This document shows positions 1-37,139 of a stretch of DNA of 37,139 bases, in pieces. Position 1 is the stretch's first letter. Each line of letters opens with the position of its first letter. Below the pieces are notes generated by a model. That model did no database searches and was not told where the DNA came from. It worked only from the letters and a program-made list of their open reading frames with translations. The stretch lies in assembly GCA_947384285.1 (NCBI GenBank), contig CANDGI010000029.1:1-37139 (forward strand). The letters run 5' to 3'. This DNA is from an uncultured Lachnospiraceae bacterium (lineage in GTDB: Bacteria > Bacillota > Clostridia > Lachnospirales > Lachnospiraceae). The position numbers were made by a program, and so were the translations under genes.

Positions 1-54
1 TAGAGCAACCGGCTCATAACCGGTCGGTCCTGGGTTCGAGTCCCCGAAGGTCCA
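1..54 (+). tRNA. tRNA-Met (CAT), 5' end missing
   Basis: Only the 3' two thirds of this tRNA lies in the window. The anticodon CAT is at 15-17 in a normal seven-base loop, followed by a T arm (loop 35-41) and the acceptor 3' strand 47-53 with discriminator A54. No CCA is encoded. Without the 5' part I cannot tell elongator Met from initiator or from the CAT-anticodon Ile tRNA; elongator Met is the default. Confidence 0.85.
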
Positions 55-75
55 CGCTATTAACTATGTGATTAT

Positions 76-149
76 GGCCTAGTGGCTCAGTTGGTTAGAG
101 CGCCGCCCTGTCACGGCGGAGGTCGAGGGTTCGAGTCCCTTCTGGGTCG
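76..149 (+). tRNA. tRNA-Asp (GTC)
   Basis: A complete 74-nt cloverleaf. The acceptor arms 76-82 and 142-148 pair with two G-T wobbles, the anticodon GTC is at 110-112, the T loop is standard, and the discriminator base is G149. No CCA is encoded. It is the second gene of a five-tRNA cluster in one orientation. Confidence 0.95.
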
Positions 150-202
150 TTCACATGGAACATTTGGCGGAAGCTTAATGTGAAAGTGTGTGAAGCAAAT
201 AT

Positions 203-275
203 GGGATCTTAGCTCAGCTGGGAGAGCATCTGCCTTACAAGCAGAGGGTCACAGGTTCGAGCCCTGTAGGTCCCA
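203..275 (+). tRNA. tRNA-Val (TAC)
   Basis: A complete 73-nt cloverleaf. The acceptor strands 203-209 and 268-274 pair (one G-T), the anticodon loop is 234-240 with TAC at 236-238, and the discriminator base is A275. No CCA is encoded. It lies 5 nt before the Leu tRNA, so the two are surely cotranscribed. Confidence 0.95.
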
Positions 276-280
276 TTTGT

Positions 281-364
281 GCCGGCGTGGCGGAACTGGC
301 AGACGCGCAGGACTTAAAATCCTGTGGTGGCGACATCGTACCGGTTCGATTCCGGTCGCCGGCA
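281..364 (+). tRNA. tRNA-Leu (TAA)
   Basis: An 84-nt class II tRNA with a long variable arm. The acceptor strands 281-287 and 357-363 are perfectly complementary, the anticodon TAA is at 315-317, and the discriminator base is A364. The longer variable region fits a Leu tRNA. Confidence 0.95.
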
Positions 365-380
365 GTTATCAAAATTTTTG

Positions 381-408
381 TTGATTTTTTAAGAAAATAT
401 GATATAAT
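381..408 (+). promoter_or_regulatory. Sigma-A type promoter for tRNA-Gly
   Basis: A TTGATT -35 (381-386) and a consensus TATAAT -10 (403-408) are separated by 16 nt in an AT-rich spacer, and the tRNA-Gly starts 10 nt after the -10. This suggests the Gly tRNA has its own start in addition to read-through from the upstream tRNAs. Confidence 0.55.
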
Positions 409-417
409 TATTTTATT

Positions 418-488
418 GCAGATATGGTTCATCGGTAGAACGCTAGCTTCCCAAGCTGGAAAGGCGGGTTCGACTCCCGTTATCTGCT
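418..488 (+). tRNA. tRNA-Gly (CCC)
   Basis: A 71-nt tRNA with acceptor strands 418-424 and 481-487. The anticodon loop is 448-454 with CCC at 450-452, and the T arm is normal. The CCC isoacceptor reads GGG codons. It is the last gene of the cluster and is followed directly by a T-rich tract. Confidence 0.93.
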
Positions 489-508
489 TTTTTTATTTTT
501 ATAAGCAG
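484..508 (+). terminator. Probable end of the tRNA transcript
   Basis: Directly after tRNA-Gly there is a run of T (487-493 and 495-499) enclosed by CTGCTT (484-489) and AAGCAG (503-508). Either the tRNA acceptor/T-arm helix plus the T run, or the small hairpin, could end transcription. The fit to a classic intrinsic terminator is only partial. Confidence 0.35.
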
Positions 509-581
509 TGAGAAGAACAGCAATTTTGATTCACGGCAGAAAAAGGTATTTTACATAAACTGTTTTTCCTGGATGCAGGCT

Positions 582-1724
582 TCAAATAATGGAAAAGGTA
601 TCTGCCAATAGCAGCCAGTTTGCCCGGAACAGCTGCATAATCTGCCAGTATCCCATACCCCGGAGGTTATATTCTTTTACCAGCCCGAATTTTGCAGAAA
701 TGCTTCGGACGTCTTCAAACCATACTTCATGGGTGAATCCTTCTGACACATAATTGAAATAGGGCGACTGGGCAGTTTCATCAAATTGAATGGCGGCGTT
801 ATGTGCGATGGCTATCTGGACAGCCTCTACGTTGCCTATGGTGGCGGCTTTGGAAGCGCCCTGTACAAAAGGCAGGGTCCAGTCATAGCCGTAGTTGGGG
901 ATGCCAAGGTTGATTTTGGAGGCGGGAATTTTGGTAAGTGCGTATTCTACCACCTGGCGGACTTTGTTGAGTGGGGCTACGGCCATGGCGGGTCCGTAAG
1001 TATAACCCCATTCATATGTCATTAAAAGCACAGAATCAGCGGCTTCCCCAAGTAAGCCATAATCTTTCCCTTCATACAGCAGGCCCGCCTGGGTGTCGGA
1101 AATCTTTGGAGCCAGCGCTACAGAAACAGGATAGCCCAATTCATTTACTGCCGTCCGTATGTCGCCTACAAAGTTTACAAAAGGAATTTTATCTTCTGGA
1201 AGAATGTATTCGAAATCAATATCAACTCCTTCAAATCCCCGTTCCACAATCTGGTAAGCCAGATTCTGAATCAATTGCTGCTTTGCAGTTTCATTTTTAA
1301 CAATCTGGGAAATCAGGTAATTGCTGAATTGTCCGGCAGGGCCGAATGGCGTCAAAGTCAAAATAGGGGAAACCCCAAATGATTTTGCCGTGGTAATCAT
1401 GAAAGTATCATCTAAGACTGGAGGAATCAATTCCCCTTCCGGTGTAAATCCATAAGAAAAAATAAATAAATCCGAGAGGAAAGGAAGCGTTTGCTCCAGT
1501 ACCCATCTGCTGATAAAAGGATAGGCATATCCGCCGGCAAAAACCCCGTATGTCCCATCTTCTGAAGCGGGCGGATTTCCATCTGACAAAAGAAGAGCCT
1601 GCCCCACAGCTAAGGGATAGGGATAAGCAAGCTGATTGTCATAAATGATGGATTGCGGGGAAATGCCATGGGAGCCTGCAATGGAATCCACAGTGTCTTT
1701 TGGACGCACAATATAAATTTCCAT
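582..1724 (-). CDS. LysM + glycoside hydrolase family 18 spore cortex-lytic type protein
   Basis: A 380-aa protein with one LysM domain (about residues 2-46) followed directly by a GH18 chitinase-like domain. The GH18 signature reads GVDIDFEYI, that is DxDxE with the Glu as the expected acid/base. There is no signal peptide: the protein starts with the LysM, as in the SleL/YaaH family of spore proteins, which carry two LysM domains and run about 430 aa. The expected role is cleaving N-acetylglucosaminyl bonds in (cortex) peptidoglycan during germination; this is inferred from the family. The ATG is preceded by an AAAGGAT ribosome binding site. The gene converges on the tRNA cluster and is divergent from the hydrogenase-like gene, so it is its own unit. 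The exact symbol (sleL or yaaH) cannot be settled from the sequence alone. Confidence 0.85.
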   Translation of the reverse strand: MEIYIVRPKDTVDSIAGSHGISPQSIIYDNQLAYPYPLAVGQALLLSDGNPPASEDGTYGVFAGGYAYPFISRWVLEQTLPFLSDLFIFSYGFTPEGELIPPVLDDTFMITTAKSFGVSPILTLTPFGPAGQFSNYLISQIVKNETAKQQLIQNLAYQIVERGFEGVDIDFEYILPEDKIPFVNFVGDIRTAVNELGYPVSVALAPKISDTQAGLLYEGKDYGLLGEAADSVLLMTYEWGYTYGPAMAVAPLNKVRQVVEYALTKIPASKINLGIPNYGYDWTLPFVQGASKAATIGNVEAVQIAIAHNAAIQFDETAQSPYFNYVSEGFTHEVWFEDVRSISAKFGLVKEYNLRGMGYWQIMQLFRANWLLLADTFSII

Positions 1725-1827
1725 GAATGTGAATATCCTTTTTCTTTAAAATATGATGCGGGATTGGAAATGGTTCCACAGTTCCCCCTCCCATTATGGC
1801 CAGCTTGCAGAAAATGTGGAAATATAG

Positions 1828-1856
1828 TTGCAAATTGTGAAAAAATAGAATAAAAT
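1828..1856 (+). promoter_or_regulatory. Sigma-A promoter for the hydrogenase-like chemoreceptor
   Basis: TTGCAA (1828-1833), a 17-nt spacer and TAAAAT (1851-1856) make a near-consensus vegetative promoter. The start codon at 1926 is about 70 nt downstream, leaving a short untranslated leader. Confidence 0.6.
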
Positions 1857-1925
1857 TTAGGGTGGATTTATACAGAAAAGAGAATGTGTAAAATTCAATA
1901 AAGAGTGGGATGGAGGAGTGGTGTT

Positions 1926-3869
1926 ATGGAAATTGGCAAATTAAATACAGGCTTGGTTTACACCAATGACAAATGTATCGGATGCAACCATTGCATTTCG
2001 GCATGTCCGGTTTTTGAAGCGAATTATTCCCTGACGCAGGATGGAAGAGATTTAATTTACGTAAATGGCGAGGCTTGTGTCCAGTGCGGCGCGTGTATTG
2101 ACGCATGCCATCATCATGCAAGAGATTTTAGAGATGATACGGAACAGTTTTTTGAAGATTTGAAAAAGGGTGAATCGATCAGCCTTCTGGCTGCCCCTGC
2201 ATTTATCGCAAATTATCCCAAGGAATATGCCAGGGTGCTTGGATATTTGAAAAGCCTCGGGGTAAAGCATATTATCAGCGTAAGCTTCGGGGCGGATATT
2301 ACCACCTGGGGATATCTGAATTATATTACCAGGAATCATTTTACAGGCGGCATATCCCAGCCCTGCCCAGCTATTGTAGATTACATAGAAAAATATGTCC
2401 CAGAACTTATCCCGAAAATTGTCCCGGTGCACAGTCCTATGATGTGCGCAGCAATTTATGTAAAAAAATATATGAAGATTACGGATAAGCTGGCATTTAT
2501 CAGCCCATGCATTGCAAAAAAATCAGAGATTATGCGCCCGGATAACCAGAAATATGTATCCTACAATGTAACCTTTGATCATCTGATGGATGCATTAAAG
2601 GGGGTAAAGCTTTCTTCCTATGATGCTGTGGATGAGCTGGAGTACGGCCTTGGAAGCGTATATCCGCAGCCAGGCGGTCTGAAAGAAAACATTGAGCATT
2701 TTCTGGGAAAGGATGTGCTGGTAAGGCAGATTGAAGGGGAAAACCATGCGTATCATTTCCTGAAACAATATGCGAAGCGCGTCAAAAGCGGCAAGCAGCT
2801 TCCCTTTATGGTGGATGCATTGAATTGTGCAAACGGCTGTCTGCATGGGACAGGCGTAGAGCTGGAAACATCACAGAATGATGATGTGCTTTTTGAAATT
2901 AATAACCAGAGAGAGAAGGCAAAATCCAGTGGGCAGGGCAGGAAAAAGGATAAGAACAGCCCATGGGGGAAATGGATTTCTTATGAAAAGCGGCTTGCAA
3001 ATTTTAATGCTCAGTTTGCAGAGCTGAAGCTGGAGGATTTTATTTGCAAGTACCAGAATCAGAATATGGCAGCCGTTGTAAGCGACCAGCAGATAGAGAC
3101 TGGATTTGAAGCGATGAAGAAGGATACGCTGGAAAAACAGCAGATAGACTGCTGTGCCTGCGGATATGAAAGCTGCCGGCAGATGGCAGGCGCCATTGCT
3201 CTTGGGCTGAACCGAAAAGAAAACTGCATGCATTATGAGAAGGATGCTTTAAAGGGAGAACAAGAGCAGCTGCAGGAGATGACGGAACAGCTGCAGGAAT
3301 CACAGAAAAAGAAACAGGCGTTGTATGAAGAGGTCATCAGCGACTTCCAGAAGATTAAGATGTCTATGGGAGAACTGGCCGAGGGCAACCAGGCTTCCGC
3401 GGAGGATTCCACACGGATTGCAGAGGCGGTAGGCGGAATGTTCGGTTTTACGGAAATGCTGCGGGATTCCATGAAGCAGGTGGTGGATGCCGTACAAGGC
3501 TATGATGTGATGAATGAGGATATCATCAAAATATCCAATCAGACCGGCATGCTGGCATTGAATGCGGGAATTGAGGCGGCAAGAAGCGGAGAAGCCGGCA
3601 GAGGATTTGCAGTGATTGCCAACCGTGTCCGGGATTTGTCTGAGCAGACAAAGGAAGCTGTAGCCACGGGGAAAGGGCAGAGTGCAATTCTGGTTCCAGC
3701 TATCCAGAAGCTGAACGATGAGACCATCCAGTTTGTACAGAATATTGAAAAGATTAATGAAGGAACTTCTGCGCTTGCTTCAAGCAGCGAAGAAATTGCG
3801 GCGCAGACGGCAATGGTGGACGAGATTGTGAACCGCCTGGCAGACAAGATGAAGGAAGTTGTGGATTAA
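1926..3869 (+). CDS. FeFe-hydrogenase-like sensor fused to a methyl-accepting chemotaxis signalling domain
   Basis: A 647-aa soluble protein with no transmembrane segments. Domains in order: two [4Fe-4S] ferredoxin motifs (Cys17/20/23/27 and 51/54/57/61); an FeFe-hydrogenase large-subunit domain (about 75-340); a further four-Cys Fe-S motif (about 405-435); a coiled coil; and an MCP signalling hairpin centred near residues 535-575 ([19 protein letters not shown]). All four cysteines expected to hold the H-cluster are present (C147, C195, C301, C305), and the CxxKxxE of the second motif is intact. The proton-relay Cys before C147 is Pro. This pattern fits sensory rather than catalytic hydrogenases and resembles the chemotaxis-linked group C class. 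A role as a cytoplasmic H2 or redox sensor acting through CheA/CheW is inferred; no che genes are in the window. The start at 1926 is chosen over an in-frame GTG at 1905 because GGAGG sits at 1912-1916. Confidence 0.85.
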
Positions 3870-4062
3870 AATTGCAGCGCATGTAAGGAAGCTGGATGAA
3901 ATATATTTGGAGAATTTTAAGCGGGTGCGGGATGATGTGGAAGGGTTTATCTGCAAAAATGAGTACCGCTGCAAGGAGGAACCCTGGAAAAATGCAAAGG
4001 ATGCATTGCCCAGGGCGCTGACGAAGGCAGGGGGTATTCTTGTCGGCCCGCAAGAAGAGTAA
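3859..4062 (+). other. Short open frame overlapping the chemoreceptor end, function unknown
   Basis: A 67-codon frame beginning with TTG in the +1 frame relative to the chemoreceptor and overlapping its last 11 nt. The product is charged, with two Cys, and reads like coding sequence (for example EGFICKNEYRCKEEP). I do not recognise a family. It has no ribosome binding site of its own. It could be a small coupled gene, a C-terminal extension reached by frameshifting, or the remnant of a lost gene. It ends 29 nt before the convergent DUF305 stop. Confidence 0.25.
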
Positions 4063-4091
4063 AGCGGGTGCGGCAAAAGAGAGGAGACAGG

Positions 4092-4664
4092 TCATTTACA
4101 GCCCAGCTGGCGCAGAAGATGGCGCATCTTGCAGATGCCTTTTTCCTGTGAGGTGATGATATCATCTAGGATAGGCTTAAGCTGTGGGCAGATATCATAT
4201 TGCAGGGTGGTTTTTGACATTTCAACGGCTCCCATATGGTGGGGAATCATTTCCTGGATAAAGTTTACATTGAGCTGGTTGGTATCCGGCGCACATGACA
4301 TTTTAGAAAACATGCTTTGCATAATCTGGTCCATCCTGCGCTGATACAGGCACAGATCCTGGCTGCAGTTTTTGCGGATGCCGCAGGCACATTGAATGTC
4401 CTGCATGTGTTCAATGCTTTTTGTCTGTTCTTCAATTATATTGCATGCAATGTCCTGCAGCGGGATAAACGTGGTGTATTGCAGAAGATTGTGGGACATT
4501 TCAATAGCTGCCTGATGGTGGGGAACCATTTGTACGGTGAAATTATAAGAAATGCTGTTATTCAGTTCCGCTTCTGTCATGCCCTGGATCATTTCATCCA
4601 GGATACAGTGAAAGGTGTTCAGGTAATTTTTAGCGACATTACTTAGTTTACATGATGCCTGCAT
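4092..4664 (-). CDS. DUF305 family protein with two His-His/Met repeats
   Basis: A 190-aa protein with two DUF305 repeats. Each has the signature M(V/I)PHHxxAxEMS: MVPHHQAAIEMS in the first half and MIPHHMGAVEMS in the second. Between and after them lies a Cys-rich stretch (CACG, C-S-Q-D-L-C and one more Cys). The His and Met residues suggest metal (copper-type) binding by analogy with the family, but the function here is unproven. There is no signal peptide, so it should be cytoplasmic, whereas many DUF305 proteins are exported. The ATG is supported by GAAGGAG in the complementary strand at about 4671-4678. A TATAAT -10 (complement of 4700-4705) lies upstream with no clear -35. Confidence 0.8.
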   Translation of the reverse strand: MQASCKLSNVAKNYLNTFHCILDEMIQGMTEAELNNSISYNFTVQMVPHHQAAIEMSHNLLQYTTFIPLQDIACNIIEEQTKSIEHMQDIQCACGIRKNCSQDLCLYQRRMDQIMQSMFSKMSCAPDTNQLNVNFIQEMIPHHMGAVEMSKTTLQYDICPQLKPILDDIITSQEKGICKMRHLLRQLGCK

Positions 4665-4853
4665 AGAAAAACTCCTTCATCAATCATATCGGTTGCTTTA
4701 TTATATGCAGAAAAAGCAGAGTGTTGCGGAGTTGGAATTTGATTTTCTAAAAATAAGAATGTTGTACAGATATATATGTATATGTATGCAGAAAGGCCGC
4801 CCTGAAAACGTAACCGGTTTTCATTGATTGTGGCGGGATATGCTCATGACTGC

Positions 4854-4943
4854 CTGTGGGGAAATGATAAGTTATCTGCAATATTATACTGTGGCGCCTT
4901 AGCGGCACAGCTGTATATTGCAGATAACTTCCATCTTCCCACA
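4854..4943. repeat. Long interrupted palindrome between pta and the DUF305 gene
   Basis: The 325-nt gap between the two minus-strand genes contains a large inverted repeat. Arms 4869-4884 and 4915-4930 are perfectly complementary over 16 bp. The outer CTGTGGG (4854-4860) pairs with CCCACAG (4937-4943), and the inner CTGTG (4889-4893) pairs with CACAG (4906-4910). No T-run follows on either strand, so it is not a standard terminator. It could be an mRNA-processing or stability hairpin 3' of pta, or a palindromic repeat. A smaller repeat, GAAAAC/GTTTTC, lies at 4803-4821. Confidence 0.6.
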
Positions 4944-4989
4944 GCCTCTTTGCAGGCACGCTTTCAATTCAGCTATGCGGGATAGCGGT

Positions 4990-6009
4990 TTACTCTAAAT
5001 CCTTCTTCACCTCATCCACCAATGCGGCAGTGATAATGGCCATGGAATATGCCTCGTCTGCCGTACATCCTCTGGATAAGTCGTTAATCGGAGAGTTCAG
5101 CCCCAGAAGGATGGGGCCGTAAGCTGCGAAATTACCCATACGCTGTGCAATCTTGTAGCCGATATTGCCCGCATTGATGTCCGGGAAGATAAATACGTTT
5201 GCATGTCCGGCAACTTCATCATCCGGGCATTTGGTACGTGCTACACGGGGAGAAACAGCAGCGTCGAACTGCATTTCACCAGAAATTGGAAGATCCGGCC
5301 GCAGCGCTTTGGCTTTCCGAGCCGCATTGTGCATCTTGTCCACATCCTCGCCTGCTCCAGAGCCAAGGGTGGAATAGCTCAGGAATGCAATTTTAGGCTC
5401 GATACCAAAAAGAATACTGCAGTCTGCTGCTCCGATTGCAATATCTACCAGCTCGTCCTCATTAGGCTTAATGTTGATGGAACAGTCTGCCATGGCAAGC
5501 ACCTCATTTTCACCGGTAGCAGAGGGACGCACCAGAATAAAGCAGGAAGATACAATGTTTTTTCCAGGCCTTGTTTTGATTAGCTGGAGCGCCGGCCTTA
5601 CCGTGTCTGCTGTGGTATAGGTTGCGCCGCCCAAAAGGCAGTCTGCATAGCCCATTTTTACCAGCATTGTGCCGAAATAATTGCCTCGTTTCAATATCTT
5701 CCGGGCTTCCTCCATCTGCATGTTTTTGCTTTTCCGCAGCTCGCAGAGAGTTTCCGCCATTTTTTCGATATCTTCAAAATTATCCGGGTCAATGATTTCT
5801 GCGCCCCGGATATTGTAACCGTATGTCTCAGCGGCGTCTTCTACTTCCGCTTTATTTCCAACCAGTACGGGGGTCAGGAAGTAGGAAGCCAGCAGACGGG
5901 AAGCAGCCTCTAAAATACGGGGATCGCTGCCTTCTGTGAATACGATTCTTTTTGGGTTCTTTTTTAGCTTGTCAATCATCATGCCAAAACCTTGCATATT
6001 TCTGTCCAT
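4990..6009 (-). CDS. pta: Phosphate acetyltransferase
   Basis: A 339-aa protein matching the short (about 330 aa) phosphotransacetylase family. It begins with the typical RIVFTEGSDPRILEAA block and carries the family-typical GGATYTTADTVRPALQ and SISGEMQFDAA-like (PISGEMQFDAAV) segments. It interconverts acetyl-CoA and acetyl phosphate in the acetate branch of fermentation, in the cytosol. The ackA partner is not adjacent. The start codon is supported by AAGGAGG about 8 nt upstream. The gene is a single unit on the minus strand, divergent from the RND efflux operon. Confidence 0.93.
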   Translation of the reverse strand: MDRNMQGFGMMIDKLKKNPKRIVFTEGSDPRILEAASRLLASYFLTPVLVGNKAEVEDAAETYGYNIRGAEIIDPDNFEDIEKMAETLCELRKSKNMQMEEARKILKRGNYFGTMLVKMGYADCLLGGATYTTADTVRPALQLIKTRPGKNIVSSCFILVRPSATGENEVLAMADCSINIKPNEDELVDIAIGAADCSILFGIEPKIAFLSYSTLGSGAGEDVDKMHNAARKAKALRPDLPISGEMQFDAAVSPRVARTKCPDDEVAGHANVFIFPDINAGNIGYKIAQRMGNFAAYGPILLGLNSPINDLSRGCTADEAYSMAIITAALVDEVKKDLE

Positions 6010-6047
6010 GGGAAATTCCTCCTTAAAAATTTTTTGAAACCATTATT

Positions 6048-6075
6048 AATGTAACATGTTTTCTGGATTTTTCAA
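6048..6075 (-). promoter_or_regulatory. Probable sigma-A promoter for pta
   Basis: On the minus strand TTGAAA (complement of 6070-6075) is followed after 16 nt by TACATT (complement of 6048-6053), about 40 nt before the pta start. The spacing is slightly short and the -10 is imperfect. Confidence 0.4.
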
Positions 6076-6192
6076 CTGATTTATTTGTATAAAAATGAAA
6101 ACAGAGGGAAATTTATGTATTTTTTTAGGAACAGAGGATAATTGTCAAAAAATTAACAAACTTTTCTTTAGAAAAAATTTATATTTTTGTCA

Positions 6193-6246
6193 TTGTATTT
6201 TATCCCTTAGATGCGTATAATGAAGAAAAACCGACCAGTCGGTCGG
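6193..6246 (+). promoter_or_regulatory. Promoter with overlapping TetR-type operator for the RND operon
   Basis: TTGTAT (6193-6198), a 17-nt spacer and a consensus TATAAT (6216-6221) form the promoter. Immediately downstream, over the expected transcription start, is the inverted repeat CCGACC-AGTC-GGTCGG (6231-6246). This GC-rich palindrome in an otherwise AT-rich leader is typical of operators bound by TetR-family dimers. The last gene of the same operon encodes a TetR-like protein, so negative autoregulation with induction by an effluxed compound is the simplest model. Confidence 0.75.
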
Positions 6247-6272
6247 AAATGAAAGCACAGGAGGAAAAGAAC

Positions 6273-9200
6273 ATGCTGTCAAGATTCAGTGTGAAAAAAC
6301 CTTACACCGTAATTGTAGGGATTGTCCTGGTAATTATTCTTGGGGCGGTGTCTTTAAGTAAGATGAGCACAGATTTGCTCCCAAGCATAAATTTGCCATA
6401 TGCGATTGTGATTACTACATATCCGGGAGCAAGCCCGGAACAAGTGGAGGATGTTGTGACCCAGCCCATAGAAGCGGCTATGGCCAGCACTTCCAATATC
6501 AAGAATATCAGCTCAAATTCCGCCAATAATATGTCTATGGTAATTCTGGAATTTGAACAGACTGCAAATATGGATTCCATCACGGTGGAAATGCGTGAAA
6601 GCTTAGACCAGATCAGCGGCTATTGGCCGGATACCGTGAGCAATCCCATTATTATGAAACTGAATCCTGATATGATGCCGATTATGATAGCGGCCATGGA
6701 AGTAGATGGGATGGACAGCCTGGCAGTCAGTGATTACACCGACAAGGAGCTGATTCCGGAGATTGAAAGCGTGGAGGGAGTTGCCTCTGTGACGGGCACC
6801 GGGCTCATTGAGGAATCTGTGCGGGTGACATTGAGCCAGGAAAAGATTGATGCTGTCAATGCGGAGATTACGGCTTCCCTGGATGAAAAATTTTCGGATG
6901 CAGAAGAGGAAATCAATTCTGCAGAAAATGAAATCAGCAGTGGGAAAAATGAATTGGACAGCGGGCAGAACCAGATGGCAAGCCAGATTGGCGATGCACA
7001 GAACCAGCTGAATGATAAAAAGATTGAACTGTTCCAGACAGAGACAGATTTGAACAACAAGCTGGCCGAGCTGCAGGAGACAAAAACTGGTACGGAAGCT
7101 GGGATTGCATCCTTAAACGAGCTTAAGAGCCAGGTTGATACCCTGGTAGACAGCAAGAAAAAGCTGACGGACGGCATTGCAGAACTGAAAAAGCAGATTG
7201 AGACGCTAAAGGGGCAGAAAAGCAAGCTGGATGATGGCATGCAGCAGGCAAAAGCGGGACTGAGCCAGATACAGCAGGCATTGGAGCAGGCAAAGGCAGG
7301 GCTTGCCCAGGTGCAGCAGGCATTGGAGCAGGCAAAGGCCGCACAGCTTACGGAACAGGCCGCGCAGCTAGAGGTTCAGGCGGAACAGCTGCAGGCTCAG
7401 ATTGCCCAATTGGAGGAACAAAAGAGCCAGCTGGAGGGACAGCTTGCCCAGCTGGAAGAGCAGGAAGGACAGCTTGCCAGTGCGCTGGGACAGATGGAGC
7501 CCAAGCTTGCCCAGCTGGAGGAGCAGCTTGCCCAGTTGGAAGGGGGGCTTTCTGCCATCAAATCAGAGCTTGCCAAGCAGGAAGGCAGTACCTTGAAGGA
7601 AAATGCCTCTGACAAGCAATTGGTTTCGTATATTTCCCAATCCCTGACCCAGGCAGAGCAGGGGATCGTCCAGATTAACGGCGGGATTGCAGCTATAGAG
7701 GCAGGGCTTGCCAGTGTTGCAGAAGGAAAGACTACCATCAATGAGACGCTGGCAGCCTTAAACCAGAGCCAGATTACAGGATCCATCGAGATGGGAAGCG
7801 CTTCGGCCCAGCTTGCCAGCGGAGAGGAAAAGCTCAAGGAGTCGAAAAAGACCTTTGAAGATACGAAAAAAGATGCTTATGATTCGGCTGATTTAAACAG
7901 CATCCTGACCATGGAAACATTGACAAATATCCTGACTGCACAGAATTTTTCCATGCCGGCAGGCTACATTACAGATGAAGGGGAACGGTTCATGGTGCGG
8001 GTGGGAGACGCTGTGGACAGTGTGGATGCCCTGAAAGATATGGTTCTGATGGATTTGGGCATGGATGGCGTAGATGTGATACATATGTCGGACGTGGCAG
8101 ACATTGTGGTGGTGGATAATTCAGAGGAATCTTATGCCAAGCTAAACGGACAGCCCGGGGTTATGCTCTCCATTGAGAAGCAGACCGGATATTCCACCGG
8201 GGATGTGACAAACCGGATTTATGATAAATTTGACAGCATGAAAAGAAACAATGGGGATCTGAATGTGTCTGTTTTGATGGATCAGGGAATCTATATTGAT
8301 ATGATTGTGGATTCCGTGCTGAATAACATGATTTTCGGTGCTGGCCTTGCGATTTTGATTCTGCTGCTGTTTTTGAAGGATGTCCGGCCTACCCTGGTCA
8401 TTGCGGTTTCCATACCGATTTCCGTTATTTTTGCGGTGGTGCTGATGTATTTCAGCGGCGTAACCCTGAACCTGATTTCCCTGTCCGGCCTTGCCCTTGG
8501 CATAGGCATGCTGGTGGACAATTCTATTGTGGTGATTGAAAATATTTACCGTATGAGAAATGAAGGGCTGTCCGCCAAAAAGGCGGCGGTAGAAGGGGCA
8601 AAGCAAGTGGGCGGCGCGATTACGGCTTCCACCTTGACGACCGTCTGTGTGTTTGCGCCTATTGTATTTACTGAGGGGATAACCCGGCAGCTCTTTGTGG
8701 ACATGGGGCTTACCATTGCCTATTCCCTTCTCGCCAGCCTTTTGATTGCCCTTACCTTTGTGCCTATGATGGGAGCAAAGATGCTGAAAAAGACCAAGGA
8801 AGCCAGCCATCCCTGGTTCGACAGGTTCCAGGAGGCCTATGGTACTGCATTGGAAAAGGCGCTTCATGTGAAGCCGTTGGTGCTTCTGGTTATGGTGGCG
8901 CTTTTAGCGGTCAGTGCAAAAGCGGCGGCCTCCAAGGGAACTGCGTTTATGCCCGATATGGAAAGCACCCAGATGTCTGTAACGGTTACGCCGCCAAAGG
9001 ACGCAGAGTTTGCAGATGCATGCAAGCTGGCGGATGAGGTGACGGAGCAGATCCAGACCATTGAAGACGTGGATTCCGTGGGAGCCATGGCGGGAGGCGG
9101 CGGAGTTGCCGCAAGCATGATGGGCGGCAGCGCAAACAACAGCAGCATCAGCCTTTATATTATTTTAAAGGAAGATAAAAAGCTTACCAATGATGAAATT

Positions 9201-10388
9201 GCAAAGCAGATTACAGAGCTGACCAAGGATATGGAAGGGGAAATTGACGTCAGCAGCTCCAATATGGATATGGGGGCGTTGGCAGGAGAAGGGCTTTCCA
9301 TACGGATCAAAGGGCGTGATTTAGACAAACTCCAGAAGCTTGCAAAGGATGTATCCGCCGTTGCAGCAAAGGTAGAAGGAACCGCAGAGGTATCCGATGG
9401 GATAGAGGAGACGGAAAAAGAATTCCGAATCACCGTAGATAAGGAGAAAGCGGCAAAATACGGGATGACGGTGGCTCAGATTTACCAGCTTGTCTATGGG
9501 CAGATGGAAAAGGATACTTCGGATGATACGATTTCCACAGATATTAAGGATTATGATGTATTTCTGGAAAGCGTGGAGCAGAGCGAGGCTTCCATGGACA
9601 CCTTGAAGAAGCTTACATTCACTTATAAGGATAAAGAAAATGGAGAGGAAAAAGAGATTTCTCTTTCCGAGGTTGCAGATTTTGAAGAGATGGAAAGCCT
9701 TACGTCCATCAGCCGCGACGGGCAGGAGCGGTACGTAACAGTTACCGCAGCTATTGCGGAGGGCTACAACGTAGGCCTGGTAGGAAATGATCTGGAAAAG
9801 GCGCTTAAGGGCTATGAGATGCCGGAAGGCTATTCCATTGAGATGACAGGGGAGAACGAGACCATCAATGAAGCCATGGAGCAGCTGATGCTGATGCTCA
9901 TACTGGCAGTTGCATTTATTTATCTGATTATGGTAGCGCAGTTCCAGTCCTTAAAGGCTCCCTTTATCATCCTGTTTACGATACCCCTTGCATTGACCGG
10001 AGGTTTTCTGGCGCTGTTCTTTACCAACAATGAAATCAGTATTATTTCTATGATAGGCTTTATCATGCTGGTGGGAATCATCGTAAATAACGGTATCGTA
10101 ATGGTGGAATATATCAATCAGCTCAGGCAGGAAGGCGTGGAGAAACGGGAGGCAATTGTGGCTGCCGGAAAGACTCGTCTCAGGCCCATTCTGATGACAG
10201 CCATGACAACCATACTGGCTATGTCTACCACTGCATTTGGAAATGATATGGGCTCTGACATGTCAAGGCCTATGGCAGTTGTGACGATTGGGGGCATGAT
10301 TTACGGAACCCTGATGACGCTGGTGGTGGTGCCCTGCATTTATGATTTGTTCTACAGCAATAAGAGCATGGTGGAGGAAGAGATATAA
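6273..10388 (+). CDS. RND-family efflux permease with a giant coiled-coil insertion
   Basis: A 1371-aa RND (AcrB/SwrC-type) permease. The first membrane helix is at about residues 10-32. The first membrane block (about 670-840) contains GIGMLVDNSIVVIENIYRM, the usual helix-4 Asp motif, and a second block follows at about 1205-1365. Between about residues 187 and 532, inside the first extracytoplasmic loop, there is a long Gln/Leu/Ala/Glu coiled-coil region (QLAQLEEQ-type heptads). Ordinary RND pumps of about 1040 aa lack it. No adaptor or outer-membrane gene accompanies it, as expected in a Gram-positive; the insertion may replace the adaptor (inference). The start is set at 6273 because AGGAGG is at 6259-6264; an in-frame ATG at 6249 has no ribosome binding site. 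Substrate unknown. Confidence 0.88.
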   Translation: MLSRFSVKKPYTVIVGIVLVIILGAVSLSKMSTDLLPSINLPYAIVITTYPGASPEQVEDVVTQPIEAAMASTSNIKNISSNSANNMSMVILEFEQTANMDSITVEMRESLDQISGYWPDTVSNPIIMKLNPDMMPIMIAAMEVDGMDSLAVSDYTDKELIPEIESVEGVASVTGTGLIEESVRVTLSQEKIDAVNAEITASLDEKFSDAEEEINSAENEISSGKNELDSGQNQMASQIGDAQNQLNDKKIELFQTETDLNNKLAELQETKTGTEAGIASLNELKSQVDTLVDSKKKLTDGIAELKKQIETLKGQKSKLDDGMQQAKAGLSQIQQALEQAKAGLAQVQQALEQAKAAQLTEQAAQLEVQAEQLQAQIAQLEEQKSQLEGQLAQLEEQEGQLASALGQMEPKLAQLEEQLAQLEGGLSAIKSELAKQEGSTLKENASDKQLVSYISQSLTQAEQGIVQINGGIAAIEAGLASVAEGKTTINETLAALNQSQITGSIEMGSASAQLASGEEKLKESKKTFEDTKKDAYDSADLNSILTMETLTNILTAQNFSMPAGYITDEGERFMVRVGDAVDSVDALKDMVLMDLGMDGVDVIHMSDVADIVVVDNSEESYAKLNGQPGVMLSIEKQTGYSTGDVTNRIYDKFDSMKRNNGDLNVSVLMDQGIYIDMIVDSVLNNMIFGAGLAILILLLFLKDVRPTLVIAVSIPISVIFAVVLMYFSGVTLNLISLSGLALGIGMLVDNSIVVIENIYRMRNEGLSAKKAAVEGAKQVGGAITASTLTTVCVFAPIVFTEGITRQLFVDMGLTIAYSLLASLLIALTFVPMMGAKMLKKTKEASHPWFDRFQEAYGTALEKALHVKPLVLLVMVALLAVSAKAAASKGTAFMPDMESTQMSVTVTPPKDAEFADACKLADEVTEQIQTIEDVDSVGAMAGGGGVAASMMGGSANNSSISLYIILKEDKKLTNDEIAKQITELTKDMEGEIDVSSSNMDMGALAGEGLSIRIKGRDLDKLQKLAKDVSAVAAKVEGTAEVSDGIEETEKEFRITVDKEKAAKYGMTVAQIYQLVYGQMEKDTSDDTISTDIKDYDVFLESVEQSEASMDTLKKLTFTYKDKENGEEKEISLSEVADFEEMESLTSISRDGQERYVTVTAAIAEGYNVGLVGNDLEKALKGYEMPEGYSIEMTGENETINEAMEQLMLMLILAVAFIYLIMVAQFQSLKAPFIILFTIPLALTGGFLALFFTNNEISIISMIGFIMLVGIIVNNGIVMVEYINQLRQEGVEKREAIVAAGKTRLRPILMTAMTTILAMSTTAFGNDMGSDMSRPMAVVTIGGMIYGTLMTLVVVPCIYDLFYSNKSMVEEEI

Positions 10389-10448
10389 TAAGAGAACAAT
10401 CCACAAGGGAGAGAATGGAGTTAAGAGCCATGCAAAGGAAGGGATAAA

Positions 10449-11099
10449 ATGGGAAGTGGAAATGGAGGAAAGGGCAGAGGGTATGCTTTTTTGGAACTGG
10501 ACAAAGAATATCCGCCCAAGGTAAAGGCAATGTATGAGGCGGTGCTGGAGCTGTTTGCTTCCGGCCGGGAGTTTAGCACCCTTAAGGTGTCGGAGATTAC
10601 GGCAAAGGCAGGGATTGGCAAGGGCACTGCATACGAATATTTTTCTACCAAGGAAGAAATGATTGTAGGCGCCATCCGCTATGAGGCGGCAAAGCATCTT
10701 ATGATCATTGCAGAGTTAATTGAAAAGGGCCAGACCTTCCAGGAAATTATTTTCCGGGGCATGGATATGCTGGAAGCTACCAATAAAAGGTATGATGGAT
10801 TTGCATTGCTGGAAAGGATTCTGCGGGATCAGAGCATCACAGGAAAAGGCTTGCTGGCGGAGCTGGAAAAGCAGAAAAGCGGCTGTGCTTTTGCTAAGAA
10901 TCTGACCATGCGGCTGCTGGAGCTGGCGGCGGGCAGAGGGCTGGTCCAGGAAAAAAATGCTTATAAGGTCTGGAGCGCCATCCTCTCCCAGTTTGCGGTG
11001 TATGCTTTTTATTTGACACACACTGAGCTGATGGCAGAGGTGGGGCGTGAACAGGCAAGGCAGTCCGTCTATGAAAATATCATAAAATTGCTGAACTGA
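10449..11099 (+). CDS. TetR-family transcriptional regulator of the RND operon
   Basis: A 216-aa protein with the TetR helix-turn-helix at about residues 38-75 (KVSEITAKAGIGKGTAYEYF), followed by an alpha-helical ligand-binding region. It begins 60 nt after the RND gene on the same strand, with AGGAAGGG just upstream of the ATG, so it is very likely the second gene of that operon. The palindromic operator at 6231-6246 is the obvious target, giving autorepression. The inducer is unknown. It is followed by the valS promoter. Confidence 0.88.
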   Translation: MGSGNGGKGRGYAFLELDKEYPPKVKAMYEAVLELFASGREFSTLKVSEITAKAGIGKGTAYEYFSTKEEMIVGAIRYEAAKHLMIIAELIEKGQTFQEIIFRGMDMLEATNKRYDGFALLERILRDQSITGKGLLAELEKQKSGCAFAKNLTMRLLELAAGRGLVQEKNAYKVWSAILSQFAVYAFYLTHTELMAEVGREQARQSVYENIIKLLN

Positions 11100-11103
11100 A
11101 CTA

Positions 11104-11132
11104 TTGACATTTTTGCCATTACCTTTTAAAAT
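11104..11132 (+). promoter_or_regulatory. Strong sigma-A promoter for valS
   Basis: A perfect TTGACA (11104-11109), a 17-nt spacer and TAAAAT (11127-11132). Transcription should begin near 11139, giving an about 93-nt leader before valS. A 10-bp inverted repeat, CATTACCTTT (11117-11126) and AAAGGTAATG (11154-11163), brackets the -10 and start site and could be an operator. Confidence 0.7.
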
Positions 11133-11175
11133 GAACAAAAACATGTGAAATGCAAAGGTAATGAGAAAGATGATT

Positions 11176-11212
11176 CGCCCTTTACCGTTTTGAGTAAAGG
11201 GCGTTATTTTAT
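11176..11212 (+). terminator. Terminator-like hairpin in the valS leader
   Basis: CGCCCTTTAC (11176-11185) pairs perfectly with GTAAAGGGCG (11194-11203) across an 8-nt loop, followed by TTATTTTATT. It lies after the valS promoter and 20 nt before its start codon. It is therefore either an attenuator for valS or an overlapping terminator for tetR. The T-box antiterminator consensus seen before many Firmicute tRNA-synthetase genes is not visible in the leader. Confidence 0.65.
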
Positions 11213-11231
11213 TCTGTAGAAGGAGGACAGC

Positions 11232-13880
11232 ATGAAGAAAGAATTAGCAAAAACCTACGACCCAAAATCTATCGAAGACCGTCTTTATCAGAAATGGGAA
11301 GACAATAAATATTTCCACGCCAAAGTGGACAGGAGCAAAAAACCCTTTACCATTGTGATGCCCCCGCCAAACATTACCGGGCAGCTTCATATGGGACATG
11401 CGCTGGACAACACCATGCAGGATATTCTCATCCGCTTCAAACGGATGCAGGGCTATAATGCGTTGTGGCAGCCGGGGACGGACCATGCGTCCATCTCCAC
11501 GGAGGTAAAGGTGATTGAATCCTTAAAAGAGCAGGGGATTGACAAGAAGGATTTAGGCAGGGAAGGATTTCTTGAAAAGGTTTGGGAGTGGAAAGAGGAA
11601 TACGGCGGAAGGATTGTCAAGCAGCTGAAAAAGATGGGCTCTTCTGCAGACTGGGACAGGGAGCGTTTTACCATGGATGAGGGATGCTCCCAGGCAGTCC
11701 AGGAAGTATTTATCAAGCTCTATGAAAAAGGCTTGATTTACAAAGGCTCCAGGATTGTCAACTGGTGTCCGGTATGCAAGACGTCCATTTCTGATGCGGA
11801 AGTAGAGCATGAGGAACAGGACGGATGTTTCTGGCATATCAATTATCCGGTAAAGGGAGAAGAGGGGCGGTTTGTGGAAATTGCCACCACCAGGCCGGAG
11901 ACGCTTTTAGGCGATACTGCGGTAGCTGTCAACCCAGAGGATGAACGTTATCAGGACATTATAGGAAAGACCTTGGTTCTGCCTTTGGTAGGCCGGGAGA
12001 TTCCTGTGGTGGCAGACCACTATGTAGATAAGGAATTTGGAACAGGATGCGTAAAAATCACCCCAGCCCACGACCCCAATGACTTTGAGGTGGGCAAACG
12101 CCATAACCTGCCGGAAATCAATGTGCTGAATGACGACGCCACCATCAATCAAAATGGCGGCAGATATGAAGGTATGGACCGTTATGAAGCCAGGAAGCTT
12201 ATGGTTCAGGAGCTTGAGGAGCAGGGCTTGCTGGTAAAAGTAGTTCCTCATTTTCATAACGTTGGAACCCATGACCGCTGCAATACCACGGTAGAGCCTA
12301 TGGTAAAACAGCAGTGGTTTGTGAAGATGGATGAATTGATTAAACCTGCGGTAGAAGCAGTGAAGAAAGGCGATATCACATTGCTTCCTGAGCGCATGGA
12401 GAAAATATATTTCAATTGGACGGACAATATCAGGGATTGGTGCATTTCACGCCAGCTCTGGTGGGGGCATCGGATTCCAGCCTACTATTGTGCAGAGTGC
12501 GGGGAATTTGTGGTTGCCAGGGAAAATCCTGGGAAATGCCCAAAATGCGGCTGCACCCATATGACCCAGGATGAGGACACCTTGGACACCTGGTTTTCTT
12601 CTGCCCTGTGGCCCTTCTCCACATTAGGATGGCCAGAGAAAACACAAGAGCTGGATTATTTCTATCCCAATGACGTGCTGGTAACCGGGTATGACATTAT
12701 TTTCTTCTGGGTCATCCGCATGATTTTTTCCGGTTATGAGCAGATGGGGGAAAAGCCCTTCCACACGGTGCTGTTCCACGGCCTGATCCGGGATTCCCAG
12801 GGCAGGAAGATGAGCAAATCCCTGGGAAATGGCATTGACCCTCTGGAAGTGATTGATAAATACGGCGCGGATGCGCTGCGGCTTACCTTGATTACCGGAA
12901 ATGCGCCAGGAAATGATATGCGTTTTTATTGGGAAAGGGTGGAATCTTCCAGGAACTTTGCAAATAAAATATGGAATGCGTCGCGTTTCATTATGATGAA
13001 TATTGAGGATGGAAAGCTGGAAGCGCCAAACCTGCCAGAGCTCGCCGCGGAGGACAAATGGATTTTGTCAAAAGTGAACACTTTGTCGAAAGATGTAACA
13101 GAAAATATGGATAAATTCGAGCTTGGAATTGCGGTGCAGAAAGTGTATGATTTCATCTGGGATGAATTCTGCGACTGGTACATCGAGATTGCCAAGACCA
13201 GGACATTTAAAAAAGAAGAAAACCCAGAATCCGCAAAGATAGCAATGTGGACGCTGCAGACGGTGTTAATCCAGGCTTTGAAATTACTCCATCCGTATAT
13301 GCCTTTTATTACAGAAGAAATTTTCTGTACCCTCCAGGAAGAGGAGGAGACAATTATGCTGTCCGGCTGGCCGGCATACAAAGAAGAATGGAGCTTCCCG
13401 GAAGCAGAAGAGGCCGTGGAGCATGTGAAGGATCTGGTAAAGGGCATCCGCAATATCAGAACGGATATGGAGGTGAAACCCAGCCGGAAAGCAAAGGTAT
13501 ATATCGTAACGGAGGATGCAGCCCTTGGGAATATCTTTCAGGAAATGAAGGGGGCATACAGCCTTTTGGCAAGCGCAAGCGAGGTTTTGGTGCAGCAGGA
13601 TAAGGCGGGCATTGGCGAGGATGCAGTTTCTGTGGTGATTCCTGGCGCAGTGGTATATCTGCCGCTTGAAGACCTTGTAGACTTTGAAAAAGAAAAAGAG
13701 CGCCTGCACAAGGAGAAGGAGCGTTTGGCAAAAGAGCTTTCCCGTTCCAAGGGAATGCTTTCCAATGAAAAATTCTTAACGAAGGCTCCGGCGGAAAAAG
13801 TGCAGGAGGAGAAAGAAAAACTTGCCAAATATGAACAGATGATGGCCCAGGTGGAAGAGCGTCTGGGACAGATGGCATAA
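11232..13880 (+). CDS. valS: Valyl-tRNA synthetase
   Basis: An 882-aa class Ia aminoacyl-tRNA synthetase that charges tRNA-Val in the cytosol. Features visible: the [15 protein letters not shown] block carrying the HIGH motif (HMGH from residue 53), Cys pairs of a zinc-binding knuckle around C-P-V-C and the CAECGE...CPKCGC region, KMSKS at residues 526-530, and a C-terminal coiled coil rich in Lys and Glu, as in other ValRS. Length and domain order are normal. The start is backed by AAGGAGG 6-7 nt upstream. It stands alone between the tetR gene and the fapA-like gene, with its own promoter. Confidence 0.97.
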
Positions 13881-13937
13881 ACTTTGCTTTTGGCAGATAT
13901 TTCATCAATATTAAATTATTAAATTTGCATAAATGTG

Positions 13938-13966
13938 TTGAAATAAGACGCAAAAATTGGTACTAT
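13938..13966 (+). promoter_or_regulatory. Sigma-A promoter for the fapA-like gene
   Basis: TTGAAA (13938-13943), a 17-nt spacer and TACTAT (13961-13966), located about 50 nt upstream of the start codon at 14018 in an AT-rich gap after valS. Confidence 0.5.
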
Positions 13967-14017
13967 GGTATATATACAACATTTTAACAATAATTCCAGG
14001 CAAGGGGGGAATTTGTA

Positions 14018-15379
14018 ATGGCAGCTTTGGCGAATAATGAACCACAAATACGGGTCAGTCATGACAATATGGAGGCTTATCTTTATCTGCCGGGTTCCGA
14101 AGTGGATAGTTATACAGTGAGCAGTGTGGAAGAAGCGCTGCAAAACAGTGGTGTGTTATATGGGATTCAGCGGGATAGAATTCAGGAAGCAATAGAAAAG
14201 CAGATATATAACAGAGAAGTGTTGATTGCAAAGGGCGACAGGCCCAAGGATGGCATAAACGGTTACTATGAGTACAAATTTGATATGAATTTCAGCAAGA
14301 AGCCAATGATACGTCCAGATGGCTCTGTGGATTACTGGAGCATTAAGATGGTGGAGATTGTCACGGAAGGCCAGGAGATTGCCGTGTACCACCCGTCGAT
14401 TCCCGGAGAGGACGGCATGGATTTGAGGGGGAAGCCTATCCTGGCAAAGCGCGGCAGGGATTTGGTGCCGCTGCGGGGCAAGGGATTCCAACGTTCTGAG
14501 GATGGCCTTACCTATACCTCTCTGATGGATGGAAAGATTGAGATGGCCAATGACCGCATTATGATTTTACCGGTCTATGAGGTCAATGGGAATGTAGATT
14601 TGTCCACGGGGAATATTGATTTCCACGGAGATGTAATTGTCCACGGAGGGGTCTGCACCGGGGTGTCAGTGAAGGCTACAGGGACAATTTCTATTGACGG
14701 CGTTGTGGAGGGCGCCAAGATTGAGGCAGGCAAGGATATTGTACTAAGAAGCGGTGTTATGGGTGCTTCCAGGGCGAACATCACCGCTAAGGGAAATATT
14801 TCAGCCAAGTTCTTCGAGTACGCAAAGGTACATGCCAACGGAACAATTCAAGCAGATGTATTTTTGAATTGCCAGGTATCCTGCGGTGAAAATATTGTGC
14901 TGGATGGAAAGAAGGCCAGCATCGTTGGAGGCGAGGTAAGGGCAATCCAGGGAATTGTAGTCCATACCTTAGGCAGCGACGGAGAAGTCAGAACCCAGGT
15001 GAAGATTGGAAACGACGCAACGGTAAGGCGAAGAATCGGTGTGCTGAAGAATAAGATTGAAGTGGAAAAGGCCAATCTTGAGAAAATTGAGAACGGGCTT
15101 AAGATACTGCAGGATATGAAAAGCGATCCAAGGAGAACCGATCTTTTGCGGGTAAAGATACGGGATACCGCTTTATTGGCGGAGGATATGGCAGAATTGG
15201 AGAAACTGGCGGATCAGATGGAACGGGCTAAGGGCGGAAGCATCCGGGTGGACGGCTATGTGTATCCAGGAGTAAAGGTAGAAATTGACGACCTGGAAGT
15301 CCAGGTCAAGGAGATGCAGGAAAAATTAGAATTTATAAGGCAGACAGACAAGATTATTATGTGTGCCCTGGAGTTTTAA
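14018..15379 (+). CDS. FapA/DUF342 family protein
   Basis: A 453-aa protein of the DUF342 (flagellar assembly protein A) family. An N-terminal region (about 1-180) precedes a right-handed beta-helix of repeating G/V/I-rich turns (about 185-330, for example DGVVEGAKIEAGKDIVLRSGV). A C-terminal coiled-coil segment (about 340-450) ends it. The name comes from a flagellar phenotype in Vibrio, but members are widespread in non-flagellated Clostridia and no flagellar genes are in this window, so the role here is open. The start is supported by AAGGGGGG just upstream. A strong terminator follows at 15466-15510, so it is probably monocistronic. Confidence 0.82.
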   Translation: MAALANNEPQIRVSHDNMEAYLYLPGSEVDSYTVSSVEEALQNSGVLYGIQRDRIQEAIEKQIYNREVLIAKGDRPKDGINGYYEYKFDMNFSKKPMIRPDGSVDYWSIKMVEIVTEGQEIAVYHPSIPGEDGMDLRGKPILAKRGRDLVPLRGKGFQRSEDGLTYTSLMDGKIEMANDRIMILPVYEVNGNVDLSTGNIDFHGDVIVHGGVCTGVSVKATGTISIDGVVEGAKIEAGKDIVLRSGVMGASRANITAKGNISAKFFEYAKVHANGTIQADVFLNCQVSCGENIVLDGKKASIVGGEVRAIQGIVVHTLGSDGEVRTQVKIGNDATVRRRIGVLKNKIEVEKANLEKIENGLKILQDMKSDPRRTDLLRVKIRDTALLAEDMAELEKLADQMERAKGGSIRVDGYVYPGVKVEIDDLEVQVKEMQEKLEFIRQTDKIIMCALEF

Positions 15380-15465
15380 TCTGCATGTACAATAGAAAAA
15401 GTATAGAAAAAGAGGTAGCTTTCGCGTATTTTTAACGCGCTCTTGAAGCTGCAGGAATGAATTTT

Positions 15466-15510
15466 ATCCCAGATATTGGAGGTTTTCCGATATCTGGGAT
15501 GTATTTTTTT
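15466..15510 (+). terminator. Intrinsic terminator of the fapA-like gene
   Basis: ATCCCAGATAT (15466-15476) and ATATCTGGGAT (15490-15500) form a perfect 11-bp stem with a 13-nt loop, followed by GTA and seven T. A second small hairpin, CGCGT/ACGCG, lies just upstream at 15424-15440. Confidence 0.85.
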
Positions 15511-15555
15511 GTGGTATGCTGTCATACGAAAATTTCTGGCTGGGGAAAAAAATTC

Positions 15556-15584
15556 TGGATTTCGGCGTATGAGTATATTATAAT
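15556..15584 (+). promoter_or_regulatory. Possible promoter for the folC operon
   Basis: A consensus TATAAT (15579-15584) lies 28 nt before the folC start codon and after the upstream terminator. The -35 region (about 15556-15561) is weak, so the call rests mainly on the -10 and position. Confidence 0.4.
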
Positions 15585-15612
15585 AAGTAAAGTGTAAAGA
15601 GGTGGATGTAAA

Positions 15613-16926
15613 ATGGGAACATATGAGGAAACGGTGAAGAAAATTTTAGAGATACCCAAGTTCACCAGTAAAAACACATTGGATCATACCAGAGAATTTT
15701 TAAAAAGGCTTGGGAATCCACAGGACAGGTTCCAGGTGGTTCATGTGGCTGGCAGCAATGGAAAGGGCAGTGTCTGCGCTTATATTGACAGTGTTCTGCG
15801 GGCGGCAGGCAAGAAAACAGGCCTTTTTACTTCCCCGCACCTGGTGCATTTGGAGGAGCGGTTTGCGGTGGAAGGAAGACCCTGCAGCCGGCAGGAGTTT
15901 GTTCAGGCGGCGGATGAGGTGGAACGTGCCGTATCAGCCCTGGCGCAGGATGGGCTGCCCCATCCCACCTTCTTCGAGTACGTTTTTGCAGTGGGAATGG
16001 TGGTTTTTGCTGGCAGGGGCGTGGAATATGCCGTGCTGGAGACAGGCCTGGGCGGACGGCTGGACGCCACAAATATCCTGGAGCATCCTGTCCTTACCGT
16101 GATTACTTCCATCAGCCTGGAGCATACAGAGATTTTGGGAAATACAATAGGGGAAATTGCCGGGGAAAAAGCTGGAATTTTAAAAAGGGGCGTGCCGGTG
16201 GTGTATGATGCCAGTGAGCCGGAGGCGGAAAAAACAATTGCAGAAAGGGCAGACTGGCTCCGGTGTCCCAGATATCCAGTAAAGCCGGAGAAAATAAAAA
16301 TTTTATTAAACACGGGAAAAAAGATTGATTTTTCATATGATTCTGGTTATGATGTAACAGAAGTTTCCATTCCCTTTGGGGTGCCTTACCAGGCGCAGAA
16401 TGGAGCAGTGGCGCTGCAAGCCCTGGAATGTTTGGGAAGGACAGAAAGGATTTCCCAGGAGGCGGTAAAGCAGGGCATGGCCGGGGTAGTGTGGAAGGGA
16501 AGAATGCAGGAGGTGCAGCCAGGGATTTACCTGGACGGTGCACACAATTTGTCAGGAATTGAAGGATTTTTAGAGGCGGTGAAGCAGATTACAAAGGAAT
16601 CTGCTGTTTTGCTGTTTTCCATGGTGAAAGAAAAAGATTATACGCATGCTGCCAGGAAATTGGTTTTGGAGGGAAACTGGGAAGAGATTGTAGTGACTGC
16701 TGTTTCGGATGTACGTGGAGTCAGCTGCCAGGCATTGGCAGAATTATTTGAAGGATTTGCAAGAGAGGGACAGCGGGAGGTGAAGGTAACAGGCATCAGC
16801 GATGTAAGGGAGGCATATGAATATGCACTGTCTTGCAGGAAGCCAAAGCAGAAGCTTTTTTGTGCAGGTTCCCTGTACCTGATTGGCGAATTGGAACAGA
16901 TAACAGGAGGTATGCAGAATGATTAA
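15613..16926 (+). CDS. folC: Bifunctional folylpolyglutamate synthase / dihydrofolate synthase
   Basis: A 437-aa Mur-ligase-fold enzyme that joins dihydropteroate with glutamate and extends the polyglutamate tail of folates, using ATP. Visible motifs: the P-loop GSNGKGS (about residues 47-53), TSPHLVHLEERF, LETGLGGRLDATN, the SLEHTEILGNTIGEIAGEKAGI block typical of FolC, and DGAHN near residue 310 that binds the second substrate domain. Length is normal. It is the first gene of an operon with a 47-aa gene (8-nt overlap) and the TPR protein. Confidence 0.95.
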   Translation: MGTYEETVKKILEIPKFTSKNTLDHTREFLKRLGNPQDRFQVVHVAGSNGKGSVCAYIDSVLRAAGKKTGLFTSPHLVHLEERFAVEGRPCSRQEFVQAADEVERAVSALAQDGLPHPTFFEYVFAVGMVVFAGRGVEYAVLETGLGGRLDATNILEHPVLTVITSISLEHTEILGNTIGEIAGEKAGILKRGVPVVYDASEPEAEKTIAERADWLRCPRYPVKPEKIKILLNTGKKIDFSYDSGYDVTEVSIPFGVPYQAQNGAVALQALECLGRTERISQEAVKQGMAGVVWKGRMQEVQPGIYLDGAHNLSGIEGFLEAVKQITKESAVLLFSMVKEKDYTHAARKLVLEGNWEEIVVTAVSDVRGVSCQALAELFEGFAREGQREVKVTGISDVREAYEYALSCRKPKQKLFCAGSLYLIGELEQITGGMQND

Positions 16927-17062
16927 TTTTGAAGAAGAATTGAAAAAATTTAAACCCAGCCTTGAAGTGGAAGAGGCGGAAGATGCTATATATGACAGAG
17001 ATTTGACGGATATGACAGACATTATGCAGGAAATTCTCAAAGAAGCAAGGCAGCAGCGTTAA
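16919..17062 (+). CDS. Small acidic protein, 47 aa, function unknown
   Basis: A short gene that overlaps the folC end as ATGATTAA-type coupling (8 nt). It has an excellent AGGAGG at 16905-16910, eight nt before its ATG. The product begins MINFEEELKKFKPSLEVEEA and is strongly acidic and helical, with no Cys or membrane segment. The close overlap and ideal ribosome binding site make it a real translated gene rather than chance. I do not recognise a family. It lies 31 nt before the TPR gene, so folC, this gene and the TPR gene are probably one transcript. Confidence 0.75.
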   Translation: MINFEEELKKFKPSLEVEEAEDAIYDRDLTDMTDIMQEILKEARQQR

Positions 17063-17093
17063 TCAAAGATATTGGAAATAAGGAAGGGAATAT

Positions 17094-18422
17094 ATGGATT
17101 CTTATAATAAAATCATTTGTATCTCCAATGCGTTGTATAATGATGGATTGGAAAAAGCAAAGGCGCGTGATTTGTCTGGGGCGATCCAATCGCTTCGAAA
17201 AAGCCTGCGTTTCCATAAAGCCAATACCCAGGCCAGGAATTTGCTGGGGCTGGTTTATTATGAAACGGGAGAAGTGGTAGATGCCTTAAGCGAGTGGGTG
17301 CTGAGCCGGAGCCTGAATCCTGACGGCAATCCGGCAGAACAGTATTTGGAGGAAATTCAGTCCAACCGCGCCCAGTTGAATGCGGTGAACCAGACCATTA
17401 AAAAATATAACCAGGCTTTGCTTTACTGCCAGCAGGACAGCAAAGACCTGGCGATTATCCAGTTGAAAAAAGTGCTTTCCATGAATCCGGGATTGGTGAA
17501 GGGCTACCAGCTCTTAGCTTTGCTTTATATGGAAGAAGGAAAGTATGAGCTGGCAAAAAAGGAGCTGCAGCTGGCAGCGAAAATTGATACCAATAACGTT
17601 ACAACATTGCGTTACCTGCAGGAGGCGGACCGCTATTTACAGGAATCCTCCCATCAGGGGAGAGAGGCGCGCAAAGAAAAAAAGGAGAAGGCGGCTTCTT
17701 ATCAAAGCGGGAACGATACGATTATCCAGCCTACAAATTTTAAAGATAATTCAGCGGTTATGACGATTTTAAACCTGGTGATCGGGGTAGGAATCGGTGT
17801 GCTGATTACCTGGTTTCTGGTGATTCCTGGAATACGGCAGAATGCTGTGTCTGAGGCAAAGAAGGCGGAGCTTGCGGCCAATGATTCCCTTGCTACCCGG
17901 AATCAGGAGGTGAAAAGCTTAGAAAGCCAGATAGAGTCGTTGAATAAGCAGATTAAGGATCAGGAGAAGGACTCGGAGGATACCCAGAAGATTGTAGATA
18001 ATTATGAACAGCTGCTGGCAGCTTACGATGCCTTTGTCCAGCAGAACATCCAGGGGGCGGGAGATACGATTGCCAATGTGGATTCCAACATGCTGAATGG
18101 ACAGGCGAAGGCAATCTATGATGCGCTGAATACACAGGTCAATGAGCAGTATATTACAGCAGTCTATGCACAGGCGGAGCAGGATTTCCGCGGAAACCGT
18201 TTCCCGGAGGCAGTAACCGGCCTGGAGAAGGTGGTACAGGCAGAGGAAGATTACAATGATGGATATGCCATCTATTACCTTGCCCAGTCCTACCGCCAGA
18301 CAGGCGATATTGCCAATGCCCAGAAATATTTCCAGAGGATGGTGGAGCTCCACCCGGGAACTGCCCGTGCCAGGAAGTCCCAGCAGTATCTGGACGAGAT
18401 GGCGCAGCAGCAGCCGCAGTAG
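17094..18422 (+). CDS. Membrane-anchored TPR protein
   Basis: A 442-aa protein with N-terminal tetratricopeptide repeats (about residues 10-170, for example AIQSLRKSLRFHKANTQARN), a charged linker, one transmembrane helix (about 223-246, TILNLVIGVGIGVLITWFLV), then an extracytoplasmic coiled coil (about 255-305) and further TPR-like repeats at the C terminus (about 355-435). The N-terminal TPRs should face the cytosol. Function is unknown; the architecture suggests a scaffold linking cytosolic and envelope partners. GGAAGGGA precedes the ATG. A terminator follows at 18540-18572. Confidence 0.8.
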   Translation: MDSYNKIICISNALYNDGLEKAKARDLSGAIQSLRKSLRFHKANTQARNLLGLVYYETGEVVDALSEWVLSRSLNPDGNPAEQYLEEIQSNRAQLNAVNQTIKKYNQALLYCQQDSKDLAIIQLKKVLSMNPGLVKGYQLLALLYMEEGKYELAKKELQLAAKIDTNNVTTLRYLQEADRYLQESSHQGREARKEKKEKAASYQSGNDTIIQPTNFKDNSAVMTILNLVIGVGIGVLITWFLVIPGIRQNAVSEAKKAELAANDSLATRNQEVKSLESQIESLNKQIKDQEKDSEDTQKIVDNYEQLLAAYDAFVQQNIQGAGDTIANVDSNMLNGQAKAIYDALNTQVNEQYITAVYAQAEQDFRGNRFPEAVTGLEKVVQAEEDYNDGYAIYYLAQSYRQTGDIANAQKYFQRMVELHPGTARARKSQQYLDEMAQQQPQ

Positions 18423-18539
18423 TTTCCGGCCACAGTAACCATAAGCTGGCAGGAGATGCAGCATTTGCAATGGCTTCAGGCGGCAGGAGATGCAGCAGCA
18501 GAATGAGCTGTTTTGCAGAGAATAAAATAGGAAGATACC

Positions 18540-18572
18540 AAAGACGTCATATGTTATGTGGCGTCTTTTTTT
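18540..18572 (+). terminator. Intrinsic terminator before spoIIAA
   Basis: AAAGACG (18540-18546) pairs with CGTCTTT (18562-18568), with a further CAT/ATG inside and a run of T to 18572. It closes the folC-TPR operon 30 nt before spoIIAA. Just upstream, an imperfect direct repeat based on GGCAGGAGATGCAGCA occurs twice (about 18449 and 18481). Confidence 0.65.
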
Positions 18573-18601
18573 ATCCTGAAATAAGTGAAAGGAAGGGAAT
18601 T

Positions 18602-18919
18602 ATGGAACACAGATTTGAAAGGGAATATGGATGTCTTATTGTGAAGATGCCAAAAGAACTGGATCATCATCAGGCGGAGGTTTTAAAGGAAGAGGCAGAC
18701 AGCTTGATTTTGAAATATCCGGTGCGGAGCCTGGTATTTGATTTTTCAGATACTTGCTTTATGGACAGCTCTGGTATCGGGGTAGTTATTGGAAGGTGCA
18801 AGAATGTGCGTTTTTCCGGCGGTTATGTAAAGGCGGTTCATTTAAATCAGCAGATACGGCGGATTTTCAGGCTGTCTGGTTTGCAGAAAATAATGGAAGT
18901 GGAGCAGGAAGCGGAATGA
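18602..18919 (+). CDS. spoIIAA: Anti-sigma F factor antagonist SpoIIAA
   Basis: A 105-aa STAS-domain protein. The motif FDFSDTCFMDSSGIGVVIGR contains the DSSGIG segment whose Ser is phosphorylated by SpoIIAB and dephosphorylated by SpoIIE. In the unphosphorylated form it binds SpoIIAB and frees sigma-F in the forespore. The start is set at 18602 (MEHRF) because of the preceding AAGGAAGGG; the frame stays open further upstream but through a terminator. It is the first gene of the spoIIA operon. A ~95-nt repeat element lies between it and spoIIAB, where in most spore formers the genes nearly touch. Confidence 0.93.
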   Translation: MEHRFEREYGCLIVKMPKELDHHQAEVLKEEADSLILKYPVRSLVFDFSDTCFMDSSGIGVVIGRCKNVRFSGGYVKAVHLNQQIRRIFRLSGLQKIMEVEQEAE

Positions 18920-18920
18920 T

Positions 18921-19014
18921 AGGAGGAAGGCCGATGCGAAGCATTATTGGCAATGCCTTCCGGCGGTTTGCCGCCGGGGCGAAGAGGAGGGGGCATTTCA
19001 TTGAAAAAAGGAGG
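18921..19014 (+). repeat. Structured repeat element, copy 1 (spoIIAA-spoIIAB gap)
   Basis: An about 94-nt element that recurs at 31402-31491 with roughly 80 matching positions by eye. It starts with AGGAGG (18921-18926) right after the spoIIAA stop and ends with AGGAGG (19009-19014), which is the ribosome binding site of spoIIAB. Internal structure: GGAAGGC (18925-18931) pairs with GCCTTCC (18955-18961) around an ATGC-GAA-GCAT hairpin, then CGGCGG-TTTG-CCGCCG forms a second hairpin. Both copies retain the first stem exactly. The 5' AGGAGG is partly locked in that stem while the 3' one is free. Confidence 0.8.
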
Positions 19015-19019
19015 ATTCT

Positions 19020-19451
19020 ATGGAACAGATAAGGAATGAAATGAAGATGGAGTTTCTGGCGCTATCTTCGAATGAAGGGTTTGCAAGGGTTACGGTAGGA
19101 GCATTTGTGGCGGAATTGAATCCAACGGTGGACGAGCTTGCGGATATCAAGACTGCGGTGAGCGAGGCAGTTACCAATTGCATTATTCATGGATATGAGC
19201 AAAAGGGGGGCAGTATTTGGATTCAATGCAGCATAGAAGGGCAGCAGGTGGAAATTTCTGTGGTAGACACCGGAAAGGGAATCCGGGATGTGGAACAGGC
19301 CAGGGAGCCTTTGTTTACCACCAAGCCGGAGCTGGAAAGGTCTGGCATGGGATTTGCTTTTATGGAAGCATTTATGGATGAGGTGGAAGTGGTTTCTGAA
19401 TTGGGGAAGGGAACTTGCGTTACTATGCGCAAAATCATAGGGAAAGGGTGA
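19020..19451 (+). CDS. spoIIAB: Anti-sigma F factor / serine kinase SpoIIAB
   Basis: A 143-aa GHKL-type protein. The N box reads EAVTNCIIHGY, the G1 box DTGKGI, and the G2 region RSGMGFAFMEAF. It binds and inhibits sigma-F and phosphorylates SpoIIAA. Length matches the B. subtilis protein (about 146 aa). The ATG is 5 nt after AGGAGG, which belongs to the 3' end of the upstream repeat element. sigF starts 4 nt after its stop, so the two are translationally coupled. Confidence 0.95.
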   Translation: MEQIRNEMKMEFLALSSNEGFARVTVGAFVAELNPTVDELADIKTAVSEAVTNCIIHGYEQKGGSIWIQCSIEGQQVEISVVDTGKGIRDVEQAREPLFTTKPELERSGMGFAFMEAFMDEVEVVSELGKGTCVTMRKIIGKG

Positions 19452-19455
19452 TAGG

Positions 19456-20244
19456 GTGGCAGTGCAGCAGAAAGGCGGGGAGGAATGTACTTATAGAGAA
19501 GAGAAAAAAACTGAGAAAGAGATACATAGGGAAGAAGCCTGGGATTTGCTGAATGCCGCCCATTGTGGAGATAAGGCGGCCAGGGAACAGATGATACAGA
19601 AAAACCTGGGGCTGGTCTGGAGCATTGTCCACAGGTTCGCCAACCGGGGCTATGAATTAGAGGATTTGTTTCAGGTGGGAAGCATTGGCCTGATGAAAGC
19701 CATTGATAAATTCGATTTATCCTTTGACGTAAAATTTTCCACTTATGCAGTTCCAATGATTACCGGGGAAATCAAGCGTTTCCTGCGGGATGACGGCATG
19801 ATTAAGGTAAGCCGGAGCCTGAAAGAAAACGGCGCAAAAGTACAAAAAGCCAGGGACAAGCTTCGGGGAACCCTGGGCCGGGAGCCTACCCTGCAGGAAA
19901 TTTCAGAGATAACAGGGTTTCCAAGGGAGGAAATCGTTATGGCTCTGGAAGCAAATGGCGAGGTGGAATCCCTCAACAAAACCTATGCGCCCGGAGATGG
20001 AAAAGAAGTCTGCCTGGGCGACCGGCTGCCCCAGGAAAAAGACAGCCATGAAATATTGCTGAACCATCTGCTCTTGGAGCAGCTGATGGCAGAGCTTGGG
20101 GAAATGGAGCGCAGCCTGATTGAACTTAGGTATTTTGGAGATAAAACCCAGACGCAGGTAGCAAAAGAGCTGAATATCAGCCAGGTGCAGGTAAGCAGGC
20201 TGGAAAAGCGGATTTTACTGCGCATGCGGGAGAGGGTGCGTTAG
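19456..20244 (+). CDS. sigF: Sporulation sigma factor SigF (SpoIIAC)
   Basis: A 262-aa sigma-70 family factor with region 2 (DLFQVGSIGLMKAIDKFDL and STYAVPMITGEIKRFLRDD), region 3 (PTLQEISEITGFPREEI) and region 4 (TQTQVAKELNISQVQVSRLE). It is the first forespore-specific sigma factor. It begins with GTG at 19456, 4 nt after spoIIAB, with AAAGGGTG upstream; the next in-frame ATG lies well inside the conserved part. It is the last gene of the spoIIA operon and converges on a minus-strand structured RNA. Confidence 0.95.
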   Translation: MAVQQKGGEECTYREEKKTEKEIHREEAWDLLNAAHCGDKAAREQMIQKNLGLVWSIVHRFANRGYELEDLFQVGSIGLMKAIDKFDLSFDVKFSTYAVPMITGEIKRFLRDDGMIKVSRSLKENGAKVQKARDKLRGTLGREPTLQEISEITGFPREEIVMALEANGEVESLNKTYAPGDGKEVCLGDRLPQEKDSHEILLNHLLLEQLMAELGEMERSLIELRYFGDKTQTQVAKELNISQVQVSRLEKRILLRMRERVR

Positions 20245-20268
20245 AGCGGACAATCAATATTTCGATAC

Positions 20269-20437
20269 AAAAAAAAGGCAGGACAGCCCTTTGGCTAAGC
20301 AGGCGATTCATGGGCGTTCTTAGTGAAGGTGAAATCCACTGCTTACGTAGACTTAGGAAGGCTCTCCTGGCTTCCTTAGCCGTAGTCAGCAGATAGGAAC
20401 GCTGCCCAGTCTGCGTGGCAAAGGGTTGTCCTGCCTT
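20269..20437 (-). ncRNA. Structured RNA of ~169 nt with intrinsic terminator, 6S-like shape
   Basis: Between sigF and the Uma2 remnant a long rod-like structure can be drawn. The two ends (20275-20293 and 20419-20437) pair over about 19 bp with one G-T. Inside come a GCAG/CTGC helix and a GAACGCCC/GGG-GCGTTC helix. An asymmetric bubble follows (about 20 nt on one side, 5 on the other), then TGCT-TACG paired helices and a terminal AGGAAG/CTTCCT hairpin. Read on the minus strand the closing helix is followed by eight U (complement of 20269-20276), so it would end as an intrinsic terminator; hence the strand. A rod with a central bubble is the plan of 6S RNA, which I consider the best guess, but I cannot confirm the family. 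No clear promoter is seen at 20440-20500. Confidence 0.55.
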
Positions 20438-20509
20438 GGCCTGCGCATCCTAGTATGAACCATTCGTTCCAGTTCTCCGGAAATTTACTGTGCATTCGCC
20501 AGAAGGCTT

Positions 20510-20755
20510 CTACCGGATTTTTATGGAAAATCCTTCTCAGATTCCCACCGGAACCTCTTCCCCAAAGGAATACTGTTCCACAAGCTTCTGTTCTATCTGA
20601 TAGACAGACGCCATTTTCTTGGCAGGATCTATAATCCAGTATTCCCGGACGCCCACGGTGCAGTATTTTAAAAGCTTCACCATATCATCCCTGGATTTAC
20701 TGCTGGGAGAAACAATTTCAATGACCCAGTCAGGAGCTCCATGGCAGCCTTTTTC
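20510..20755 (-). pseudogene. Uma2 (DUF820) family endonuclease-like gene, remnant
   Basis: The minus strand encodes GCHGAPDWVIEIVSPSS, then GVREYWIIDP, then YSFGEEVPVGI, all typical of the C-terminal half of Uma2/DUF820 PD-(D/E)XK proteins. The reading frame is interrupted by TGA (complement of 20537-20539), after which the same frame continues EGFSIKIR as family members do, and ends at 20510. On the N-terminal side, stop codons at about 20756 close the frame and the rest of the gene is missing. Both a nonsense change and 5' loss are therefore present. It cannot make a full protein. Confidence 0.75.
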
Positions 20756-20808
20756 TCATTATAACCCAGGGCATGCTTATTTTCGAGTTTGAATTTTAAA
20801 AAGAAAAA

Positions 20809-20838
20809 TGAATAAATTTTGGATAGGATGGCATACTA
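20809..20838 (+). promoter_or_regulatory. Sigma-G type promoter for the spoVA operon
   Basis: TGAATA (20809-20814), a 17-nt spacer and CATACTA (20832-20838). Both boxes match the consensus reported for forespore sigma-G in Bacillus exactly. It lies 30 nt before a small membrane protein gene and about 320 nt before spoVAA, the right place for late forespore expression of the channel genes. Confidence 0.75.
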
Positions 20839-20868
20839 CTTCCAAAGATGGAAAAAGGATGTGAGAAT

Positions 20869-21075
20869 ATGAATCGTAGTCATAGTACCATTTATCGGAT
20901 TTGCCTTCTGGCAGTTGTGATTCTCACCATTGCAGGAGGAGTGTTCTATTATGTAAATTATGTGGAAAACCGGACCACGGTGACCGAAGGGACACTGGTA
21001 AAAGAGGAAACCCTTGAGGATGAAACAGCAATAGAAGGTTTCCGGCCCTTTGGCAGCGCCGGAAAGTATGCGTAG
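20869..21075 (+). CDS. Small single-pass membrane protein upstream of spoVAA
   Basis: A 68-aa protein beginning MNRSHSTIYRICLLAVVILT, with one membrane helix at about residues 9-30 and an acidic tail outside. Family not recognised. AAAAAGGA lies about 10 nt before the ATG. It is the first gene after the sigma-G promoter and 86 nt before spoVAA, so it is probably co-expressed in the forespore. Its last nine codons (FGSAGKYA and stop) are echoed by a degenerate direct copy at 21123-21156, whose frame reads RGSARKYG and stop. Confidence 0.65.
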   Translation: MNRSHSTIYRICLLAVVILTIAGGVFYYVNYVENRTTVTEGTLVKEETLEDETAIEGFRPFGSAGKYA

Positions 21076-21161
21076 TATGGAGGATTTGTACAAGTTATGT
21101 TAGATGGATTGATGAAAAAGCGTGGCAGCGCCAGAAAATATGGGTAGGACGGAGGGAGCGT

Positions 21162-21803
21162 ATGGCAGATACGGTTTACTTGAAAATAGAACAAAATGTG
21201 CTGGTACGTGAGCCTTCCGTGACCCTTGGGGATATTGCGAAAATCACTTCCACCAATCAGCCTTTGATTAACAAGTTAAAAACCATGAAGGTGTATACCT
21301 TCCACACTCCGGTGAACCAGAGCAGGAAGAAAAAGCAGGTGGAAGTATTTTCCGTGATGAAGATTATTGAGTTGATTGGGAAAGAATTTCCAAATGTGGA
21401 CATCCAGAATATTGGAGAGAAGGATTTTGTCCTGGAATACGAACCCAAGCAGGAGCCTAAATGGCTGCTGTATGGAAAGACGGCAATCCTATGCGTATTG
21501 ATTTTTTTTGGCTCTGCGTTTACGATTATGACTTTTAACAATGATGTGGGCGTGGGGGAGGTCTTTGCGGATTTTTACCAGCAGGTTATGGGAACCAAAT
21601 CAGATGGATTTACCGTCTTGGAAATATGCTATTCCGTTGGATTGTTTCTGGGGATTATGATATTTTTCAACCATGTGGGACATAAGAAAATTACCCATGA
21701 TCCTACGCCAATCCAGGTGGAAATGCGCACCTATGAGAAGGACGTGGATTCTACCTTTATTGAAAATTGTGGAAGAAAAGGAACCAGCAATGATGTGGAT
21801 TAA
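21162..21803 (+). CDS. spoVAA: Stage V sporulation protein AA
   Basis: A 213-aa protein with a soluble N-terminal part (about 1-105, beginning MADTVYLKIEQNVLVREP) and two membrane helices (about 106-126 and 150-170), the usual SpoVAA layout. It is a component of the SpoVA channel in the spore inner membrane that carries Ca-dipicolinate. GGAGGGAG precedes the ATG. It overlaps spoVAB by 14 nt. Confidence 0.9.
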   Translation: MADTVYLKIEQNVLVREPSVTLGDIAKITSTNQPLINKLKTMKVYTFHTPVNQSRKKKQVEVFSVMKIIELIGKEFPNVDIQNIGEKDFVLEYEPKQEPKWLLYGKTAILCVLIFFGSAFTIMTFNNDVGVGEVFADFYQQVMGTKSDGFTVLEICYSVGLFLGIMIFFNHVGHKKITHDPTPIQVEMRTYEKDVDSTFIENCGRKGTSNDVD

Positions 21804-22218
21804 ACAGGTATTTTTGGGATTTATCGGACTGGCAAGCGGATCAGCGGTTTCTGCAGGCGTATTCAGCTTTATTATTTCCATTGGAGTGGTTCCAAGGATT
21901 ATCGGGAAAAGCCGTACTGCCAAAGACATTATTGCATACGAAAATGCAGTAATCTTAGGGGGCGCGGTGGGAAATATCTTTTCCTTGTTCCCGGTTACTG
22001 CACCTTTTGGAATCTGGGCTTTGATGGCATTCGGCCTGTCTGCCGGAGTCTTTACCGGATGCCTGGCAGTGGCTTTGGCAGAGATTCTCAATACATTTCC
22101 CATTATGTTCCGGCGGTTTGGGATAAAGGAAGGCTTGAGCGTTATGCTGTTTTTTATGGCGCTGGGCAAGGCGCTTGGGGCGCTGTATTTCTATGCGCAT
22201 CACATGCAGCAGATGTAG
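21790..22218 (+). CDS. spoVAB: Stage V sporulation protein AB
   Basis: A 142-aa membrane protein with about four hydrophobic segments and a Gly/Ala-rich first helix (GLASGSAVSAGVFSF), matching SpoVAB. It starts inside the end of spoVAA (ATG at 21790; a second ATG at 21793 is equally possible) with AAGGA 7 nt upstream, indicating translational coupling. It is part of the dipicolinate channel complex. Confidence 0.9.
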   Translation: MMWIKQVFLGFIGLASGSAVSAGVFSFIISIGVVPRIIGKSRTAKDIIAYENAVILGGAVGNIFSLFPVTAPFGIWALMAFGLSAGVFTGCLAVALAEILNTFPIMFRRFGIKEGLSVMLFFMALGKALGALYFYAHHMQQM

Positions 22219-22315
22219 CGTTCCAGGGCATGAAAGATTTGATGTTTCAAAGGAAAATGATTTGTCTGTGAAAATAGCTGGGCAGAAGGCAGATCACAGG
22301 AAAGGAAGGTTTGTT

Positions 22316-22795
22316 ATGGCACAGGAAACCATGGAACAGAAGGTAAAGAAAAATCAGGAATATAACGAGTATGTAAAGCAGGTGACACCTACGCATTCTC
22401 TTCCTGCAAATATGATAAAGGCATTTATTACAGGCGGAATGATTTGTATCCTGGGGCAGCTGATTTTGAATGCTGCGGTGAATACCTTTGGGTTGGATAA
22501 GGATACGGCGGGCAGCTGGTGCAGTATGATTCTGGTACTGCTGAGCGTGGTTTTAACAGGCTTGAATATTTATCCTTCCATTGCCAATTGGGGCGGTGCA
22601 GGGGCTTTGGTGCCTATTACGGGATTTGCTAATTCTGTGGCGGCGCCTGCGATTGAATTCCAGAAGGAAGGGCAGGTATTTGGGATTGGGTGTAAGATTT
22701 TTACCATTGCCGGGCCGGTGATTCTGTATGGGATTTTTACCAGCTGGGCGTTGGGGTTGATTTATTGGATTGGAAAGATGATTGGGGTGTTTTGA
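22316..22795 (+). CDS. spoVAC: Stage V sporulation protein AC
   Basis: A 159-aa membrane protein with about four helices, including TGLNIYPSIANWGGAGALVP, a block shared by SpoVAC and SpoVAE proteins. In Bacillus SpoVAC behaves as a mechanosensitive channel releasing dipicolinate. The ATG is preceded by AAGGAAGG. It follows spoVAB by 97 nt. Unusually, spoVAD is not next: it lies 8.7 kb away at 31499. Confidence 0.93.
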   Translation: MAQETMEQKVKKNQEYNEYVKQVTPTHSLPANMIKAFITGGMICILGQLILNAAVNTFGLDKDTAGSWCSMILVLLSVVLTGLNIYPSIANWGGAGALVPITGFANSVAAPAIEFQKEGQVFGIGCKIFTIAGPVILYGIFTSWALGLIYWIGKMIGVF

Positions 22796-22936
22796 GGAAA
22801 GTTACAAAAAAGCAGGGAGGAAAACATAAAAGAAGATTTTGATCCGGACAGGACATCGCTGGCTTTTGGATAACATGCAAGCAAAGGGCAGGCATTTGGG
22901 AACCAGAGAAAATAAATGAAAATTTTTGGGAATAAG

Positions 22937-22966
22937 GTATAAAGTATTTTTTTTTGGCCTATACTA
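22937..22966 (+). promoter_or_regulatory. Sigma-G-like promoter for the 61-aa gene
   Basis: GTATA (22937-22941), an 18-nt spacer containing a T run, and TATACTA (22960-22966). This is one mismatch in each box from the sigma-G pattern. TATACT could alternatively be a sigma-A -10 but no fitting -35 is present. Confidence 0.4.
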
Positions 22967-22995
22967 ATGTTATATGTAAAAGGAAGGGAGCCATT

Positions 22996-23181
22996 ATGGA
23001 AAATAAATACGATATGCCTATCGGACTGAGCTTTCAGCTTGGTTTAAATGAAAAAGCATTGTCTGTCTATGCGCAGATGGATGAAGAGGAGAAGAGACAG
23101 GTAGTGGAAGCTGCCAGGAATGTGACTTCCAAAGTGGAAATGCAGCAGCTTGTGTCGGAACTGGAGCATAATTTTGTATAA
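22996..23181 (+). CDS. Small hypothetical protein, 61 aa
   Basis: The product begins MENKYDMPIGLSFQLGLNEK and is soluble, acidic and helical, with a middle part rich in Glu/Met and no Cys. GGAAGGGAG precedes the ATG by 6 nt and a strong terminator follows at 23216-23254, so it is a compact single-gene unit. I do not recognise a named domain. Possible sigma-G control and its place next to spoVAC suggest a forespore product, but that is inference. Confidence 0.7.
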   Translation: MENKYDMPIGLSFQLGLNEKALSVYAQMDEEEKRQVVEAARNVTSKVEMQQLVSELEHNFV

Positions 23182-23215
23182 AGGGGCTGCTGCATTTATG
23201 AATTTGCGCATATAT

Positions 23216-23258
23216 AAATCGGCATAGCTATCAAGATAGCCATGCCGATTTTAAATTG
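23216..23258 (+). terminator. Intrinsic terminator after the 61-aa gene
   Basis: Left arm 23216-23232 and right arm 23235-23251 pair over about 15 bp with a single A-C mismatch and a tetraloop, followed by TTTTAAATT. Confidence 0.8.
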
Positions 23259-23301
23259 GGAAATTATTAGCTGAAAAATCATTTTTCTTTTTTATTGCAT
23301 A

Positions 23302-23400
23302 GCTTCCAAGAAAGTGATAGAATATCCTGGATGCCCAGAAATAGATTCTTTTCTGGACATCCAATGAATGTTCGGTCACTTTCACGGAAGCATTTTATTT
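23302..23400 (+). other. Nested palindromic structure upstream of the MATE gene
   Basis: The outer helices are GCTTCC (23302-23307) with GGAAGC (23386-23391), then GAAAGTGA with TCACTTTC. The inner helix is TGGATG-C-CCAGAA with TTCTGG-A-CATCC. The structure is about 90 nt and is followed by ATTTTATTT, so it could be a terminator or a small RNA ending there. I do not recognise a riboswitch class. It lies 93 nt before the MATE transporter start; regulation of that gene is possible but unproven. Confidence 0.5.
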
Positions 23401-23483
23401 ACATTCTGCAGGTGCAGGCATCTGCCTTCTGGCGGCTGTACTCAGGGAATTGACCGTTTTCCTATATAGAAAGGGGAAGTTAT

Positions 23484-24875
23484 ATGGCAAAAAGTGTAAC
23501 CAAAGACATGACAAGCGGAAGCCCAATGAAATTGATTTTGCAGTTTTGCATTCCGCTGTTTTTTGGAATGCTGTTCCAGCAGTTTTACAGTATGATGGAT
23601 ACGGTAATCGTTGGGAAATTTCTGGGGGTAAATGCCCTTGCGGCAGTTGGGTCTACAGGCTCCATCAACTTTATGATTATCGGTTTCTGCATGGGGGTGT
23701 GTAATGGATTTGCTATCCCGGTGGCTCAGCAGTTTGGTGCAGGGGATTACCATGCATTGCGTAAATATGCGGCCAACAGCGTATGGCTTGCCATAGCATT
23801 TGCAGGAGCGATGACAGCGGCAGTCTGTGTACTCTGCCGTCAGATCCTGATGTGGATGCATACGCCTGGGGACATTAGCGAAGGTGCATACAGCTATATT
23901 TTTGTAATATTTCTGGGGATTCCAGCCACGTATCTGTATAACCTGCTGTCCGGCGTTATCCGGTCATTGGGAGACAGCAAAAGCCCGTTGATTTTCCTGG
24001 CGCTTTCCTCGGTGTTAAATATCGTGTTGGATATGGTATTTATTTTGGCCTTTTCCATGGGGGTGGCAGGTGCGGCATGGGCAACCGTCATCTCCCAGGG
24101 GATTTCTGGCGCGGCATGTCTTATTTATATGAGGAAGCGGTTTGATATTCTGAAAATCACCCGTGAGGAGTGGCGGTTAGATGTAAAATGTATAGCGGTT
24201 CTCTGCAATATGGGAATTCCCATGGGGCTGCAGTACTCCATTACCGCTATCGGAAGCGTAATCCTTCAGACAGCGGTCAATACCCTTGGTTCTGCCGCAG
24301 TGGCTTCCATTGCAGCAGCTTCCAAAATCGGCATGTTTTTCTGCTGCCCCTTTGAGGCTATGGGCTCTACCATGGCTACCTATGCGGGCCAGAATGTAGG
24401 GGCAGGGAAGCTTGGGCGTGTTTCGGCAGGGGTAAAGGCGACCAGTATCCTGGGGCTTATATATTCCCTGGCAGCCTGTGCCGTATTGGCTGGGTTTGGA
24501 AAGACCATTGCCCTTTTGTTCGTGGATGCTGGCGAGCTTGATATTTTACAGAATACGGGGGTGTATTTGAGCATAAGCAGTGCCTTTTTCTTTCCGCTTG
24601 CACTGGTAAATATTGTACGGTTCACAATCCAGGGGCTTGGATTCAGCAGATTTGCAATCCTGGCAGGGGTGTGCGAGATGGCGGCCCGGGGTCTGGTGGG
24701 TCTGGCGTTTGTTCCCGTATTTGGCTATGCTGCGGCGTGCTTTGCCAGCCCGGTGGCATGGATTTGTGCAGATATATTTTTGATACCAGCTTATCTCTAT
24801 GTGATGAAAAAGCTTCATAAAATGCTGAAAAAAGATGAGGAATATGAAGGGGCTGCCCTTGCTGCTGGAGAGTAA
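23484..24875 (+). CDS. MATE family efflux transporter
   Basis: A 463-aa, 12-helix membrane protein. It begins with the typical MATE start (DMTSGSPMKLILQFCIPLFF) and the helix-1/2 segment QQFYSMMDTVIVGKFLGVNA. The second half repeats the fold from about residue 240 (GIPMGLQYSITAIGSVILQT). Such proteins export cationic drugs or metabolites using Na+ or H+ gradients; the substrate here is unknown. GGGGAAG precedes the ATG. It is followed by a 220-nt gap and has no partner genes. Confidence 0.93.
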   Translation: MAKSVTKDMTSGSPMKLILQFCIPLFFGMLFQQFYSMMDTVIVGKFLGVNALAAVGSTGSINFMIIGFCMGVCNGFAIPVAQQFGAGDYHALRKYAANSVWLAIAFAGAMTAAVCVLCRQILMWMHTPGDISEGAYSYIFVIFLGIPATYLYNLLSGVIRSLGDSKSPLIFLALSSVLNIVLDMVFILAFSMGVAGAAWATVISQGISGAACLIYMRKRFDILKITREEWRLDVKCIAVLCNMGIPMGLQYSITAIGSVILQTAVNTLGSAAVASIAAASKIGMFFCCPFEAMGSTMATYAGQNVGAGKLGRVSAGVKATSILGLIYSLAACAVLAGFGKTIALLFVDAGELDILQNTGVYLSISSAFFFPLALVNIVRFTIQGLGFSRFAILAGVCEMAARGLVGLAFVPVFGYAAACFASPVAWICADIFLIPAYLYVMKKLHKMLKKDEEYEGAALAAGE

Positions 24876-25031
24876 TTCCTTTGGAAATGATTCCGCAGGA
24901 GGTGTTCAGAGATAGCGTATAAGTCCTGGCCCCTGGTTTAGAAGTTATTTCTAAACTGTTTCGAAATATAAGTTTGGAAAAAATTTTCAGAATCATTAAG
25001 AAATCTTAAGAAATTTTTCACAGGGGAGGGG

Positions 25032-25061
25032 TTGATTTTTTCATAAAATCCGTCATATGAT
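25032..25061 (+). promoter_or_regulatory. Probable sigma-A promoter for the deacetylase
   Basis: TTGATT (25032-25037), an 18-nt spacer and TATGAT (25056-25061), 35 nt before the first possible start of the deacetylase gene. Confidence 0.45.
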
Positions 25062-25095
25062 AGGAGAGAAAGATATACGATAGAGTAAAGAGAGT

Positions 25096-26613
25096 ATGGA
25101 CAGGGAGAGAAAAAATATGGATAGGCAGCGAGAGGAAATGAGAAGACGCGCAAGCAGAGAGAGACAGAAGCGATATTTTAAGAAACGGCTGGTGACGACG
25201 TTAGGGCTTCTGCTGGTGATTACGGGAATCGGCGTAACAGCAGCGGTGCTTGCCTCAAATAAAAAGAGGGACAAAGACAAGAAAGACGGCACAGTGGAAA
25301 CCATAGCAGATCCAGCAGTAAATGAGAACAGCCAAAAGCAGCAGGAATCAGAAGCGCCAAAGCCCCAGGAGCCGGAGACGCCATCCTGGGAGGCGGTTTT
25401 GCAGGAAGCGGATCTTTTGGCGGCAGGCTATGACTATGACGGCGCCATTGAGAAAGTGAAAGGTTTCACAGGTTATGAAGGCGTTTCGGAATTGACGGCT
25501 GCAATCAATGGCTATGAGACAAAAAAGGCGGAGTGCGTTCCGGTAAATATCAGTGAGATACCTCATGTATTTTACCACACGCTGGTGGTGGATCCGTCGA
25601 AGGCATTTGCCGACCAGGAGCACAATCCCCAGGCCGTAGGCAATAATCAGTGGATGACCACAATCGATGAATTTAATAAGATTACCCAGACCATGTATGA
25701 GGAAGGGTATGTGCTGGTGGATTTAAAGGACATTGCAGAAGAGACTGTGGATGAAAATGGCATCACCCATTATAAAGAAGGAACTATTATGCTTCCCCCA
25801 GGAAAGAAGGCTTTTGTATTATCCCTGGATGATTTGTCCTACTATCACAGCTATGATGGGTATGGCTTTGCTTCCAAGATGGTATTGGATGAAAACGGCA
25901 AGCCCAAATGCGAGTATATTCAGGATGATGGGACTACGGTGGTAGGGGATTACGATGCCGTCCCCCTTTTGGACAAATTTATTGAGGAGCATCCTGATGC
26001 TTCCTATAAAGGGGCAAAGGGAACCATCGCGCTGACCGGGTATAACGGTGTGCTGGGATACCGTACGGATATCAGCTACCAGACTGTGCCGGATGATATC
26101 AATGCGGATAAGAAGAAGTGGCTGGAGGAGCACCCTGATTTTGACCTGGAAACAGAGCGCGCTAAGGCCAAGGAGGTTGCAGACGCCATGAAGGCAGATG
26201 GATGGAAGTTTGCAAGCCATACCTGGGGACACATGAAGATAGGCGAGGCTTCCATGGAGCGGATACAGGCCGACACAACCAAATGGAAGGAAAACGTGGA
26301 GCCCATTGTAGGTGAAACAGATGTTATTATCTTCGCCCACGGCCAGGATTTGGCAGGATGGCCGGAAGGGTACATGGCAGGAAATGAGAAATTTGAATAT
26401 TTAAAGAGCAATGGATTCAACTATTACTGCAATGTGGATTCTGCTCAATATAATATCCAAATCCGAGATAATTATGTAAGGATGGGCAGGAGAAATCTGG
26501 ATGGCTACCGCATCTATTTCAATTCCATTGGCGAGGAGAATACCTTGTCTGACCTGTTTAACGCATCGGATATTCTTGATCCCCAAAGGCCGCCAGTACA
26601 GCGTCTTCATTAA
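25096..26613 (+). CDS. Membrane-anchored polysaccharide deacetylase (NodB-like)
   Basis: A 505-aa protein with a short basic cytosolic N terminus, one membrane helix (about residues 35-54), a Lys/Pro/Glu-rich spacer (to about 100), and an extracellular carbohydrate esterase 4-like domain. The motif VLSLDDLSYYH supplies the paired Asp, and SHTWGH the two zinc His residues. It probably removes acetyl groups from peptidoglycan or another wall glycan. Length exceeds the bare domain because of spacers and an insertion between the motifs. The start may instead be the ATG at 25117, which has a better GGGAG upstream. A terminator-like hairpin follows. Confidence 0.85.
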   Translation: MDRERKNMDRQREEMRRRASRERQKRYFKKRLVTTLGLLLVITGIGVTAAVLASNKKRDKDKKDGTVETIADPAVNENSQKQQESEAPKPQEPETPSWEAVLQEADLLAAGYDYDGAIEKVKGFTGYEGVSELTAAINGYETKKAECVPVNISEIPHVFYHTLVVDPSKAFADQEHNPQAVGNNQWMTTIDEFNKITQTMYEEGYVLVDLKDIAEETVDENGITHYKEGTIMLPPGKKAFVLSLDDLSYYHSYDGYGFASKMVLDENGKPKCEYIQDDGTTVVGDYDAVPLLDKFIEEHPDASYKGAKGTIALTGYNGVLGYRTDISYQTVPDDINADKKKWLEEHPDFDLETERAKAKEVADAMKADGWKFASHTWGHMKIGEASMERIQADTTKWKENVEPIVGETDVIIFAHGQDLAGWPEGYMAGNEKFEYLKSNGFNYYCNVDSAQYNIQIRDNYVRMGRRNLDGYRIYFNSIGEENTLSDLFNASDILDPQRPPVQRLH

Positions 26614-26633
26614 ATTATAGAGATAAAAAGCAG

Positions 26634-26699
26634 TTGCAGTTTTGCCCTGCATGCCGCTGGTGCGGATCATGCGGGGCAAAACTGCAATTATGATTTGGA
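26634..26699 (+). terminator. Probable terminator between the deacetylase and the RM locus
   Basis: TTGCAGTTTTGCCC (26634-26647) and GGGCAAAACTGCAA (26674-26687) are perfectly complementary, and an inner GCATG/CATGC extends the helix. The downstream tract is T-rich (ATTATGATTTGGATATTTTTT) but not an immediate T run. It marks the left edge of the type III RM locus. Confidence 0.6.
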
Positions 26700-26722
26700 T
26701 ATTTTTTGGAGGATGAAACAAA

Positions 26723-28648
26723 ATGATAAAAGATATTATGAAGTCTAATGAAACAGCTCTTCCGAATGCAAGGCAAATGGAAGCGTTAAAGGAAAATTTC
26801 CCATCCTGTTTTAGAGAAGATGGAGGCTTTGATATTGAAAGGTTCAAAGAATATTTAAGTAACAAATTGACAGTAAACAATGAAGGATACGAACTGAAAT
26901 TCCTAGGCAAAAACTATGCCCGTTTATTAGCTTCTATGGATACTACGACTGTTATTGTTCCGGATGAAGAACATAATAAGAAACCTGAGAACAAGAATAG
27001 CCAGAATATCTATATTTCCGGTGACAACCTGGATGGATTAAAGCAGCTGTTGAAAAGTTATGCCAATCAGGTGAAGTGCATTTATATTGACCCTCCATAT
27101 AATACAGGGTCTGATGGTTTTGTATATAACGACAATTTCAATTTCACACCGGAAGAATTGTCTGCAAAACTAAGCATTGATGAAGAGCAGGCAAAGAGGA
27201 TTCTTGACTTAACCAAGAGAGGTTCTGCGTCACATTCCGCGTGGCTGATGTTTATGTACCCTCGTCTGCTGCTGGCAAGGGATTTGCTTACAGATGATGG
27301 AGTTATTTTTATTTCTATTGATGATAATGAGCAGAGCAATCTAAAACTTATTTGTGATGACATATTCGGAGAAGAAAATTTCGAGGGGCATGTTCATTGG
27401 CGCAGACGAAGCAACCAGCCAAATGATAAAACCAAGCTTATCGGTTTGGCAGCGGAGCATATTATGGTATATTCGAGAAATAGCGCAAAGTTAAAAGAAA
27501 AAGGCGTTGGAAAGATTGCGTTAACCGGTGATTTTTCTAACCCAGATAACGATCCCCGCGGCCCATGGGCATCGAAGCCGTGGAAGTCCGGTTCCGATCA
27601 ATCAGGAACCAGATATTCCATAACTACCCCAACAGGCGTTGTTCTTGATGAGGAATGGATGGGGGATGAATCTACATATCAATTGCTTTTAGCAGATAAC
27701 AGAATCATATTTCCCCGGGGCGGCGCTGGAATGCCGCGTAAAAAATATTTTAAATCTGAAAGAGAAGCGGAAGGGCAATGCGCTTGTAATTGGTGGAGCC
27801 ATGAGATATATGGGAACAATCAAGAAGCGGGGAAAGAGCTTGAAAATTTGTTTGGATTCAAAAATGCATTTAGTAATCCGAAGCCAGTTAAATTGATGGA
27901 TACGATCATCAGTCTTGGCAATGTGAAAGACGGTGATATCGTGTTGGATTTCTTCAGCGGTTCCGGCACTACGGCAGAAGCTGTCTTAAAGGCATCCCTT
28001 GACTGTAACTGCAGGTTTATCGTTGTTCAATTGCCAGAGGATATTGACCTTCTGCTTGATAAGGCTTCTGCAAGTGAAAAAGAAAGATGGAATAATATTG
28101 TAAAAATGCTTGATAGCAGCAGCAGGCCCCACTCTTTGGATTATATAGGAATCGAAAGATTAATTCGTGCTTCAAAAAAGATAAAGGAAGAACATCCTGG
28201 AACTTCTGCAGACCTTGGGTTTAAGCATTATATTCTTCAAGAACCGAAAGGAACTACGCTTGATAAATTAGAGCATTTTATTCCTGAAGACCAAGGGATG
28301 TTCCTTACAAATGATATTCTCTCTGACTTTGGGATACAGACTGTTTTAACCACATGGCTGGTAAGAGATGGTTATGGATTTCATGCCGATGTCAAGGCCA
28401 TAGATTTTGAAGGATATACAGGATATTACATTGATAAGCATTTATATCTTATTGACGCTGGCATATCAAAAGAAGCCATTGCAGCTATTGTGGACAATTA
28501 CGAAACAGACGGGGCGTTCAATGCCGAAAATGTGGTTCTTTTTGGCTATAGTTTTGTCTGGACGATGACAGAAGAATTAAAGATGAATTTAGCAAGGCTC
28601 AAAGATACGGAGAAAAATCTTCGTATTAACTTTGATGTCCGCTATTAA
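26723..28648 (+). CDS. Type III restriction-modification system, DNA-methyltransferase (Mod) subunit
   Basis: A 641-aa adenine N6-methyltransferase. Motif IV DPPYNTG is at about residues 123-129 and motif I DFFSGSGTTAEAV near 408, the order of the beta class used by type III Mod. The N-terminal and central parts match Mod length (about 600-680 aa), with the variable target-recognition region between about 230 and 390. Mod alone binds the site and methylates one strand. GGAGGATG precedes the ATG. The gene is visibly AT-richer than neighbouring genes, which fits horizontal acquisition. Its partner Res begins 11 nt after the stop but is broken, so Mod may act as an orphan methyltransferase. Target sequence unknown. 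Confidence 0.92.
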   Translation: MIKDIMKSNETALPNARQMEALKENFPSCFREDGGFDIERFKEYLSNKLTVNNEGYELKFLGKNYARLLASMDTTTVIVPDEEHNKKPENKNSQNIYISGDNLDGLKQLLKSYANQVKCIYIDPPYNTGSDGFVYNDNFNFTPEELSAKLSIDEEQAKRILDLTKRGSASHSAWLMFMYPRLLLARDLLTDDGVIFISIDDNEQSNLKLICDDIFGEENFEGHVHWRRRSNQPNDKTKLIGLAAEHIMVYSRNSAKLKEKGVGKIALTGDFSNPDNDPRGPWASKPWKSGSDQSGTRYSITTPTGVVLDEEWMGDESTYQLLLADNRIIFPRGGAGMPRKKYFKSEREAEGQCACNWWSHEIYGNNQEAGKELENLFGFKNAFSNPKPVKLMDTIISLGNVKDGDIVLDFFSGSGTTAEAVLKASLDCNCRFIVVQLPEDIDLLLDKASASEKERWNNIVKMLDSSSRPHSLDYIGIERLIRASKKIKEEHPGTSADLGFKHYILQEPKGTTLDKLEHFIPEDQGMFLTNDILSDFGIQTVLTTWLVRDGYGFHADVKAIDFEGYTGYYIDKHLYLIDAGISKEAIAAIVDNYETDGAFNAENVVLFGYSFVWTMTEELKMNLARLKDTEKNLRINFDVRY

Positions 28649-28659
28649 GGAGGCGCCAT

Positions 28660-31140
28660 ATGGAATTAATCCTCCAGCAGCAGCTGCCCCATCAACAGAA
28701 GGCAATTGACGCTGTTATTGATGTATTTAAAGATGCTTATATTGCTGCACCTGTTCAGTTTTATGAAAATCCTGCTTTTTCATTGAAAGATACACAGATT
28801 TCAAATAACATAAAGGTTTTGCAAAAGAGCCTTCCGCTAGAATACCGTTCAAGCATCCCAGTATCAGAATGCGGTTATCTGAACCTTGACATTAAGATGG
28901 AAACAGGTACTGGAAAAACTTATGTGTACACGAAGGCAATCTTTGAATTGCATAAGAAATACGGATTTAATAAATTCATTATTGCAGTGCCTTCATTGGC
29001 AATAAAAGCAGGTACAGAGCAGTTTTTGAACGAGCCATACGCTAGACGTCATTTTACTGACGGCTGCGGCTATGGCGCTGAAATAGAAACTTTGGTTTTG
29101 GAAGCACCGAAAAATAAGAAAAAGGAGCGTTCCTATTTTCCAAGTGTTGTAAGTGATTTTGTTAAGGGTTCTTGCCAGAATACAAAGAAGATATATGTTC
29201 TTCTTGTGAATATGCAGCTGTTAACCAATGGCAAGATGCTGGCTCGTGATGATTATGATTATGGTGTGGAGGGATTCTATAGGCCTTTTGATGCACTAGC
29301 GTCAACAAAACCTATGGTTATCATTGACGAACCACATCGTTTTTCCCGGGATCAAAAAGCCTTCAAAGTAATTCTGGATGAAATTAAGCCGCAAGCGATC
29401 ATTCGCTTTGGCGCTACATTCCCGGAAACAGCCACTGGACGCGGAAAAAATAAAATCACGATAAAAGATTATCAGAATCTATTGTATGATTTGAACGCTT
29501 GCGCTTCTTTCAATCAAGGGCTTATTAAGGGGATAGCCAAGGAGCATTTGGAACCAGTATCAAAGAAAGAAGAAAAGGTAAAAATTACTTCTATTGATAG
29601 CAAAGAAGCTGTACATTTCCAGTATAAAAAGAAAGGGGAAACAGCAAAAAATTTCACATTGAAGAAGGGAGATTCTTTGTCTATCGTGAGTGAAGCGTTT
29701 GAAGGCATTACTATTTCCGCAATTGGAAGGACATGCGTTGAATTTTCAAATGGCTTAATTAAAACATCTGGGGAGGAACTTGAGGTGGATATTTATATGA
29801 CATCCTATCAGGAACAAATGCTTCGCCTTGCTCTCCAACGTCATTTTGAAACAGAGAAAGCAAATTTCTGTAATAGAAATTACAAGATAAAAACGCTGGC
29901 TTTGTTTTTCATAGATGATATTACTTCTTATCGAGCGAGCGAAAATGGGAAAAAACCATATTTGCTTACGATGTTCGAAGAATTGTTAAAGGAACAGATG
30001 GAACAGGTGATAGCTTCTTTGGATGGCCGCGATACGGAATATAAAGCATATCTGGAAGCGAGCCTTGCAGATTTGGGTGCTTGCCATGCAGGTTATTTCT
30101 CACAGGACAATAGTGATTCAGATGAAGATATTGCAAAAGAAGTTGATGTTATCCTGCATGGAAAAAAACAGTTGTTATCATTCAAAAACAAGGATGATAG
30201 TCCGAATACACTGCGTTTCCTTTTTTCAAAATGGACGTTGAAGGAAGGATGGGATAATCCGAATGTTTTTACCATTGCAAAACTTCGTTCCAGTGGCAGT
30301 GAGAATAGCAAGCTTCAGGAAGCAGGCCGCGGATTACGGCTTCCTGTTGACGAGAACGGTAATAGGATTTCTAATGAGGAGTTCACACTCAACTATATTG
30401 TGGATTTTACGGAGGCAGATTTTGCTCAGAAACTTGTAGACCAAATCAATGGAGAGCTTCCACAAGCTTCAGCTGTCTCAGAAGAAAGGCTGGAAGCTGT
30501 TGCAAAGAAACTTGGCAGAACAAGTGATGACTTATTTGATGAATTGTACGGCAAACGTTACATTGACAGGCATAACAACATCAAACCCGAAACACGAGAC
30601 GCTTTCTTTGCGGAATATCCTGATTTTGCTGCTGGGCTATCAGCTGGAAAAATTAAGGATAGAAACAAGGAAAAGCCAAAGCCTGTGAAAATCCGCAAGG
30701 AAGTTTACAATGAAATCAAAGAATTATGGGAAAATATCAATCATAGATATCTGTTGTTTTATGATGATGACTTGAACGATAATATCGAGGATGTTGTCTT
30801 AGGACTATTTGAAAAGCCAGGAGTATTTACTGATTTAGTAATGCGCAGCGAACGTGATAAAATCGGCAGTGCAGGAGCAGAAATGAATGCTGTTAGAGAA
30901 ACCGGGGTTCAGTATGTCATTCATAAGACGATGCCATATAATGTTTTTTTAAAAAGGATTTCGGCGGCAACAAGTCTGCCAATCAAAGTTTTGCATTTGG
31001 CATTATGCAGATTTGCTAAGAAGCATGGCACAAATTTTACTGCTCATATAAACGAGAATTCTGCTGCAGGTTTTTGTGCTGAATTTTCAACTTGGAAGAA
31101 TGAAAACCTGCAAGGAAGGTTCAGATATGAACGAAGTTGA
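28660..31140 (+). pseudogene. Type III restriction enzyme Res subunit, truncated by internal deletion
   Basis: The 826-aa frame retains the whole SF2 helicase motor: Walker A METGTGKTY (about residues 81-89), Walker B as DEPH (about 223-226), GATFPETA, and motif VI QEAGRGLRLP near 552. Res proteins normally run to about 950-1000 aa and end with a PD-(D/E)XK nuclease. Here the frame stops after GRFRYERS. The next frame, starting within the last 14 nt, resumes with EVETKDVENKNDLR, which is the E-x-K part of that nuclease. About 100 residues including the PD half appear to be missing, together with a frame change. The protein may still be made and hydrolyse ATP but should not cut DNA. Confidence 0.85.
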
Positions 31141-31315
31141 AACAAAGGATGTTGAAAATAAGAATGATTTGAGAGATACAGAGAAAGCGAAAATAGAATG
31201 TGCGAAGGTATTCTTTGATATGTTGGCTGCTGACGGCTGCAGGGTTTACTTTAAAGAACAGCTTGGCAATAAGCAAATGGCTCAGATTATCAGTGAGGTT
31301 ATGGGAGATAAATAG
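31127..31315 (+). pseudogene. C-terminal fragment of Res (nuclease E-x-K motif)
   Basis: A 62-codon frame starting at an ATG inside the end of the res frame. It reads MNEVETKDVENKNDLRDTEK and continues to EQLGNKQMAQIISEV. This is the standard C-terminal end of type III Res proteins, in another frame from the helicase part. It contains the ExK half of the PD-(D/E)XK active site but not the preceding Asp. It is a leftover of the deletion rather than an independent gene, although an ATG is present. Confidence 0.75.
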
Positions 31316-31353
31316 GCGGCAGAGGATTTAACGATATCTAAGACTTATTTTTT

Positions 31354-31383
31354 TGAGTAAAATGGAAAATATGGGACATAATA
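31354..31383 (+). promoter_or_regulatory. Sigma-G-like promoter for spoVAD-spoVAE
   Basis: TGAGTA (31354-31359), a 17-nt spacer and CATAATA (31377-31383). Each box has one difference from TGAATA and CATACTA. It lies after the broken res gene and before the repeat element and spoVAD, and would give spoVAD-spoVAE forespore expression independent of spoVAA-AC. Confidence 0.6.
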
Positions 31384-31401
31384 ACTCCAGGAAAATGTTA
31401 C

Positions 31402-31491
31402 AGGAGGAAGGCAATGCGAAGCATTCTGGAAATGCCTTCCGACGATTTGCCGCCGGACCAAAGGGGAGGGGCGTTTCATTGAAAAAGGAGG
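31402..31491 (+). repeat. Structured repeat element, copy 2 (upstream of spoVAD)
   Basis: The second copy of the element at 18921-19014. It is 90 nt, starts with AGGAGG (31402-31407) and ends with AGGAGG (31486-31491), which is the ribosome binding site of spoVAD, 7 nt before its ATG. GGAAGGC (31406-31412) pairs with GCCTTCC (31434-31440) around AATGC-GAA-GCATT. The second hairpin seen in copy 1 is weakened by G-to-A changes (CGACGA against CCGCCG). The end of the element (TTTCATTGAAAAA before AGGAGG) is identical to copy 1 apart from the A-run length. Confidence 0.8.
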
Positions 31492-31498
31492 AAAAATT

Positions 31499-32512
31499 AT
31501 GTCGCAGACAATTGGGACACAGAGCATCCAGTTTGAGCAGGCGCCTTATATCCAAAGCAGCGCCAGCATTGTGGGCACAAAGGAAGGGGAAGGGCCGCTG
31601 GGAAAGCTGTTTGATGTGGTAGGCTCCGACGATAAATTTGGAGAGGAAACATGGGAAGAGGCGGAGAGCACCCTGCAAAAGGAAGCCGCAGTGCTTGCTC
31701 TTGGAAAAGCAAATCTGAAAAAAGAAGATATCCGGTATATTTTCGGCGGAGACCTGCTGGGACAGAATATCGCAACTACATTCGGGCTGATGGAGCTTAA
31801 CATTCCCCTGTTCGGCCTGTACGGCGCCTGTTCTACCGCAGGAGAATCCCTTTCCCTTGGAGCAATGGCAGTTGCAGCAGGGTATGGGGACAATGTGCTG
31901 GCGGTTACCTCCAGCCACTTTGCCAGTGCGGAGAAGCAGTTTCGATTTCCCCTGGAGTACGCCAATCAAAGGCCCCTATCAGCTACCTGGACGGTCACAG
32001 GAGGTGGAGCCTTTATACTTGGGACAAAACGAAGCCATCTTAGGATTACCGGAATTACCACAGGAAAAGTGGTGGACTACGGCGTGAAGGATTCCATGAA
32101 TATGGGAGCGGCGATGGCGCCTGCAGCCTGCGATACCATTTATCAGAACCTGGTGGATTTTAAGCGGCAGCCAGAGGACTACGATAAAATCGTGACAGGC
32201 GATTTGGGCACGGTGGGGCAGGAAATCTTAATTGATCTGTTGAAGGAAAAAGGTTTTGACATTTCCATGGTGCATATGGATTGTGGAATTGAGATTTTTG
32301 ACAGCGAAGCCCAGAACACCAACGCAGGAGGCAGCGGATGCGGATGTTCGGCGGTAACGCTGAGCGCTTTTCTCTTGCCAAAGCTGGAGAAGGGAACGTA
32401 CAAACGTATTTTGTTTGTTCCCACTGGCGCGCTTCTTTCTACCGTCAGCTTCAATGAAGGCCAAAGCGTCCCCGGAATCGCCCACGGAGTAGTGATAGAA
32501 TATGCTGGCTAG
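31499..32512 (+). CDS. spoVAD: Stage V sporulation protein AD
   Basis: A 337-aa thiolase-fold protein of the SpoVAD family. Characteristic blocks are FGLYGACSTAGESLSLGA, the SSHFASAEKQFRFPLEY segment, and GGSGCGCSAV near the C terminus. In Bacillus SpoVAD binds dipicolinic acid on the outer face of the spore inner membrane. Length is normal (about 338 aa). It is the first gene after the RM locus, with its ribosome binding site supplied by the repeat element. spoVAE follows after 30 nt. It should pair functionally with spoVAA-AC located 8.7 kb upstream. Confidence 0.95.
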   Translation: MSQTIGTQSIQFEQAPYIQSSASIVGTKEGEGPLGKLFDVVGSDDKFGEETWEEAESTLQKEAAVLALGKANLKKEDIRYIFGGDLLGQNIATTFGLMELNIPLFGLYGACSTAGESLSLGAMAVAAGYGDNVLAVTSSHFASAEKQFRFPLEYANQRPLSATWTVTGGGAFILGTKRSHLRITGITTGKVVDYGVKDSMNMGAAMAPAACDTIYQNLVDFKRQPEDYDKIVTGDLGTVGQEILIDLLKEKGFDISMVHMDCGIEIFDSEAQNTNAGGSGCGCSAVTLSAFLLPKLEKGTYKRILFVPTGALLSTVSFNEGQSVPGIAHGVVIEYAG

Positions 32513-32542
32513 GGGGTGTAACATTGTGAGAGGAGAAAGGCA

Positions 32543-32899
32543 ATGGACTATATTAATGCTTTTTGGGTAGGCGGATTGATTTGCGCATTGACCCAGATTT
32601 TAATGGAAAAAACAAAAATGCTTCCGGGACGCATTATGGTGCTTTTGGTATGCAGCGGAGCAGTCCTTGGCGCATTACAGATTTATGAGCCCTTTCGGGA
32701 ATTTGCAGGGGCTGGGGCAAGCGTTCCCCTTTTGGGATTTGGGAATACGCTTTGGAAAGGAATTCAGGAAGCCGTACAGACTGATGGGTTTATCGGCATC
32801 TTCATGGGCGGATTTACCGCAAGCGCCGTAGGAATTTCTGCAGCCCTTGTATTTGGATATCTGGCCAGTCTGATTTTCCAGCCGAAAATGAAAAAATAG
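32543..32899 (+). CDS. spoVAE: Stage V sporulation protein AE
   Basis: A 118-aa membrane protein with about three to four helices. The block FAGAGASVPLLGFGNTLWKG is the counterpart of the GGAGALVP block in SpoVAC, so the two are related. It belongs to the SpoVA channel complex (SpoVAEb type). GGAGAAAGG precedes the ATG; the gene is cotranscribed with spoVAD. Confidence 0.93.
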   Translation: MDYINAFWVGGLICALTQILMEKTKMLPGRIMVLLVCSGAVLGALQIYEPFREFAGAGASVPLLGFGNTLWKGIQEAVQTDGFIGIFMGGFTASAVGISAALVFGYLASLIFQPKMKK

Positions 32900-32981
32900 G
32901 CGGCTGGACGGGTATAAATTTTGTGGATTCTGCCCACATTAATACAGCGAAAGAAAATTTAAAGGAAAAGGAGATTTTATT

Positions 32982-33491
32982 ATGAAGCAGTTTAAGAAAG
33001 TTTTGGTAGGATGTCTGCTGGTTCTGGTATTGAGCAGTGTCACAGCCTGTGGCAGCAATGACAATGGCGAGAACAACGGCACCACTGAAAATGGGAATGG
33101 AACGAATAATACCAATGGAACCAACGGAACTGACAATACCGATGGAACCGACAAAACGAATGGAACGAATAACACCAATGGAACCAACGGAACCAACGGA
33201 ACCAATAATACCAACGGAACCAACAATACGAATGGAACGAATGACACCAATGGAACCAAAGGCCCAGCCAACAATAACAATACGGGAACCAATAATGGCA
33301 CATTGACAGATGATGTGGAAAATCTGGGCGATGATATTGTGGACGGTGTAGAAGACCTGGGTGATGATGTAGAAAACGGCGTAGAGGATATGACAGATGG
33401 AAATGACAAGAACTCTACGAATAACAATAACAATGGAAACAAGAAAGCAAATGGAAACGAAAAGGATGCCAATAAGGCTGGAGCAAGGTAA
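32982..33491 (+). CDS. Asn/Gly/Thr-repeat lipoprotein
   Basis: A 169-aa protein with a lipoprotein signal (MKQFKKVLVGCLLVLVLSS, lipobox VTAC with Cys at about 23). A low-complexity region follows (about 30-92) built of NGT and NNT units, then an acidic segment with the repeated pattern DDVENLGDD / DDVENGVEDMTDG (about 105-137), and an Asn/Lys-rich tail. It should be tethered to the outer face of the membrane. Function is unknown; its position after spoVAE hints at a spore or envelope role, but the 82-nt gap does not prove cotranscription. AAAAGGAG precedes the ATG. Confidence 0.8.
   Translation: MKQFKKVLVGCLLVLVLSSVTACGSNDNGENNGTTENGNGTNNTNGTNGTDNTDGTDKTNGTNNTNGTNGTNGTNNTNGTNNTNGTNDTNGTKGPANNNNTGTNNGTLTDDVENLGDDIVDGVEDLGDDVENGVEDMTDGNDKNSTNNNNNGNKKANGNEKDANKAGAR
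33090..33264 (+). repeat. Degenerate 9-bp/3-codon tandem repeat in the lipoprotein gene
   Basis: Units such as AATACCAAT-GGAACC and AACGGAACC are repeated about twenty times, encoding NTNGT and NGT. Unit sequence varies at third positions. Such tracts are prone to length change by slippage; the unit is a multiple of three so the frame is kept. Confidence 0.75.
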
Positions 33492-33519
33492 TATCTCCGT
33501 TCCTTTGGAGCAGCGGCAA

Positions 33520-33613
33520 GCTGTCGGAAGTCGTTTCTGAGTGGCTTCGCACTTGCTTTCTGACAGCGTGGAAGGAAAGAAACGGCATGGCCTTATGGGC
33601 TGTGCCGTTTTCC
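33520..33613 (+). terminator. Two hairpins after the lipoprotein gene
   Basis: The first hairpin pairs GCTGTCGGAA (33520-33529) with TTCTGACAGC (33558-33567), with one mismatch. The second pairs AAACGGCA (33580-33587) with TGCCGTTT (33603-33610), with an inner GCC/GGGC, and is followed only by TCC. The second looks like a bidirectional terminator between the convergent lipoprotein and DUF5721-like genes. Confidence 0.55.
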
Positions 33614-33653
33614 ATATCATGGGCAGGCAGATATGGATATCACATGCTGGCAT

Positions 33654-34160
33654 TTAAGAAAGAGACTCAAAGGGAATCTTGTGTTTTCGGAAAAAAATTT
33701 TTACCATATCGTCCCAGGCATGCTCCAGGGATTTGTCCATGGAGAACATTTGATACGAAACCCCTGTGGTGCAGGTAAGCTTTTGCTCCTGGTATTTCAG
33801 GTTTAAGTACATGCCGGAAATGTCTTCCGGAGAGAAATTACTATTAATGGAAGCAACGGTACGTTTCTGGTTTTCGCTGGAAAGCTGGAAAACAAATTTG
33901 AAGGCGGAGGGGGTTCGTCTGCCTTTGATGATGCTAAAGCACACAGGCCGTACCAGAGAGAAGGGAATATATGGTTCCTGGGAAACCAGGGGATAAGGCT
34001 CGTCCTCCGGGCTGAAAAAATCAGCTTTGGCATGTCCGTCTAACAGGTAGGTCATGCAGGTGGTAATGGCTCCTTCCACCAAAAGAAAGCTGTCAAAAGT
34101 GTCTGTGCGTAAAAATATATTCATAAATTCTTTCACATCCAGAATGGATAGCGCTGTCAT
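33654..34160 (-). CDS. DUF5721-like protein of unknown function
   Basis: A 168-aa soluble protein starting MTALSILDVKEFMNIFLRTD. It resembles a family common in Lachnospiraceae and annotated DUF5721; I make this call from memory with moderate confidence. It has no signal or membrane segment. The start at 34160 is chosen over upstream codons because GGAGG lies 8 nt before it, and a consensus promoter sits at 34195-34223. It is convergent with the lipoprotein gene and divergent from the M18 aminopeptidase. Confidence 0.7.
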   Translation of the reverse strand: MTALSILDVKEFMNIFLRTDTFDSFLLVEGAITTCMTYLLDGHAKADFFSPEDEPYPLVSQEPYIPFSLVRPVCFSIIKGRRTPSAFKFVFQLSSENQKRTVASINSNFSPEDISGMYLNLKYQEQKLTCTTGVSYQMFSMDKSLEHAWDDMVKIFFRKHKIPFESLS

Positions 34161-34194
34161 AAGGATACCTCCCAAATAAAATATTCTGGTTATC

Positions 34195-34223
34195 ATTATA
34201 TGATGTAAATTGCAAAAACACAA
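34195..34223 (-). promoter_or_regulatory. Sigma-A promoter for the DUF5721-like gene
   Basis: On the minus strand TTGTGT (complement of 34218-34223), a 17-nt spacer and a consensus TATAAT (complement of 34195-34200), 34 nt before the start codon. Confidence 0.65.
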
Positions 34224-34235
34224 GCGCTGTTATAG

Positions 34236-34271
34236 TAGAAAAAACAACCCAGATATAGTATAATATCTGGG
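34236..34271 (+). promoter_or_regulatory. Probable promoter of the M18 gene overlapped by a palindrome / minus-strand terminator
   Basis: TATAAT at 34259-34264 with a weak -35 TAGAAA (34236-34241) at 17-nt spacing. The -10 sits inside a perfect palindrome, CCCAGATAT (34248-34256) and ATATCTGGG (34263-34271). On the minus strand this hairpin is followed by TTGTTTTTT, a good intrinsic terminator. The palindrome could serve as an operator for the plus promoter, as a stop for antisense transcripts, or both. The stem resembles that of the terminator at 15466-15500. Confidence 0.45.
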
Positions 34272-34412
34272 AGCATGTGAAAAATTGTTTTCCTAAGGGA
34301 AGCGCAGTTTGCGGGATACCGCAGGCGTCTGCAGGATTTGCGCCAAAGGAAGGCAGCATAACAGGCGGCAGCTAAATTACAAAATATCATATACATAGCA
34401 ATGGAGGAACAT

Positions 34413-35702
34413 ATGGAACAGGCAGAACAGAGATTTTTTCGTTTATTAGAAAAGGGTACAAGCGCAGTGATGGCAGTAAGGGAGGCCGTATCCAGGCTGG
34501 AGGAAGCAGGATTTGAGGAATTGAGCTTTGACAGGCAGTGGGGGCTGACGGAAAATGGAAAGTATTATGTAAAGCATCATGATACCACGCTGTTTGCTTT
34601 TACCATAGGAAAAAGCAAGGAGCTTCGGGATGCAGTGCGGATTGGCGCGGCTCATACAGATTTTCCTTGTCTGCGGATCAAACCCAATCCAGACTTAACT
34701 GTGGAGGGATACCGGCAGCTCAATGTGGAGGTGTACGGTGGAGCAATTTTGAATACATGGCTGGACCGCCCCCTTGGCATTTCCGGGCGTGCAGCGGTGA
34801 AAAGCCAGGATGTGATGCATCCGAAGATGCGCTATATTTCAGTGGATCGGCCGCTGCTTGTGATTCCCAATCTTGCCATACATATGAACCGTGAGGTCAA
34901 TAAGGGGGTGGAGTTAAATAAGCAGACGGATATGCTTCCCATTCTGGGGCTTTTGGGAGAGGGGGAGAAGGAAGAGAAGGTTCTGATGGATTTTCTGTCA
35001 AAAGAGCTTTCGGTAGAAAAAGAGGATATCCTGGATTTTGAGCTGTGGGCGTATTGCCTGGAACAGCCCCAGTGTGTTGGAATGCAGGAGGAATTCATCA
35101 TGTCTCCCAGGCTTGATAACCTTACTTCGGTACATGCCTTGCTGGAAGGGCTGATAAACGGCAGGCGTGAGAAGGGACTGAATGTGGCGGCCTTCTTTGA
35201 CCATGAGGAAATCGGCAGCCAGACCAAACAGGGGGCAGGCTCCCTGCTGCTGCTGAATCTGCTGGAGAAGATTTGCAGCAGTCTGGGAAAAACAGATATG
35301 CAGACAATGGAAAGCCTGTATAATGCCTTTTTCCTTTCCGTGGATGTGGCGCATGGACTGCACCCCAACCAGGCAAAGAAAATGGATATTACCAACAAAC
35401 CAGTGCTGGGCGGAGGGATCTGCATCAAGGAGGCAGGTTCCCAGTCCTATGCAACCGATTGTGAAGGAGTGGCAGCGGTAGAGCAGATCTGCAGAAAGGA
35501 AAGCATTCCTTACCAGAAATTTGTAAACCGTTCGGATATGGCTGGGGGCGGAACCCTTGGAGCCATTGCTTCCAGCATTCTGCCAGTGCGTACCGTGGAC
35601 ATCGGCGTGCCCATTCTTGCCATGCATTCCGCAGTGGAAACCATGGGAAGGGCGGATATAAAATCATTGGCAGATTTGATTACCGCTTATTTTCAGGTGT
35701 AA
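34413..35702 (+). CDS. M18 family aminopeptidase
   Basis: A 429-aa metallo-aminopeptidase of family M18 (aspartyl aminopeptidase type), normal length. Metal and active-site segments visible: GAAHTDFPCLRIKP, FDHEEIGSQT, SVDVAHGLHPN, the DMAGGGTLGAI block and ILAMHSAVETMGRADI near the end. It releases N-terminal residues from peptides in the cytosol. The start is set at 34413 because GGAGGA (34403-34408) lies just before it; an in-frame ATG at 34401 overlaps that site. It is followed 59 nt later by the transglutaminase-like gene, possibly one transcript. The leader has small hairpins at 34313-34345. Confidence 0.92.
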   Translation: MEQAEQRFFRLLEKGTSAVMAVREAVSRLEEAGFEELSFDRQWGLTENGKYYVKHHDTTLFAFTIGKSKELRDAVRIGAAHTDFPCLRIKPNPDLTVEGYRQLNVEVYGGAILNTWLDRPLGISGRAAVKSQDVMHPKMRYISVDRPLLVIPNLAIHMNREVNKGVELNKQTDMLPILGLLGEGEKEEKVLMDFLSKELSVEKEDILDFELWAYCLEQPQCVGMQEEFIMSPRLDNLTSVHALLEGLINGRREKGLNVAAFFDHEEIGSQTKQGAGSLLLLNLLEKICSSLGKTDMQTMESLYNAFFLSVDVAHGLHPNQAKKMDITNKPVLGGGICIKEAGSQSYATDCEGVAAVEQICRKESIPYQKFVNRSDMAGGGTLGAIASSILPVRTVDIGVPILAMHSAVETMGRADIKSLADLITAYFQV

Positions 35703-35761
35703 ACTGTGTATCAGATGGGTGGAAGGAAACCTGTATTGCTGGAAAAGGAAGGTAATTGGAC

Positions 35762-36961
35762 ATGAAGTGGTTGAGAGGCAAAGCAGCAGGGCTGCTGCTG
35801 GTTTTTGCACTGGGCAGTTTAACTGATGCATGCGGCGTGGAAGAGTTCCAGGACATTTTGTATGAAAATATGGAGTCTGAAACCGTCGACAGAGAGGAAA
35901 GCAAGAAGCAGGCCGAGGCTCCTATTATGGATACCAAGCAGCTGGAGCCAGAGACAGCAAAACGGGAACAGATTTCCGTAGGGAAGTATGCCTATGAGCA
36001 TTTGGACCAGCAGGGGCAGGTTGTCTATGACGAGATGCTTGCGGCAATTTTAAACCATGAAGAAAAAATAAAGCTTTCCACTACGGATTTGGATTTGATG
36101 CGCAAGGCCTACGCGGGGGTCTGCGGAGATTATGGCGGTCTGTTTTGGGTGGAGGGCTATGTGTTTACCAGATATACCAAGGGGGAAGAGCTGGTAAGCC
36201 TGGAATTTGCTCCCAAGTATACCATGTCAGAGGAAGAGCGGAAGATTACCCAGGCTCAGATTGATGATGTTGTGGAGGTTTGGCTGGGGGGCATTTCTTT
36301 TAACAATACGGATTATGAAAAGGCCAGGTACGTCTATGAGCTTCTTGCGCTGAACACGGAGTATGTGAAGAATGCAACGGACAGCCAGAATATTATCAGT
36401 GTATTTCTCAAACAGCAGACGGTGTGCCAGGGCTATGCCTGCGCCGTTCAATATCTGTTGGAACAGTTGGGGATTCAGAGCGTTATCGTAAGCGGTACGG
36501 CGCTGGGGGATGCCCACGCCTGGAATTTAATCCGGCTGGATGGGGAATATTATTATATGGACGCCACCTGGGGAAATAACGGATACCAAAACGGGGAAGG
36601 CAAGGAGACTTCTTTTATCGATTATAATTATATGGCTATGACCACAGAAGAGATGCAGATGGGGCATGTGCCGGATGAAAATTTGGAATTGCCGGAGTGC
36701 ACCGCGGTGATGAATAATTATTATATCAGGGAAGGAACTTATATGGAGGAGTGGAATCCACAGCAGATGGGAGCCATTCTTTCCAAGGCCTGGGCCGAGG
36801 GAAGGGTCGTAACACTGCGGTTTTCGGATGATACTTTAAAGAAGCAGGCATTCCGGTATTTTATTGAAGAAGGATATATTGCGGATTACTGTGATGGGAT
36901 TACCCAGATTAATTATATTGAGGACAATATGTGGAAGGAAATCAGTTTTTGTTTTAACTGA
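35762..36961 (+). CDS. Transglutaminase-like (papain-fold) cell-surface protein
   Basis: A 399-aa protein with an N-terminal hydrophobic export signal ending in LTDACG, which may be a non-standard lipobox. A charged spacer follows, then a helical region (about 80-200) and a transglutaminase-core domain. The catalytic triad is visible: Cys in TVCQGYACAVQYLLEQLG, His in DAHAWNLIRLDGEYYYMDATWG, and Asp in the same block. Such bacterial proteins are usually proteases or amidases rather than cross-linking enzymes; the substrate here is unknown. The start at 35762 follows AAGGAAGG by 9 nt; an in-frame TTG at 35756 is less likely. Confidence 0.85.
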   Translation: MKWLRGKAAGLLLVFALGSLTDACGVEEFQDILYENMESETVDREESKKQAEAPIMDTKQLEPETAKREQISVGKYAYEHLDQQGQVVYDEMLAAILNHEEKIKLSTTDLDLMRKAYAGVCGDYGGLFWVEGYVFTRYTKGEELVSLEFAPKYTMSEEERKITQAQIDDVVEVWLGGISFNNTDYEKARYVYELLALNTEYVKNATDSQNIISVFLKQQTVCQGYACAVQYLLEQLGIQSVIVSGTALGDAHAWNLIRLDGEYYYMDATWGNNGYQNGEGKETSFIDYNYMAMTTEEMQMGHVPDENLELPECTAVMNNYYIREGTYMEEWNPQQMGAILSKAWAEGRVVTLRFSDDTLKKQAFRYFIEEGYIADYCDGITQINYIEDNMWKEISFCFN

Positions 36962-37139
36962 AAAAAAGCTTTTCAAACCGGCGTATTTATGTTAGTATTA
37001 AGTAGTATTTAAAACTACATTAAAAGATGGCAATATATATGTAAAGTTATTTTAAATATGAAATGTAGTGTAACATGATACTATTTAGCATTCTGGTGAT
37101 ATGTCAAGAACTTTTTGAAAAAGATTTTGATATGTTTTT
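36962..37139. other. AT-rich right edge, no gene seen
   Basis: A short AAAAGCTTTT palindrome directly after the transglutaminase-like gene and a GTAGT-ATTTAAA-ACTAC inverted repeat (about 37001-37017) are present. The stretch is AT-rich and may hold the promoter of a gene beyond the window. I see no coding frame. Confidence 0.4.

Follow-up and report, generated by a model that had tools for sequence, protein, structure and literature searches.

Two GA-cis copies in front of sporulation genes

We have analyzed a stretch of 37,139 nucleotides (contig CANDGI010000029.1, from here on the window) belonging to an uncultured Lachnospiraceae bacterium (GCA_947384285.1, an assembly of 3.23 Mb that is 83% complete). 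Two of its forward-strand genes, spoIIAB (19020-19451, ATG at 19020, HATPase_c_2 domain) and spoVAD (31499-32512, ATG at 31499, PF07451 with E 6.8e-149), are preceded by gaps in which sequence comparison revealed a common element of about 85 nt. A preliminary description had noticed this likeness by eye, and blastn bore it out with 85% identity over query bases 7-101. When the window was compared with Rfam at gathering scores, we obtained five tRNA matches and two matches to GA-cis RNA (RF02987), at 43.1 bits for the spoIIAB copy (model match 18918-19004) and 56.2 bits for the spoVAD copy (31399-31482), both above the gathering threshold of 34.7. The repeat family is therefore not new. Its Rfam consensus runs from a 5' AGGAGG through a stem P1 with the small hairpin P2 inside it, a conserved GACGA motif and a stem P3 to a final GRUAC, and we found all of these parts in our element, with P2 capped by CGAAG.

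The copy before spoIIAB occupies positions 18921-19007 of the forward strand, the right boundary being uncertain by a few A's. It begins with an AGGAGG (18921-18926) that mimics a Shine-Dalgarno (SD) sequence and is directly abutted by a GAT left flank; the corresponding target in the nearest relative, G002, is GATAAGGAGG. P1 (18925-18961) is formed by GGAAGGC at 18925-18931 and GCCTTCC at 18955-18961, and encloses the P2 hairpin ATGC-GAA-GCAT at 18934-18944. To the right of the element comes AAGGAGG (19008-19014), the original SD of spoIIAB, which stands alone in G002 and in most relatives. The copy before spoVAD (31402-31485, forward strand) is built in the same way, with its 5' AGGAGG at 31402-31407, P1 at 31406-31440 (GGAAGGC 31406-31412, GCCTTCC 31434-31440), P2 ATGC-GAA-GCAT at 31414-31424 and the conserved GACGA directly after P1 at 31441-31445. 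It is followed by AGGAGG at 31486-31491, the SD of spoVAD, present as a single copy at the empty site of G002. The AGGAGG at each end, the role of the downstream one as SD of the next gene and the exact identity of GGAAGGC/GCCTTCC and GCGAAGC in both copies had all been read correctly from the letters. The insertion leaves 100 nt between spoIIAA and spoIIAB, where G002 has about 13 nt, a widening that could possibly affect translational coupling of the two genes.

Two other features lie close to the spoVAD gap. Before it are two long frames (26723-31140) that, from their translation alone, resemble the mod and res genes of a type III restriction-modification system, and at 32982-33491 there is a lipoprotein-like frame made mostly of NGTN-type repeats that derive from a 9-nt DNA period.

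Copies in the genome and the genes behind them

Using the spoIIAB copy as query, blastn located 45 places in the same genome (best non-self E 1.1e-27), and the covariance model gave 39 matches at E <= 1, with 29 above the cut-off. Combining both searches we arrived at 47 places, far from the case, contemplated in the preliminary description, of two chance look-alikes. Since both window copies exceed the RF02987 gathering score and there are many matches genome-wide, chance likeness can be excluded.

We brought 46 of the 47 places (all but C13:3482), together with their flanks, into one orientation and searched for an SD followed by a start codon that opens a frame of 55 amino acids or more. 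This arrangement directly follows 36 of 42 copies, four upstream array units having been excluded and the end points of seven partial copies set by hand; the criterion was written after the copies had been seen, and C35:24624 passes on a TTG start. As a background, 1263 of 73278 position-strand combinations of the window pass the same test (1.7%). In 30 of the 36 passing copies the start codon is found 13-20 nt past the matched core. The six failures are C1:10810, C35:17829, C13:24104, C7:52569, C6:103143 and C16:29684, several of them with a purine-rich, AAGGAGG-like 3' flank.

This placement could have arisen without any choice of target, if the element landed at random and selection kept the copies with an intact SD, which would then be the mark of a survivor. 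Coding density is high and most other insertions would do harm, so selection against other landing sites could mimic SD targeting, and no target-choosing enzyme is known. Nevertheless, random landing should also leave survivors between convergent genes and in antisense, and only the six copies listed above fail the test, several of them with an SD-like flank all the same. We regard random landing as unlikely and find it fairly probable that the SD is the true target.

Among 35 downstream proteins scanned, 32 could be assigned to Pfam families (E 1e-5), such as phosphoglucomutase, HemB, GerA, MalQ, polyphosphate kinase, PyrB, DapA, MutS, HisRS, YajC, Ddl, MgtE, LeuRS, ThiD, HPr and SpoVAD, and no pathway common to the 35 was seen. 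An enrichment before sporulation genes, one of the initial expectations, did not materialize: SpoVAD and the GerA protein were recognized by Pfam and SpoIIAB, as a third, by its gene context. GA-cis targets thus do not form a functional class, and a sporulation regulon is rejected given their mixed function. As a separate observation, the 380-aa frame downstream of copy C13:6991 (L025:1596-2735) fuses a HAD hydrolase with a LuxS domain, a combination that to our knowledge is unusual.

Empty sites and distribution among relatives

We have examined the same positions in the genus, in which the genes for SpoIIAB and SpoVAD were found in all 29 genomes. Within 150 nt upstream of spoIIAB the element is present in our genome alone and the site is empty in the other 28; upstream of spoVAD it appears in our genome, G018 and G024, and 26 of the 29 sites are empty. 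These states were judged by eye and agree with the model matches. Empty sites with a single SD, anticipated as a sign of insertion, do therefore exist in relatives. The spoVAD copies of G018 and G024 belong to a subfamily different from ours and relatives on both sides have the site empty, so that, judging from the sequences, the spoVAD SD was probably hit by independent insertions at least twice. Such a repeated hit also speaks against random landing.

The pattern extends to the rest of the genome. A joined query of 40 downstream flanks matched 30 sites in G002, the element missing at 28 of them, including C35:17829, which at 74% identity may not be orthologous. Both genomes carry it at the remaining two, before an MFS gene and the HPr gene. 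At 25 of the 28 empty sites a script found SD and start in both genomes. Comparing G017 with G019 and G018 we obtained 24 places, assigned by similarity and sorted by eye, of which 14 are without the element, 7 have it whole or partial and 3 are unclear. No strain-level polymorphism was seen in the genomes compared, the nearest relative being only 86% identical in two genes.

At E 0.001 GA-cis occurs in 20 of the 29 genus genomes, 19 of them with a match above the cut-off. Our genome has 34 copies by this measure, G017 has 30, G024 17, G019 14 and G018 10, and elsewhere the number is 0-6. In a tree of the spoIIAB and spoVAD genes of 28 genomes (G022 was excluded, its spoVAD being split) these numbers correspond to two bursts far apart, one in our genome and another in G017, G018, G019 and G024. 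At the scale of the family, 7 of 120 evenly drawn genomes, ours included, contain GA-cis under stricter filters (E 1e-6). When the spoIIAB copy was compared with plasmids, one 26-base match (E 0.9) was obtained, and comparison with phages gave none.

Head-to-tail arrays are frequent, with a period of about 80-90 nt and AGGAGG at the junctions. In our reading, the SD mimic at the start of each unit is what allows them to form. Besides, we identified by eye five cases in which one copy is embedded in the P2 arm of a second one, at nearly the same point each time (G017:C95:10437, G017:C19:31003, G017:C59:4458, G018:C26:4577 and G024:C44:2912), one of which was recovered by a regular expression; since their inner ends are shared, the five may not be independent. 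A different kind of tandem is found at G000:C25:29590-29673 (L067) in our own genome, where two 45-nt units contain only the 5' half of the element and likewise extend from AGGAGG to AGGAGG.

Insertion junctions

Where the alignment is best, the left flank abuts the (A)GGAGG of the element and the right flank consists of the target's own run plus SD. Placing the insertion point (^) on the empty sites we read GAT^AAGGAGG for spoIIAB, TTAC^AGGAGG for spoVAD, AAT^AAGGAGA for C1:25354, TTTT^AAGGGAGG for C27:15099, TAT^AAGGAGG for C16:45321, ATTG^AGAAAAGGAGG for C43:6421 and CAC^AGAAGGAGG for C13:12818, the filled right side of this last one being an A run without that G. The readable insertions are in sense orientation and just 5' of the target SD, while at many other sites the flanks are too diverged for the junction to be read. 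Relatives without the element already have an SD at the same place before spoIIAB and spoVAD, so the downstream SD is the gene's own.

The preliminary description had suggested a mobile palindrome that inserts into SD sites and duplicates AGGAGG. The dispersed structured repeat at SD sites is indeed what we see, but not a clean duplication. The 5' AGGAGG is part of the element, the SD behind it that of the gene, so strict duplication finds no support at the readable junctions, and the left A/G run is unlike that of the target at six of them (spoIIAB, C1:25354, C16:45321, C27:15099, C43:6421 and C13:12818). Moreover, GGAGA appears both in the empty site and in the right-hand SD at C1:25354, C10:45165, C3:141513 and C10:18402, against a left copy that reads AGGAGG in the first three (C10:18402 is an array), which argues against plain duplication of AGGAGG. 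C14:51679 and G017:C74 retain the full left run and are compatible with duplication. At C6:104736 we found GGAGA when empty and GGAGG when filled.

It had also been proposed that the element now provides translation initiation of the gene behind it. The proposal fails at the sites with the best resolution, where the gene retains its original SD. A possible exception are 6 of 22 G017 loci, where TTATTATACTAGGAGG, reaching into the right-hand GGAGG, is common to all six and the right-hand SD may for that reason have come with the element.

With AGGAGG flanking the element on both sides and arrays joined at AGGAGG, one could think of spread and array growth that need no enzyme, by recombination between the AGGAGG of the element and that of a gene. 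A crossover at GGAGG predicts the left run of the target, and this prediction fails at the same six sites. Ordinary homologous recombination needs more than six bases of identity, so the motif is too short, and we hold this route to be highly improbable.

Structure and possible regulation

We have examined covariation in 107 distinct copies (109 before two exact duplicates were removed; 13 partial copies of our genome were left out). In P1, 614 of 641 cells are paired with 125 double changes, and each of its six pairs beats all 500 shuffles, bearing in mind that related sequences can exceed shuffles without structure. P3 is paired in 249 of 255 cells (85 of the 107 copies were measured). For P2 the figure was 498 of 510, a biased one as for each copy the arms were those of the best hairpin around the expected position, and no hairpin was obtained in five of the 107 copies. 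Compensatory changes keep the consensus stems of RF02987 in the copies examined, and the structural covariation looked for since the beginning is thus present. Wobble pairs in P1 (23 G-U/U-G versus 9 A-C/C-A) hint weakly at folding of the top strand. Single-sequence folding gave z-scores of -1.3 to -2.3, not taken as evidence, and the lowest-energy folds of the spoIIAB copy are without P1.

In 79 of 102 copies the P2 loop has the form GNA (GAA, GCA, GUA or GGA). Loops of this form with closing G-C pairs, for example GCGAAGC, are described as forming unusually stable DNA mini-hairpins (PMC4686876). A P2 of this type fits recognition as single-stranded DNA and is compatible with RNA as well.

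If GA-cis acted as a cis-regulatory RNA, a riboswitch-like or protein-binding leader with control over translation of the gene behind it, its position before the SD, its strand and its conserved structure would be accounted for. The covariation is strong, GACGA and GNUAC are conserved and the 36 copies mentioned above directly precede SD and start. Such a regulator should however be retained before orthologous genes, and most of these sites are empty in relatives; the downstream genes share no pathway, the copies come in bursts and arrays, and a mobile hairpin recognized as DNA would yield the same covariation. Neither do two further analyses favor it. The predicted unpaired fraction of the downstream SD averages 0.59 at filled and 0.50 at empty sites (25 sites, p 0.17), so no systematic occlusion of the SD appears in predicted pairing. 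The ATG within P2 is well spaced after AGGAGG, which is what a leader peptide requires, and yet in 37 of 122 copies our search pattern detected no SD-ATG, and where the frame of this ATG relative to GACGA could be measured (48 copies) it splits 21/20/7. A conserved leader peptide is thereby rejected. Altogether, regulation of the downstream gene seems to us quite improbable. Covariation and a 5'-UTR position are by themselves not proof of regulation, as hairpin-based mobile DNA gives the same signal.

Probable mobility and known systems

GA-cis has many copies, lineage-specific bursts, empty sites, a readable junction position, a strand bias and covarying stems. That it is mobile we consider very probable, and the likely picture, at least in these Lachnospiraceae, is of a short, non-autonomous mobile unit that inserts in sense at the 5' border of the SD. 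According to this model, the unit measures about 80-95 nt and consists of its own AGGAGG, a hairpin in two tiers with P2 inside P1, GACGA, the P3 stem and a tail rich in A. It would integrate at or just before an A/G run ending in GGAGG. An enzyme acting in trans would move it, presumably by reading the hairpins in single-stranded DNA. For the host gene the consequences would be close to neutral: neither the target SD nor its spacing to the start is altered, so that even genes with housekeeping functions would put up with an insertion before them.

A candidate for this enzyme is a Y1 (HUH) transposase of the IS200/IS605 or RAYT type, which would use one strand, a short target and hairpins as ends. 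Insertion is strand-oriented with no consistent duplication, there are hairpins, and GGAG lies directly 5' of one of them as in some REP sequences. We searched seven genomes (incomplete assemblies) and found full Y1 (PF01797) domains in G017, G019, G002 (two) and G005. Against the candidate, no Y1 match was found in G018 or G024 (genomes incomplete), with 10 and 17 copies, our own genome has just two sub-threshold fragments and G005 has a full domain and 0 copies. Besides, two GA-cis motif patterns are absent at all 8 Y1 loci (some cut by contig ends). The Y1 search in the seven genomes thus revealed no mobilizing enzyme; Y1 genes do not track copy number, and neither copy numbers nor Y1 loci support a Y1 mobilizer. 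By analogy GA-cis resembles HUH (Y1) systems in its manner of working, with membership unsupported, and that an enzyme of this type moves it is possible, if doubtful.

Several known systems share part of this behavior. REP sequences of the REP/RAYT systems are defined by GGAG or GTAG directly 5' of a hairpin, and in the GA-cis consensus AGGAGG precedes P1. Both are short hairpin repeats with GGAG before the stem, in many copies and moved in trans (for GA-cis, by the model above), but our genome, G018 and G024 have no RAYT or complete Y1 gene, and we know of no REP sequences that target SD sites. As MITEs, GA-cis is short, non-coding, non-autonomous and in many copies. It differs from them in that the genus copies lack terminal inverted repeats, their ends being AGGAGG and an A-rich tail, and in that there is no consistent target duplication of fixed length (the left run differs at six sites and fits at two). 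IStrons, described as a group I intron plus an IS (PMC4227781), are also mobile elements that render their own insertion harmless; in GA-cis no intron core was seen, and harmlessness would come from the retained SD and not from splicing.

RF02987 itself is classed in Rfam as RNA ('Gene; sRNA'), whereas in the genus its behavior is that of a mobile repeat found at SD sites. The family was reportedly first described in a 2017 survey. In the text covered by our literature search, 'GA-cis' and 'RF02987' came up in the Rfam 15 paper alone, and nothing was found there on SD-targeted repeats or on GA-cis as a mobile element, the original description of GA-cis lying outside the search.

If the model is right, an unexplained Rfam family is recast as a mobile element. 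The SD is a short and strand-specific target that lies before a large share of the genes, apparently harmless to hit, and offers a route to spread in a compact genome. A broader proposal, evenly balanced in our opinion between acceptance and doubt, is that there is a class of mobile elements that target the ribosome-binding site itself, in which the 5' SD mimic keeps the start intact and at the same time makes a new landing site. What is catalogued as an RNA family would in that case live as a parasite on translation starts, and an enzyme or an RNA-based mechanism, which perhaps uses the anti-Shine-Dalgarno CCTCCTT to read the strand, would move it. The identity of the enzyme that reads AGGAGG is a testable question.

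Two facts do not sit well with a mobile element directed to SD sites: the junctions are not uniform, and in genome G111 most of the 11 copies examined have no start codon directly behind them. Most of these 11 are located inside a longer repeat with inverted ends, and the loci L175, L176, L178, L180, L181, L183 and L184 show the GA-cis core within this dispersed repeat. It may be that a MITE acquired GA-cis here, or that the opposite took place.
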